A stretch of 53,945 nucleotides of DNA, from assembly GCA_017398945.1 (NCBI GenBank), contig JAFQES010000029.1:1-53945 (forward strand), in the 5' to 3' direction. The notes beneath the pieces are model-generated. The model made no database searches. It worked only from the letters and a program-made list of their open reading frames with translations, and had not been told where the DNA came from. Source of the stretch: Bacilli bacterium (GTDB lineage: Bacteria; Bacillota_I; Bacilli_A; RF39; UBA660). Below are positions 1-53,945 of this stretch, piece after piece. The translations under genes and the position numbers were made by a program. The number at the start of each line of letters is the position of its first letter. The stretch's first letter is position 1.

Positions 1-1123
1 CATGATGAACAAATATTATCTGTACTTCTTTTCCTATAAACTTTTCATCTAACTGGGATGTTTTTAAAACAAATTCATATGTACTTAATGTCTCTTCATG
101 TAATTTTTGCGAGATGCTTTCATCTGCTAATTGTTCTTTAATATTATCTTTTGTTAATTCTTCTGTACCACTATATACATATACTGAATAATGATCGTCA
201 AAGAATGCGCCTGAATAAGCCCCAACATACCAATCTAATTCAACTCTATTAAATTTTGGATCTATTTTTACTTTAGGACTTATTACATAATTTTCTGGAG
301 TTAATATTTTTTGTACTAAATGATCAAATGAAGCTGATACTATTACCCCATCACTATTATAGCCCCCAAAATACTGATCATCACTAGAAGTTTTATGTTC
401 CCAATTGTGGCCATCACCATCATAGTCGATTGTTGTCCATCCTTCTAAATTTTCTTCGAAGGCATATCTAATAAAATGCTTGTAATAGCTTTCTATTGAT
501 ACTGAATCTATTTTTATTGCCTGATTATCAGTACTATTATGATGTCTGAATACTATTCTTATAGTCTTTTGTTCATCACTATTTCCATACCATTTATTTA
601 AATATTCTTTTATATCTATACTTCTATATTGATATAATCTTGTTTTTTCTGATAAAGTCTCATTAAAGATTGCTTCTACCGTGTTATTCTTGATGGCATT
701 TTTAATGTTTTCGGTCGTTTCATCACCCTTAAAAATATATACACTATATTGTTCTTCAACATCAGTCCCATCTTGAGATGCTACATACCAAGCTAATCTA
801 ATATTTTGATTTATATTATAATCATCAACAGTTATTGAATTGCTTATAGCTAGATTATCTGGTGTTAAAACACTAAGAGTGTTCCATGACTCTGAATGCA
901 AAGAATATAATCCATCATTAACGATATAATCATCATTTTCTTCTTTTGATCTATATTCCCACATTTCACCATCACCATCTAAGTCTCCTGTTAAATCCCA
1001 AAAGTTTCTTTCTTCTTCGGTTTCAAATGATGTTTGATATATTACCTTATCTACTTTATCTGCTTTTACAATACTTATTGGAAGTACTAACATCAACATA
1101 ATTATCAGGATAATTTTTTTCAT
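1..1123 (-). CDS. Secreted repeat protein, cleaved-adhesin/choice-of-anchor-J like (3' end outside window)
   Basis: An open frame runs from ATG at 1123 off the left edge (374 codons, no stop). It begins with a clear signal peptide (MKKIILIIMLMLVLPI, cleavage near ..VKA). Two homologous modules of about 165 residues follow. Each opens with an F-E-x-(8-10)-W..DGDG..W segment (WDLTGDLDGDGEMW; WTTIDYDGDGHNW), has an LDWYVGA/LAWYVAS strand, and ends in a KxV(T/I)FxHH-type strand. This resembles the beta-sandwich cleaved-adhesin (choice-of-anchor J) fold of secreted adhesins and peptidases. The product is probably extracellular; a C-terminal anchor or catalytic domain may lie beyond the window. A promoter lies 26-54 bases upstream. 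Family assignment is from motif recognition only. Confidence 0.7.
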   Translation of the reverse strand, partial: MKKIILIIMLMLVLPISIVKADKVDKVIYQTSFETEEERNFWDLTGDLDGDGEMWEYRSKEENDDYIVNDGLYSLHSESWNTLSVLTPDNLAISNSITVDDYNINQNIRLAWYVASQDGTDVEEQYSVYIFKGDETTENIKNAIKNNTVEAIFNETLSEKTRLYQYRSIDIKEYLNKWYGNSDEQKTIRIVFRHHNSTDNQAIKIDSVSIESYYKHFIRYAFEENLEGWTTIDYDGDGHNWEHKTSSDDQYFGGYNSDGVIVSASFDHLVQKILTPENYVISPKVKIDPKFNRVELDWYVGAYSGAFFDDHYSVYVYSGTEELTKDNIKEQLADESISQKLHEETLSTYEFVLKTSQLDEKFIGKEVQIIFVHH

Positions 1124-1148
1124 TATATACCCCTACTTTCCTATTCTC

Positions 1149-1177
1149 ATTGTATATTAACCTAATCTTTTTTTCAA
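1149..1177 (-). promoter_or_regulatory. Sigma-A-type promoter of the left-edge secreted protein
   Basis: TTGAAA (1172-1177), a 17-base spacer, then TACAAT (1149-1154) on the minus strand, 26 bases upstream of the ATG at 1123. An AGGGG ribosome site precedes the start. Confidence 0.6.
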
Positions 1178-1245
1178 GCCAGTGTAGTTTCTTTGACATT
1201 CTTTGACATAAATCTTTAATTGTTTTATTAATCGTTAGTTTTAAC

Positions 1246-1274
1246 ATAAAAAAAGTTCCATTGAAAAGGAACCT
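1246..1274 (-). terminator. Rho-independent terminator of valS
   Basis: On the minus strand AGGTTCC, an 8-base loop and GGAACT are followed by a run of T, four bases past the valS stop. Confidence 0.75.
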
Positions 1275-1277
1275 ATT

Positions 1278-3809
1278 TTAATTATTTAGCAAAGTATGTA
1301 AATTATCTTCTTCTTCTGTTAACTTTATCCTTTCTTGTTCAACTAAATTCGCAGGAGCTTTACTGACATAGTTTTCGTTAGCCAAAAGTTTTTTTCTTCT
1401 TTCGATGCTCATCTTTAAACTTTCAATTTGCTTAGCTAATGCTTCTTCATCTTGTTTTGTTATTTCTTTTTCAAAGAAGATTGAAATATTTAAATTATTT
1501 ACTTTAACAACATATTCTTTTTTATCTTCTTTTTCAGTAGTTATTTTATCTTCAAATTTTAACATTTTAGCTACAAAACTATAATCATAATTATTATTTA
1601 AATAAACTTTGTAATCCTTTGTTATATTGTTTTCTGCCTTTATATTTCTAAATAAAGTGATGAAATTAATTATATCATCTACTTCTTTTTTTGCTTCATT
1701 AAAGATAAACTCTTTATCATATTTAGGATAGCTACTTATCATAATATTTTCACTATTTTTAAGTGGTAATTTATCATATAATTCATCAGTTACATAAGGC
1801 ATGAAAGGATGTAATAATTTTAAAATTGTTTTCAATACTCTTAATAAAACTGATTTAGTAGAATCGTTCATATTATACTTAGCAAATTCAATATATGAAT
1901 CACAAAAATCATTCCAAATAAATGAATATAATTCTGTTCCAACAACATTAAATTCATATTTTTCCATATGTTTTGTAACTACATCAATAGTTTCATTCAT
2001 TCGAGTTAAGATCCATTTATCATAAATATTTAGATTATCTAAACGATAATTTTGTTTGTCTAAATCTTCAATATTTATTAAAACGAATCTTGAAGCATTC
2101 CATAGTTTATTAATAAAGTTCCATGATGATTTTACTTTTTCTTCATCGTATCTCAAGTCCATTCCTGGAGCTGATGATGTTGTTAAGAAGTATCTTAAGG
2201 CGTCATTTCCATATGATTCGATAACATCCATTGGATCAACACCATTACCTAATGATTTACTCATTTTTCTTCCTTGATTATCTCTAATAAGTCCGTGGAT
2301 TAAGCAATCTTTAAATGGACGTTTATCTAAGAAGTGTAATCCTTGGAATGTCATTCTATTAACCCAGAATGGAATAATATCATACCCAGTTACTAAAACG
2401 TTAGTTGGATAATATCTTTCTAGTAATTCTGTGTTATTTGGCCATCCAAGAGTACTAAATGGCCATAACGCACTACTAAACCAAGTATCAAGTACATCTT
2501 CATCTTGTACCCAACCTTCACCTTCTGGAGCTGTTTTGCCAACATAGATTTCATCACCCTTATACCAAGCTGGGATTCGGTGTCCCCACCATAATTGACG
2601 AGAGATACACCAATCATATGTTATCTCCATCCAGTGATTCATTATTTTTTCAAATCTTTCAGGAACGAAGTTTACTTTAGCTTTTTTATCTTGTTGCGTT
2701 TCTAATACTCGATCCGCAAGTGGTCTCATTTTAACGAACCATTGTTTAGATAAATATGGTTCTACCATAACATCAGTTCTTTCAGAATGTCCAACATTAT
2801 GAGTTATTTCTTCAATTTCAATTAATAAATCAGCTTCTTGTAAATCTTTAACTAAAGCTTCACGACATTCTTCTCTAGTCATGCCTTCATATTTACCAGC
2901 ATTAGCATTCATTGTGGCATCAGCATTCATTACCACAATTTTTTCTAAGTTGTGACGCATTCCTACTTCATAGTCATTAGGATCATGAGCTGGAGTTATT
3001 TTAACAACACCAGTTCCAAACTCAGGATCAGCATGATAATCTGCAATAATAGGTATTAATTTATTAACGATTGGTAAAATTACGTTTTTGCCAATTAAAT
3101 CTTTATATCTTTCATCTTTAGGATTTACTGCAACTGCTGTATCACCAAATAATGTCTCTGGTCTAGTTGTAGCAACTTCTAAATATTTATCAGTTCCTTC
3201 AATAAAGTATTTTAAATGATAGAAAGCTCCCTTAACATCTTTATAAATAACTTCTTCATTAGATAAAGCTGTCATAGCTTGCGGATCCCAATTTATGATT
3301 CTTTCGCCACGATAGATCAATCCTTCGTTATATAATCTAACAAAAACTTCATTTACCGCTTGGTTTAACCCTTCATCTAAAGTAAATCTTTCTTTAGTAT
3401 AAGCTAGACTAAGACCTAATTTAGCCCATTGATTATGAATATTTTCTGCATACTCACGCTTCCACTTCCAAGCTTCTTCTAACCATTTTTCGCGTTCCAT
3501 TTCTCTTGGGTTAATCCCTTCACTTTTTAACTTAGCATCAATTTTAGCTTGGGTAGCAATTCCTGCATGATCCATTCCTGGAAGCCAAAAAGCATCATAC
3601 CCTTGCATTCTTTTAAACCTAATAATAATATCTTGTAATGCAGTATCCCAAGCATGTCCCAAATGTAATTTTCCTGTTACATTAGGAGGAGGAATTACAA
3701 TACAAAACGGTAATTTCTTTTTATCAAAAGATTCAAAATACCCTTTTTCTTTCCAATTATTATATTTACCTTCTTCAACTATTTTATGATTATATTTTTT
3801 GTCTAACAT
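1278..3809 (-). CDS. valS: Valine-tRNA ligase (ValRS)
   Basis: Class I synthetase that charges tRNA-Val in the cytoplasm and edits mischarged threonine. HIGH-type motif HLGH at residues 49-52 within [18 protein letters not shown] motif in [11 protein letters not shown] near residue 510; the editing domain lies between; the C-terminal part ends in a coiled arm ([13 protein letters not shown]). At 843 residues it is close to the usual 850-880. I place the start at 3809 (MLDKKYN), which has AGAAAGGATGG upstream. An in-frame ATG at 3842 would lie inside the T-box terminator stem and is not credible. Expression is controlled by the T-box leader upstream, and a terminator follows the stop. Confidence 0.97.
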
Positions 3810-3828
3810 AAAACCATCCTTTCTAAAT

Positions 3829-4036
3829 AAAAAAACATCCATCCCAAAGGACGAATGTTTCGTGGTACCACCTTATTTTTTTCTTAAAAGTCTTAATGCG
3901 ACTAACATTATATCCTACTAATTTTCAGATATACAACTCCCAAGCTACCTTCAATAATTACATTCATTAGTTTACACCAGCCACTAACTCTCTATAGAAA
4001 GGTAATTATTTACTCCTCTTGTTCTTCGTTTTTACA
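3829..4036 (-). promoter_or_regulatory. T-box riboswitch leader of valS
   Basis: The minus strand carries the T-box core AGGTGGTACCACG (3861-3873). An 11-bp terminator stem with a T run follows (3829-3859), one arm of which overlaps the antiterminator. Stem I features are present upstream (AGAGAG, GCTGGTG apical motif). A GTA triplet at 3932-3934, followed by a conserved TATCTGAAAA, is the likely Val specifier. Compared with the ileS leader, the triplet at this place is the main difference. Uncharged tRNA-Val would stabilise the antiterminator and allow valS transcription. Confidence 0.92.
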
Positions 4037-4041
4037 CGATT

Positions 4042-4070
4042 ATTTTATCAAACATTACTTTTTATTTCAA
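4042..4070 (-). promoter_or_regulatory. Promoter of the valS T-box transcript
   Basis: TTGAAA (4065-4070), a 17-base spacer, TAAAAT (4042-4047). The -35 box overlaps the stop codon of the gene upstream, so valS has its own transcription unit. Confidence 0.65.
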
Positions 4071-4915
4071 TCATTTTCTAACGTACTAATATCAATAGAT
4101 TTAAGCAATTCTTCACCAGCATAAAATTCAAGCATGGTTTCAGTCTTCTTATGTGTAACTAATTGTTCTCCATTATAGAAGAAATTTCCTATCATATTAA
4201 AATTAAAAACATTCTCCATTTGATAAAATTGATAAACATAATAATTACTATTTCTTTCTAATAATATAAATTCAGAAACAAATGTTAATTCTTTGTCCAA
4301 AACATTTTCAAGATACTCTTTACTTTGATAATCATATAATTTGTCAATACCATTATTTGTTACAACAACCAATTCTTCAGTAAAATCTTTTATTTCTAAT
4401 TCAGTACTGAATAACTCTTTTTGATTTTGATATATTGACCACTTATTATCTTTTAAAGCAAGGAATTTATTATTCTTAAATTCCAAATCATCATAGCTAC
4501 ATTCTAACAAAGTATTTAAAGTTGCGCTAATACTAATTGCTCCCCATAAACCATTTTGACGTACTTTATAAATATTTTCCATTATAGTTTGAACTTCTTC
4601 ATAAGTTTTTAAACTCTCTTTGCTAGTTATATCATACAAATAAACTTTTTTATCATCACTAATAAATGTATATTGACTATTTATAATAGATGATTTAGTA
4701 CTACTATGAATTGCATAATCGCAATCATCACTTTTACAATCATAAGTTCCTAATAGCTTATCATTTTCATAAAAATACAATTTATTATTAAATTTAAATT
4801 CATGATTTATATTCGCATTAGTTTTAATATGCATATAAGTTCCATATATACTACACGGAACTAAAATTATTAAAAGAATTACAATACTATAAAATGTATA
4901 CTTATTCTTCTCCAT
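4067..4915 (-). CDS. Membrane-anchored WG-like repeat protein (small paralogue)
   Basis: 282 residues. One N-terminal membrane segment (about residues 7-27, IVILLIILVPCSIYG) is followed by an extracytoplasmic beta-rich region. The region starts with a module NNKLYFYENDKLLGTYDC, then a second Cys (CKSDDC), then YTFISD..VYLYDI, WG-like repeats (LWGAISIS, NKWSIYQN) and K-D..Y.. strands. The same module occurs twice in the larger upstream neighbour, whose 3' end overlaps this gene by 14 bases, so the two are translationally coupled paralogues. Ribosome site GGAGG. The WG-repeat/beta-propeller assignment is inferred; the ligand is unknown. Confidence 0.6.
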   Translation of the reverse strand: MEKNKYTFYSIVILLIILVPCSIYGTYMHIKTNANINHEFKFNNKLYFYENDKLLGTYDCKSDDCDYAIHSSTKSSIINSQYTFISDDKKVYLYDITSKESLKTYEEVQTIMENIYKVRQNGLWGAISISATLNTLLECSYDDLEFKNNKFLALKDNKWSIYQNQKELFSTELEIKDFTEELVVVTNNGIDKLYDYQSKEYLENVLDKELTFVSEFILLERNSNYYVYQFYQMENVFNFNMIGNFFYNGEQLVTHKKTETMLEFYAGEELLKSIDISTLEND

Positions 4916-6971
4916 TAGCTTCCTCCTTTATATAAAGAAATTTTTCAAATGTTTTATCAGCATTATAGATTGTAACCCCATCATTATCAATTGAATACGC
5001 ATTATCATAATCAGTTATTTTTAATTCAACGTCTTTTATTAGAATAACATTATCATAAGTACTAACGAGTAATTTATTATCTTTTATAGCAACATAATTA
5101 TCAGCAAATAGTTCTATATAATCATAAGATTCATTTGTTATTTCTTTACCATCAAAACCAAACAAACGATATTTATTATTATCAATTACTTTAACATAGT
5201 TTTTATAATAATTAACTATTTTATAACTATAATCTTTAGTTATAAAGTTCTTTGTGTTATCTAACAATGCATATGTTCCACTAGAACGATTTACCAAATA
5301 ATAGTCTCCTAATCTTTCAATTTTGTTATTAGAAAATTCTAAGAAAGCCGTCACATTATCTTTTGTAATAGTTATCATTCCATATTTATTTTTTTTAGCA
5401 CTAAGAGCAATAATATTAAGATTATCAGTATCATAAAAAGTTAATGATAACACACCAGAATAAATACCAGCATCTACACTTAAATAGGTACTTTTTGTTT
5501 CCTTTTCCACTAAATCATATAAAACAATAGATTGTTTTGAAGTATCTAATACATCGTTTACAAATACATATCGATTATTAATAATTGGTAAATACCCCAA
5601 TTCAACCTCACTTGTATTTTCAGCATAAGAACTTTCTTTTGCTAAATAACAATTTTGTAGAATAGAAGTTTCATCTATAATAGTATTTTTATTTTTACAA
5701 GGATATGAACCAATTAAATTTTTCTTCTGTTCATCACTATAAAAATATAATTTACCATCAATATAAGAAACATAATTTAAAGTATTATTAACTATTGCTT
5801 CCAAAACATTTATTGTATAAGTTTTTTCGTTATCATTTTCAGTTAACGTAACCATAATATTATTTTCTTCCACTTTAATATCTGCTGCATTTTTAATTTC
5901 CAACATCTTATCATTTTGATCATAAATATAAGTCTTATTATAATAAGTATTTGATAACTTAATTCCTTCAATGTTTAAATAATTTTCTTTTTCATCAATA
6001 ATATAAAGTAATTTATCTTTAATAACACCTAAATATTTATCAACCAAATAAACATAATCATAAGTATTTTCTAATATTTTACTTCCATTATAACCGTATA
6101 CAGTATAAGCCCCATCATTAGTTTTTACTTTAATAAAATTATCATTAAAACCTACAATAGCCTCTTTAATAGGTTTAGTTATTTGATTTTCATCTTTATT
6201 AATTAAATAATATTTATCATTAGACTTTGCAATAAGATTCCCTAATTGTTGAACACTTTTTTCTGCTACTGCTAAATACTCATAATTAAATTTTATTACC
6301 TGAACTATACCTTCTTCAGTAAGCTGAATTAATCCATAGTTTCCTTCAGTATTGGCTACAATAAAATAAGTTTCATCATTTATTGCTTTTTTTACTAATA
6401 AATAAACTTCTTCTATTTCTTCTTCTTTAATATTATATAAGCTTATTAAACTATCTTTTTCATTATCATTATCATATATAAAAACATAAGTATCATTAAT
6501 TATTGGTGTTTGAGTATTTACACTTTTTCCATCTTCATAAACATATTTAGTTTCATCCAAATCATCTTCATTAGAATTATAAGCCACGTAACATTTTTCG
6601 TTGTCCTTATTTTTGCAAACATATTTACCAATTTCTTGTTCATTTTTATCAAGCAATATTAAATTACCATCTTCATAACGATAGTTCTTATTTTCAATAA
6701 CAATTTTTGGATCTTCGGGAAGTTTTATTTCTGGCTTGGTTGTGTTCTTAGAAACAAAAAATATAATACCTATAATAATGAAAATCATAAGTAATACTAT
6801 TAAAAAAATAATAAGAACTTTCTGTTTTTTTGTAAATTTGTTCCATCTTTCTTTTAAAGAGCATTTTTTATTTGTTTTATTTTTTTTGTTTTTATCAGCA
6901 ATATCTTCTTGCTCCTCTTCTTTTTGGTCAATTAATTCAAATACTCTTGTATCCTCATCATCATAGTTCAT
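4902..6971 (-). CDS. Membrane-anchored WG-like repeat protein (large, two modules)
   Basis: 689 residues. An acidic then lysine-rich cytoplasmic tail of about 50 residues is followed by one membrane helix (LIIFLIVLLMIFIIIGIIFF, about residues 54-73), then a long extracellular region. Two modules start at about residues 95 and 405. Each has (L/Y)YxY-x-LLxK..E..IGxYxCKN with a second Cys, PIIN..YVF..D, LYxI..E, and WG-like tails (YGLIQLTEEGI, YGMITITKDN). The paired cysteines recur in all three copies, including the downstream gene, and may form disulfides. ATG with GGATGTGATATAG upstream. Function unknown; a surface sensor or binding role is conjecture. Confidence 0.6.
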   Translation of the reverse strand: MNYDDEDTRVFELIDQKEEEQEDIADKNKKNKTNKKCSLKERWNKFTKKQKVLIIFLIVLLMIFIIIGIIFFVSKNTTKPEIKLPEDPKIVIENKNYRYEDGNLILLDKNEQEIGKYVCKNKDNEKCYVAYNSNEDDLDETKYVYEDGKSVNTQTPIINDTYVFIYDNDNEKDSLISLYNIKEEEIEEVYLLVKKAINDETYFIVANTEGNYGLIQLTEEGIVQVIKFNYEYLAVAEKSVQQLGNLIAKSNDKYYLINKDENQITKPIKEAIVGFNDNFIKVKTNDGAYTVYGYNGSKILENTYDYVYLVDKYLGVIKDKLLYIIDEKENYLNIEGIKLSNTYYNKTYIYDQNDKMLEIKNAADIKVEENNIMVTLTENDNEKTYTINVLEAIVNNTLNYVSYIDGKLYFYSDEQKKNLIGSYPCKNKNTIIDETSILQNCYLAKESSYAENTSEVELGYLPIINNRYVFVNDVLDTSKQSIVLYDLVEKETKSTYLSVDAGIYSGVLSLTFYDTDNLNIIALSAKKNKYGMITITKDNVTAFLEFSNNKIERLGDYYLVNRSSGTYALLDNTKNFITKDYSYKIVNYYKNYVKVIDNNKYRLFGFDGKEITNESYDYIELFADNYVAIKDNKLLVSTYDNVILIKDVELKITDYDNAYSIDNDGVTIYNADKTFEKFLYIKEEANGEE

Positions 6972-7014
6972 CTATATCACATCCTTCATATTCTAATTAA
7001 TTATAACATAATAT

Positions 7015-7045
7015 AAAATAAAAAAACACTTAAAATTTAAGTGTT
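7015..7045 (-). terminator. Terminator overlapping the stop of the 7.0-7.6 kb gene
   Basis: AACACTTAAATTTTAAGTGTT palindrome (7025-7045; quoted in part here as ACACTTAAA/TTTAAGTGT) followed by T on the minus strand; it includes part of the stop codon. Confidence 0.65.
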
Positions 7046-7640
7046 AATCAATATTGTTTGAGCTTGAAAAATTCGGATTAGTTCTAACTCTTGTTTCACC
7101 AAGTTGTTCTTCATTAGTTGGTAACATCGCTAATAATTCTTCATCAGTCAATTCCCAATAAGCCAACGGATTTTTCCAATCAGGATAAATTTCGTTAGCG
7201 GCTACTTTTAACCTATTTTGTAATTCACTCATTTGGTTTGCTATATATATAGAACTTCCTACTTCAGTATTAACTGACCCAAATGAAATTAATTTAATAT
7301 TTTCAGTTCCAATATAAAATTCTTCCATCACACCATGTTTCAAAGCATGAATATTTAATCTTTTGTTTAAAATTATTGTTGAACCTATATCAGTTTTCTT
7401 ATTAATATAAAAATTACCTCTTTTTATATTATTTTCATCATAAAAGTCAATTACACAATGATTATCATCTTCTAAAGATAGTTCCTCTCTAAAAGTATCA
7501 GGCATTGTAACTTTTGCATGTTTAGGAAATCTATCAAATGTTTTAATAGTAAAACCTAAAGCATTTAAACAATCATTTATTTTTGCGATTCCTAATTTCG
7601 ATACAGTACAACTTCTTAAATTCTTTTTTTCTGACATCAT
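7044..7640 (-). CDS. Conserved hypothetical protein
   Basis: 198 residues from ATG at 7640, chosen because GGAG lies six bases upstream; the frame stays open six codons further to an ATG without a good site. The protein is soluble, with no signal or membrane segment. It has a DFYDENN..RGNFYI core, a long beta-rich middle, and a C-terminal region with AYWELTDEELLAMLP. A similar WHYLTDEELLVYE phrase occurs in the unrelated-looking gene at 26517-27257. Flanked by its own terminator and by the spoIVA terminator, so probably monocistronic. I do not recognise a family. Confidence 0.55.
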   Translation of the reverse strand: MMSEKKNLRSCTVSKLGIAKINDCLNALGFTIKTFDRFPKHAKVTMPDTFREELSLEDDNHCVIDFYDENNIKRGNFYINKKTDIGSTIILNKRLNIHALKHGVMEEFYIGTENIKLISFGSVNTEVGSSIYIANQMSELQNRLKVAANEIYPDWKNPLAYWELTDEELLAMLPTNEEQLGETRVRTNPNFSSSNNID

Positions 7641-7703
7641 AGTCAACTCCATTTCCAATGTTTGTTTATTTTAACGTATCTATATTAGTATGTCAAGCAT
7701 AAA

Positions 7704-7738
7704 TATTAAAAATTTGTAAGATTTTACTTACAAATTTT
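7704..7738 (-). terminator. Terminator of spoIVA
   Basis: AAAATTTGTAAG / CTTACAAATTTT stem of 12 bp with a six-base loop and T-rich tail on the minus strand, overlapping the spoIVA stop. Confidence 0.75.
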
Positions 7739-9215
7739 ATAAAACAATAGCAATTAAATTGTTTGAGCCCTTATTAACTATTTTAGTAACTGTATTAGAA
7801 AGTTTATAACGAGTATTCTCTGGCATTAAAGAAAGTTTAGCTCCTATTCCTTCTTGAACAATCTCCTCTAAACTACGCCCAAATATTTCACTTTTCCAAA
7901 TACTAGATGGATCTGTTTCATAATCCTTCATTAAATAGTTTATTAGCTCTTTACTTTGTAATTCACTACCAATAATTGGCTCAAAGGTACTTTCTACTTC
8001 GACTTTCATTAAATGAATTGATGATGCAACAGCTTTTAGTTTAACCCCATATCTACTTCCCTGTTTTACAATCTCCGGAGTTGCTAGTTTCATGTCTTTT
8101 AATCCAGGATACATAATTCCATATCCAGTTTTTTGAGCCATTTTCAAAGCTGAACGAATCTGTTCTGTTTCATTTTTACTATCTTGGTAATTAGCAAATA
8201 TTTTTATAAGTCCAGCTTTAGAAGTAGCAGCATCGCCAACCATTTCTTTTAAAGTTGCTTGATATAATTCGTTTGATGACTCTAAATTTAAAGTTATAAT
8301 TCCAGTTGAAGCATCCAATTCACTAATATAAGCTTTTTTAATATATTCACTGTTTTGATAATATTCAATAATATTTTCAACATCCTTTATCTTAGTAATA
8401 TTTACAACACTTTCTCTTATTTTTTCTAAATAATGTTCTTTTATTTTATGCTCATTAGGCAAAACATGAACCCATTTTGGCATATTTACTTTAATATCAA
8501 TTACTGGAAATTCATATAAAGCTTGTTTTAATATTTCGATTATTTCTTGTTCATTCATATTTTCAATACTAACAGGCAAGACTGGTACGTCATACATTCT
8601 GCGAAGTTCATTTACTAATTCAACAGTCTTTGTATTAGTTGGATGAACAGTATTTAATATGACAATAAATGGTTTTCCTATTTCTTTTAATTCTCCAACT
8701 ATTTTTTCTTCAGCTTCTATATAACTTTCTCTTTTAATTTCACCAAATGATCCATCACTTGTTACAACAATTCCAATCGTCGCATGATCTCTAATAACTT
8801 TTTGTGTGCCTATTTCAGCTGCTTCTACAAAAGGAATAGCTTCTTCAAACCAAGGAGTTTTGACCATCCGAGGATTTCCCTCTTCATCTTCATATCCATT
8901 AGCTTCAGGAATCACATACCCTACACAATCAACAAGCTTAATATCTGTTTTAAACTCCTCAATTTGAATATTAGCTCCATTTGAAGGAACAAATTTTGGC
9001 TCTGTTGTCATAATTGTTTTTCCGTGAGCACTTTGAGGAATTTCATCTAAGCATCTTTTTTTCTCATACTCATCTTTTATATTAGGTACAACAATGTTTT
9101 CAATAAACCTTTTTATAAAAGTACTTTTTCCAGTTCTAACGGCCCCTACTACACCTAGATATATTTCACCGTTTCCTCTTTTTGCTATCGACTGGATTAT
9201 AGCGTTTTTTTCCAT
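7737..9215 (-). CDS. spoIVA: Stage IV sporulation protein A, spore coat basement ATPase
   Basis: 492 residues, equal to the family length. SpoIVA hydrolyses ATP to polymerise on the outer forespore membrane and anchors the coat. The P-loop GAVRTGKST is at residues 24-32, with DCVGY as the Walker B/G3-like element near residue 95. The conserved MTTEPKFVP and HATIGIVVTSDGS segments are present, and the protein ends in the typical short hydrophobic tail (GSNNLIAIVL). ATG with GGAGATGG. A sigma-E-like promoter lies upstream. It is the strongest single sign that this organism forms endospores or descends from a sporulating lineage. Confidence 0.97.
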   Translation of the reverse strand: MEKNAIIQSIAKRGNGEIYLGVVGAVRTGKSTFIKRFIENIVVPNIKDEYEKKRCLDEIPQSAHGKTIMTTEPKFVPSNGANIQIEEFKTDIKLVDCVGYVIPEANGYEDEEGNPRMVKTPWFEEAIPFVEAAEIGTQKVIRDHATIGIVVTSDGSFGEIKRESYIEAEEKIVGELKEIGKPFIVILNTVHPTNTKTVELVNELRRMYDVPVLPVSIENMNEQEIIEILKQALYEFPVIDIKVNMPKWVHVLPNEHKIKEHYLEKIRESVVNITKIKDVENIIEYYQNSEYIKKAYISELDASTGIITLNLESSNELYQATLKEMVGDAATSKAGLIKIFANYQDSKNETEQIRSALKMAQKTGYGIMYPGLKDMKLATPEIVKQGSRYGVKLKAVASSIHLMKVEVESTFEPIIGSELQSKELINYLMKDYETDPSSIWKSEIFGRSLEEIVQEGIGAKLSLMPENTRYKLSNTVTKIVNKGSNNLIAIVL

Positions 9216-9240
9216 AAAACCATCTCCATTTTTCTAATAA

Positions 9241-9268
9241 ATACTATGACACTATTGTTAATTTATAC
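9241..9268 (-). promoter_or_regulatory. Candidate sigma-E promoter of spoIVA
   Basis: GTATAAA (9262-9268), 13-base spacer, CATAGTAT (9241-9248) on the minus strand. The -10 matches six of eight positions of the sigma-E CATACAAT type. The spacer is one base short, so this is tentative. Confidence 0.4.
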
Positions 9269-9272
9269 CAAC

Positions 9273-9305
9273 AAAAAAGTAAACACTTATTTTTTTGTGT
9301 TTACT
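9273..9305 (-). terminator. Terminator of ileS
   Basis: AGTAAACAC / GTGTTTACT stem of nine bp with an A-rich loop, then TTTTTT on the minus strand, 14 bases past the ileS stop. Confidence 0.8.
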
Positions 9306-9319
9306 TTTATATTAAATCA

Positions 9320-12300
9320 TTAATTTATAATTTTTTCTATATCAATGTTCATTTCTAAACCATTAATATCAAAACTTTCAGATAAATTATCTTTTTTAAT
9401 AACATTAACTGATAATGTTTCATTTTTGATGTAAGCTTCAAACATTGAAATTGTTTTTTCAATATCTTCAATTCCATCATAGTATAAATTGATACGATCT
9501 GCTACATTAAAATCTTTGTTCTTACGTAATTGTTGGACTTTGGAAACAATTTCACGAGCATTTCCTTCTAATATTAATTCTTCAGTTAATGTTGTATCTA
9601 GAATAATAAATTCATTATTTTCCATACCAACATTAAATCCTTCTTTAGAAGCAATTCTAATATCTACCATTTCGTTAGTTACTTCTTTTTCTTCTCCACC
9701 AACTTCTAAAACAATTACTCCACCTTTTTGTAATGTTGCTATTTTATCAGCATCAAGATTTTCTAATTTTGTTTGGAATTCTTTAATAAGTGGACCAAAT
9801 ACTTTACCAACTACTTTAAAATTAGGTTTTACAGAAAGATTCATATATTCATTTAAATCAGATACAAACTCAATTTCTTTAATATTTAATTCTTCTTGGA
9901 TTAATGGTACCAAATCAGAAATTAATTCTTTATTCTTCCCATCTAATAAAGCTTTGCTTAATGGTTGACGAACCTTTATCTTAGTTTCTTCACGAACATA
10001 ACGTCCGATAGAAATTAAATTTCTAACTAAGTCCATTCTTTCTTCAATATGTTCATCAATTAATTTTTCATCATATGTTGGATAGTCAGTTAAATGGACT
10101 GATTGTTCACCTGTTAGATTACGATATAATTCTTCTGATACATATGGAGTTATTGGAGCAATTAGTTTTGATAGTCCAACTAATACTTCGTAAGTTGTAA
10201 CATAAACACTTTTCTTAGAATTATCTAATTCACTACCCCAGAATCTATTTCTATTTCTTCTAATATACCAATTAGATAAATCTTCTGATACAAATGATGT
10301 TAAATAATGAACAACTTTATTTAAATCATATTCATCAAATGACTCTCTAACTTTTTTAACTAACTTATTATATTTTGATAATAACCATTTATCTATTTCT
10401 TCACGATCTTCATAAGCCACATTACATTTATCAATATCAATTCCATCGATATTAGCATACATTGCAAAGAAGCTATAAGTGTTTTTTAAAGGATTAAAGA
10501 ATTTAGAATATACTTCTTTTAACCCTTCAAAATCAAATTTTAAAGGTGTCCATACAACAGAAACATATGGAAGATAAAATCTTACAGTATCTGCTCCATA
10601 TTTTTCAATAGTTGTAAATGGTTCTACGATATTACCACGAGATTTACTCATTTTTTTGCCTTCAGCATCTAAAAGTAAGTCATTTACTAAGACGTTTTTA
10701 AATGGTGAACATCCTTTAACAAATGTTGATATTACCATCAATGTATAGAACCAACCTCTTGTTTGATCAATTCCCTCACAAATAAAATCTGCTGGAAATT
10801 GACTTTCCCATAATTCTTTGTTTTCAAATGGATAATGATATTGCGCAAATGGCATTGCTCCTGAATCAAACCAACAATCTAAGACATCTGGAATACGTGT
10901 CATATTTTGACCACATTTAGGACATTTCAAATGAACATTATCAATGTATGGTTTATGTAAATCAAAATCCTCACCGATTTCTTCTAATGCTAATTCTTTT
11001 AATTCGGCTATTGATCCGATCATATGAGAATGTCCACATTCACACTTCCAATACGGAATTGGACTTCCCCAATATCTACTACGAGATACATTCCAATCAC
11101 GGGCATTAGCTAGCCAGTTAGCAAAACGTTTTTCTCCAACATAAGCTGGATACCAATTTACTTTACTATTTGCTTCAACTAACTTATCAGTCATTTCGCT
11201 AACTTTAATATAATAACTTGGCATTGAATAGTAAATTAATGGAGTATCACATCTCCAACAATGTGGATATTCGTGAGCAAGTTTTTGTCTTTTAAATAAT
11301 TTATCATTTTCTTTTAAGTAATCTACTACTTCTTCATTTACATCATGAACAAATTTACCTTCCCATAATCCACCAATATAGCATCCATCTTTTCCAACTG
11401 GATTTAAATATGGTAAATCATAATTTTTACCAATATTAGCATCATCTTCACCAAAAGCTGGAGCAATATGAACGATACCAGTACCATCTTCCATTGTTAC
11501 ATAATTATCACATGTTACAAAGAAAGCTTTTTTATCTACTTCGAATGATGGAACTAATTGTTCATATTCTTGATATTCTAAATCTTTTCCTTTATATGTT
11601 TCTAACACAGTTACTTCTTCGCCAAGAACTTTTTCTACTAAAGCGCTAGCAACAATAAATTTTGTTCCTTTAGATTCAACTAATGAATATTCTTCATCAG
11701 GATTTACACATAAAGCAACATTAGCAATTAATGTCCATGGTGTTGTAGTCCATACTAAGAAATAAACATCTTCATCCTTTTTCTTAAATGGCACGTATAC
11801 TGTTATAGCTGTATCCGTTTGATAGTTTTGAGCAACTTCATGAGTAGCAAGCCCTGTTCCGCAATGTGGACAATAAGGTACTACTCTAGTTCCTTCATAG
11901 AACATGTCTTTTTCAAACATTTCTTTTAAAATCCACCATTCAGTTTCAATGTATTCATTTTTATAAGTTAAATATGGATTATCAACATCAAAAAATTGTC
12001 CCATTTTCGCAGTAAGATCTGTAAAAGCATCTTCATTAGCTCTAACACTCTTGCGGCATTCTTCATTAAATTTTTCAATTCCTAATGCTTCAATTTCTTT
12101 TTTAGATGAAATTCCTAATTTCTTTTCAACATGATTTTCAATAGGAAGACCATGCGTATCCCATCCAATTTTTCTAATTACTTTCTTACCATTCATTACA
12201 TGATATTTAGTAACACAATCCTTTAAGTTTTTAGACACCATATGATGAAGCCCTGGAAATCCATTAGCAAACGCTGGACCATCATAGAAGACAAAAGTTT

Positions 12301-12421
12301 CGTTGTTTTCATTTTTCTTGTTTTGCGCATCGTGCATAGCATTCATACTCTTCCATGAAGATAATATCGATGCTTCCACTTCACTAACAGGTCTTTTGTC
12401 TAATTCTTTAAAATTTTTCAT
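9320..12421 (-). CDS. ileS: Isoleucine-tRNA ligase, type 2 (eukaryote-like) with GLHH signature
   Basis: 1033 residues, the length of type 2 IleRS (type 1 is about 920). It charges tRNA-Ile and edits valine. Residues 57-60 read GLHH where HIGH is expected (context FANGFPGLHHMVSKN); KMSKS is intact (GKKMSKSRGN). Type 2 hallmarks include WDTHGLPIENHVEKK and the C-terminal VREETKIKVRQPLSKA block. Zinc-type clusters: CPHC, CWRC, CxCGH and CPKC. Start at 12421 (MKNFKELDKR) with AGAAAGGAAAG; the upstream in-frame ATG at 12451 lies in the T-box terminator. Type 2 enzymes are known to be naturally mupirocin-resistant. Confidence 0.96.
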   Translation of the reverse strand: MKNFKELDKRPVSEVEASILSSWKSMNAMHDAQNKKNENNETFVFYDGPAFANGFPGLHHMVSKNLKDCVTKYHVMNGKKVIRKIGWDTHGLPIENHVEKKLGISSKKEIEALGIEKFNEECRKSVRANEDAFTDLTAKMGQFFDVDNPYLTYKNEYIETEWWILKEMFEKDMFYEGTRVVPYCPHCGTGLATHEVAQNYQTDTAITVYVPFKKKDEDVYFLVWTTTPWTLIANVALCVNPDEEYSLVESKGTKFIVASALVEKVLGEEVTVLETYKGKDLEYQEYEQLVPSFEVDKKAFFVTCDNYVTMEDGTGIVHIAPAFGEDDANIGKNYDLPYLNPVGKDGCYIGGLWEGKFVHDVNEEVVDYLKENDKLFKRQKLAHEYPHCWRCDTPLIYYSMPSYYIKVSEMTDKLVEANSKVNWYPAYVGEKRFANWLANARDWNVSRSRYWGSPIPYWKCECGHSHMIGSIAELKELALEEIGEDFDLHKPYIDNVHLKCPKCGQNMTRIPDVLDCWFDSGAMPFAQYHYPFENKELWESQFPADFICEGIDQTRGWFYTLMVISTFVKGCSPFKNVLVNDLLLDAEGKKMSKSRGNIVEPFTTIEKYGADTVRFYLPYVSVVWTPLKFDFEGLKEVYSKFFNPLKNTYSFFAMYANIDGIDIDKCNVAYEDREEIDKWLLSKYNKLVKKVRESFDEYDLNKVVHYLTSFVSEDLSNWYIRRNRNRFWGSELDNSKKSVYVTTYEVLVGLSKLIAPITPYVSEELYRNLTGEQSVHLTDYPTYDEKLIDEHIEERMDLVRNLISIGRYVREETKIKVRQPLSKALLDGKNKELISDLVPLIQEELNIKEIEFVSDLNEYMNLSVKPNFKVVGKVFGPLIKEFQTKLENLDADKIATLQKGGVIVLEVGGEEKEVTNEMVDIRIASKEGFNVGMENNEFIILDTTLTEELILEGNAREIVSKVQQLRKNKDFNVADRINLYYDGIEDIEKTISMFEAYIKNETLSVNVIKKDNLSESFDINGLEMNIDIEKIIN

Positions 12422-12440
12422 AAACACTTTCCTTTCTAAA

Positions 12441-12652
12441 TAAAAAAACATTCATCCCAAAAGGACGAATGTTATCGTGGTACCACCTTAATTTTTTTCT
12501 CATTTTTTATAACGCAGAATTTCTGCGAATCATCTTACTATTTTCAGATAATTAACTCCAAAGTGATATTAAATAGCTATTCTTTATTAGTTTGCACCAC
12601 CACTAACTCTCTTAAAAGCTTTCACTATTTAACGTGTCTTTTTCAATGTATT
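12441..12652 (-). promoter_or_regulatory. T-box riboswitch leader of ileS
   Basis: Minus strand: T-box core AGGTGGTACCACG (12476-12488), terminator stem AACATTCGTCC / GGATGAATGTT with T run (12441-12473), and the Stem I motifs AGAGAG and GTGGTGCAAAC. The specifier region reads GGAGTTAATTATCTGAA; ATT or ATC at 12547-12552 fits an Ile codon. A -10 box TATAAT at 12659-12664 defines the likely start. Its terminator arm is nearly identical to that of the valS leader. Confidence 0.92.
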
Positions 12653-12699
12653 TCTTGTATTATACTATTAAATATTTTATTTTACTAGTCCTAAATTTA

Positions 12700-12942
12700 T
12701 TAAATATTAAAACTATCCAAAAAAGTTTTTAAAACTTTTTTAACTTCTTCTTCCGAATCAAGCTTAGAAATAAATAAATCTTCTTGACCTTCTTCTTTAA
12801 TTAATTTACGCACTGCAAAATCTTCTCCTTCTACAGCAGATAGGATTAAATATTCATTATCATTTAATAATAATTTTTTTATTTCATAATATTCTTTGCC
12901 ATCTTCTAATGTAACAACATTTATTTTTACGTCATCTTGCAT
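12700..12942 (-). CDS. DUF1292-like small acidic protein
   Basis: 80 residues, soluble and acidic. The pattern ...VTLEDGKEYYEIKKLLLNDNEYL, then VRKLIKEEG-x-E-D-L, then a closing D-S-E-E-E-V-K-x-V block matches the layout of DUF1292 (YrzB-type) proteins of Firmicutes. Those are short, of unknown function and usually near translation or cell-division genes. AGGTGAAAAT precedes the ATG. It lies 22 bases after the membrane protein gene upstream and probably shares its transcript. Family call is moderate. Confidence 0.5.
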   Translation of the reverse strand: MQDDVKINVVTLEDGKEYYEIKKLLLNDNEYLILSAVEGEDFAVRKLIKEEGQEDLFISKLDSEEEVKKVLKTFLDSFNI

Positions 12943-12964
12943 ATTTTCACCTTTTATTCTTTAT

Positions 12965-13822
12965 TTAATCTAATACTACACCAAATTCTGCTTCTAAAAC
13001 TTCTTCTACTGGTAATAAAACTACGTAGTTAGGGTTTACCCTTACCTGATTTTCAATAGCAGTTTTATATTTATTATAATATTCTAGCATTACTTCATAT
13101 GGATCTCTATCATATGGTAATTTACCTATACTATTAAGAAAATCCATTAATTCTTGTGGGCCTATTTCCATTCCATAGTCTTCTAACACTTTTTCTCTTA
13201 AGGAATCATAAATATTTTCGATCCATTGTTCAGGCGTATAACCATTTTCATTCTCATCATTAAGTTTTGGATTATCCTTTGAAGTTACACTTTCCAACCC
13301 AGTATATATCCTTGCTAATTGCATATATAGCTCATCAGAATTATCATAACTTTTTTGTTCAATTATTTTATTAACAAATCTTCTTACTTCATACCATTCT
13401 TTACCTTTATCAGCATTTATACCATCACTACGACCAGCCATAACTGTACTAATTTTTTTCTCTGCATCAACAGATATAATATGATCTTCCCAATTATTAA
13501 TTCCAATATTAGCGATCATTCCTATACCCCCAACTATTCCAAGAACTGCTAATATAGATAATATTTTTTGTATCAAAATTAAAATATCACTTTTCATTTT
13601 TATTTTTGAAACTCTTTTTTGTTGTGGTCTATACACAATGTTTTGATCACCATCACATTTGACATTTTTTTTTGCAAACTCAATTATTTTACTTTGCGCT
13701 TCCAAGTTATTAGCTTCACTTAAAGTATTTTTTGAAATTTCTTTTCCGTATTCACTTATTGTATTATTTCTTAAATATTCATTCAACTGAGCTTTTCTTT
13801 TTAAATCATCATAACTTTCCAT
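12965..13822 (-). CDS. Single-pass membrane protein of unknown function
   Basis: 285 residues from ATG 13822, with GGGTG six bases upstream; a GTG nine bases further up is an alternative start. About 90 residues of charged cytoplasmic sequence are followed by one membrane helix (ILSILAVLGIVGGIGMIANIG, given here in part: LAVLGIVGGIGMIANIG). The extracytoplasmic C-terminal region has an alpha-helical look (WYEVRRFVNKIIEQK, YTPEQWIENIYDSLREK). No catalytic motif recognised. It is divergent from the phosphohexomutase gene and followed by the DUF1292-like gene. Confidence 0.55.
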   Translation of the reverse strand: MESYDDLKRKAQLNEYLRNNTISEYGKEISKNTLSEANNLEAQSKIIEFAKKNVKCDGDQNIVYRPQQKRVSKIKMKSDILILIQKILSILAVLGIVGGIGMIANIGINNWEDHIISVDAEKKISTVMAGRSDGINADKGKEWYEVRRFVNKIIEQKSYDNSDELYMQLARIYTGLESVTSKDNPKLNDENENGYTPEQWIENIYDSLREKVLEDYGMEIGPQELMDFLNSIGKLPYDRDPYEVMLEYYNKYKTAIENQVRVNPNYVVLLPVEEVLEAEFGVVLD

Positions 13823-13992
13823 AATATTCACCCATTTCTATAATCAAAAGTTTTATCTTATTTAAAATTAAACTCGCCTGCTTACATAAAAATATTACTA
13901 TTAAAAACACAAATTGTCAATTAAGTGCAAAATAAGTTTTCTAATTTTACACATCTTATATTGAACATGCTAAAATTATTATAGGTGATATA

Positions 13993-15378
13993 ATGATAAA
14001 TGATTTAAGTATTTTTAAAGAATACGATATTAGAGGAGTATACCCAACTAGTATAAACGAAAATGTAGCTTATATTATTGGTAAAGGTTATGGCAGTTAT
14101 ATAAGACAAAAGTATAACCAATCATGTTGTATTGTTTCTCATGATAATAGATTATCTTCAGATTCGTTAAGTTCAAGCCTAATAAAAGGCATTTTAGAAA
14201 GTGGATGTAATGTTATTGATTATGGGCTTACTACCACACCAATGCATTATTACGGAAGATATTTAAATAATATGTTAGGAATTATGATTACAGCATCTCA
14301 TAACCCTAAAGATGATAATGGCTTTAAATTTTCATTTGACATGCTAGCTAATGCTAGAGGTCAGATGATTGTTGATTTTAAAAATTATATTTTAGCAGGT
14401 CAATTTTTATCAGGAAATGGTATCTTACAACAAAATGATATTACGGATAAATATTTGCAATATTTAAAAGCTGGAATTAAATTAGGTTCACACAAAAGAA
14501 AAGTGATTATCGATTGTGGAAACGGAACGACTAGCATTATTGCGCGTAAGGTTCATGAAATGTTTAATTTGAATTTTGAAATCATTTTTGGAGAAAGTGA
14601 TGGAAATTTTCCTAATCATCATCCTGATCCTTGTGTAGAAAGCAATCTAAAAGCATTAAAACAAAAAGTGCTTCAAGAAAAAGCTGATATGGGTATAGCT
14701 TACGATGGAGATGGAGATCGAGTTGGTATTATAGATGATAAAGGTAATTACATCCCGACTGACATTTATATGATATTAATTATTAGAAGCATTATTAATA
14801 ACATTAAAAATAAATCTTTCCTTTTTGATGTAAAATGTTCTAAAGCTTTAGAAGATGAAATAACAAGATTAGGTGGCACCCCAATTTGTTATCGTACTGG
14901 AGCTAGTTACACCCAAGCTAGAACTAAAGAATTAGGATTAGCTTTTGGCGGTGAATTTTCAGGTCATGTTTATTTTAGAGATAAAGTTGCTGACATGGGA
15001 AGCGGCATCTATGCTGGATTAAGACTCCTAGAAATTTTAAGTAATACTTCTGATTCTTTAAGCGAACTAACTAGTGATATCCCTAAATATTTTGCAACAG
15101 AAGAAATAAAAATTCCTACTGATAATCAAATTAAGTTTCAAGTTGTTGAAAAAGTTAAAGCTTTTTGTCAAAGTTTAAATTATTCATTAAATACTATTGA
15201 CGGGGTAAGAATTAATTTCACGAATGGTTGGGGATTAGTTAGAGCAAGTAATACTGGTCCAAATATAACATTAAGGTGCGAATCAACTGATGAAAAATCT
15301 ATGAAGAATTTACAAAATTGGTTAGAAAAATTAGTTCACACACATAAAAAAGAATTAGAAAAAGAATTAAAAAAATAA
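13993..15378 (+). CDS. Phosphomannomutase/phosphoglucomutase (alpha-D-phosphohexomutase)
   Basis: 461 residues, the usual length for ManB/AlgC-type enzymes that interconvert hexose 1- and 6-phosphates for envelope sugar nucleotides. It has the N-terminal EYDIRG; the phosphoserine loop ASHNP with Ser102; the metal loop DGDGDR at 238-243; the sugar-binding GEFSGH at 320-325; and the C-terminal phosphate loop RASNTGPNITLR. ATG with GGTGATATA. Transcribed alone, with a terminator directly after the stop. Sugar specificity cannot be read from the sequence, so no symbol is given. Confidence 0.93.
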   Translation: MINDLSIFKEYDIRGVYPTSINENVAYIIGKGYGSYIRQKYNQSCCIVSHDNRLSSDSLSSSLIKGILESGCNVIDYGLTTTPMHYYGRYLNNMLGIMITASHNPKDDNGFKFSFDMLANARGQMIVDFKNYILAGQFLSGNGILQQNDITDKYLQYLKAGIKLGSHKRKVIIDCGNGTTSIIARKVHEMFNLNFEIIFGESDGNFPNHHPDPCVESNLKALKQKVLQEKADMGIAYDGDGDRVGIIDDKGNYIPTDIYMILIIRSIINNIKNKSFLFDVKCSKALEDEITRLGGTPICYRTGASYTQARTKELGLAFGGEFSGHVYFRDKVADMGSGIYAGLRLLEILSNTSDSLSELTSDIPKYFATEEIKIPTDNQIKFQVVEKVKAFCQSLNYSLNTIDGVRINFTNGWGLVRASNTGPNITLRCESTDEKSMKNLQNWLEKLVHTHKKELEKELKK

Positions 15379-15403
15379 TTGGTTAATTGCCAATTATTTT
15401 TTT
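15376..15403 (+). terminator. Terminator, probably bidirectional
   Basis: TAATTGG, a seven-base loop, CCAATTA then T7, overlapping the stop of the phosphohexomutase gene. It also lies just beyond the stop of the convergent cyclophilin gene. Confidence 0.75.
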
Positions 15404-15413
15404 ATATTAGAAT

Positions 15414-15995
15414 TTATTCATCTTTTTTGATTACTTTTATACTATTTATGATTGGTTGGTTTTCATACTTGATTGTTCCATTGTTATCAATTGGTTTAGC
15501 ATCAGCACAAATCTTATCAACTATTTCAATTCCTTCAGTTACATAACCAAATACTGCATATGATCCATCTAAATGAAGACTATCTTCTTGAACTATGAAA
15601 AATTGAGAACTAGCACTATCCATATCTTCACTACGCGCCATAGATAAAGCTCCTTTAATATGAGAAAGTCCGTTATATACTCCATTTTGTTTAAATTCAC
15701 CTTTAATAGTTTGCTCTGAACCCCCGGTTCCATCGTGTTTAGGATCTCCGCCTTGCATCATAAAACCATCGATAATGCGATGAAAAGTAAGTCCATCATA
15801 AAATCCCTCATTAGCTAAATTAATAAAATTAGTAACTGTAATCGGAGCAATATCTGCATTTAACTTAGCTGTAATAACCCCATAATCTTTAATATCAATT
15901 TCAACATAATGATATCCTGATAATAGTTCATCCTTTTTAGAATTACACCCTGCTAGCATGAAACACGCTACTATAATTAATAATATTTTTTTCAT
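15414..15995 (-). CDS. Cyclophilin-type peptidyl-prolyl isomerase lipoprotein
   Basis: 193 residues. Lipoprotein signal MKKILLIIVACFMLAGC with lipobox LAGC (Cys17), so it is membrane-tethered outside the cell. The cyclophilin core contains FHRIIDGFMMQGGD (catalytic Arg), GxLSMAR, ASSQFFIV and FGYVTEG. It probably assists folding of secreted proteins. Start has GGAGAGTGAAAA; the first four bases overlap the end of the upstream PLP gene, so it is the last gene of a coupled three-gene cluster. Confidence 0.93.
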   Translation of the reverse strand: MKKILLIIVACFMLAGCNSKKDELLSGYHYVEIDIKDYGVITAKLNADIAPITVTNFINLANEGFYDGLTFHRIIDGFMMQGGDPKHDGTGGSEQTIKGEFKQNGVYNGLSHIKGALSMARSEDMDSASSQFFIVQEDSLHLDGSYAVFGYVTEGIEIVDKICADAKPIDNNGTIKYENQPIINSIKVIKKDE

Positions 15996-17224
15996 TTTTC
16001 ACTCTCCTTAAAATATCTAACAATATTTTTTAAAGCTATCTTGTTATAATAATAACTAAATGATCCTTGTTGATATGCGATATAAGGCTCACGTAATGGT
16101 CCATCACAAGACAACTCGATTGAAGAACCCGATACAAAAGAACCGCTAGCCATGACAATTTTATCTTCATAACCTGGCATTTCAGTTTCTTCAATATACG
16201 CTTTAGAATCGATTAACGAATTTGCTTGAATTAAATTAACATATTTTTTAAGTAAATTCTTATCATTGAAAATAATACTTAGCACAATATCAGCATGTTC
16301 TTCATTATATAAAGGCTCAGTTGGGACATTAAAATCTTGCATGATACGGCTCGTTAAAATAACACTTTTAATACTATCAAATACTACTCTTGGAGCATTA
16401 GCAAGCCCTTGTAAAATATATTTGTTGGCTCCTAAGCTTGGCCCTACTTCTTTACCTTGGCCTATGACATTTAATCTTTCGGCCACTAAATTAACTAGAG
16501 TTTTTCTTCCTACAACATAAGCACCATTATTGGCAATTGTTCCTCCTAAATTTTTAATTAAAGATCCAACACAAATATCGGCGCCTATTTCGATTGGTTC
16601 TTTATCACTTACAAATTCACAATAGCAATTATCAACCATAATTATTACTTCTTTATCAATTTGTCTTATAAAACCAATTATATCTTGTACTTTTTCAATC
16701 GTAAAACTTTTTCTTGTACTATATCCTTTTGATCTTTGAATCATTAACATTTTAACTTTATTATTTTTTAAAAATTTACAAATTTCTTCTTTATCAAATT
16801 CACCATCTTTAAGATCTATCTTATTATATAAAACTCCAAAAGCTTTTAATGATGAAGGATTTTCTCTTATTCCTATCACTTCTTGTAACGTATCATAAGG
16901 ATCTCCATTAATACTTAATAATAAATCGTTTGGTCTTAATATTCCAAATAAAGTTGTTTGTAGAGCATGAGTTCCAGAGATAAATTGATTTCTAACTAAA
17001 GCATCCTCAGATTTAAAAATATCTTTGTAAATACTTTCAATAACATCTCTTCCTAAATCTCCATAACCATAACCAGTACTAGAAGAAAAGTGTTCTTCAC
17101 CTACTTTATTCTCGATAAAAGCTTTTAAAACTTTTTCTGAATTAAGTTCACATATTTTTTCATACTTTTGATAAATTGGAAGTAATTCTTGTTCTAAATC
17201 TTCAAAATATTTATCTATATTCAT
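15992..17224 (-). CDS. Methionine gamma-lyase/aluminium-resistance family PLP protein
   Basis: 410 residues. It matches the YnbB-like 'cystathionine beta-lyase family, aluminium resistance' group: STGYGYGD..GRD near the N terminus, RNQFISGTHA, IMVDNCYCEF, and the PLP lysine in VGSLIKNLGG. The true reaction in this family is poorly defined; C-S lyase chemistry is inferred from fold type I. GGAGGTTTAAA precedes the ATG. It overlaps by four bases both the SDR gene upstream and the cyclophilin gene downstream, indicating translational coupling. Confidence 0.88.
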   Translation of the reverse strand: MNIDKYFEDLEQELLPIYQKYEKICELNSEKVLKAFIENKVGEEHFSSSTGYGYGDLGRDVIESIYKDIFKSEDALVRNQFISGTHALQTTLFGILRPNDLLLSINGDPYDTLQEVIGIRENPSSLKAFGVLYNKIDLKDGEFDKEEICKFLKNNKVKMLMIQRSKGYSTRKSFTIEKVQDIIGFIRQIDKEVIIMVDNCYCEFVSDKEPIEIGADICVGSLIKNLGGTIANNGAYVVGRKTLVNLVAERLNVIGQGKEVGPSLGANKYILQGLANAPRVVFDSIKSVILTSRIMQDFNVPTEPLYNEEHADIVLSIIFNDKNLLKKYVNLIQANSLIDSKAYIEETEMPGYEDKIVMASGSFVSGSSIELSCDGPLREPYIAYQQGSFSYYYNKIALKNIVRYFKESEK

Positions 17225-17955
17225 TTTAAACCTCCATCAACTCTAATTAAACTATTGGTAATGTAACTAGCTTCATCACTCGCTAAAAAATAAATAGCAT
17301 TTGCAATTTCTTCTGGCTTACCAAATCTATTTAAGAGTATATATTGTTTTTCACTTTCTAAATATTTTGGATCCATTTCCAAAACATTTTCAGTAGCTGT
17401 CCATCCTGGGGCTACAGTATTTACTCTAACATGCGGGGCTAATGCAGCAGCAAAACTATTAGTTAAAGATATTATTCCCGCTTTAGAAGCATTATAATCA
17501 ATGGAATATGTTTCTGGTGTATCAATTCCATTAGTTGAAGAAATGTTAATAATATTACCACTTTTTTGTTTAACCATAACTTTCCCAAAATGTTTACAAA
17601 CTAAAAATGTCCCTGTTAAATTTGTTTGCATAACTTTATTAAAATCTTCTTCTTTTTTATTGTAATATTCATCGTCAATAGTAATCGCTGCATTATTAAC
17701 TATACAATCAATAGTTTCAAAATTTTGAAGAATTATTTCCAACATTTTTTTTACATCTGATTCTTTTGAAACATCCGCTTTTATTAATAATGCTTTAACT
17801 TTATAATTTTCTTCAACGTATTTTTTTAAACTTAAAGCTTTTTCTTCACTATTTAAATAATTAATTACAACGTTGTAACCATTTTGAGCAAACTTAATTA
17901 TTGTAGCAGCTCCAATTCCTTTAGCGCTTCCTGTTACTAAAACTGTTTTTTGCAT
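17221..17955 (-). CDS. Short-chain dehydrogenase/reductase (FabG-like)
   Basis: 244 residues, classical SDR length. NAD(P)-binding TGSAKGIG at residues 8-15; NNAAIT; the catalytic Ser in INISSTNG; YNASK (Tyr-Lys pair) near 160; PG after the active site; and a C-terminal IRVDGGLK typical of 3-oxoacyl-ACP reductases. Its place at the head of a cluster with a PLP lyase and a cyclophilin does not suggest fatty-acid synthesis, so the substrate is open. GGTGATAAAAT precedes the ATG. Confidence 0.88.
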   Translation of the reverse strand: MQKTVLVTGSAKGIGAATIIKFAQNGYNVVINYLNSEEKALSLKKYVEENYKVKALLIKADVSKESDVKKMLEIILQNFETIDCIVNNAAITIDDEYYNKKEEDFNKVMQTNLTGTFLVCKHFGKVMVKQKSGNIINISSTNGIDTPETYSIDYNASKAGIISLTNSFAAALAPHVRVNTVAPGWTATENVLEMDPKYLESEKQYILLNRFGKPEEIANAIYFLASDEASYITNSLIRVDGGLK

Positions 17956-17965
17956 ATTTTATCAC

Positions 17966-18060
17966 CAAAAATATTATAGCAAATAAAAATTTAAAACAAA
18001 ATAGTTTTAAATTTCAAGTTATTTACTACCTCTAATCTTTTAGAGAGGAGGTTTAATAAA
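17966..18060 (+). promoter_or_regulatory. Promoter and leader of peptide locus 1
   Basis: A weak promoter (TTGCAT, 16-base spacer, TATTAT) lies within the start of the divergent SDR gene. The leader just before the ribosome site contains ACCTCT, able to pair with the AGAGGAGG Shine-Dalgarno. This is a structure common in type I toxin mRNAs. Confidence 0.35.
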
Positions 18061-18153
18061 ATGAAAACTAAGACTTTTATTATAAAAGTACTAAAGCTCA
18101 TTACTATCATTTTATTTCTCCTTATCATCTTGATAGTAGTTATAAAAAAATGA
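18061..18153 (+). CDS. Small hydrophobic peptide, type I toxin-like (locus 1)
   Basis: 30 codons with an excellent AGAGGAGG ribosome site seven bases before ATG. The peptide is MKTKTFIIKVLK, then about 16 hydrophobic residues, ending in IKK. It has the same design (Lys-rich ends around one membrane helix) as the peptides at 43415-43504 and 43743-43826. A hairpin and T run follow (18166-18206). On the other strand a conserved CTTGAATATAAT box, also found at the 43.7 kb locus, would start a convergent RNA across the 3' end. It was below the size used for routine gene calls. The toxin role is inferred from architecture only. Confidence 0.55.
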   Translation: MKTKTFIIKVLKLITIILFLLIILIVVIKK

Positions 18154-18200
18154 CACTTAATTTTAGGTAGGCATTCAGTGATCCAGACTAAACGTTTACC
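18150..18200 (-). ncRNA. Putative antisense RNA to peptide locus 1
   Basis: Minus-strand box CTTGAATATAAT (TATAAT at 18207-18212) directly precedes a GGTA...TACC hairpin, so transcription would begin near 18200 and run through the 3' UTR and stop codon of the peptide gene. No clear second hairpin terminator is seen, so the RNA end shown is approximate. Confidence 0.35.
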
Positions 18201-18206
18201 TTTTTT
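18166..18206 (+). terminator. Terminator of peptide locus 1
   Basis: GGTA-G-GCATTCAGT, a seven-base loop, ACTAAACGT-T-TACC then TTTTTT; an interrupted stem of about 12 bp. Confidence 0.65.
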
Positions 18207-18265
18207 ATTATATTCAAGTTGCCTTGACATATTCATTGTAATATATAATTACTAATCTAGCAAAT

Positions 18266-18934
18266 TTAGTTATTCTTACCTTGTTTATCATTTGTTAAAT
18301 CACCATCTCCACTAACAGGAATTGCTTCTCCTAAATAGGTAGGTTTTGGTTTAATTATACATTTCAAAAAATCTTTATTTCTCGCTAGTATTTCTCTTGT
18401 TTCTCGATAAGCGGCTCCGACATACCTTCTTGGATCAGAGTTTACACCATAAGCTTCAACCCCTAATTTATTTGCAATATATAAAGCTCTATGCAAATGA
18501 TATTTTTGGGTTACTACCACTATTTTATTAACATTGAATATTTCTTTAGCTCTGTATATACTTTCATATGTAGAAAAACCGGCATGATCCATAAATATAT
18601 CTTCTGATGGCACTCCTTGATCTATAGCATATTCTTTCATGATATTTACTTCATCATAATCTTTTCTCCCATGATCTCCACTCATTATAATTTTAGGAGC
18701 AATACCTTCTTTATATAATTTTATACCTTCATTTAATCGATCTTCTAACATTGGACTAGGCTTTTCATTTCTAATACCCGCTCCTAAAATTAGGATGCAC
18801 TCAATATCACTTAATTTATCTTTTTCAATATTTACTTGATTTTTAGTTGATTGAATCACATGAAAATTTATACTTAATACTATTACTGCAATAACTATTA
18901 TGATTAACAAAATATATTTAATAATTTTTATCAT
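18266..18934 (-). CDS. DUF218 family membrane protein (SanA/YdcF-like)
   Basis: 222 residues. N-terminal membrane helix (LLIIIVIAVIVLSINF) then a DUF218 domain: ILGAGIRNEKPSPML..RL, PKIIMSGDHG, MKEYAIDQGVP, STYESI, VVTQKYHLHRA and the VNSDPR end. SanA-type proteins of this family affect envelope permeability; the biochemical activity is unclear. No ribosome site of note beyond AGGAAAA, about 11 bases before ATG. Stands alone between peptide locus 1 and the phosphoketolase unit. Confidence 0.85.
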   Translation of the reverse strand: MIKIIKYILLIIIVIAVIVLSINFHVIQSTKNQVNIEKDKLSDIECILILGAGIRNEKPSPMLEDRLNEGIKLYKEGIAPKIIMSGDHGRKDYDEVNIMKEYAIDQGVPSEDIFMDHAGFSTYESIYRAKEIFNVNKIVVVTQKYHLHRALYIANKLGVEAYGVNSDPRRYVGAAYRETREILARNKDFLKCIIKPKPTYLGEAIPVSGDGDLTNDKQGKNN

Positions 18935-18980
18935 TTAACATCATTTTCCTACTATGTTTTTCATATATCTACTATATCAT

Positions 18981-19005
18981 AAAAAACATAGACTTTTTAG
19001 TCTAC
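18981..19005 (-). terminator. Terminator of the phosphoketolase transcript
   Basis: TAGACT, AAAA loop, AGTCTA, then a T-rich tail on the minus strand, 10 bases past the stop of the 19.0 kb frame. Confidence 0.7.
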
Positions 19006-19015
19006 ATTCTTAAAA

Positions 19016-19393
19016 TTACCTATGTTTATTTTCTGATAATAGTAAGGCATTAATCATTCTGTTATAGATAATCTGACATTTTTGTTCTAATTGTTTTGAT
19101 GGTTCTATAAAATCTGCATAAGTCTTCATTTTTAATTCTTCTGGTTGATCAATGTGTAAATCAGTGGATAAATTTTGCACATTTTGTAAATTTTCAAACG
19201 GATAGATATCATTTCTAAAAAATCCCGTACCATCATCTGATAATTGTAATTGAGGATTTTTTTCTACGATGCTTTTACATAACGGTTTAATTTTTTCATA
19301 AAATTCGCTTAAGGTAGTCTTAAGGTATCGATCATACACAGTAAAATATTCATTGATATCTTCTCCTACAACAAATATTTGTCTTTTTATCAT
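19016..19393 (-). CDS. Unrecognised frame downstream of xfp, possibly a gene fragment
   Basis: 125 codons from ATG 19393, but no Shine-Dalgarno is visible within 20 bases upstream. The frame is also open further up, all the way to the xfp stop codon (19463-19465). Those 23 extra codons (SFEHEGYYLKDGEPATS...) look protein-like. So the translated part may start at a non-standard place, be the tail of a broken gene, or be a read-through extension of xfp. The product is soluble and helical (TVYDRYLKTTLSEFYEK) with no recognised motif. A terminator follows. Confidence 0.4.
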   Translation of the reverse strand: MIKRQIFVVGEDINEYFTVYDRYLKTTLSEFYEKIKPLCKSIVEKNPQLQLSDDGTGFFRNDIYPFENLQNVQNLSTDLHIDQPEELKMKTYADFIEPSKQLEQKCQIIYNRMINALLLSENKHR

Positions 19394-19462
19394 TAATGAT
19401 GTAATAGCTGTAGATGTAGCAGGTTCACCATCTTTTAAATAGTATCCTTCGTGTTCAAAGCT

Positions 19463-21808
19463 TTAATTTATATTTTGCCATTTCCAATCAGTTACTTCTG
19501 GAATATCTTTACCATGTTCTTTGATATACCAAGAATGCTTTTCTAAAGCATCTTTACAATATTTAGTTATTTCTTCTTTAGCAAAAATATCTGGTAAATG
19601 ATTTAATGCTAGTAAAACTAAATTAAATCTATCAATCTTATTTTGTACTCTCATATCAAATGGAGTTGTAATTGTTCCTTCTTCGTTATATCCTCTAACA
19701 TGTAAATTAGCATTTTCTCTTTTGTATGCTAATTCATGAATTAAATTTGCGTAACCATGGAAAGCAAAAATAATTGGTTTATTTTTGGTAAATAGTTCAT
19801 TATAACTTACATCACTTAGCCCATGTGGATGAGTTACATTAGATTGTAACTTCATAAGGTCAACAACATTTATAAAACGAATTTTCAATTCAGGAATATA
19901 CTTATGTAAAATTGATGTTGCAGCAAGAGTTTCTAGTGTTGGTGTATCTCCACAACAAGCCATAATGATATCTGGTTCTTCTTTACAATTACTAGCAAAG
20001 TTCCAAACACCGATTCCTTTTGCACAATGAGCTTTAGCTTCATCGATACTTAACCATTGTTCTTTTGGATGTTTCGAAGCAACAATAACATTTACATAAT
20101 TTTTGGTTTTTATTATATGATCAAAGCATGATAATAATGAGTTTGCATCAGCTGGAAGGTAAATTCTAGAAATACTTGCTTTTTTCGTTGATAAATGATT
20201 TAAGAATCCCGGATCTTGGTGAGAATATCCATTATGATCTTGTTGCCAAACATGACTTGATAAAATTATATTTAGAGATGATACATCAGCTCGCCAAGGA
20301 ATATTTTGACAAACTTTTAACCATTTAGCGTGTTGACTAACCATTGAATCCACTACTCTAATAAAGGCTTCATAGCAATGAAAAAAACCATGACGACCAG
20401 TTAAAATATAACCTTCTAATAATCCTTCACATACATGTTCTGATAATATTGAATCGATTACTGCACCATTTTCTGCTAAAAATTCATCTGATTTTACCAT
20501 TTCTAAATTCCATTGTCTGTTAGTTACTTCAAATACGGCATTTAATCTATTAGATAAAGCTTCATCTGGACCGAATATTCTAAAGTTTCTTTCTCTATCA
20601 TTAAGCTTAACAATATCTCTTACAAACTCACCTAAAACTTTCATGTCTTGTTTAACAACATTTCCCGGATAAGTTACATTTACAGCATAAGAAGTATAAT
20701 CAGGAACATTTAATTCTTTTAATAATAACCCTCCATTAGCATAAGGATTATCTCCCATTCTTTGTTTACCTTTACAAGCAAATTCCTTAATATGCATCTT
20801 TATACTGCCATCTTCATTAAATAAATTTTCAGGATGATAGCTTCTTAACCAATCTTCTAATCTCTTTAAAGATTCTGAATCTTCTTTAGTTACTTCAATT
20901 GGAACTTGATGAGCTCTAAAATTACCTTCGATCTTTTTACCATCGATTTCTTTTGGTCCAGTCCATCCTTTTGGAGAACGTACAATAACCAGCGGCCATC
21001 TTGCCTCCTCAAATCCTAATTTGATTTTACGAATATCTTCTAAGGCATCTTCTAAAACTTTAGCCATATCTTCATGCATAACGTTCATATCATTTTCATG
21101 AACAATATAAGGTTTGTACCCCAACCCATTAAAATAACTTATTAAATCTTCTTCGCTTATTCTTGCTAACAAGGTTGGATTAGCGATTTTATAACCGTTT
21201 AAATGCAGGATCGGTAAAACAACTCCATCTTTCATTGGATTTAAGATTTTATGAATTAACCAACTTCCAGCAAGAGGTCCAGTTTCGGCTTCACCATCAC
21301 CAATAACACAAGCTACCATTAATTTAGGATTATCTAAAACAGCTCCATATGAATGCGCAAGACTATAACCTAATTCTCCACCTTCGTTAATAGAACCTGG
21401 AACTTCAGGGGCAACATGACTAGGCATTCCTCCAGGAAAGCTAAAACTTTTAAATAGTTTTTTTAATCCTTCTTCATTTTCTGTAATTTCTGGATAATAT
21501 TCTGTATATGTTCCATCAATATAATTATGAGAAATAATACAGTTTCCTCCGTGACCTGGTCCTGACACATAAATCATATTTAGATCATATTTTTTGATTA
21601 TTCTATTTAAATGAGTATAGATGAAATTTTGACCTGGACAAGTTCCCCAGTGACCTACTAATTTACTTTTTACATCATCAAACTCTAATGGCCTTTTAAG
21701 CAAAGGATTATCTTTTAAATATAATTGGGCTGCTGACAAATAATTAGCAGTATTTAGATAATCATTTAATAAATTCAAATCTTCTTTTGTTAATAAATCT
21801 TGTCTCAT
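19463..21808 (-). CDS. xfp: Xylulose-5-phosphate/fructose-6-phosphate phosphoketolase
   Basis: 781 residues, near the 790-825 usual for the family. A TPP enzyme that cleaves xylulose 5-P (and fructose 6-P) to acetyl phosphate, the key step of the phosphoketolase pathway. Motifs: GHWGTCPGQNF, SGPGHGG, FPGGMPSHVAPEVPGS, TPP/Mg site GDGEAETGPLAGSW, SSHVWQQDHNGYSHQDPG, and the DWKW C terminus. ATG with AGGAAGG; promoter TTGCGT-17-TATAAT upstream. Together with no visible competing pathway here it suggests heterofermentative or acetogenic sugar use, which is inference. Confidence 0.97.
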   Translation of the reverse strand: MRQDLLTKEDLNLLNDYLNTANYLSAAQLYLKDNPLLKRPLEFDDVKSKLVGHWGTCPGQNFIYTHLNRIIKKYDLNMIYVSGPGHGGNCIISHNYIDGTYTEYYPEITENEEGLKKLFKSFSFPGGMPSHVAPEVPGSINEGGELGYSLAHSYGAVLDNPKLMVACVIGDGEAETGPLAGSWLIHKILNPMKDGVVLPILHLNGYKIANPTLLARISEEDLISYFNGLGYKPYIVHENDMNVMHEDMAKVLEDALEDIRKIKLGFEEARWPLVIVRSPKGWTGPKEIDGKKIEGNFRAHQVPIEVTKEDSESLKRLEDWLRSYHPENLFNEDGSIKMHIKEFACKGKQRMGDNPYANGGLLLKELNVPDYTSYAVNVTYPGNVVKQDMKVLGEFVRDIVKLNDRERNFRIFGPDEALSNRLNAVFEVTNRQWNLEMVKSDEFLAENGAVIDSILSEHVCEGLLEGYILTGRHGFFHCYEAFIRVVDSMVSQHAKWLKVCQNIPWRADVSSLNIILSSHVWQQDHNGYSHQDPGFLNHLSTKKASISRIYLPADANSLLSCFDHIIKTKNYVNVIVASKHPKEQWLSIDEAKAHCAKGIGVWNFASNCKEEPDIIMACCGDTPTLETLAATSILHKYIPELKIRFINVVDLMKLQSNVTHPHGLSDVSYNELFTKNKPIIFAFHGYANLIHELAYKRENANLHVRGYNEEGTITTPFDMRVQNKIDRFNLVLLALNHLPDIFAKEEITKYCKDALEKHSWYIKEHGKDIPEVTDWKWQNIN

Positions 21809-21831
21809 AGATACCTTCCTATTCTAAATTT

Positions 21832-21860
21832 ATTATAATATGTATTTATTAAAAACGCAA
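21832..21860 (-). promoter_or_regulatory. Promoter of xfp
   Basis: TTGCGT (21855-21860), 17-base spacer, TATAAT (21832-21837) on the minus strand, 24 bases before the ATG. Confidence 0.65.
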
Positions 21861-21872
21861 AACTTACTTAAA

Positions 21873-21893
21873 CAAAAAGACACTTAAGTGTCT
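21873..21893 (-). terminator. Terminator of the 21.9 kb lipoprotein gene
   Basis: AGACACTTAAGTGTCT palindrome followed by TTTTTG on the minus strand; it overlaps the TAG stop. Confidence 0.65.
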
Positions 21894-22434
21894 ATTGTTC
21901 ATAATTATAAATACCATGTATTTTCTCTAAATCTGTTTGGCTTGGTTGTTCTACGACCCATTTATCATCTTCTTTACTAACATTAAAATCAATTGTATAA
22001 GTAGTTGTATCAGTCATTTTTTTCATTTCATCTAATTTATAATCTAAATATTTACTATTATCATAAATATCGTCATCATCATAAAATTCTGTTATATTAT
22101 CTTTCATATATTTTTGGGCATCCGTTTGAGCTTTATACAAATCATATACGGTTATTTTAGCAGTTACAACAGCAGTATCACCATTATATTTTTCATCAAT
22201 AATTTCATATTGAATATCTTGATATTGTTTTTTTAATATTTCCTTGTAAATATCTTTTTGTTCATCCGATAAATCCTCATTATTTATGGTATCATCTAAA
22301 TCTGCCAAAACATCATCACTTAAATTCTTATATTGATTTAAATAATCTGTGACAGCATTAGTAGCTCCCATATCTGTACAACTACATCCAAATAACATTA
22401 AACAACTAAATACAATAGCTATAAACTTTTTCAT
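21892..22434 (-). CDS. Lipoprotein of unknown function
   Basis: 180 residues. Lipoprotein signal with lipobox LFGC (Cys17), then an acidic domain (TDYLNQYKNLSDDVLADLDD) and alternating strands such as TAVVTAKITVYDLYKA and TTTYTIDFNVSKEDDKWVVE. The layout, a helical front followed by a small beta sheet ending in D-K-W-V-V, is shared by many Firmicutes lipoproteins with an NTF2/cystatin-like fold; that is inference. GGAGAG precedes the ATG. Divergent from trpS. Confidence 0.7.
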   Translation of the reverse strand: MKKFIAIVFSCLMLFGCSCTDMGATNAVTDYLNQYKNLSDDVLADLDDTINNEDLSDEQKDIYKEILKKQYQDIQYEIIDEKYNGDTAVVTAKITVYDLYKAQTDAQKYMKDNITEFYDDDDIYDNSKYLDYKLDEMKKMTDTTTYTIDFNVSKEDDKWVVEQPSQTDLEKIHGIYNYEQ

Positions 22435-22536
22435 CTTACTCTCCTTCTAGTACTATTTTGCTATTTTAATGGATTTTTATACCTAAAATTGGACATTAAG
22501 ATAATATTTTGCTAAAATATAATAAGGTGATTAGAA

Positions 22537-23517
22537 ATGAAAAGAATTCTAACAGGTTTAAAACCAAGTGGTGAACTTACTTTAGGAAGTTTAATTGGTG
22601 GAATTAGCCAAACGGTTAAATATCAAGAAGACTATGAGTCATTTATATTTGTGCCTGATTTACACGCCATTACAGTTGAACAAGATCCTAAAACATTAAA
22701 AGAACGAATTAGAAAAAATGTGGCATTATATATAGCTTGTGGTGTCAATCCAGAAAAAAACACTATCTATATTCAATCTGATAATTTATATCATGCTAAT
22801 TTATCTTGGGTTTTAGAATGCCATACATATATGGGTGAAGCTAGCCGAATGACACAATATAAAGATAAATCTTCTAAAGGCGAAAATGTTTCCGTTGGAT
22901 TATTTACTTATCCTATTTTAATGGCCGCAGATATCTTATTGTATGACGCTGATTTTGTTCCTACAGGTATCGATCAAAAACAACATGTTGAATTAGCTCG
23001 TAATATAGCCAATCGTTTTAATAATAAATATGGTAAGACTTTTGTTGTTCCCGAACCATTAATTCCAGAAGTTGGGGCTAAGATTATGGATTTACAAAAT
23101 CCTACTCAAAAAATGAGTAAATCTGCTGATAATTATAAAGGGACTATTCTACTTTTAGATTCCGAAGATGTTATTCGTAAAAAGATTGCTTCGGCTGTAA
23201 CTGATAGTGAAGGAAGAATTTACTATGATCCAGAAAATAAGCCAGGTATTTCTAATCTCTTAACTATTTACTCTTGTTTAAGTAAAATGCCTTTAAAAGA
23301 TGTAGAAGAAAAGTTTAAAGAATCTAATTATGGTGATTTTAAAAAAGAAGTTGCAGATATAATCGTTAATACATTAACTACAATTCAAGAAAAATATAAT
23401 AATTTAATAAATAGTTCTAAATTAGATGAAATATTAGATGATGGTAAAGAAAAAACAATTAAAATAGCTAAAGAAAAATATGATGCAGTAATTAAAAAAG
23501 TTGGTTTAAATCGTTAA
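22537..23517 (+). CDS. trpS: Tryptophan-tRNA ligase (TrpRS)
   Basis: 326 residues, the normal bacterial length. Class I synthetase for tRNA-Trp. N-terminal TGLKPSGELTLGSLIGG carries the HIGH-type motif as TLGS (the Bacillus enzyme has TLGN). PDLHAIT, GIDQKQHVEL (tryptophan pocket) and KMSKSADN are present. ATG with AGGTGATTAGAA. No T-box is visible in the short leader, unlike valS and ileS. Terminator overlaps the stop codon region. Confidence 0.96.
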   Translation: MKRILTGLKPSGELTLGSLIGGISQTVKYQEDYESFIFVPDLHAITVEQDPKTLKERIRKNVALYIACGVNPEKNTIYIQSDNLYHANLSWVLECHTYMGEASRMTQYKDKSSKGENVSVGLFTYPILMAADILLYDADFVPTGIDQKQHVELARNIANRFNNKYGKTFVVPEPLIPEVGAKIMDLQNPTQKMSKSADNYKGTILLLDSEDVIRKKIASAVTDSEGRIYYDPENKPGISNLLTIYSCLSKMPLKDVEEKFKESNYGDFKKEVADIIVNTLTTIQEKYNNLINSSKLDEILDDGKEKTIKIAKEKYDAVIKKVGLNR

Positions 23518-23527
23518 CCAACTTTTA
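23496..23527 (+). terminator. Terminator of trpS
   Basis: AAAAGTTGG, a 13-base loop containing the stop codon, CCAACTTTT then T-rich sequence. Confidence 0.65.
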
Positions 23528-24175
23528 TATTTTATTGTAAGATAATCTTACTAAATAATAAATTTTTAAAAGACTGTCCGTTAAATCATTTTTTAATTCT
23601 TCTTGCATTTTCTGATATATTTTATCAATATCTTTATTTAAATTATTAAACCATTCTAAGTGATAATAAATTAACTTGGTATCATTTCTTTCTTTATAAG
23701 CTTTTTCTAATTCTTTTTGAATAACTTGTTTAATTAATAATTCTTGTCTTAGATTATTTCTAATTTTTGATTTAGGACCTTTTGTAAACAATATTTTTTC
23801 TTTTTTTAAACTATAGCCGATTTCTAATAAATTTAATTCATCGTCTAAAAGTAGTAAACTTTTGCCGATTATTGTTCCTTCTTCAGAAAATTTTAAAGCG
23901 ATACATGATTTTGTATCAGTAAGTACACAAGCATAAGGAATAGTTTTTATCTTGCTACCTGCTTTATAGGTAGTTTTATCTTTTAAATTACTGATCCAGT
24001 TCACATCTATTTTCCCTTCATAAATAAATAAACTAATTAACACTTTTTCTTCCACTCTGAAAATAGGAATTTTTTTTATTTTAACTAAATCATCGTCTTT
24101 TTCCCATTCATAAAAATTATAATAAGGCTCTCTTTCTTTATTAAAATTAAGAATGAAATCATAATAATAGTTCAT
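23525..24175 (-). CDS. DUF3603 (UPF0736/YjbA)-like protein
   Basis: 216 residues, soluble. The N-terminal layout YDFILNFN...FYEWEKDDDLVKIKKIP, then CVLTDTKSCIALKF, then GKSLLLLDDE and a C-terminal helical part with YYHLEWFN matches the order of conserved blocks in UPF0736 proteins of Bacillus (HEWRKDD, FVVTDG, a stretch ending in E-Q, YW/YTEW). The function of that family is unknown. The start overlaps the small membrane gene upstream by four bases. Assignment rests on pattern resemblance. Confidence 0.55.
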   Translation of the reverse strand: MNYYYDFILNFNKEREPYYNFYEWEKDDDLVKIKKIPIFRVEEKVLISLFIYEGKIDVNWISNLKDKTTYKAGSKIKTIPYACVLTDTKSCIALKFSEEGTIIGKSLLLLDDELNLLEIGYSLKKEKILFTKGPKSKIRNNLRQELLIKQVIQKELEKAYKERNDTKLIYYHLEWFNNLNKDIDKIYQKMQEELKNDLTDSLLKIYYLVRLSYNKI

Positions 24176-24375
24176 CTCTTTTTAATCCTTTCTAAACTTA
24201 TGAATATTAAGATAATACCTAAAATCAAAAAATAACACTCAATTCTTCTAATAATAAAATTACCAAATAATAAAAAATTATACCCCATTACTAATAAATT
24301 AAGATATAAAATGATAAAAAACAATCCAATACTACTTATTATTATTCCTAATAATAAATTTATATATTTAATCAC
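24172..24375 (-). CDS. Small two-helix membrane protein
   Basis: About 67 residues with two hydrophobic segments (LLLGIIISSIGLFFIILYL and CYFLILGIILIFIS) and a basic end (ERIKKR). The start is unclear: GGGTG lies five bases before a GTG at 24375, which I prefer; a TTG at 24387 is also in frame. It overlaps the DUF3603-like gene by four bases, so the two are coupled. No family recognised. Confidence 0.5.
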   Translation of the reverse strand: MIKYINLLLGIIISSIGLFFIILYLNLLVMGYNFLLFGNFIIRRIECYFLILGIILIFISLERIKKR

Positions 24376-24442
24376 TTTAACACCCAATATAATTTTATTT
24401 CTTAAATTCTAATTTTATTTATATAATTTATTAGGTGATAAA

Positions 24443-25255
24443 ATGTTATATATTTTATATATTATTTACGGAATAATTGGTGGACTTGCTGGTTATCTAT
24501 TTTCGTCTAGTATTACTTTACTTTTATTATTTAATAATATTTTTAATACTGAAATTGTTTATGATAAAAATCTATTAATCTTTATTAATTTAGGAATTGT
24601 TTTAGGATTTATCATAATATATCTTAAAAAATTTTTTAACAAAATCAAAATTTTACTTAAGATAAAAATAAATAATAAAGATAAGAAAAAGAAAAAAAAA
24701 GAAAAACTCAAGAAGAATAATAAAGCTATATTAATTACAAATGTAATTTATTTTATTAGTTTTATTATTTTAAAAAAATATACATTAAGAGCATTAAATC
24801 CCAAAATAATAGGTTTATATTTTATTATAAGTGGCATTTTACTATTTTTAATTAAAAAGAAAAATGGCTCAAAAGAAGAAAAAGATATGAGATTTAAAAC
24901 TATTATTTTTATTATAATTGCAAATATAATTAGTAATTTATTTAGCTTTAATAATTTAATAGTTACTTTATTTATTTGTTTATTAAGTAATTTCAAGTTA
25001 ACTGTGGCTTTAAAATATAGCTTCTGTATATATACAACAAGTTTAATTGGTTTTATAATTTTAAATGTAAATAATTTATTAACAACTTTTACTTTATATT
25101 ATTTACCCTGTTATGTGATTGCTTTATTAACAGCTTTTATAACTAGTATTTATTATTCTAAAAGTTTTAAAGAAAGATTAGCAAAAAAACAATTTCAATA
25201 TTTTATAATTGTCAATTTAATGTTAGGTATTATTACTTTATTTTATTTTCGTTAA
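24443..25255 (+). CDS. Polytopic membrane protein, possibly a degenerate UppP-like protein
   Basis: 270 residues with about seven membrane segments split by a very lysine-rich cytoplasmic loop (residues 70-95). The arrangement, including IGLYFIISGILLFLIKKKN and the second half running through SNLFSFNNLI, VALKYSFCIYTTSLIG and FIIVNLMLGIITLFY, recalls undecaprenyl-diphosphatase (UppP/BacA). The PGxSRSG phosphatase signature is not present, so enzymatic activity is not supported. AGGTGATAAA precedes the ATG. It lies just upstream of the CapA-like gene. Low certainty on family. Confidence 0.45.
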   Translation: MLYILYIIYGIIGGLAGYLFSSSITLLLLFNNIFNTEIVYDKNLLIFINLGIVLGFIIIYLKKFFNKIKILLKIKINNKDKKKKKKEKLKKNNKAILITNVIYFISFIILKKYTLRALNPKIIGLYFIISGILLFLIKKKNGSKEEKDMRFKTIIFIIIANIISNLFSFNNLIVTLFICLLSNFKLTVALKYSFCIYTTSLIGFIILNVNNLLTTFTLYYLPCYVIALLTAFITSIYYSKSFKERLAKKQFQYFIIVNLMLGIITLFYFR

Positions 25256-25308
25256 TTTAATTTTGATTAATAATTAATTATCAGTTATACTTAAAATAGG
25301 TGAAAAAA

Positions 25309-26499
25309 ATGAATTATAACAAAAAGAAAAATACTAATAAATTAATTAAATTTAGTTTAGGTTGCTTATTAAGTGCCGTTTTTATTACTGCTATAATTGC
25401 ATGCCCTACTTATTATAAGAAATTAGAAAATCATAAAGAAATTAAAACAAAAATAAAAGAGTTACAAGAAAAAACGGAAATAAGAGAAACAGTCTCAAAA
25501 GTATCGGTCGTTACAACAGGAGATGCGCTAATTCACAGTGGTATTTTTAAGGATGCTTATGATGGCAATGATTATGATTTTAGCAAACAATTTGAATTAG
25601 TTGCTCCAATTATTAGCAACTATGATATTGCTTATTACAATCAAGAAACAATTTTTGGCGGCGAAAAATTGGGTTATTCAAATTATCCAAGATTTAATAC
25701 TCCAAATCATTTAGGAATTGACATGCAAGAAGCCGGATTTAATATGGTATCCTTAGCTACCAATCATAGTTTAGATAAAAATGAAACCGGTGCTGTAAAT
25801 GCTATAGAGTTTTGGAATTCGCAAGAAAATGTTTTATCTAGTGGGATGTATTTAAGTGAAGAAGAACGTTTAGAAGAACGTATATTTGAAAAAAATGGTA
25901 TTACTTATACTCTTTTATCTTATACAACTAGCACTAATGGACTTCCTGTTCCTGAAGGAAAAGATTATTTAGTAAATGTTTATTCAGAAGAAAAAGTTAA
26001 AGAAGATGTATTAAGATATCAAGATAAAGTGGATATTATATTTGTAGCTATGCATTGGGGAATTGAATATACCCATACTCCAAATTCTGAACAAGTACAA
26101 ATTGCAAACTACTTGGCTGGTTTAGGAGTAGAAGTTGTAATTGGATGTCACCCTCATGTTATTCAACCTATTGAAAAAATAAATGATACATTGGTTATTT
26201 ATTCATTAGGCAACTTTATCAGTGCTCAAGAAGGCGAAAAGAAATTAGTAGGAATGCTGGCTTCATTTGATATTACAAAAACAACTAAAGATAACGAATC
26301 ACGAATTGTTATAGATAATATTGAGGTAGATTTAACTTGGACGTATTACAAAGGCTTTAGACAATTTAAAGTCGTACCATTTAGTGTTATGGAAGATAAA
26401 TATTTAAACAATAATGAAGCTATTTATAATAAATATAAAGCTATAATTGAAAAATCCAATATACCAGTTACAATTAAAGGATTAAAAAGTAATATATAA
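25309..26499 (+). CDS. CapA-family (PGA_cap) metallophosphoesterase-like protein
   Basis: 396 residues from ATG 25309 (AGGTGA five bases upstream; an in-frame GTG at 25300 is less likely). N-terminal membrane anchor (LGCLLSAVFITAIIACP), then the CapA domain outside the membrane: TTGDALIHSGIF, YNQETIFGG, LATNHSLDKNE, VAMHWGIEY, GCHPHVIQP and YSLGNFIS. Members act in poly-gamma-glutamate capsule synthesis, but many stand-alone homologues have unknown roles and no capB/capC is visible here. Terminator after the stop. Confidence 0.9.
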   Translation: MNYNKKKNTNKLIKFSLGCLLSAVFITAIIACPTYYKKLENHKEIKTKIKELQEKTEIRETVSKVSVVTTGDALIHSGIFKDAYDGNDYDFSKQFELVAPIISNYDIAYYNQETIFGGEKLGYSNYPRFNTPNHLGIDMQEAGFNMVSLATNHSLDKNETGAVNAIEFWNSQENVLSSGMYLSEEERLEERIFEKNGITYTLLSYTTSTNGLPVPEGKDYLVNVYSEEKVKEDVLRYQDKVDIIFVAMHWGIEYTHTPNSEQVQIANYLAGLGVEVVIGCHPHVIQPIEKINDTLVIYSLGNFISAQEGEKKLVGMLASFDITKTTKDNESRIVIDNIEVDLTWTYYKGFRQFKVVPFSVMEDKYLNNNEAIYNKYKAIIEKSNIPVTIKGLKSNI

Positions 26500-26528
26500 A
26501 AAGTCTTAAAAAATTTTTAAAACTTTTT
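26498..26528. terminator. Bidirectional terminator between convergent genes
   Basis: AAAAAGT, an A/T-rich loop, ACTTTTT. It serves the capA-like gene on the plus strand and overlaps the stop of the convergent gene; the stem has few GC pairs. Confidence 0.45.
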
Positions 26529-27257
26529 CTTTTTCATTTTTTTCTGTAATTTTCTAATTAAATAATTGTTTTTTATTTTATTTTTAATAGTTCCATGTAT
26601 TAAGCTAGATTTCTCATCATTTCTAATTAATTCTTTTTCAATCGTTGAATTTTCTAAAATCTTCCCTCTTAATTTTATTCCACATTTTTGTTGAGCTACT
26701 TTTCTTATTTCTAGCAATTTTAAGGATATAGATAATGGTTGAGCATGACGTAACAACTCAATTTGACACACTAATTTTTCAGCATCCTCTGGAATTACTA
26801 CGTTATTAGCAGTATTCTCATAAACCAATAATTCTTCATCAGTCAAATAATGCCATTCATAATTTGCTTCATCATCCAAAGAAATTATATCTAAGTTTTT
26901 TTTATTATAATAATTAAAGTTATTTAATTGTTCATTATATTCTTCTACTTTATCTTTATAAACTAAACACCCATCGATTGTATATCCAACTTCTCCAATT
27001 GAAAATCCATTAGTTGTTTGCTCTAATAATATACTCATCATATTAATTGAAGTTAATTCCTCAATTACATTATTAGGGATACTATTGTAATCCATATTAA
27101 TTAATAGTTGTTCATAATAAATATCTAAAATAAGTGATGCTCTTTTATGATAGATATTATATTTTAACTTACTATTATTATATGCATTAATAATTTTATT
27201 TACTTTTGTATCAATTTCTCGAGAAAATTCTTGTTTTGCTGTTTCAAATTGAGTCAT
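26517..27257 (-). CDS. Hypothetical helical protein
   Basis: 246 residues, no signal or membrane segment. Mostly helical with a very basic tail (NKIKNNYLIRKLQKKMKKKKF, in part RKLQKKMKKKKF) that could bind nucleic acid. It carries WHYLTDEELLVYEN, similar to the YWELTDEELLAML phrase in the gene at 7044-7640. GGACGTGATAAA precedes the ATG. It lies between the capA-like gene and truB. I do not recognise a family. Confidence 0.5.
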   Translation of the reverse strand: MTQFETAKQEFSREIDTKVNKIINAYNNSKLKYNIYHKRASLILDIYYEQLLINMDYNSIPNNVIEELTSINMMSILLEQTTNGFSIGEVGYTIDGCLVYKDKVEEYNEQLNNFNYYNKKNLDIISLDDEANYEWHYLTDEELLVYENTANNVVIPEDAEKLVCQIELLRHAQPLSISLKLLEIRKVAQQKCGIKLRGKILENSTIEKELIRNDEKSSLIHGTIKNKIKNNYLIRKLQKKMKKKKF

Positions 27258-27316
27258 TTTATCACGTCCTTTGTCATACTATTATAACGAAAAAATAAAA
27301 AAGGTAAAGAAAAATT

Positions 27317-28168
27317 TTAATTATTTAACATTATGTAACATTTACAAATACCATCTTTTCCTTCATAAACTGCTATTTCTTCACCTTTATATATCATAAC
27401 TAATTTACCTTGAACTAAAATATCTAGAGAATTACCATTTTTTACTTTAAAATATTCTTCATCATTTAATTCATATGTTTCAAACGCAAATATATCTTTA
27501 GCTTGTAACAATTCATAATTATTATTTGAAACTTCTTCTAAAGTATATGAATCTTCTATTTTAAAATTTCCTTGCTTAGTTCTACTTAATGCTTGCATCG
27601 TTCCTATTGTATCTAATTTTAAACAAATATCATTAATTAAACTTCTAATATAAGTTCCTTTAGATACTTTAACTCTAAAAATTAAAGTATTGACATTATA
27701 ATTTAAAATTTCGATTTCACTAATTGTTATTTTTCTTTTTGGAAGTTCTACTTTTTCATTATTTCTGGCATATTCATATAATTTTTTGCCATTTATTTTG
27801 ACTGCAGAATATATTGGAGTTTCTTGGATACTGTCTCCTAAAAAAGAATCTAAAACTTCTTTGATTTTTTCTAAAGAATATTCTTTTACAGGTTCCTCTT
27901 TTAAAATATTTCCCGTAATATCCAAAGTATCTGTTGATACGCCAAATTTGATTGTAGCAACATATTCTTTATCTAAAGCTGTTAATTCGTTAACTAGTTT
28001 GGTATATTTTCCTATACAAATGACAAGTACACCTGTCGCAATTGGATCAAGTGTACCTGTATGGCCGATTTTTTTCGTATTAAATATTTTATTTAGTTTA
28101 TTTACAATATCTCTACTAGTTGGACCGGCCGGTTTGTTTATTATTAATATTCCATTATTCTTCTTCAT
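27317..28168 (-). CDS. truB: tRNA pseudouridine(55) synthase
   Basis: 283 residues. Forms pseudouridine 55 in the T-loop of tRNAs. Catalytic Asp41 in GHTGTLDPIATGVL; N-terminal GILIINKPAGPTS; YSAVKINGKKLYEYAR; RVKVSKGTYIRSL. ATG lies 14 bases inside the end of rbfA, so translation is coupled. Last gene of the rimP-nusA-infB operon, the standard Firmicutes order. Confidence 0.97.
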   Translation of the reverse strand: MKKNNGILIINKPAGPTSRDIVNKLNKIFNTKKIGHTGTLDPIATGVLVICIGKYTKLVNELTALDKEYVATIKFGVSTDTLDITGNILKEEPVKEYSLEKIKEVLDSFLGDSIQETPIYSAVKINGKKLYEYARNNEKVELPKRKITISEIEILNYNVNTLIFRVKVSKGTYIRSLINDICLKLDTIGTMQALSRTKQGNFKIEDSYTLEEVSNNNYELLQAKDIFAFETYELNDEEYFKVKNGNSLDILVQGKLVMIYKGEEIAVYEGKDGICKCYIMLNN

Positions 28169-28499
28169 GAATTTCTTCTAAAATCTTTTCGATTTTATTT
28201 CCGTATTCAATTGATTTATCAAAAATAAATCTTAATTGAGGAGTATGACGAACATCTATTCTCTTAGATAGTTCTCCTCTAACATAACTAGCAGCTTCTT
28301 TTAATTCTTTTTCAAGTTGTTCGGCTGTTAAATTACTAAGACTGGTAAAATAAACTTTAGCAAAACTTAAATCATTAGTTACTTCACAACCTGTAATTGT
28401 AATTGTTTTTAATAAAGAATCGTTTGCTTCATTAGCAATGATATTACTTATTTCTTGAGAAATATCTGCTGCCAATCTTTGAATTTTATAATTTGCCAT
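28155..28499 (-). CDS. rbfA: Ribosome-binding factor A
   Basis: 114 residues, the usual size. Single KH-type domain that assists 16S rRNA 5' end maturation and 30S assembly. Conserved elements: RLAADISQEISNII, VTNDLSFAKVYFT, YVRGELSKRIDVRHTPQLRF. ATG overlaps the infB stop (one base) with GAGGTAAAAAGATA upstream. Confidence 0.95.
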   Translation of the reverse strand: MANYKIQRLAADISQEISNIIANEANDSLLKTITITGCEVTNDLSFAKVYFTSLSNLTAEQLEKELKEAASYVRGELSKRIDVRHTPQLRFIFDKSIEYGNKIEKILEEIHEEE

Positions 28500-30604
28500 T
28501 ATCTTTTTACCTCAACCATTTCAAACATTTCAATTAAATCTCTTTCTTTGATATCATTGAAGCTTTCTAAAGTAATTCCACATTCAAATCCTTTTTTAAC
28601 TTCTTTAACGGTATCTTTTTCTCTTTGAACGCTTGCTACTTTTGTTTCTGCAATAACGATTCCATCACGAATAATACGACAAGATGAACCATTTTTAGCA
28701 ACTCCATCTGTTACATAGCATCCAGCGATATTTCCAACTTTAGAGAATTTAAAGATTTTTCTGATTTCAGCAGTACCAAGAACTTTTTCTTCAAATTCTG
28801 GATCTAACATACCTTTCATGGCAAGTTCCATATCTTCAACAGCCTTGTAGATAATTGTATATAATCTAATATCTACACCATATTCCTTAGCAACTTCTTT
28901 AGTTATATTGCTTGGGCTCACATTAAATCCGATGATAATAGCGTTTGAAGCATTAGCTAGAACAACATCACTTTCGGTAATTGTTCCAATACCACTACGG
29001 ATAACTTTTACTCTTACGTCCTCTACTTCAATTTTTTCTAAAGCATTTTTAACTGCTTCTTCACTACCACGAACATCAGCTTTTAATACAACATTAATTT
29101 CTTTTTGACCAGCGTTTATTTTAGCAAATAAATCATCTAAAGAAATTGATTCTTTTTTGAATTTGTTTTCTTTTGCTAAAGTTTGACGTTTAGCAGCAAC
29201 GCTCTTAGCTTCTGATTCAGTTTCAAAAGCCATAAATTTATCACCAGCACTTGGGTTTTCTACTAATCCTGTAATTTCAACTGGAGTTGCTGGTCCAGCT
29301 TCAACAATCGATTCACCCAAGTCATTTTTCATTGTTCTTACTCTTCCATGAGTTGTTCCAACAACGATAGGATCTCCTAATCGTAATGTACCGTTTAAGA
29401 TAATTAAACTAGCAATTCCCCCAACATTGCGATCTACTTTTGATTCAACTACTGAACCTATAGCATATCTATTTGGATTAGCCTTAAGTTCATTAACTTC
29501 ACTAATTGTTTGAATAGTTTCTAATAATAAATCAATACCTTCTCCAGTAGCAGCCGAAATATTAATAAACGGAATATCTCCCCCCCATGATTCTGGAGTA
29601 ATATTAATTTCAGCCATTTCTTGATAAATTTTATCCACATTAGCAGTTGGTTTGTCAATCTTATTTACTGCAACTACAATTGGTACATTGGCACTTAGTG
29701 CATGATCAACTGCTTCTTTAGTTTGAGGCATTACTCCATCATCTGCAGCTACAATAATAATTACGATATCAGTTACACTAGCACCTCTAGCACGCATTTC
29801 CGTAAATGCAGCATGCCCTGGAGTATCGATAAATGTTATTTTACTGTCTTTATAATCAATTTGATAAGCCCCTATATGTTGGGTAATTCCTCCGAACTCT
29901 CCATCAACAACATGCGAATTTCTGATGTAATCTAAAAGAGTTGTTTTACCATGGTCAACATGACCCATAATAGTTACAATTGGAGGACGTTTTACTAAAT
30001 CTTCCTCTTTATCAATTATTTCATATTCTTCAAAGTTAGCTACATCTTGTGTTTCTTCTTTTTTTAATGTTTTTCCATAATCTAATGCAACTATCTCAGC
30101 ATTTTCATAATCAATAGCTTGGTTTAAGCTAACCATTAAACCTAAACTAATTAATTTTTTGATAATGTCAGTTCCATTAATCTGTAATCTTTCAGCCAAA
30201 TCAGCAACAGTCATACCTTCTTTATATAAAACAATTGTATCATCAGCTTCATTACTTTTTAATTTTTCTTTATGTTTATACATTTCTTTTTTTAGATTAT
30301 TAAAATCATTGCTCTTTTGATTATTATTTTTCTTTAGCTTTTGTTTTTTATCAATAGTATTAATTTGTTTACTTATATTTGAACTTTCCATGATATCTTC
30401 AACAACATCGTCAATTTCATCTGCTTCTTCATAAGTAACTTCCTCATCAGTACTAATTAGATTAATGGCATTATCTAAAACGATAATATCATCATCAAAA
30501 AGTTCATCAGAAGCATCATTTACATCAATTCCTAATTCTTTACATTTTTTTAATACTTCAGCTACAGATACATTCATTTCTACTGCATATTCTTTAACTG
30601 TCAT
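28499..30604 (-). CDS. infB: Translation initiation factor IF-2
   Basis: 701 residues, close to the Bacillus length. GTPase that delivers initiator tRNA to the 30S subunit. N-terminal IF2_N segments (residues 1-50 and about 130-180, [10 protein letters not shown]), a lysine-rich linker, then G1 [23 protein letters not shown]3 DTPGHAAF, G4 NKID, then domains II-IV ending in [12 protein letters not shown] with AAGGGTGACG. Located between ylxR and rbfA as expected. The usual ylxQ (L7Ae-like) gene is absent. Confidence 0.98.
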
Positions 30605-30617
30605 AACGTCACCCTTT

Positions 30618-30875
30618 CTAATATTTATTTTTTAATTCCTCAAATATACTATCTGGTATATCTACTTCTAACACTTTATTTAAGATTTTTGTTTTCTGAG
30701 CTTTTTCAATTACTTCTTTATCTTTTTTTAAATAAGCTCCTTTACCATTAGCTTTACCAGTTTCATCAATAATTATATTCTTTTCTGGTGTTCTTACGAT
30801 TCTAATTAATTCTTTTTTTTCACATTTTTCGCGCGATATTACACACATACGCATGGGTATTTTTTTTACTTTCAT
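30618..30875 (-). CDS. ylxR: YlxR-family RNA-binding protein (RnpM-type)
   Basis: 85 residues. YlxR/DUF448 fold: PMRMCVISREKCEKKELIRIVR, then IDETGKANGKGAYLKKD (the GRGAYL-type signature as GKGAYL), and a lysine-rich helical end. YlxR of B. subtilis is reported to bind the RNase P RNA. Only the first Cys of the usual CxxC is kept. GGGAGG precedes the ATG. Placed between nusA and infB as is normal, apart from the extra gene upstream. Confidence 0.92.
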   Translation of the reverse strand: MKVKKIPMRMCVISREKCEKKELIRIVRTPEKNIIIDETGKANGKGAYLKKDKEVIEKAQKTKILNKVLEVDIPDSIFEELKNKY

Positions 30876-30892
30876 AAAAAATTAACCTCCCT

Positions 30893-31393
30893 TTAAAGTT
30901 TTTTTCGTTTGCTAAGTTTCATTTCATCTGATTGCCCTTGATATAATGTTTCTTTGTATTCTTTTAAAGCATTTAAAACGCTATGGCTAATAAATTCAAA
31001 ACTATATTCTTGTTCAGGATTTTCCTCTTTAGCTAATTTATCTAAAACTTCTCTGACTTTTAAAATCATTTCATCTGATGAATTTATCATTGAAGAAGGT
31101 AAATTAGTTTGATCTATAAATTCTGATATATTAATTATGTTTTTTGTAAAACCACTTGTGTTTTCTTTAGACGATGTCAATATTTTATTACAACCTAAAC
31201 ATAATAAAATTTTTTTCTCACTATCTAATAACGTTGTACTTCCTAACTCTAACATAAAGCGATGAGTACAAGTTGATAAATAATTATTTTGTTTTTCTAA
31301 TAAATCCGCTAAAATTAATTTTTGGCTATTAACTAATTCTTCGTTCCTTATTGTATATAGTCTTCTTTGTTTATATTTTTCTAAATCAGTCAA
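30893..31393 (-). CDS. Unknown protein with CxH...CxxC cluster inside the nusA operon
   Basis: 166 residues starting at a TTG codon right after the nusA stop, with GAAGGA ten bases upstream. Helical N-terminal part (KYKQRRLYTIRNEELVNSQK), then STCTHRFM and, 25 residues on, LLCLGCNKIL, a plausible zinc site; then a helical C-terminal half ending in a basic tail (KLSKRKKL). It occupies the place between nusA and ylxR where Firmicutes normally have no gene. Co-transcribed with the translation operon; function unknown. Confidence 0.6.
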   Translation of the reverse strand: MTDLEKYKQRRLYTIRNEELVNSQKLILADLLEKQNNYLSTCTHRFMLELGSTTLLDSEKKILLCLGCNKILTSSKENTSGFTKNIINISEFIDQTNLPSSMINSSDEMILKVREVLDKLAKEENPEQEYSFEFISHSVLNALKEYKETLYQGQSDEMKLSKRKKL

Positions 31394-31394
31394 A

Positions 31395-32507
31395 TTATTT
31401 ATTTCCTTCTTCTTGAATTTGAACTAAAGTTTTAACATTAATTTTATATTTTGTTAATCGACTAGCTAAAACAACGTTAGAACCTTTTTTACCAATTGCT
31501 AAGCTTAAATTATCATCATTAACAATAGCCAATGCTTCTTTTTTTACTGGATCTATTATATTTACAATAACATCTTTAGCTGGACTTAAAGCATTTTTAA
31601 TATATTCAGCAGGATCTTCGCTATATAATACTAAATCTACTTTTTCACCATTTAATTCTTTTAGGATACTTCCAATGCGGCAACCTTTTTCCCCAATACA
31701 TGCACCAATAGCATCAACTTTTTCATTATTTGAATAAACAGCAACTTTACTACGAACTCCAGCTTCACGAGCTACACCATATAATTCAATTGTTCCATCT
31801 TGTAATTCAGGAATTTCTGTTTCAAATAATCTTTTAACAAACCCAAAATTCTTACGAGAAAGTAATATTAGAGGACCCTTCGTTTGATTTTCAACTTTAG
31901 TTATATAAACTTTGATATTTGTTCCCATTTTAATTTCTTCACCTGGGATGATTTCTGATTTTGGTAAGATTCCTCTGGTTCTTCCTAAATCAATATAGTA
32001 GTTACGATTATCTTCCATAGCTACTAACCCAAGCATCATTTCAAATTCTTTTCCTTCAAATTCAGCAATGATACTATTTTTTTCGGCTTCTCTTATTTTT
32101 TGCGTAATTACTTGTTTAGCTGTACTAGCTGCAACTCTTCCGAAATCTTCTGGAGTAACTTCTTTTTCAATTGTTTCTCCTACTTTAATTCCCGGAACAA
32201 TTTCTTCAGCTTGTTCTAAAATAATTTGCGCATCAGGGTTAATTGCTGGCGGTATTTTTACCACATTTCCTTCTTCATCAATTTCTTCTGTCCCAAAATC
32301 AACATCTTCTACTACAATTAAGTAAGAGAACACTTTGATATCTCCTGTTTCACGATTAATTTCAACTCTTACATTTGTTTTAGAATCAAAATTCTTTTTG
32401 TAAGCAGTTTGTAATGCTAATTCCATAGCTTCATATACAACATCTTTACTAATATGTTTTTCTTCAACGATATGATTTAATGCTTTAATAAATTCTTTTC
32501 CGTTCAT
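31395..32507 (-). CDS. nusA: Transcription termination/antitermination factor NusA
   Basis: 370 residues, like B. subtilis NusA without the E. coli acidic repeats. Order: N-terminal RNAP-binding domain (ALNHIVEEKHISKDVV), S1 domain (FEGKEFEMMLGLV...YIDLGRTRGILPKSE), KH1 (LSRKNFGFVKRLFETEIPE) and KH2 (GACIGEKGCRI, ...NLSLAIGKKGSNVVLA). GAGGTTAGAAAG precedes the ATG. Preceded by a short rimP. Confidence 0.97.
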   Translation of the reverse strand: MNGKEFIKALNHIVEEKHISKDVVYEAMELALQTAYKKNFDSKTNVRVEINRETGDIKVFSYLIVVEDVDFGTEEIDEEGNVVKIPPAINPDAQIILEQAEEIVPGIKVGETIEKEVTPEDFGRVAASTAKQVITQKIREAEKNSIIAEFEGKEFEMMLGLVAMEDNRNYYIDLGRTRGILPKSEIIPGEEIKMGTNIKVYITKVENQTKGPLILLSRKNFGFVKRLFETEIPELQDGTIELYGVAREAGVRSKVAVYSNNEKVDAIGACIGEKGCRIGSILKELNGEKVDLVLYSEDPAEYIKNALSPAKDVIVNIIDPVKKEALAIVNDDNLSLAIGKKGSNVVLASRLTKYKINVKTLVQIQEEGNK

Positions 32508-32511
32508 CTTT

Positions 32512-32763
32512 CTAACCTCTTTCCTTACTAATTACATCCAAGATATAACTATCATCTATAATATCTAATTCATCAATCAACGGATTAATAATATTAGTTG
32601 CTTCAACAATAGTATCAAGATCAATTCCACTTTCTTTATCTAACTCAATAGTTAAGAAATTATATTTACTATTTTTAGAAAAAGTAATGTCAGTTATAAC
32701 AATATCAATTTCTGCTAAACTCGGAGTTAGTTTTTCTCTTATTTTATCTAACTTTTCTTTCAT
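32512..32763 (-). CDS. rimP: Ribosome maturation factor RimP, N-terminal domain only
   Basis: 83 residues against about 150 for normal RimP. The N-terminal alpha/beta domain is complete (LTIELDKESGIDLDTIVEATNII, and SYILDVISKERG where others read YxLEVSSPGxDRPL). The C-terminal SH3-like domain is missing, and the stop falls just before the nusA ribosome site. RimP binds pre-30S particles and S12. The Shine-Dalgarno GAGGT is unusually close to ATG. First gene of the operon. Whether the short form works is unknown. Confidence 0.85.
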   Translation of the reverse strand: MKEKLDKIREKLTPSLAEIDIVITDITFSKNSKYNFLTIELDKESGIDLDTIVEATNIINPLIDELDIIDDSYILDVISKERG

Positions 32764-32783
32764 ACCTCACCTCATTATAATAA

Positions 32784-32810
32784 TAAAAGCAGGTTTATAT
32801 GCCCGCTTTG
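32784..32810 (-). promoter_or_regulatory. Hairpin in the rimP-nusA operon leader (possible attenuator)
   Basis: On the minus strand CAAAGCGGG, an eight-base loop, CCTGCTTTT and T-rich sequence lies between the operon promoter (extended -10 TGCTATAAT, TATAAT at 32827-32832) and rimP. It may act as an attenuator, or as a terminator for lysS read-through. Confidence 0.5.
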
Positions 32811-32862
32811 TCTGTATAACATTTAAATTATAGCACATTTAGCTTAGTAAATAAAGCTTTTT

Positions 32863-34332
32863 TTATTTTTCATTTTTCATCATTGGGAATAAAACAACAT
32901 CTCTAATTGAGTATTGATTATAAATTATCATAAGAAGCCTATCTATTCCAAAGCCTAATCCTGATATTGGTGGCATTCCTTGTTCCATTGCTCCCATGAA
33001 TCCTTCATCGATTTCCATGGTTTCATCGTCACCTTGTTCTTTAGCCTTTAATTGTTCTTTAAAGTTTTCTCTTTGAATAATAGGATTTACAAGTTCTGAG
33101 TATGCTTTACATAATTCCGTTCCGCAAGCTACTACCTGAAAAACATCGATTATTTTATCATTTTCATCATTTCGACGAGCTAACGGGATTAAAAATGCTG
33201 GATAATTATATATAATTGTCGGTTGAATGATATTAGCTCTTATTGTTTTTTTATAGACAAAATCAATGACTTGACTAATTGATTTATAATCTTCTAATTC
33301 ATTGTAAGTAAATAATCCCTTTTCGACTATTTTATCTTTTAATTCTGAAGGTTCTTCAATATTTAAGAAATCAAATCCTAATATCTCTGTTAATTTTTCG
33401 GTATAATTAATTCTAGTTAAATTATCTACCCCAAAATCTAATATTTCACCTTGGTATTCAACTTTAGTTGTACCAATTAAATCTAATAATAATTCTTTAA
33501 TAAATTTTTGATAGAATTTAATATTATCTTCAAAATTCCAATAGGCAACATACCATTCTACTTGAGTAAACTCTTGTAAATGTTGAGTATCCATTCCTTC
33601 ATTTCTAAAGCATTTGGCTATTTCATATACTCGGTTAAATCCACCTGATACACATTGTTTTAAATATGTCTCTGGCGCTATTCTTAGATTAAAGTCCATA
33701 TCTAAAGCATTATGGTGAGTATAAAATGGTCTTGCTGCTGCACCACATACAGCATTTTGCATAATTGGTGTTTCTACTTGTAAAAAACCATTTTCCCCTA
33801 AAAATTTATGAATAAATGCATATAATTTACTTCTGCCTAAGAATACTTTTCTTGATTCTTCGTTAGCTATTAAATCTACATATCTTTGACGATATTTTAA
33901 CTCAGTATCTGTTACACCATGAAATTTTTCTGGTAGCGGTTTTAAAGCTTTACCTAAAAACTTAATAGATTCAGCTAGTAAAGTTTTTTCACCAGTTTGA
34001 GTTGTAATTATTTCTCCAGTTACTCCAAGAAAGTCTCCTAAATCAACCAGTTTTTTTACAAATTCATAATCATCAGCGTTTGTAACATCAACTTTAAGTT
34101 GTACTTGAATATCTGCTTCAATATCTCTTAAACGAAGAAAAATTAATTTACCCATTTTTCTCATAAATACAATTCTACCAGCTATACTTATATTATTTGT
34201 TCCATCTTCTAAATTTCTTGCTTCCAACAAGGTATTAGTTATTTCAAATCTTTCTGGATATGGGTTAGTATAATTTTTAATCTCTTCTAATTTATTTCTT
34301 CTTATTATCTCTTGTTCTGTTAATTCTTTCAT
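32863..34332 (-). CDS. lysS: Lysine-tRNA ligase, class II
   Basis: 489 residues from ATG 34332 (MKELTEQE, with GAAGGAAGG upstream; an upstream in-frame ATG at 34419 lies at the promoter and is rejected). N-terminal OB fold (NISIAGRIVFMRKMGK) and class II core: motif 1 region FLGENGFLQVETPIM, motif 2 FRNEGMDTQHLQEFTQVEWY, motif 3 GLGFGIDRLLMI. Single gene with its own sigma-A promoter, no T-box seen. Confidence 0.97.
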   Translation of the reverse strand: MKELTEQEIIRRNKLEEIKNYTNPYPERFEITNTLLEARNLEDGTNNISIAGRIVFMRKMGKLIFLRLRDIEADIQVQLKVDVTNADDYEFVKKLVDLGDFLGVTGEIITTQTGEKTLLAESIKFLGKALKPLPEKFHGVTDTELKYRQRYVDLIANEESRKVFLGRSKLYAFIHKFLGENGFLQVETPIMQNAVCGAAARPFYTHHNALDMDFNLRIAPETYLKQCVSGGFNRVYEIAKCFRNEGMDTQHLQEFTQVEWYVAYWNFEDNIKFYQKFIKELLLDLIGTTKVEYQGEILDFGVDNLTRINYTEKLTEILGFDFLNIEEPSELKDKIVEKGLFTYNELEDYKSISQVIDFVYKKTIRANIIQPTIIYNYPAFLIPLARRNDENDKIIDVFQVVACGTELCKAYSELVNPIIQRENFKEQLKAKEQGDDETMEIDEGFMGAMEQGMPPISGLGFGIDRLLMIIYNQYSIRDVVLFPMMKNEK

Positions 34333-34372
34333 ATTTTTAAACTTCCTTCCTTCAAAAATATATCTTTGTTTT

Positions 34373-34401
34373 ATTTTACCCTCTTCCAATATAGATGTCA
34401 A
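34373..34401 (-). promoter_or_regulatory. Promoter of lysS
   Basis: TTGACA (34396-34401), 17-base spacer, TAAAAT (34373-34378): consensus -35 and one mismatch in -10, 41 bases before the ATG. Confidence 0.75.
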
Positions 34402-34459
34402 ATATTTTACACAATACAATCAGAAAACCTTTCTTTCTTAGTTATGATTATACCATCAT

Positions 34460-34487
34460 AAAAAAAAGAATGTAAACTTTTACACTC
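34460..34487 (-). terminator. Terminator of the 34.5 kb DUF2179 gene
   Basis: GAGTGTAAA / TTTACATTC stem of nine pairs with a two-base centre, then a run of T on the minus strand. Confidence 0.7.
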
Positions 34488-34510
34488 TTTTACATCATGT
34501 AAAACAATAA

Positions 34511-35020
34511 TCACTTTATCCAACCATTGGCCACATATTTTGTTTCACTTACAATAATAAATGCTTTTTTATCATATTTTTCAATTATTCTTTTTAATTC
34601 ACTTAATTTTTTGGAATCTAATTCTATAAAAAGCATACGACTATTTGGTTCATCTTTAGCTTTCTTTAATACTATTTCTGAAACTCCAAAATTGTTGGCT
34701 TTTATTTCTTCTTTTAATCCGCGACAAATTTTTGTTGTAATAACTTGAACACAAATTATTTCTTCAACAAATCTTTTTACTAACCAACTACCAATAAACG
34801 AACCAGATGCGTAACCCAAAGAATAGCTAATCGGAATAAGTAAAGAATTTACATCAGTTTGTAATGCTTCTCTCGCCACAAAAAACCAAATGAATACTTC
34901 AAAGAAAGCTAAAATACTTGCTTTTACTCTTTGACCTTTTACCATAATTAAAGTTCGATATGTTCCAATTGATACATCTAAAATCCTGGCAAAAAATATT
35001 TTCAGACATAATAAAAACAT
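34511..35020 (-). CDS. UPF0316/DUF2179 membrane protein
   Basis: 169 residues. Three membrane helices (residues 1-15, 33-50, 60-80) beginning FFARILDVSIGTYRTLIMVKG, a block typical of UPF0316 (DUF5698) proteins, followed by a cytoplasmic DUF2179 domain of ACT-like pattern (VQVITT...FGVSEIVLKK, MLFIELDSKKLSELKRII). Function of the family is not established. GGTGATATT precedes the ATG. Downstream of the two zinc-ribbon genes, probably the same transcript. Confidence 0.85.
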   Translation of the reverse strand: MFLLCLKIFFARILDVSIGTYRTLIMVKGQRVKASILAFFEVFIWFFVAREALQTDVNSLLIPISYSLGYASGSFIGSWLVKRFVEEIICVQVITTKICRGLKEEIKANNFGVSEIVLKKAKDEPNSRMLFIELDSKKLSELKRIIEKYDKKAFIIVSETKYVANGWIK

Positions 35021-35044
35021 AATATCACCTATTTATATTATGTT

Positions 35045-35302
35045 TTAATTTAATTTTAATATAGCTAAAATGATTAGAAAAAGTAAAATTCCAACCACTA
35101 ATAAAGCTATTTTGAAATTATATTTTTCTTTATTAGTTTTTAATGGCTTAAAGTCATTATTATATTTATTAAAACTATTTTGATTATTTTCTTTATTCCA
35201 TTTACGGTTTTGTTCAAGTTGTCCTGCGCTCATCATCATGCCACATTGTTTGCAAACGTAACCATGGCTTGGTAGCGGACTTCCACATCTATTACAATTC
35301 AT
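35045..35302 (-). CDS. Small zinc-ribbon membrane protein
   Basis: 85 residues. N-terminal zinc ribbon CNRCG...VCKQCG, an asparagine-rich linker, and a C-terminal membrane helix (IALLVVGILLFLIILAILKL). The ATG overlaps the stop of the upstream zinc-ribbon gene (TAATG), so the two are coupled. Cytoplasmic zinc ribbon with tail anchor; function unknown. Confidence 0.75.
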   Translation of the reverse strand: MNCNRCGSPLPSHGYVCKQCGMMMSAGQLEQNRKWNKENNQNSFNKYNNDFKPLKTNKEKYNFKIALLVVGILLFLIILAILKLN

Positions 35303-35949
35303 TAGTTACACTTAAATCCTGACTGTTCTAGCGAATTAACAAATTCATTAATAGTTTCATAATTATTAATATTAATGCCAGTATAAGTCTCCACTTGCTT
35401 AATATATTTAGGAGCAAAATTATAAACTATTGAAAAGTGTCTATTACTTTTAGAAGCTTTAACTATGTTTTTATAATTATCAACACCTTCTAAGTTTCCT
35501 AATATGTTATTATAAATATCACTAAATTCATCTTTATACTTACTTGAATCTGCTGAATATTCTAATCTCATACTAAGTCTTGTTACTTCATCATTTTTAT
35601 AATTAAAATTTATATTTGAACGAAATAACCAGTTATCTTCTTTACTTTGATATGCACAAGAAACACTATTAAACCCAATAGACATAAATATTAAAGATAA
35701 TAATACTATAATACACATAGCTATTGAAACAATAATTTTTGGAGACATATTTTTCAAAGAACTTAATAATGATTTTTGAGCTTTTTTTATAGCTTTTACA
35801 TCAATTGTGCTAGTAAAACTTTCCAATAAACCTTCTTGTTTAGATTCGTCTTTCTTCGTTTTGCTTGTTTTCGTAATTAATTTTTTACCACAAACAACAC
35901 ATTTAATTTCATCTTTCTTATTTTTTTTACCACACTTGGGACACACCAT
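35302..35949 (-). CDS. Zinc-ribbon membrane protein
   Basis: 215 residues from ATG 35949 (MVCPKCG), chosen for the perfect AGGAGG site; an upstream in-frame ATG at 35970 overlaps it. Zinc ribbon CPKCG..KCVVCG, a charged linker, one membrane helix (VSIAMCIIVLLSLIFMSIGF), and an extracytoplasmic domain of about 110 residues (WLFRSNINFNYKNDEVTRLS, HFSIVYNFAPKYIKQ). The layout resembles DUF1307/YehR-like outer domains; that is weak. Coupled to the small zinc-ribbon gene. Confidence 0.7.
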   Translation of the reverse strand: MVCPKCGKKNKKDEIKCVVCGKKLITKTSKTKKDESKQEGLLESFTSTIDVKAIKKAQKSLLSSLKNMSPKIIVSIAMCIIVLLSLIFMSIGFNSVSCAYQSKEDNWLFRSNINFNYKNDEVTRLSMRLEYSADSSKYKDEFSDIYNNILGNLEGVDNYKNIVKASKSNRHFSIVYNFAPKYIKQVETYTGININNYETINEFVNSLEQSGFKCN

Positions 35950-36069
35950 AAAAATACCTCCTAGGTTCATTTTTACACAATTAAGTATACCATAATTTTA
36001 ATAATTTGCAAACTATCAAAAAAATGGTTATTTTTTTGCTTTTAGACCACACTATATTTAGGTGATTAT

Positions 36070-36567
36070 ATGCAATTTATTAATTTATTTTTGATGTATT
36101 CTATTTTAGGCTTTTCTTTAGAAACTATATCATCTTTAATAACCAATCCTGCATTTGATAGCGGTATGCTTAGAGGACCTTGGACACCAATTTATGGAAC
36201 AGCTATTCTAACAATATATTTTGTAAATAAAAAAATTAAAAAATTAAATTTAAAAAAATGGCAAGAAATAATTTTATTTTTTATCATTATTACTACTCTA
36301 CTTACTATTTTAGAATTTGTATGCGGTAATTTAATTTATTTTTTATTAGATAAAACTTATTGGGATTATACTGATTTTAAATTTAATTTAGGAAAATTTA
36401 TTACTTTAGAAATATCTTTAATGTGGGGTGTTGGAGCAACTTTAATAAATTATTTATTATTAAATAAATCTTTAAAAATTGCTAAAAAAATCCCTAAATT
36501 TATTACTATTTTACTAAGCTTAGTATTTATCGGGGATATAGTCTATTATATTTTAGAAAGAATTTAA
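36070..36567 (+). CDS. CmpB-like putative ABC transporter permease (ABC_trans_CmpB)
   Basis: 165 residues with about four membrane segments. Starts FINLFLMYSILGFSLETI and has LRGPWTPIYGTA and TYWDYTDFKFNLGKFI, the signature blocks of the putative 'ABC transporter type IV/CmpB' family found in Firmicutes. Despite the name the role is unproven. AGGTGATTAT precedes the ATG. It sits directly upstream of the cotJ operon, but a sigma-E-type promoter in between suggests separate control. Confidence 0.8.
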   Translation: MQFINLFLMYSILGFSLETISSLITNPAFDSGMLRGPWTPIYGTAILTIYFVNKKIKKLNLKKWQEIILFFIIITTLLTILEFVCGNLIYFLLDKTYWDYTDFKFNLGKFITLEISLMWGVGATLINYLLLNKSLKIAKKIPKFITILLSLVFIGDIVYYILERI

Positions 36568-36581
36568 ACTTAGGACATAAC

Positions 36582-36611
36582 CTATACACATATCTTCTTG
36601 TAACATACAAT
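36582..36611 (+). promoter_or_regulatory. Sigma-E-type promoter of the cotJ operon
   Basis: CATACAAT (36604-36611) is a full match to the sigma-E -10 type; CTATACA (36582-36588) stands 15 bases upstream as -35. It precedes an AGGAGG site and the cotJ genes, which are sigma-E controlled in B. subtilis. Confidence 0.6.
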
Positions 36612-36629
36612 TTATTAGGAGGTTTAAAA

Positions 36630-37076
36630 ATGTTATTTGAAGGTAACGATTATAATTTTGATATGGCTTATTATAGTTTGCCAGGAATGCCAACTAATAT
36701 GGAAAAAATGGGTTCTAAAAATATCTTAAGTCCTTATGAAGGATTTTTAAGAGGAAATATGTTTAAAGATGAATATGACCCTTATAAAAATTTAACTTAT
36801 TTAAAATTAAAACCCAAAACTAATCAAGAAAAACTATTATACGAAATAATGTCATTATGTTTTGCTATCAATGATTTAAATTTATCCCTAGATTTAAATC
36901 CTAATGATATGGAATCATTTAATTTATTAAAAAGTTATATTAAAGAAAAAAATAAATTAACTGATACTTATGTAAATCAATATGGACCATTAGTTATTGA
37001 TGAGACAACTGGTTCTAAATATGAATGGCTAAATGATTGGCCTTGGGATAGTAAAAGGGGTGATATGTATGTTTAA
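36630..37076 (+). CDS. Spore coat protein CotJA-CotJB fusion
   Basis: 148 residues joining two normally separate small coat proteins. Residues 30-60 match CotJA (LSPYEGFLRGNMFKDEYDPYKN). Residues 65-148 match CotJB (LLYEIMSLCFAINDLNLSLDLNPND, YGPLVIDE, WLNDWPWD). The linker KPKTNQ has no stop or start, so it is one polypeptide. CotJ proteins are part of the inner coat in B. subtilis. Perfect AGGAGG site; overlaps cotJC by eight bases. Confidence 0.85.
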   Translation: MLFEGNDYNFDMAYYSLPGMPTNMEKMGSKNILSPYEGFLRGNMFKDEYDPYKNLTYLKLKPKTNQEKLLYEIMSLCFAINDLNLSLDLNPNDMESFNLLKSYIKEKNKLTDTYVNQYGPLVIDETTGSKYEWLNDWPWDSKRGDMYV

Positions 37077-37626
37077 ATATGTTAAGCATCTAAATTATCC
37101 AATTAATATTCGTAAAAAAGATTTAAGAATGGCTAAATATCTACTGACACAATTTGGTGGTGCTAACGGAGAATTAGCTGCTGCTATGAGATATTTTTCA
37201 CAAAAATTTACAATGCCTGATGATAGAGGAAAAGCTCTACTTAATGATATTGCAACAGAAGAATTAGGACATTGTGAAATGATTTGTACAATGGTTAAAC
37301 AGCTTACTCAAAATGCCACTATTAAAGAATTAGAAGAAGCTGGCTTAGGAAGTTATTACGCTGATCATAATAAAGGTATTTATCCAACTGATGCTTCAGG
37401 AGTTCCTTTTACTGCTACCTACTTTGCGGTCACTGCTGATCCACTTGCCGATTTAATGGAAGATATGGCAGCTGAACAAAAAGCTAGAGCTGTTTATGAA
37501 AATTTAATTGATTTAACTGATGACGAAGATATTTTAGGGCCGCTATTATTCTTACGTCAACGAGAAGTAGTTCATTTTAATAGATTTAAAGAATTATATG
37601 AATATTATGTAAAAAAAGGATATTAA
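37069..37626 (+). CDS. cotJC: Spore coat protein CotJC, manganese-catalase family
   Basis: 186 residues from ATG 37069 (MFKYVKHL, GGGGTGATAT upstream; the frame is open 12 codons earlier but without a site). Ferritin-like four-helix fold with metal ligands visible: E in NGELAAAMRY, E..H in ATEELGHCEM, E in MAAEQKARAVYE and REVVHFNRF. Homologues are non-haem Mn catalase-like coat proteins. The last 97 bases, including the stop, recur with few changes at 39714-39810. Confidence 0.94.
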   Translation: MFKYVKHLNYPINIRKKDLRMAKYLLTQFGGANGELAAAMRYFSQKFTMPDDRGKALLNDIATEELGHCEMICTMVKQLTQNATIKELEEAGLGSYYADHNKGIYPTDASGVPFTATYFAVTADPLADLMEDMAAEQKARAVYENLIDLTDDEDILGPLLFLRQREVVHFNRFKELYEYYVKKGY

Positions 37627-37628
37627 AT
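37532..37628 (+). repeat. Left copy of the cotJC 3'-end direct repeat
   Basis: 97 bases matching 39714-39810 with about five substitutions, four of them within the first 40 bases and mostly in third codon positions; the final 55 bases are identical. Weaker similarity continues about 20 bases further upstream in both copies. Confidence 0.85.
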
Positions 37629-37643
37629 TAATATTCTTTTTTC
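37612..37643 (+). terminator. Terminator of the cotJ operon
   Basis: AAAAAAGGATATT, a five-base loop, AATATTCTTTTTT; overlaps the cotJC stop. Confidence 0.55.
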
Positions 37644-37722
37644 ATTAAAATATAACTTTTTTAAATTGGAAAAATATCAACAAGTTATTGCTTATATACC
37701 ATTTAAATTATATAATAATATT

Positions 37723-37843
37723 ATATTAAATAGTTTGCCTGATATTTATATGACAATTTAATCGATAAGGTCTATTTCTAGAGGCAAAATAGAAATAGGC
37801 ATGATGCGGAGATACTTATTTAACGATGAGTATCTCTTTTTTT
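37723..37843 (+). ncRNA. Probable small structured RNA or leader RNA in the accessory segment
   Basis: Promoter TTGCTT (37688-37693), 17-base spacer, TATAAT (37711-37716). The following 120 bases contain a nine-bp perfect stem CTATTTCTA / TAGAAATAG (37772-37798, loop GAGGCAAAA), then a terminator GAGATACT / AGTATCTC with T7 (37809-37843). An ORF with a strong ribosome site starts 24 bases later. So it is either an independent RNA or an attenuated leader. No known RNA family recognised. Confidence 0.5.
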
Positions 37844-37866
37844 ATTTTAAAGGAAGGAAGATATAA

Positions 37867-38073
37867 ATGAATGAACTAATAGAAAATGAAAAAATTATAA
37901 TTGAAGACATTATTTATGAAATTAGAGGAGTTCAAGTAATGTTAGATTGTGAAATATACGGACTCAAATGTCATTACTATCTTTATGACAAGATAATAAC
38001 ACACTATGATATTGGTAAACCAATATCAATATTTAATAATTTTTTTATAGGAGGTAAAATAATATGGAATTAA
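37867..38073 (+). CDS. ORF6N-domain N-terminal fragment
   Basis: 68 codons with GGAAGGAAG before ATG. The first half (ENEKIIIEDIIYEIRGVQVMLD) is the start of an ORF6N antirepressor domain, whose next residues normally read xDLAxLY; here the sequence diverges after VMLD. The missing continuation, ATRDLAKLYKCTNGTK, is found about 950 bases downstream, beyond the KilA-N gene. So this is probably the 5' part of a split gene that may still be translated. It overlaps the KilA-N gene by ten bases. Confidence 0.5.
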   Translation: MNELIENEKIIIEDIIYEIRGVQVMLDCEIYGLKCHYYLYDKIITHYDIGKPISIFNNFFIGGKIIWN

Positions 38074-38882
38074 AAGTAGATAATAAAATAATTAATTATA
38101 TGAAAGTAAAAGATGAAGATTATATATCAATAACAGATATGCTTAAATCTAAAGATGGTAATTTTTTTGTTACCGATTGGTTAAGAAACAGAAATACTAT
38201 TGAATTTTTGGGCATTTGGGAAGAACTACATAATCCTAATTTTAATTATGGCGAATTCGCCATAATTAAAAGTCAAGCTGGTTTAAATAGTTATAAACTA
38301 AGTGTTAAAGAATGGGTAGAAAAAACAAATGCTATTGGTATCACTTCAAAAGCCGGTAGATATGGTGGAACATACGCGCATAAAGATATTGCTTTTGAAT
38401 TTGGAATGTGGATTAGTCCAAAATTTAAATTGTTATTAATTAAAGAGTTTGAAAGATTAAAAAAAGAAGAACAAAAACAACTAGGTTGGAATGCTAAACG
38501 AGAATTATCTAAAATTAATTATAAAATTCATACTGATGCTATAAAGCACAACCTAATACCTGCAGAACTAACCAAAGAGCAAATTAATTATATTTATGCA
38601 GAAGAAGCAGATGTATTAAATATGGCATTGTTTGGCAAAACAGCTAAAGAATGGAGAATAGATAATCCTGAATTAGAGGGAAATATTAGGGATTATGCAT
38701 CAATAAATGAATTAATATGTTTAGCTAATTTAGAAAATTTGAATTCAGTGTTTATTAATGATGGTTTAAATCAATCAATAAGACTAGAACGACTAAATAA
38801 AATAGCAATATCACAAATGCAAATATTAAATAATTCTGATACAATATTATTAGAAAATAATAAAACTTTAATTAACAGTTGA
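38064..38882 (+). CDS. KilA-N domain protein (phage antirepressor type)
   Basis: 272 residues with AGGAGG. N-terminal half is a KilA-N DNA-binding domain: YISITDMLKSKDGNFFVTDWLRN, FLGIWEELHNPNF, GGTYAHKDIAFEFGMWISPKFK, then a helical region LLIKEFERLKKEEQ. The C-terminal part (AEEADVLNMALFGKTAKEW, YASINELICLANLENLN) is a helical extension common in stand-alone KilA-N proteins of gut bacteria. Such proteins are phage or mobile-element regulators; target unknown. Confidence 0.88.
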   Translation: MELKVDNKIINYMKVKDEDYISITDMLKSKDGNFFVTDWLRNRNTIEFLGIWEELHNPNFNYGEFAIIKSQAGLNSYKLSVKEWVEKTNAIGITSKAGRYGGTYAHKDIAFEFGMWISPKFKLLLIKEFERLKKEEQKQLGWNAKRELSKINYKIHTDAIKHNLIPAELTKEQINYIYAEEADVLNMALFGKTAKEWRIDNPELEGNIRDYASINELICLANLENLNSVFINDGLNQSIRLERLNKIAISQMQILNNSDTILLENNKTLINS

Positions 38883-38894
38883 TAAATATGTCAT

Positions 38895-39690
38895 TTGATA
38901 GCTACAAGAGATTTAGCAAAGTTATATAAATGTACTAATGGAACTAAATATAAATAAAGCTGTTAAAAGAAATATAGCTAGATTTCCGGATGATTTTTAC
39001 TTTCAACTTGCTGAAAAAGAAAAAACGCATTTGTGGTTCCAATCTGGAACCACAAATAAAATGTCTAGAACAAATCCACATGTATTCACTGAACAAGAAA
39101 TAGCAATGCTAGCATCAGTACTACATACTGACATAGCAGAAAAAATGAGTATTAGAATAATGCGAAGTTTTGTAAAAATGAGACATTATATTAATTATAA
39201 CAAAGAGTTACTACCATACAAATTTATGTTGTTAGAAAATAAAGTTGATGATAATACTAAAAAAATAAATGAATTATTTAACAAATTTAATCCTAAAGAA
39301 ATAACTAAAAATTGCATATTTTTTGAAAATGATTTTTATGATGCTTATTCATTACTTTTAGATATATTTAATAAATCTAAAGAAGAAATAATTCTTATTG
39401 ATAATTATGCAGGTAAAGAACTTTTAGATATTGTAAAGAAAATTGATAGAAAAATAATTGTAGTGTCTAAAAATATTGATGATATCCTTTCCCAAAAATA
39501 TAAAAGCCAATATACTAATGTAACATTTTTAAATAATAATTTATTTCACAATAGATTTATTATAGTTGATAGAAGAATATTATATTCATGTGGAGCTTCT
39601 TTTAAAGATTTAGAAAAAAAATGTTTTACAATTAATAAATTTCATGATAAAGAATATTTACTAAAATTATTAGAAATATTAAATATATGA
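38895..39690 (+). pseudogene. ORF6N-domain antirepressor, 5' truncated and frameshifted
   Basis: The stretch from 38898 reads IATRDLAKLYKCTNGTK and then meets a stop. A frame change near 38945 continues as NKAVKRNIARFPDDFYFQL, FTEQEIAMLASVL, SIRIMRSFVKMRHYIN, which is the rest of an ORF6N domain. The C-terminal half is the PLD-like domain typical of these proteins: NDFYDAYSLLLDIF, EEIILIDNYAGKEL, FHNRFIIVD and CGASFKDLEKKCF. An ATG at 38938 opens 250 codons but has no ribosome site and lacks the first domain strands. A small deletion (about two bases) explains the shift. Confidence 0.7.
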
Positions 39691-39713
39691 TAAATTTTAA
39701 CTAAAGATAAAGA

Positions 39714-39810
39714 TTTTAGGACCACTATTATTCTTACGTCAACGTGAAATTGTTCATTTTAATAGATTTAAAGAATTATATGAATATTATGTAAAAAAAG
39801 GATATTAAAT
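39714..39810 (+). repeat. Right copy of the cotJC 3'-end direct repeat
   Basis: Partial second cotJC end in the same orientation, including stop and the start of a terminator. Changes relative to 37532-37628 are GGG/GGA, CCG/CCA, CGA/CGT and GTA/ATT, a coding-like pattern, so it diverged as a functional gene before it was cut. Confidence 0.85.
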
Positions 39811-39822
39811 AGTCCTTTTTTT
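39793..39822 (+). terminator. Terminator after the partial cotJC copy
   Basis: AAAAAAAGGA, ten-base loop, TCCTTTTTTT, directly upstream of the ftsK extended -10 promoter (TGGTATAAT, 39827-39832). Confidence 0.6.
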
Positions 39823-39848
39823 ATGGTATAATCATAATGGTGAAAGAT

Positions 39849-42092
39849 ATGGCAAAGAAAAAGAAAAGTAAAGACGCAAAAGAAAGTTTCACTTATAGTG
39901 TTGAACTTACCGGTCTTTTATTAATATTAATTGGACTTATTGGATTTGGTTTTGGACCGGTTGGTTCTTTAATCAAAAAGTTCGCAATGTTTTTAACAGG
40001 AAACTGGTGGATGATATTACTAGCAAGTGTTTTAGTAATTGGCGCCCATATGTTAATAAAAAGAAAAATACCTAAATTTTTATCTTCTAAATTAATTGGT
40101 TTTTATGTTATTGCCTTAGTTATTTTAGGAGCTAGTCATTTTGGATTTTTAGAAAATTGTGAAAATGCTTCAGAAATAATGAAAGTAACAATTGATCAAT
40201 TTATGGAAAGAATTAGTTCAATTGGTTCAAACACTGCCCTACTTACTTCTGGTAATTCAACTATTGAAATTGGCGGAGGAATTATTGGAGCTAGTTTTTC
40301 AACATTACTATATATGCTATTTGGGCAAACTGGTGTAATTATTGTTAGTATAATTTTAGTTATCTTTGGAGCTATTTTATTATTTGATATTAATCTATCT
40401 GAAGTTTTTGGTAAAATAATTGCTAAACTTAAATCAGACAGTAAAAAAGAAAAAATACCTAAAGAAGCAACCGATCAAAAAAGGAATTTTAATGTTGATA
40501 CATTAGAATATGATGATGAACCTGAAGAGAAAAAAGATGATCGAATTGTTATTACAAGTGTTGAAGAATTAAAAAGTAATAAATTTAAAGAATTACCAAG
40601 CGAACAACCAATTGTTAATAACGATACTGCTTCTCCCGTTGTTCCAACTAGCGGTACATATACTCTTCCTCCACTATCATTATTAGATAATCCAGCTGCC
40701 AACAAAAAAGTTTCAACTGATTTTACTAAAAATAATAAGGAAGCCTTAGAAAGAGTTTTAGCTGATTTCCAAATAAGTGGTAAAGTTGTAGCTATTCATA
40801 TTGGTCCAGCTGTAACTCAATATGAAGTTGTTGTACCTAGCGGAACAAAAGTTAGTAGAATCTTATCAATAAATAAAGAAATAGCTTTAGCATTAGCTGC
40901 TAAAGATGTTAGAATCCAAGCACCAATACCTGGTAAAAGCACAATTGGGGTAGAAATTCCAAATCCAAGTATCAGTATGGTTAAAGTAAAAGAAATATTA
41001 GGAATTGAAGATAAAAGCCAAAAAGGCGCTAAGTTATTAGTAGCTTTAGGAAAAGATATTATGGGTAATCCTAAATCAATGGATATTGCCAAAACACCTC
41101 ACCTTTTAGTTGCGGGTGCTACCGGTTCAGGTAAATCAGTATGTATTAATACAATTTTAGCATCTATCTTAATGCGATATCGTCCAGATGAAGTTAAATT
41201 AGTTTTAGTCGATCCAAAGAAAGTTGAGTTATCAAACTATAATGGTGTTCCTCACCTACTATGTCCAGTAGTAACAGATCCGAAAAAAGCTTCAATTGCT
41301 TTGCAAAAAATTGTATCGGAAATGGAACGAAGATATGGTGAATTTGAAAAAAATGCTGTAAAAAATATTACAACCTATAACGAGTTTATAGAAAAAGAAA
41401 ACAAGAAGCATCCAGATTCTCCTCTTCCAAAGATGCCTTATATTGTCGTTATTATCGATGAACTTGCCGACTTAATGTTAGTTGCTTCTAAAGAAGTTGA
41501 AGATTCAATTATGCGTATTACACAAATGGCTAGAGCGGCTGGTATTCACTTAATTGTTGCAACGCAAAGGCCATCAACAGATGTAATTACCGGAGTTGTT
41601 AAAAGTAATATTCCATCAAGAATTAGTTTTGCCGTTTCAAGTCAAATCGATTCAAGAACTATTTTAGATGGTTCTGGAGCCGAAAAATTACTTGGTAAAG
41701 GTGATATGTTATACTTACCAATGGGTGAAAATATCCCAACTCGTATTCAAGGATGTTTTATTTCCGATGAAGAAATAGCTCGTATTATTGATTATTGTTG
41801 CAAAGCTCAAAAAGCTAAATATGATGAAACAATCTTTAGTACCAATGATACAGGACCATCTTCTCCTTCTTCTGGAGAAAAAGAAAATTACGATGATCCA
41901 ATGTATGATGAAATAGTTGAATTTGCTGTATCAACAGGTAAAATAAGCGCTTCATTAATTCAACGTAGATTTAGATTTGGTTACAATAGAGCTGCTCGTA
42001 TTATTGATTTATTAGAAGATCGTGGCATTATTGGTCCACAAAATGGTTCTAAACCAAGAGAGGTTTTAGTCAAATTAAAAGAAGAAGAATAA
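39849..42092 (+). CDS. DNA translocase FtsK/SpoIIIE
   Basis: 747 residues from ATG 39849 (MAKKKKS), as GGTGAAAG lies just before; the frame is open four codons earlier. Four N-terminal membrane helices, an acidic linker, then the motor: FQISGKVVAIHIGPAVTQYE, Walker A GATGSGKSVCIN, Walker B VVIIDELADLM, ATQRPSTDVITG, and the gamma winged-helix tail SASLIQRRFRFGYNRAARI. It pumps chromosomal DNA through the division or sporulation septum. I cannot tell FtsK from SpoIIIE by sequence. Terminator overlaps the stop. Confidence 0.95.
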   Translation: MAKKKKSKDAKESFTYSVELTGLLLILIGLIGFGFGPVGSLIKKFAMFLTGNWWMILLASVLVIGAHMLIKRKIPKFLSSKLIGFYVIALVILGASHFGFLENCENASEIMKVTIDQFMERISSIGSNTALLTSGNSTIEIGGGIIGASFSTLLYMLFGQTGVIIVSIILVIFGAILLFDINLSEVFGKIIAKLKSDSKKEKIPKEATDQKRNFNVDTLEYDDEPEEKKDDRIVITSVEELKSNKFKELPSEQPIVNNDTASPVVPTSGTYTLPPLSLLDNPAANKKVSTDFTKNNKEALERVLADFQISGKVVAIHIGPAVTQYEVVVPSGTKVSRILSINKEIALALAAKDVRIQAPIPGKSTIGVEIPNPSISMVKVKEILGIEDKSQKGAKLLVALGKDIMGNPKSMDIAKTPHLLVAGATGSGKSVCINTILASILMRYRPDEVKLVLVDPKKVELSNYNGVPHLLCPVVTDPKKASIALQKIVSEMERRYGEFEKNAVKNITTYNEFIEKENKKHPDSPLPKMPYIVVIIDELADLMLVASKEVEDSIMRITQMARAAGIHLIVATQRPSTDVITGVVKSNIPSRISFAVSSQIDSRTILDGSGAEKLLGKGDMLYLPMGENIPTRIQGCFISDEEIARIIDYCCKAQKAKYDETIFSTNDTGPSSPSSGEKENYDDPMYDEIVEFAVSTGKISASLIQRRFRFGYNRAARIIDLLEDRGIIGPQNGSKPREVLVKLKEEE

Positions 42093-42119
42093 TTATTCGA
42101 TTACTCTTCTTCTTTTTTT
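42077..42119 (+). terminator. Terminator of ftsK/spoIIIE
   Basis: AAAAGAAGAAGA, 16-base loop with the stop, TCTTCTTCTTTTTTT; the 3' arm overlaps the coding end of the convergent gene. Confidence 0.7.
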
Positions 42120-43189
42120 CTGATTCTTGGATTATTTATTAGTTCAGTTACTAAATCTTCATAAGTTTTAGCATATTCTTTATATTGTTTTCGTAATTCT
42201 TTTTTATACTCTTCGCTTTCTTCTTGGCCTCTAATTAATTTACCATTAACCACACAGCCTGCTAAACATCCACTTTTTATATATTCTGCCAATGTTTCAA
42301 AAGCTTCTTTTGTTTCATCATTATTAAATTCAATATTTAATCCAGTATTTTGAAATTGGCAATCTTCAAATACAGTATCAAGTGTTCTTAGACTTATCCA
42401 ACCTACTTGATGGTTTAAATCATTATCTCTAAAATCACAGTTTATATATTTATCTGATTTAATAAATGCTGGTTTAATACCCGTTTTTCTAAAATTACAA
42501 TTCTCAACCCTTCTGCCAAAAAATTTTAGATTATTGCTTAAATCAGTCCCTTCAAAGTTAACATTTTTTATGATAACTTGCCTGCCAAAAATAATATTGG
42601 CATTTGTATAAGACATATCAATTAAATATGTAGAAGATTCTTTAAAAATTAATGGGAAATTAGGTATTTCATAATATCCATCTTTTCTTTTAGTACCATT
42701 TGAAATTACATAATGAACAACATCCCATTCTATATTAGAAAAATCAAGTTCACTTAAATCTATCTCACTTAATTTTACTTTGCCAAAATAAGGGATTTTT
42801 GGACTATTTTCTGTTTCCGGTAATGATAGAAACAACATATCATTTAATAATTCAGCTGGCAGCTTTAATCTTTCAGCTTTATCTTTTTTATAATCTTTTC
42901 TATCGCAAGTACAGCTTTCTAAAGCTCTTTTTAATTGTTTTTGGCTTGAAGCAGATAACTCACCCCATTTAATTTCACTTAAATCTATGTGTTCAATTAG
43001 CGAATAGAAAAATTTTCCTAAAATTAGTCTATCATCATAACATAAATTTTCCGGATCATTTTCAGATAAATCAATTAATGTCATTAAAGTATCTTTAGGT
43101 AAATATCTTGTACCTGTTGGTTCTTTTTTATATAAAGCATTTGCAATACGCTTTCTAAGTTCTTGTTTCTTAACAAAATTTAATTTCAT
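42101..43189 (-). CDS. Unknown protein with degenerate pentapeptide-like repeats
   Basis: 362 residues. N-terminal helical part, a central stretch (SEIDLSELDFSNIEWDVVHYVIS), then loose five-residue repeats of the A(D/N)LxX type: VNFEGTDLSNN, NCNFRKTG, NCDFRDNDLN, DCQFQNTGLN. These would form a short right-handed beta helix. The C-terminal part is charged and basic (EYKKELRKQYKEYAKTYE). Cytoplasmic. AGGAGGGTTATAA precedes the ATG. Function unknown. Confidence 0.6.
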   Translation of the reverse strand: MKLNFVKKQELRKRIANALYKKEPTGTRYLPKDTLMTLIDLSENDPENLCYDDRLILGKFFYSLIEHIDLSEIKWGELSASSQKQLKRALESCTCDRKDYKKDKAERLKLPAELLNDMLFLSLPETENSPKIPYFGKVKLSEIDLSELDFSNIEWDVVHYVISNGTKRKDGYYEIPNFPLIFKESSTYLIDMSYTNANIIFGRQVIIKNVNFEGTDLSNNLKFFGRRVENCNFRKTGIKPAFIKSDKYINCDFRDNDLNHQVGWISLRTLDTVFEDCQFQNTGLNIEFNNDETKEAFETLAEYIKSGCLAGCVVNGKLIRGQEESEEYKKELRKQYKEYAKTYEDLVTELINNPRIRKKEEE

Positions 43190-43332
43190 TTATAACCCTC
43201 CTATGTAAATATTATAACTTTATTATTAACTTTAGTAAATTACAAATTCAATGCAGTTTTTATAAAGTATGATTGCTTGCCAAAATCGAAAGTTTATGAT
43301 AACATTAGTATGTAAGCAAGGAATCTTGCATA

Positions 43333-43375
43333 AAATAAAAAAGGGAAATACTTAACTTTTGCACGTTGAGTACTT
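43333..43375 (-). terminator. Terminator of peptide locus 2 mRNA
   Basis: Minus strand AAGTACTCAAC, eight-base loop, GTTAAGTATTT then CCCTTTTTT. The same hairpin is the 5' stem of the opposing RNA. Confidence 0.6.
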
Positions 43376-43424
43376 ACCTATTGATGGTTTTGTACTTAAT
43401 CGTAAGATTGAGTACTATTTTTTT
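43343..43424 (+). ncRNA. Putative antisense/antitoxin RNA of peptide locus 2
   Basis: About 82 bases. Conserved box CTTGCATAAAAT (TAAAAT at 43331-43336), then a hairpin with TACTTAAC / GTTGAGTA stem, a spacer, and a strong terminator GTACTTAATC-GTAA-GATTGAGTAC with T7 (43392-43424) that overlaps the stop of the convergent peptide gene. It would pair with the whole 3' UTR of the peptide mRNA. Confidence 0.55.
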
Positions 43425-43504
43425 ATAGCTAGTATCATTAAAGAGACTATTAATAAAATGATAATTAGTATTAGAAATGAGATTAATAGATCCTTTTTCT
43501 TCAT
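43415..43504 (-). CDS. Small hydrophobic peptide, type I toxin-like (locus 2)
   Basis: 29 residues: MKKKDLLIS, a 17-residue hydrophobic helix, ending AIKK. Strong ribosome site GAGGGGAGG nine bases before ATG. Promoter TTGTGA (43593-43598), 17-base spacer, TATATT (43570-43575), giving a leader of about 58 bases. Part of that leader (43535-43548) is complementary over 14 positions to the mRNA's own 3' UTR (43365-43378), a feature of translation-silenced type I toxin mRNAs. The convergent antisense RNA overlaps its 3' end. No annotated homologue recognised; sequence resembles locus 1 and locus 3 peptides. Confidence 0.6.
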   Translation of the reverse strand: MKKKDLLISFLILIIILLIVSLMILAIKK

Positions 43505-43569
43505 AATTTCAAGCCTCCCCTCTAAATGAAGTTTGGCAAGTACTCAACAGTTAAATATTTCCTAGTAAT

Positions 43570-43598
43570 AATATACTACGAATATATTTTTATCACAA
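43570..43598 (-). promoter_or_regulatory. Promoter of peptide locus 2
   Basis: TTGTGA, 17-base spacer, TATATT on the minus strand, start expected near 43563. Confidence 0.55.
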
Positions 43599-43665
43599 GT
43601 GATTAAGTTACTTTTTGTAGATTTTTTGGTTATTGTCCACTCTTCAACTTGAATATAATAAAAAT

Positions 43666-43739
43666 GGAACACTTAATTTTGCTATGTTGAGTGTTTCCTT
43701 ATAGTTTTGCAATCACCTAACTAAGTTAGGTGATTTTTT
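43666..43739 (+). ncRNA. Putative orphan antitoxin-like RNA (locus 3)
   Basis: About 74 bases after box CTTGAATATAAT (TATAAT 43654-43659). 5' hairpin GGAACACTTAA / TTGAGTGTTTCC with loop TTTTGCTATG, then a perfect ten-bp terminator ATCACCTAAC-TAA-GTTAGGTGAT with T6 (43712-43739). The 5' hairpin matches that of locus 2 with paired changes (T-A to C-G), so structure is conserved. The peptide gene it should oppose is decayed. Confidence 0.55.
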
Positions 43740-43742
43740 CTT

Positions 43743-43826
43743 TTATCTTAATATCAAAAAAAGTAATGAAATAAGTAAAAGGATAATGATAAGCAAAAAT
43801 AAAATTAGAAAATCTTTTTTTGATAC
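43743..43826 (-). pseudogene. Decayed hydrophobic peptide gene (locus 3)
   Basis: Reading from 43826 gives a GTA where ATG is expected, then SKKDFLILF, a hydrophobic run and ILR-stop. This aligns with the locus 2 peptide (KKKDLLISF...). No ATG, GTG or TTG start exists in this frame up to the clpC terminator, which lies where leader and ribosome site should be. So the coding part survives but is not obviously translatable. Confidence 0.55.
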
Positions 43827-43853
43827 AAAAAAACTCTCCTTAAAAGGAAAGTT
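43827..43853 (-). terminator. Terminator of clpC
   Basis: AACTTTCC, six-base loop, GGAGAGTT then T7 on the minus strand, overlapping the clpC stop. Confidence 0.75.
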
Positions 43854-45960
43854 AACTTGATTGTAAATTCTTTTTTAAATATTTATTAATATTTTTTAAT
43901 CCTTGTTTTTCTAACTCTAACTCATTAATTATTTTTTCATGCTCTTCTTTTGAAACATTGTTATTCTCTAAAAGATGGATGCATTCGCTTTTACTAATTT
44001 TATTAAATTTAATAACAGCATCAAAATGAGACGATAATTCTTTATTAGAAATATGTTCTAAAGATTCTTTATTAAATCCTAATGATAATTTAGATTCTTC
44101 TTTTGTTGTAGCGATTATTAAAGTTTTATTAAAATTTATTATTTCTCCTTTAGCATCCGTTATGAAACTATCATCTAATATTTTAAATATTAGATTTAAT
44201 ACTTCAGAGGATGCATATTCGATATTATCAAACAGAATAACACTATACGGATAATCTTTTATTTGTTTTAAAACATAATTATCATTATAACCAATATAAC
44301 CTGCTGATACACCAATTAGTTTACTTAGCGACGTCTCTTTTTGATATTCTTTTAAATCAACTATTAAAATTTTAGTATTTGGATTATAAAGGTTAGCTAA
44401 TTGTTTGGCACAGTAGGTTTTACCTACCCCACTAGGCCCGTAAATCAATAAACTTTTTTTAGTATCAATATTTTCTATTTTATCTTTAATATGAAAAATT
44501 ATTTTTTCTAAAGATTCATTTTGACCAAATATTTTATTTTTTAATTTCATTTCTAAATTACTTAAATCAGTCAAAACAGGCATTTTTGTTTTATTGGCAA
44601 TCACCTTTAAAATATCTTCCTCGCTTATTGTTATATTATTTTTACTACTTATTTTATTATTTAATTTTAATTCTTCATTACAATAAAAAGATGCCTTTTC
44701 AAAGTTACCTTCTTTAATACATTTAGTTTTTAAATCATTTAATGTTTGTTTATTCAATAAATGGTTACTTAAATCATCTTTATTTTTAATATTTTGTTTT
44801 AATTTCACATGAGAACAGATTGTATCTAACAGTTCAATTGATTTATCTGGATTACTTTTATTAGATAAATAGCGATCTGCTAATTCTACTATTTTGTCTA
44901 AAATAGGATCAGTCAAAGTAATATTATGAAAGTTTTCATACTCATTTTTAATTCCTTTTAATAAATCTTTAGTTTCTTCTAAACTTGGTTCTTCGATTAA
45001 AATTTTTTCAAAGCGTCTTTCTAAAGCTTTATCCTTGGTTAGATATTTATCATATTCATGGGTAGTTGTAGCACCAATTATTTTTAAATCCCCTCTTGCT
45101 AAATAGGGTTTTAAAATGTCACTAGCACTTATAGCACCTTCTGATCCACCAGCATTTAACATGGTATGAATTTCATCAATAAACAAAATAATATTCTTAT
45201 TATCAACAACTTCCTCAATTATCTTAGTTAAACGCTCTTCAAATTCACCACGATACTTAGTTCCAGCAACCAATGACCCCATTTCTAACATAACAATTAC
45301 TTTATCTTGCAATTCTAAACATAATTCTTTGTTATTTATTAATCTGGCTAACTCTTCAACAATAGCTGTTTTGCCTACTCCTGCTTTTCCAACTAAGATT
45401 GGATTGTTTTTTTTCTTACGAAGTAATACTTCCGTAATTTGTTCAATTTCTTTTTCTCTGCCAATAATATTTTCATCCATACTAATTGTTTCATTTAAAT
45501 TACAACCTATTTCCATTATTTTTAGATGCCCAGGATCTTTTTTAGTATCTTTTAAATCTTTATGAAGTTTTTCAACATCGACACCTAAACCAATTAATAA
45601 ACGAAAAGCAATTCCTTCAGCTTCTTCGATTAAAGCTAAAAGTAAATCTTTGCAGGTTACATTTTGTTTTTTTTGTTCATTTTTATCTTCTAAAGCATTA
45701 GCAATTATTCTTTTTAATAATGGTGTGTATAAATTTATTTCCATATTCTTAGTGCATTTACCTACAACATCAATTAATTCTTCTTTGAATATTTCATATG
45801 TTATATCATACTTTTTTAAAATATTAATACATGTTTTGTCATATTTTAAAATGCTTAATAATAAATGTTCACTACCAACATAAGGATGTCTTAGATTATA
45901 TCTTTCTTCTTCGGCTTTCTTTAATACTTTACTTACTTCTAATCCAAAATTAAAAAACAT
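43852..45960 (-). CDS. clpC: ClpC-type AAA+ unfoldase with shortened, degenerate second ATPase domain
   Basis: 702 residues against about 810. Two Clp_N repeats (1-140). The first AAA domain is intact: GKAGVGKTAIVEELA, ILFIDEIHTML, GATTTHEY, ERRFEKI. A UVR-type segment follows (FEKASFYCNEELKLNN). The second AAA domain keeps Walker A (GPSGVGKTYCAKQL), but Walker B reads ILFDNIEYAS (Glu replaced by Asn), sensor 1 reads IIATTKEES, the arginine-finger INRID region is lost and the C-terminal small domain is absent. A LGF tripeptide in the place of the ClpP-docking loop remains. It should use domain 1 for ATP hydrolysis. GAGG before ATG. Confidence 0.88.
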   Translation of the reverse strand: MFFNFGLEVSKVLKKAEEERYNLRHPYVGSEHLLLSILKYDKTCINILKKYDITYEIFKEELIDVVGKCTKNMEINLYTPLLKRIIANALEDKNEQKKQNVTCKDLLLALIEEAEGIAFRLLIGLGVDVEKLHKDLKDTKKDPGHLKIMEIGCNLNETISMDENIIGREKEIEQITEVLLRKKKNNPILVGKAGVGKTAIVEELARLINNKELCLELQDKVIVMLEMGSLVAGTKYRGEFEERLTKIIEEVVDNKNIILFIDEIHTMLNAGGSEGAISASDILKPYLARGDLKIIGATTTHEYDKYLTKDKALERRFEKILIEEPSLEETKDLLKGIKNEYENFHNITLTDPILDKIVELADRYLSNKSNPDKSIELLDTICSHVKLKQNIKNKDDLSNHLLNKQTLNDLKTKCIKEGNFEKASFYCNEELKLNNKISSKNNITISEEDILKVIANKTKMPVLTDLSNLEMKLKNKIFGQNESLEKIIFHIKDKIENIDTKKSLLIYGPSGVGKTYCAKQLANLYNPNTKILIVDLKEYQKETSLSKLIGVSAGYIGYNDNYVLKQIKDYPYSVILFDNIEYASSEVLNLIFKILDDSFITDAKGEIINFNKTLIIATTKEESKLSLGFNKESLEHISNKELSSHFDAVIKFNKISKSECIHLLENNNVSKEEHEKIINELELEKQGLKNINKYLKKNLQSS

Positions 45961-46017
45961 AGAATTGTTTCCTCTCTAACAATATTCTATGTTTATCTTG
46001 ATATTTTAATAATTATT

Positions 46018-47655
46018 TTATGCAGATTTTTTCCTAAATTTATTTTTTAATTTATTTAACATTTCTTTACCAAAGACATCGTTGATTATTTTCATCTTAT
46101 AAATAGTAAAGATGTATAAAGCTCCAACTACGATGGAAATAATAGCTACTTTAATTATCATTAAAATTCTACTTGTTTCATTTAATGGTATTAAGTTATT
46201 TAAGCCGAATGTAATTAAAGTTAGCCCAATTAGCGATGGAATAGTTTTCTTGAATATACTTATTGTTTCTTGATATTTAAAACTATAATTTTTCTTTAGA
46301 TATTTAGTTGCTATTGTAATTGAAACAATGTATCCGCAAATACTTGCTAAAATAGCTCCATAGTAAACTGGCATTTTTAACCAATGTAAAATATACATGA
46401 ATATGATATCTAGTACTAAATTAGTAACATATCCAGAAATAGCACTTTTATAAACTACTTTAAAAGCATTCATACTTTGAAGGGTAAAGTTGGTCACCAT
46501 AAATAGATTCAAGAAAATAGCCGAAAAGATATTAAATGTTAGAATATGTCCTCCTATACTATTATATCCATAAAATATTGTCCAAATTGGCATTGCAAGC
46601 ATACTAATACCTAAAACCATTGGCGAACATACTGTTAATACTATTTGTAAAGCTTTATTAAAATGATTATTTAAAAGTTTTTTATCTTTTAATGTGTAAG
46701 CTTCAACAATACTTGGAATTAAACTAGTTGTAAGTCCAGTCCCCAAAGCAGTGACAATCATTAATATTTTCTTACTCCAAGTACTTATAGCAGTTGAAAC
46801 AAATTCAACAGTAGTTGCATCATAGCCAAAGTGATTAGTCATTCTTAAAATTAAGACCATATCTACAAAATCATATATAGCTACTGAAATACTCACTAGA
46901 ATCATTGGAATGGCATACTTAATTATCTTTTTAACTATATCTTTATCTTTTACTTCTTTATCTTCTTTTAACTTTTTGGCTAAACTTAATTCATCTTTAT
47001 TTTTTAAACATTTAACAGCAACATAAATTAGAGAAGCTAGTCCTCCAATACAAGAACTAAATGTTGCAAGACCTACTCCATATTTTATAGGTAACTTAAA
47101 TACTTTAATAAGCAAGAAGCTTCCCAGTAAAATAGTTGCTACTCTTAATACCTGTTCAACAACTTGACTGATACTTGATACCCCAATTATTTTATGTCCT
47201 TGTAAATAACCTCTTAAAATACTTAACAACGGCACTACTAAAATAGAAAATGATACACATCTAATAACAAAGGTAACATCAGAAATAGTATTACCTCCGG
47301 TTAAATCACCTATTATTAACACAGCAATTGGTTTGGCAAAAATAAATAAGACAATAAAACATAATAATGATAATGTTGAAATTAATTTAACTCCTAATTT
47401 AATCGTCCTTACTTTAGCTTCCTCTTTTTTTAAGGCATTAAATTCATTAACAATCTTACTTATTGCATTAGGTATCCCAGCTGTTGATAAATCTAAAAAC
47501 ATAATATAAATATTATAAGCATAAGCATACAAAGCACTTCCCATTGTTCCAACGATAGCATAAAAAGGAATAACATAGATTATCCCTAATATTTTAGTTA
47601 AAACAATTGCAATTGTCGCAATTAAAGTGCCTTCAACAAATCCACTTTTTCTCAT
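46018..47655 (-). CDS. Polysaccharide/lipid II flippase of the MOP superfamily (SpoVB/MurJ-type)
   Basis: 545 residues with about 14 membrane helices. N-terminal IVLTKILGIIYVIPFYAIVG and YAYNIYIMFLDLSTAGIPNAISKIV are typical of the SpoVB/YtgP group that flips undecaprenyl-linked precursors. Overlaps the ATP-grasp gene by four bases, implying a shared pathway in wall or surface polymer assembly. The C terminus is basic (NKLKNKFRKKSA). Whether it is the housekeeping MurJ or a sporulation flippase cannot be told. Confidence 0.9.
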   Translation of the reverse strand: MRKSGFVEGTLIATIAIVLTKILGIIYVIPFYAIVGTMGSALYAYAYNIYIMFLDLSTAGIPNAISKIVNEFNALKKEEAKVRTIKLGVKLISTLSLLCFIVLFIFAKPIAVLIIGDLTGGNTISDVTFVIRCVSFSILVVPLLSILRGYLQGHKIIGVSSISQVVEQVLRVATILLGSFLLIKVFKLPIKYGVGLATFSSCIGGLASLIYVAVKCLKNKDELSLAKKLKEDKEVKDKDIVKKIIKYAIPMILVSISVAIYDFVDMVLILRMTNHFGYDATTVEFVSTAISTWSKKILMIVTALGTGLTTSLIPSIVEAYTLKDKKLLNNHFNKALQIVLTVCSPMVLGISMLAMPIWTIFYGYNSIGGHILTFNIFSAIFLNLFMVTNFTLQSMNAFKVVYKSAISGYVTNLVLDIIFMYILHWLKMPVYYGAILASICGYIVSITIATKYLKKNYSFKYQETISIFKKTIPSLIGLTLITFGLNNLIPLNETSRILMIIKVAIISIVVGALYIFTIYKMKIINDVFGKEMLNKLKNKFRKKSA

Positions 47656-48875
47656 TTGTCTACCTCATTATCCCAAGTAGCATTTTGATAATCTTGGATA
47701 TATCTTCTGCTTACTTTCCAAAGTAATATACTCCTTTTTAAACTTTGATCTTTATTATAAACAACAGGATTTACTCTACTATTCCATAATTTTAATACTT
47801 CTTGTTTAAATTGTTCATTTTTAAGATATTTTTCAGCAATACATTTAGGAACAAATGACAACAACACTTTATCATCATAATACTTAAATTTTCTTTCTTT
47901 ATTAAAGATAACATCATCAACTAATATTTTAACTAAATTACCACCCAAAGCAGAAAGATAATAACTACATCTTCCTTGTCGAGCATTTATTTCTAACACT
48001 TTAAACTTTTTATCACGATAATCATATTTTAAATCAAATTCGGCAAATCCTGTGTATCCGATTTCTTCCATAAAAGATTTTAATTTTTTAATAACTGGTT
48101 TAACATCAATGTTATAAGTGTTATATCCATTAATTAAAATAGCAGCATTCCCAATCATTGTCTTTTTATGTTCTTGTAATCCAATTTGAGCAAAAGTCAT
48201 ATCAGTTACTATTCCATTTTTATTACAATAAACAACACTATCAAATAGATAAGAATCATCCCCAGGAATAAATTCTTGAATTATTAAAGTGTCATCGTAT
48301 CCGCCATTTTTGATATTATCAATAACTTTTAAAGCTTCATTTTCATCATGAACTTTATATATTTTATTTTTTCCTTCAAAACTAATATGATTATATTTAA
48401 CAACATCAGCAGGTTTAATTATAACTGGATATGTTAATCCTTTTATTTTGGGTTTAGATTTACTTGTACATGCATAATAAACGGTATTAGGAATATCAAT
48501 ATTATATTTAGCATACTTTTTATAAAATTTTTCTTTATTAATAAAACTATTTAGAATATTTTTATTCGGATAATTATAGACACAATTTTCTGGTAATTGA
48601 TTATTTACTAAAAAAGCTGCATAAGTTTCATTTGAACTTATAAGTAAGATTTTTTTCTTTTTAAACTCTTTAGCAAATTTATTAATAGCTTTTAAAAAAT
48701 GTTTTTCATCCCAAATTTTATCATTATATATAATGTTAATGATATTAGAATAATGCGTAAAAGCCATCTTGCTATGCGCTAACATATAGGCTTTTTTACC
48801 ATAAGCTTCATGAGCACATCTAGCCATATAATAAGCGTTTATATCACTACCAATTATTAATATTTCAAAGTCCAT
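47652..48875 (-). CDS. ATP-grasp ligase, D-aspartate ligase-like
   Basis: 407 residues from ATG 48875 (MDFEILII; AAGGTGATAAAA upstream; a GTG nine bases earlier is in frame). N-terminal Rossmann part IIGSDINAYYMARCAHEAYG, then ATP-grasp blocks YPVIIKPADVV, IIQEFIPGDDSYL, GYTGFAEFDLKYD and VLEINARQGRC. The GSDINxYxMAR opening resembles the D-aspartate ligases that add the interpeptide bridge to peptidoglycan in enterococci and lactococci; that substrate is inferred. Coupled to a lipid-linked precursor flippase, which supports a wall role. Confidence 0.8.
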   Translation of the reverse strand: MDFEILIIGSDINAYYMARCAHEAYGKKAYMLAHSKMAFTHYSNIINIIYNDKIWDEKHFLKAINKFAKEFKKKKILLISSNETYAAFLVNNQLPENCVYNYPNKNILNSFINKEKFYKKYAKYNIDIPNTVYYACTSKSKPKIKGLTYPVIIKPADVVKYNHISFEGKNKIYKVHDENEALKVIDNIKNGGYDDTLIIQEFIPGDDSYLFDSVVYCNKNGIVTDMTFAQIGLQEHKKTMIGNAAILINGYNTYNIDVKPVIKKLKSFMEEIGYTGFAEFDLKYDYRDKKFKVLEINARQGRCSYYLSALGGNLVKILVDDVIFNKERKFKYYDDKVLLSFVPKCIAEKYLKNEQFKQEVLKLWNSRVNPVVYNKDQSLKRSILLWKVSRRYIQDYQNATWDNEVDK

Positions 48876-48962
48876 TTTTATCACCTTATCTAAAAAGATT
48901 ATATAATGTTTTACTAAATACTGTCAAATTAAATAAAAAGTTATTTTTCCAGCTTTTGCCAC

Positions 48963-48991
48963 TTGTAATATATTTTAATATTTTATATAAT
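48963..48991 (+). promoter_or_regulatory. Promoter of the Y-family polymerase operon
   Basis: TTGTAA (48963-48968), 17-base spacer, TATAAT (48986-48991), with the LexA-type box starting six bases downstream. Confidence 0.7.
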
Positions 48992-48996
48992 TTATA

Positions 48997-49010
48997 CGAA
49001 CAAACGTTTT
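48997..49010 (+). promoter_or_regulatory. LexA (DinR)-type SOS box
   Basis: CGAACAAACGTTTT fits 13 of 14 positions of the Bacillus pattern CGAACRNRYGTTYC. It covers the expected transcription start of the polymerase gene, so LexA binding would repress it until DNA damage. Confidence 0.75.
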
Positions 49011-49022
49011 AAAGGAGGCATT

Positions 49023-50285
49023 ATGGAAAATATATATCCTAATAGAAATATTATTTGTATAGATTTAAAAAGTTTTTTTGCATCATGTGAATGCCTTATT
49101 AGAAACTTGGATCCATTTACTACTCCTTTAGTTGTTGCTAATAAAAATCAAGGTAATGGCGCAATCACTTTAGCTGTAACTCCCTTTTTAAAAAGTAAAG
49201 GAGTTAAATCAAGAGGTCGTTTATATGAAATACCACGTAATGTTAAATACACAATAGTTAATCCCCAAATGAAATTATATATGCAAAAAAGTTGTGAAGT
49301 TGTTAATGTTTATTTGGATTTTGTTGCTGAAGAAGATTTGCATATTTACTCCATTGATGAATGTTTTTTAGATGTTACTAATTATTTAAAAATGTATAAT
49401 AAAACTGATTATGAACTTGCTTTAACTATTTTAAAAACTGTAAAAGAAAAAACAGGACTTACTGCTACTTGTGGAATTGGACCTAATATGTTACTTGCAA
49501 AAGTAGCAATGGATATTGAAGCAAAACATAATGATGATTTTATCGCCAAATGGACTTATGATGATATTCCAAGTAAACTTTGGCCGATTACTCCTCTATC
49601 TAAAATGTGGGGAATTGGACCCAATATGGAAAAGAAATTAAATAAACTTAAAATAAAGACAATTGGAGATTTAGCTACATATGATAGATATATTCTAAAA
49701 GATAAATTTGGAGTCATGGGAACCGAATTATGGAATCATGCTAACGGAATTGATTTAAGTAAAATTAGTGACTGGAAAAATATCAAAAAAGAAGCTTCTT
49801 ATAGTCATAGTCAAGTTTTATTTAAAGATTACTATGGTGAAGATATTGAACTTATCATTTCGGAAATGGTTGATGTAATTTGCGCTCGTCTAAGAAGTAA
49901 TAGTAAACAAGCTATGGCAGTTGGCCTCGGAATAACTTATTCCAAAAATATTGGCGGAGGTTTTTTTCACACTACCAAATTAGATAATCCAACAGATAAT
50001 TCTTTAGAAATAACTAACGTATGTAATTTTCTTTTTGAACGTTATTATACAAATTTACCAATTAGAAAAGTTACTGTTAGTTTAGGCAACTTATGTACCA
50101 AAAACAGTGTTCAATTAGATTTATTTAATTCTGTTAAAGAGATTGAATCACAAAACGAATTAGATGAAGCTATTGATAAAATAAGAGATAAATATGGTAA
50201 AAATACTATTTTAAAAGCTACTAGTTTATTAGAAAATTCAACCATCAAGGATAGAAATAATAAAATTGGAGGACATCAAGCATGA
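49023..50285 (+). CDS. Y-family DNA polymerase (UvrX/YqjW-type, UmuC-like)
   Basis: 420 residues. Error-prone translesion polymerase. Catalytic blocks: IDLKSFFASCECLIRNLDP, VTPFLKSKGVKSRGRLYEIP, YSIDECFLDVTNYL, and HhH part WGIGPNMEKKLNKLKIKTIGDLA. The lack of the DinB finger-style PMxxAxRLCP and presence of KSRGRLYEIP place it with the UvrX/UmuC type of Gram-positives. AGGAGG eight bases before ATG. LexA-type box at the promoter; four-base overlap with the YolD-like gene, a pairing typical of this family. Confidence 0.93.
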   Translation: MENIYPNRNIICIDLKSFFASCECLIRNLDPFTTPLVVANKNQGNGAITLAVTPFLKSKGVKSRGRLYEIPRNVKYTIVNPQMKLYMQKSCEVVNVYLDFVAEEDLHIYSIDECFLDVTNYLKMYNKTDYELALTILKTVKEKTGLTATCGIGPNMLLAKVAMDIEAKHNDDFIAKWTYDDIPSKLWPITPLSKMWGIGPNMEKKLNKLKIKTIGDLATYDRYILKDKFGVMGTELWNHANGIDLSKISDWKNIKKEASYSHSQVLFKDYYGEDIELIISEMVDVICARLRSNSKQAMAVGLGITYSKNIGGGFFHTTKLDNPTDNSLEITNVCNFLFERYYTNLPIRKVTVSLGNLCTKNSVQLDLFNSVKEIESQNELDEAIDKIRDKYGKNTILKATSLLENSTIKDRNNKIGGHQA

Positions 50286-50596
50286 TAGATAGAGGTATAA
50301 TTAAATGGCAACCATTTGATTCTGTTATGTCATCAAATGAAATTAAAAAAATTATTTTATCTGAGAAAGCTAAAGTAAATAAACCTCAGCTAAGTGAAGA
50401 TCAGCAAATTATTATTGAACAAACTTTATTAGAGGCTTGGCATAATAATATAAAATTAACAATAACTTATTTTAAGAATAATAAAATATATAAGTTAGAT
50501 AAAAAAATATTAAAAATAATTTCTATAAATAAAAAAATAATCTTTGAAGACTATTTTTTTATCTATTTTGATCAAATTTTAAAAGTAAGTATTTAA
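50282..50596 (+). CDS. YolD-like protein
   Basis: 104 residues. Opens DRGIIKWQPFDSV, the signature of YolD-like proteins, which sit next to UvrX/UmuC-type polymerases in Firmicutes and their phages and may regulate or assist them. The ATG lies in the overlap with the polymerase stop. The 3' end overlaps the convergent glycosyltransferase gene by four bases. Shares SOS control by operon. Confidence 0.85.
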   Translation: MIDRGIIKWQPFDSVMSSNEIKKIILSEKAKVNKPQLSEDQQIIIEQTLLEAWHNNIKLTITYFKNNKIYKLDKKILKIISINKKIIFEDYFFIYFDQILKVSI

Positions 50597-51669
50597 TTCA
50601 TTTCCTCAATATATTTTAAGTTGGCTTGTAATCTAGACTCATTTGGGGATATTTCTAAAGCTTTATTAATATAATATAAAGCTTTTTCTTTATCATTCTT
50701 TTCATAATAAACTAAACTTAATAAATCATAAGCAGTATGATCAAAAGTAAATACTTCATTTATATATGTTTTCTCATTTATAGGTATTTCTAACGCTTTT
50801 AAAGTTAGCTTTTCTACTTCATCATAGTTTTTTTGAATATATTCCATGATTGCTTTTTCAATTAATGGATCTCGTAAGTGCGGCGCTTCATTAATAGCTT
50901 TGTCAAGCCACATCCGCGCTTCTTCAAAACGATTAAGTCTTTGATAACATCTCGCAATAAAACGCATCGAAGCACTTCTTTCATCTTTCCAAGTTGCTTT
51001 TGGTAAAGATAGATGACGAATTAAAGTATCAATTGCTTCATTATTTCTATTATAATACATGTATTCACGTCCCAGATAATGCATATTCCTGTCATCATCA
51101 GGATCTTCCTTTACTGATAATTCTAAAAGTGGTAAATAACTACTTCTTGATTTAGTCTGATCTGGATAATGATTAATAGTTAATTGGGGGATAGTTAACC
51201 ATTTTTCTTCTTTATCATATGACAAAATCTCATGAACGGGATGAGTCCATTTATAGCCATCTAAAGTATGAATTTTTTCTTGATAAAAACTTACTATTGG
51301 TTTATTATTTTCATCCAAACTCCAATTATAAGTATAGCGAATTCTGGTTACTCCTTCTTGATAATTATCCTCAATTAATTTACGCCACCCTGGAACTAAT
51401 ACTTCGTCTAAATCAGTACAAATACAGATATCAGTATCTTTTGGTAAAAGCTTTAATGATTCATTACGAGCAACATCAAAACGCCATGGACTTACTATTT
51501 TTTGCGAGACATTAACACCTTTTTCTTTTAACTTTTTAACCGTATTATCTGCACTTCCCGTATCTAAAACATATATTTCATCGGCTTCACTCATTGAAGA
51601 TACCCATCTATCAACAAATTTTTCTTCATTTTTAGAAATTGCATATACACATATTTTTAATCTTTTCAT
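50593..51669 (-). CDS. Family 2 glycosyltransferase with C-terminal TPR repeats
   Basis: 358 residues. GT-A domain: CVYAISKNEEKFVDRWV, SEADEIYVLDTGSADNT, and ICTDLDEVLVPGW containing the DxD-type motif. From about residue 195 there are TPR-like helical repeats (IDTLIRHLSLPKATW, RFEEARMWLDKAINEAP, EKALYYINKALEISPNE). The combination is common in surface glycosylation or glycan assembly in Firmicutes. Substrate unknown. Weak upstream signals; stands between the YolD-like gene and the anchored surface protein. Confidence 0.88.
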   Translation of the reverse strand: MKRLKICVYAISKNEEKFVDRWVSSMSEADEIYVLDTGSADNTVKKLKEKGVNVSQKIVSPWRFDVARNESLKLLPKDTDICICTDLDEVLVPGWRKLIEDNYQEGVTRIRYTYNWSLDENNKPIVSFYQEKIHTLDGYKWTHPVHEILSYDKEEKWLTIPQLTINHYPDQTKSRSSYLPLLELSVKEDPDDDRNMHYLGREYMYYNRNNEAIDTLIRHLSLPKATWKDERSASMRFIARCYQRLNRFEEARMWLDKAINEAPHLRDPLIEKAIMEYIQKNYDEVEKLTLKALEIPINEKTYINEVFTFDHTAYDLLSLVYYEKNDKEKALYYINKALEISPNESRLQANLKYIEEMN

Positions 51670-51699
51670 AAATTACCTCATATTAATATATGAAGAAAA

Positions 51700-51731
51700 T
51701 AAAAAAAGGATTATTTTAATTATCCTTTTTT
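51700..51731 (-). terminator. Terminator of the anchored surface protein gene
   Basis: AAAAAAGGAT, ten-base loop, ATCCTTTTTTT on the minus strand, overlapping the TAA stop. Confidence 0.65.
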
Positions 51732-53413
51732 GAAAATTTTATAGCACTTAGTAGTACTCCAAAAGATATTATAGATAAGATTATATAAGTCGAAATATTG
51801 TCTGATGTTTTAGGATTGGTATCTTCATTTTTAATAACTTGTTCTTCTTTTACTTCCTCTTTTGTTATTGTATCAGCTTTAATTTCTTCTTTAGCTTCTA
51901 CAATATAGTAATTACTAAAATGTTTAGTCTCAAATTGCAAGTATTTTTGATTATTATAATCAACAATTTGAACATCATAATATTCAACTTTTTTTAAGTC
52001 TTCTGACATATAAATTACTTTTAAGTTACCATCCCATTCTTCATTCAATGGTATCATAACGTGAGTAACATTATTAAAATCACTTATCACTTTATCTAAT
52101 ATTTTTGAATATAATTTCAAATTATATGAATTAAGATTCTTATAGCCTAGATCATCTAAATGTTTTAATTCTTTTTGACTAACTTCAAATTGTTCAACTA
52201 ATAATTTTGCATCTAATGGAACATTTCCTGATGTGGTTTTTAAAATAATTCCAGTTTTAGAATCACGGGTTGTAATAGTATCGAATTTACTATATTCACT
52301 CACATCTAAAGGGGCAATTCCAATTTCAATTCTTTGATCATTTACATATAATCCATAAGTATACATTGCAACAATATTTTCTGTTTTATCAAGATACTCT
52401 TTATTATCTATCTTAGCATATTCCAAATCTCTATTAGTTCCAACTTTTTTATAATAGTTTTCTATATCAATCTTTAAATAATCTTTAAATAAGTAGCCTA
52501 CATTTCCATTAGCAAACGGAGTTTCAAATTTATCCTTATCATACTCTTCTACTTTTATTTTTACTTCTGGATTACCAATATAGTTATTTAATCTTTCTTC
52601 TAACACTTTAGCATAATCTTCCTTTTTTGTACCAACCGGAACAAAAAACATATTAGCATTTGAATAAGTATTTAAAGTAAAACCATATATAATTCCATCT
52701 TTTTCAACATAAGTAGATCCTTCAGCCATGGAAATATAATTATCTCCACGTCTTGTATCTTCAAATCCAACAAAGAAATTATAGTCAGGGTTTTCTTCTA
52801 CTACTTTTTTTAACTCAGCAAATTCTGATAAAGCCAACTCACTTGAAAATGCTGTTGAAGAATTTGAGGGATAATATAGTAAATGATTTAAATATGCTAC
52901 ATCAGCTACATAAACATCATCTATAATAGTTTTTATAATTTCAAAAGATTCTTTTTTAGTTTGTTCATCTCCATCAACTTGAGTGAAATTTCCATTTAAA
53001 ACAAATTCGACACTTTCTTGTTCTTCAAATAAATAAACTGCTCCGCTACATTCATCTTTTTCAAAGAATTTTGTTACAGTTTTTTCTTGCTCATAGTCAT
53101 AAACTTCGTATTCTTTCCCTTTTCTATGGCACCACATATCAATGGCATCATCTTTTTGAAAAGGTAGTAATTTTTCTAATTCGCTACGAACTAGATTACG
53201 TAAGAACCAGCCATCAAGCTATGTTCCCATTACTTCTTCTGTTCTAGATTCTAAAATCAACTCATAATTTTTTTGCATATCAACAAATTTGAAATCAAAT
53301 TCATATGTAGACAGCAAATCAGCAATTTGCTTTTTTCTTTCACTTTCCGCTGCATTAACATTTGGAATTAGTAAAACAACAACCAAGAAAATAAATAAAA
53401 AATATTTTTTCAT
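51716..53413 (-). pseudogene. Wall/membrane-anchored surface protein interrupted by one in-frame amber codon
   Basis: ATG 53413 starts a signal peptide (MKKYFLFIFLVVVLLIPNVNA) and 64 codons ending in a TAG at 53219-53221. The same frame continues for 500 codons to the TAA at 51716 without another stop. The part just after TAG (LDGWFLRNLVRSELEKLLPF) has no start until an ATG codon 28 positions on, which lacks a ribosome site. So this is one gene of 565 codons with a nonsense codon. The C terminus has NPKTSD, a membrane helix and a KKDN tail, a sortase-like or simple anchor. Middle domains are beta-rich, no family recognised. Either an inactivated gene, a sequence error, or a read-through stop. 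Confidence 0.75.
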
Positions 53414-53438
53414 AAGTCACCTATCTTTCTATACCTAA

Positions 53439-53467
53439 ATTATATAATAATTTGTTTACAGTTACAA
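53439..53467 (-). promoter_or_regulatory. Promoter of the anchored surface protein gene
   Basis: TTGTAA (53462-53467), 17-base spacer, TATAAT (53439-53444) on the minus strand, 26 bases before ATG 53413. Confidence 0.7.
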
Positions 53468-53489
53468 CAAAAAAGAGCTTTCGCTCTTC
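53467..53489 (-). terminator. Terminator of the collagen-like gene
   Basis: AAGAGC-GAAA-GCTCTT then TTTTTTG on the minus strand, a GNRA-capped stem five bases past the TAA at 53494. Confidence 0.85.
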
Positions 53490-53493
53490 TTAA

Positions 53494-53945
<452 letters not shown>

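Follow-up and report, generated by a model that had tools for sequence, protein, structure and literature searches.

A putative type I toxin-antitoxin-like module on a conserved RNA chassis in uncultured gut Bacilli

Anatomy of the unit at positions 43332-43598

The window, i.e., the whole stretch of 53,945 nucleotides that was analyzed, contains at positions 43332-43598 a compact unit in which a short peptide gene on the minus strand converges with a predicted antisense RNA on the plus strand. The open reading frame (43504-43415, minus strand), supported by the ORF list, homologues and pN/pS analysis, has 29 codons and encodes the 29-aa toxin-like peptide MKKKDLLISFLILIIILLIVSLMILAIKK, a K-flanked single hydrophobic helix with a best 19-aa Kyte-Doolittle window of 3.44. 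Its Shine-Dalgarno sequence is GGGGAGG, and a promoter scan placed the promoter TTGTGA-17-TATATT at 43598-43570 on the minus strand; the short frame, the strong ribosome site and this promoter had all been described in the initial annotation, and they held. The corresponding promoter of the relatives was TTGnnn-17-TATAAT in most of 113 units. A small hairpin, CUUC-AUUUA-GAGG followed by GGAGG (43514-43531, minus strand), reaches into the Shine-Dalgarno sequence, and its stem differs among units (CUUUC..GAAAG, CUCU..AGAG). The predicted toxin mRNA, whose ends are inferred and not mapped, is about 231 nt long (43332-43562, minus strand), starts with the leader R1 (GGAAAUAUUUAACUGUUGAGUACUUGCC; 43535-43562, minus strand), which was recognized from the inverted repeats I1 and I7 and from the fold, and terminates with the hairpin H2 and the U-run TTTTTTATTTTA. 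H2 (43343-43378) serves both strands: on the plus strand it forms the 5' domain of the predicted antisense RNA, and on the minus strand it is the terminator stem of the toxin mRNA and the partner of R1; since CCCTTTTTTATTTTA comes after it on the minus strand, the toxin mRNA probably terminates there.

On the plus strand, the hairpin H3 (43392-43415) has a stem of 10 bp, GTACTTAATC-GTAA-GATTGAGTAC, and is followed by a T-run up to position 43424, which makes it the terminator of an RNA on the plus strand. The T-run lies inside the KK-stop codons of the peptide gene, and thus the U-run of the antisense terminator is encoded by AAA AAA TAG; the 5' arm of H3 is complementary to R1. In this region, three terminator-like sites were found vs 0.2 in shuffles. 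H2 and H3 are both present in both RNAs, and each RNA terminates at a different one. The convergent RNA with a ten-bp terminator in the stop region of the peptide, and the two hairpins common to both RNAs, had been proposed previously and were confirmed.

The proposed beginning of the antisense RNA, with a -10 box of its own and a length of 82 bases, failed. When TAAAAT (43331-43336) was considered as the -10 element, the best upstream hexamer gave 2.65 of 6 matches vs 2.67 expected across 113 units, and there was no -35 element. Instead, a generic promoter scan detected TTGCCA-17-TAACAT at 43277-43305 (plus strand), distal to the box first suggested. Across the units, a promoter of the form TTGnnn-17-TATTAT was located 22, 23 or 25 nt upstream of TAAAAT in 102 of 113, and the spacer was 17 in 103 of the 113. 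The lack of a -35 element for TAAAAT, together with a promoter at a near-fixed upstream distance, suggested that the antisense RNA is probably about 113 nt long and bears an extra 5' hairpin. From sequence alone, its start is likely to be some 30 nt upstream of that annotated initially, and the 3' overlap with the mRNA, previously given as about 80 bases, would be about 90 nt. By the same kind of inference, the conserved TAAAATAAAAAAGGG is accounted for by the opposite strand, as the U-run of the toxin terminator. The predicted RNA (43312-43424, plus strand) was matched by the antisense covariance model, named R1 as well, at 43308-43430 (E 1.8e-18). Its extra 5' hairpin, H1 (GCAAG-GAAU-CUUGC; 43316-43329, plus strand), had a stem of at least 4 bp in 88% of the units vs 55% of shuffled sequences, with variants such as AUGAAG/CUUCAU, UGUCAA/UUGACA and AUGCAG/CUGCAU.

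An 85-nt version of the antisense RNA folded at -23.6 kcal/mol (z -4.8). When 41 diverse antisense sequences were aligned, 94.6% of the cells in H2 and H3 were paired, vs 25-42% with the partner slid; 12 of 17 pairs had changes on both sides, amounting to 101 such cells vs 31 in shuffled alignments. Promoters, terminators and hairpins are shown by sequence and covariation, and transcription from this unit is inferred.

Long-distance pairing and leader-antisense specificity

A feature overlooked in the initial annotation is a 28-bp duplex between the 5' and 3' ends of the toxin mRNA, formed by R1 and H2 and interrupted by the H2 loop. The 231-nt mRNA had a minimum free energy of -58.9 kcal/mol vs -34.4 for shuffles (z -6.5), and in this fold the R1:H2 duplex closes the molecule. 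In 117 units, the cognate duplex had a mean energy of -33.7 kcal/mol vs -27.5 when leaders and 3' ends were exchanged (z -16). It reached -25 kcal/mol or lower in 108 of these and was present in the minimum-energy fold of 104. In the aligned set, 88% of the lock cells were paired vs 35-51% with the partner slid, changes on both sides affected 16 of 28 pairs, and double-change cells numbered 104 vs 39 (maximum 69) after row exchange. The lock is thus shown by sequence and covariation, and the silence of the locked mRNA is inferred. The Shine-Dalgarno sequence is not covered by the 5'-3' duplex itself.

The leader is predicted to pair not only with H2 of its own mRNA, but also with the antisense RNA. 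As the complement of the mRNA 3' end is part of the antisense RNA, R1 and the antisense H2 are near copies, each with two mutually complementary arms, and the antisense RNA can therefore pair with R1 too. Moreover, R1 is complementary to the 5' arm of the antisense terminator plus a few preceding nucleotides, and this pairing was stronger in cognate combinations than in permuted ones (-19.3 vs -16.5 kcal/mol, z -11). The leaders fell into the specificity types GAGTAC, GAGTGC, GGGTG(A/G) and GGGTGC, and each favored its own or the nearest type; the neighboring units of the window (43332-43598 and 43628-43823) are of different types. Collectively, these data show by sequence that the best partner of each toxin mRNA leader is the cognate antisense RNA, each type being best or nearly best. 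It is possible that concerted evolution explains part of this cognate complementarity, as R1, H2 and H3 are related repeats.

Distribution of the family and variety of its peptides

We collected 132 distinct units, all with the same anatomy and all derived from metagenome-assembled genomes. In its own genome, the MKKKDLLISFLILIIILLIVSLMILAIKK peptide had four copies when searched with the single sequence and six to seven with a profile. The single-peptide query was positive in 60 of 193 genomes of the family and in 54 of 148 genera, and the peptide profile A1, which covers near-identical to diverged copies, in 168 of 288 sampled genomes of the order, with up to 13 copies. The antisense covariance model found matches in 100 of 145 family genomes, with 1-24 copies each, and by this model the presence was patchy between genera. 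Outside the family, only two genomes of the class and phylum samples contained matches: G519, where a complete unit (L238) encodes the type B peptide MKKRIFVIKVLRYLSIILLLQIIMIIVIKK and might represent a transfer or a misbinned contig, and G788 (G788:C20:3046-3171). In agreement, the 16 positives of a class-wide peptide sample all belonged to the same family. A degenerate IUPAC DNA pattern retrieved 61 stretches in named records, nearly all from uncultured Bacilli or Tenericutes, and many of the samples came from rabbit (Lapin), with some from deer and goat. Searches of phage, plasmid and IMG/VR sequences gave no match to the unit. The search of related genomes that had been suggested, with an RNA covariance model and a peptide profile, therefore found that both recur widely, with the frame and the hairpins conserved. 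As a separate observation, tandem arrays of two to three units in the same orientation, spaced by about 320-445 bp, were seen at L034-L036 (G140), L037, L038, L217 and L228.

Over the first 23 codons, pN/pS was 0.2-0.45 for all but the nearest pairs, and residues M1, K3, K4, D5, L7, I8, I15 and L18 were nearly fixed. Antisense pairing does not explain this conservation, because no more than the final codons lie within the overlap with the antisense RNA. Purifying selection acts on the peptide.

In 15 genomes, the antisense model detected 7-25 loci each vs 2-12 peptide matches, and many of the extra loci encode other peptides: type B, MKTKTFIIKVLKLITIILFLLIILIVVIKK and relatives; type C, MTKREFSQFIIIILLFILVFIILFK and relatives; and type D, MRKSEKYLCNIIILLIIVIIIILIKIVPTI and one relative. 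The RNA chassis thus carries at least three hydrophobic peptides unrelated to the MKKKDLLISFLILIIILLIVSLMILAIKK type, hereafter type A. Most of the units with other peptides kept the duplex between leader and 3' end, mostly at -34 to -57 kcal/mol vs about -18 to -28 with shuffled leaders. The exceptions were L220 and a third unit of the window (18061-18234), one of two further copies that had been overlooked initially; it has a degenerate leader, a 30-aa hydrophobic peptide of type B, MKTKTFIIKVLKLITIILFLLIILIVVIKK (18061-18153, plus strand), unrelated to type A, and an antisense RNA at 18138-18234 on the minus strand (model match E 4.7e-9). Four loci (L165, L166, L045 and L046) encode the peptide MTKKDFLIAALIVIIILLI..., have a diverged antisense side with GCGAGCC repeats and were missed by the antisense pattern; they may be another branch of the chassis.

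The other overlooked copy is a decayed paralogue next to the main unit (43628-43823). Its antisense RNA, of the GGTGATT specificity type, is retained (43628-43748, plus strand; model match E 7.9e-14), and its toxin gene (43749-43823, minus strand) has GTA in place of the start codon and has lost leader and promoter; an intact relative with a GTG start was found at G000:C20:70929-71003. Likewise, the remnants L221, L222, L231 and L232 kept the antisense RNA and lost the leader and the toxin start, with a duplex no better than shuffled. Loss of the toxin while the antitoxin stays is the pattern expected of a toxin, and we regard it as suggestive only, as the remnants were not systematically counted. 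The reverse case, antitoxin loss in L018 and L074, was not accepted: there, the unit meets the contig end, and an assembly join may be responsible.

A tRNA gene lay immediately upstream of the antisense promoter in 29 of the 121 units with enough flank (L004, L007, L013, L014, L016, L024 and 23 others). All 29 were in the antisense direction and none in the opposite one, with a single tRNA at the toxin side; the types involved include Arg, Thr, Leu, Met, Glu, Lys, Ala and Asp. Chance adjacency is expected in well under 1%, an estimate that assumes about 20 tRNA 3' ends on each strand of a 1.2-Mb genome; the observed counts are not independent, as they include related records and repeated lineages. 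A terminator-like hairpin occupied the tRNA-side position in 47 of 132 units vs 7 when shuffled, and the antisense -35 element (TTGTCA and similar) is typically within the loop of this hairpin. Among loci found with the antisense model, such a tRNA occurred at 3 of 26, all three being toxin-less remnants, and the association may therefore be mainly with type A units. The unit at 43332-43598 has no adjoining tRNA. Insertion by recombination at tRNA ends was also considered and set aside, since none of the four loci checked showed a direct repeat of the tRNA 3' end on its far side.

Relation to known systems and interpretation

Comparison with RNA libraries gave no Rfam match at the gathering score, and a permissive E-value yielded chance matches only. 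For type A peptides, no family of Pfam, NCBIfam, PADLOC or PHROGs was found at cut-off, and for types B, C and D none of Pfam or NCBIfam; the Pfam family Fst_toxin was absent from the genome, and no solved structure matched MKKKDLLISFLILIIILLIVSLMILAIKK by sequence. One family member matched HokA at E 0.12 only. The peptide motif was not found in the literature searched; metagenome small-protein catalogues were outside this scope and may include the peptide with no function assigned. The earlier suggestion that the peptide matches no known family, and may represent an undescribed one, was thus supported; two observations that would have refuted it, a lack of conservation of the frame and hairpins and a match to a known non-toxin family, did not come true.

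The likeness to type I systems such as fst/RNAII and txpA/RatA was also supported, and the comparison was widened to the fst/par layout, the hok/aapA lock and the presence of two terminators. Regarding fst/RNA II (par of pAD1; Fst/Ldr), the features compared are those in a review of Fst (PMC7472228). Both systems have convergent promoters and RNAs overlapping at their 3' ends, repeats that supply a second antisense pairing site in the toxin leader, a Shine-Dalgarno sequence inside a 5' hairpin and a toxin mRNA of about 230 nt (PMC7472228). However, the new peptide lacks the P/D/S/TxxxG motif, the W and the charged tail and has no match to Pfam Fst_toxin; two separate terminators (H3 for the antisense RNA and H2 for the toxin mRNA) take the place of the shared bidirectional one of par; the antisense RNA is about 113 nt long rather than about 40 nt; and, unlike par of plasmid pAD1, the unit is chromosomal, with no plasmid or phage match. 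With aapA/IsoA of Helicobacter and hok/Sok it shares the 5'-3' long-distance duplex that closes the full-length mRNA, the several paralogous loci per genome and the antisense specificity of each module, according to the description of the aapA3 long-distance mRNA lock (PMC6733600). It differs from them in that the Shine-Dalgarno sequence is outside the long duplex, the peptides are unrelated, the host class is Bacilli and the antisense RNA overlaps the 3' end of the mRNA and not the 5' region, which is where IsoA and Sok act. The pairs txpA/RatA and bsrG/SR4 of Bacillus subtilis are chromosomal Gram-positive type I systems whose antisense RNA overlaps the toxin 3' end, and in both respects the new unit is alike; their toxins are longer than the new peptide, and there was neither a RatA match in Rfam nor an NCBIfam match to a TxpA-like toxin. 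Since the units lack at least one tested feature of each of Fst, hok/aapA and txpA/RatA, we file the units as a type I-like superfamily of their own.

Two type I criteria are met. The hydrophobic peptide gene with ribosome-binding site and promoter is evident in the sequence, and an antisense RNA with its own promoter and terminator, complementary to the mRNA, is supported by sequence and covariation, its transcription being inferred. We consider it likely (probability of about 0.78) that the unit represents a chromosomal module of the type I toxin-antitoxin-like kind, in which transcription, repression and toxicity are inferred. It belongs to a very common, apparently undescribed family of uncultured gut Bacilli whose toxicity is predicted. 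In the mechanism that we propose, the 231-nt mRNA would be born locked, with its first 28 nt paired with the 3' terminator hairpin and the Shine-Dalgarno sequence in a separate small hairpin. The convergent antisense RNA of about 113 nt, made from its own promoter, would overlap the last 90 nt of the mRNA and, being complementary to the leader too, may capture the leader, make the duplex accessible to RNase III, or both. Once the lock is opened by 3' trimming, or the antisense supply drops, the peptide would be made and would act on the membrane. The 3' trimming, the antisense repression and the membrane action are, like toxicity, inferences. One point against a toxin module is that up to two dozen units per genome would be unusual for a lethal toxin.

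A rival explanation is that the gene encodes a non-toxic small membrane protein that regulates a transporter or a membrane complex and whose level is adjusted by an antisense RNA acting in cis. The same anatomy would fit this, as would the purifying selection on the peptide; there are no toxicity data, the near-invariant K3 K4 D5 could be a contact motif, and one member resembles the SecE helix at E 4e-4. However, SecE mimicry was rejected, because few members match and a generic hydrophobic helix suffices, and this rival does not sit well with unrelated peptides on one chassis, tandem arrays of several copies, toxin parts that decayed while the antisense RNA stayed or patchy presence between genera. 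We thus regard it as unlikely. Even less probable is a MITE-like or repeat mobile element, with R1 and H2 as its transposition ends and with an ORF and RNAs that are merely incidental. It is favored by the inverted repeats close to both ends, many copies, varied neighbors and directional siting behind tRNA genes, but conservation runs outward through both promoters, the ORF is under selection, the repeats covary as RNA pairs and no far-side direct repeat of the tRNA end was found in the four loci checked, although target-site duplications were not systematically examined. That a hydrophobic ORF and hairpins arose by chance in AT-rich DNA, which does yield many short ORFs, is all but excluded by conservation, as the anatomy recurs, with compensatory changes, in 132 distinct units.

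With the toxin-antitoxin-like module as the preferred reading, a bolder version is that one chassis, equipped with four or more unrelated short membrane peptides, has spread to up to two dozen sites per genome of about 1.2-1.5 Mb in this uncultured Bacilli family, preferentially behind tRNA terminators with the antisense -35 element in the terminator loop, so that antitoxin supply could follow stable-RNA transcription as a sensor of growth rate or starvation. This extension is tentative, and the evidence falls slightly short of tipping the balance in its favor. The tRNA siting nevertheless offers a concrete, testable link of stable-RNA transcription with toxin control. Type I systems are usually found via peptide similarity; in this family, what is conserved and can be searched for is the RNA chassis, whereas the peptides are exchangeable, suggesting a general way to find such systems. 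The units also suggest a natural set of orthogonal RNA-controlled peptides; they are remarkably common in the streamlined genomes of uncultured gut bacteria, and the libraries searched do not describe them.

Other genes of the window were recorded on the minus strand. On one side of the main unit, 42101-43189 encodes a 362-aa protein that has a pentapeptide-like stretch and matches the Hailong defence effector HalA below threshold (E 1.6e-5), and on the other side, 43852-45960 encodes a 702-aa ClpA/ClpC-like AAA+ ATPase, well under the curated ClpA and ClpB cut-offs. Two T-box leaders (3844-4035 and 12458-12655, both on the minus strand) were found upstream of apparent valyl- and isoleucyl-tRNA synthetase genes.
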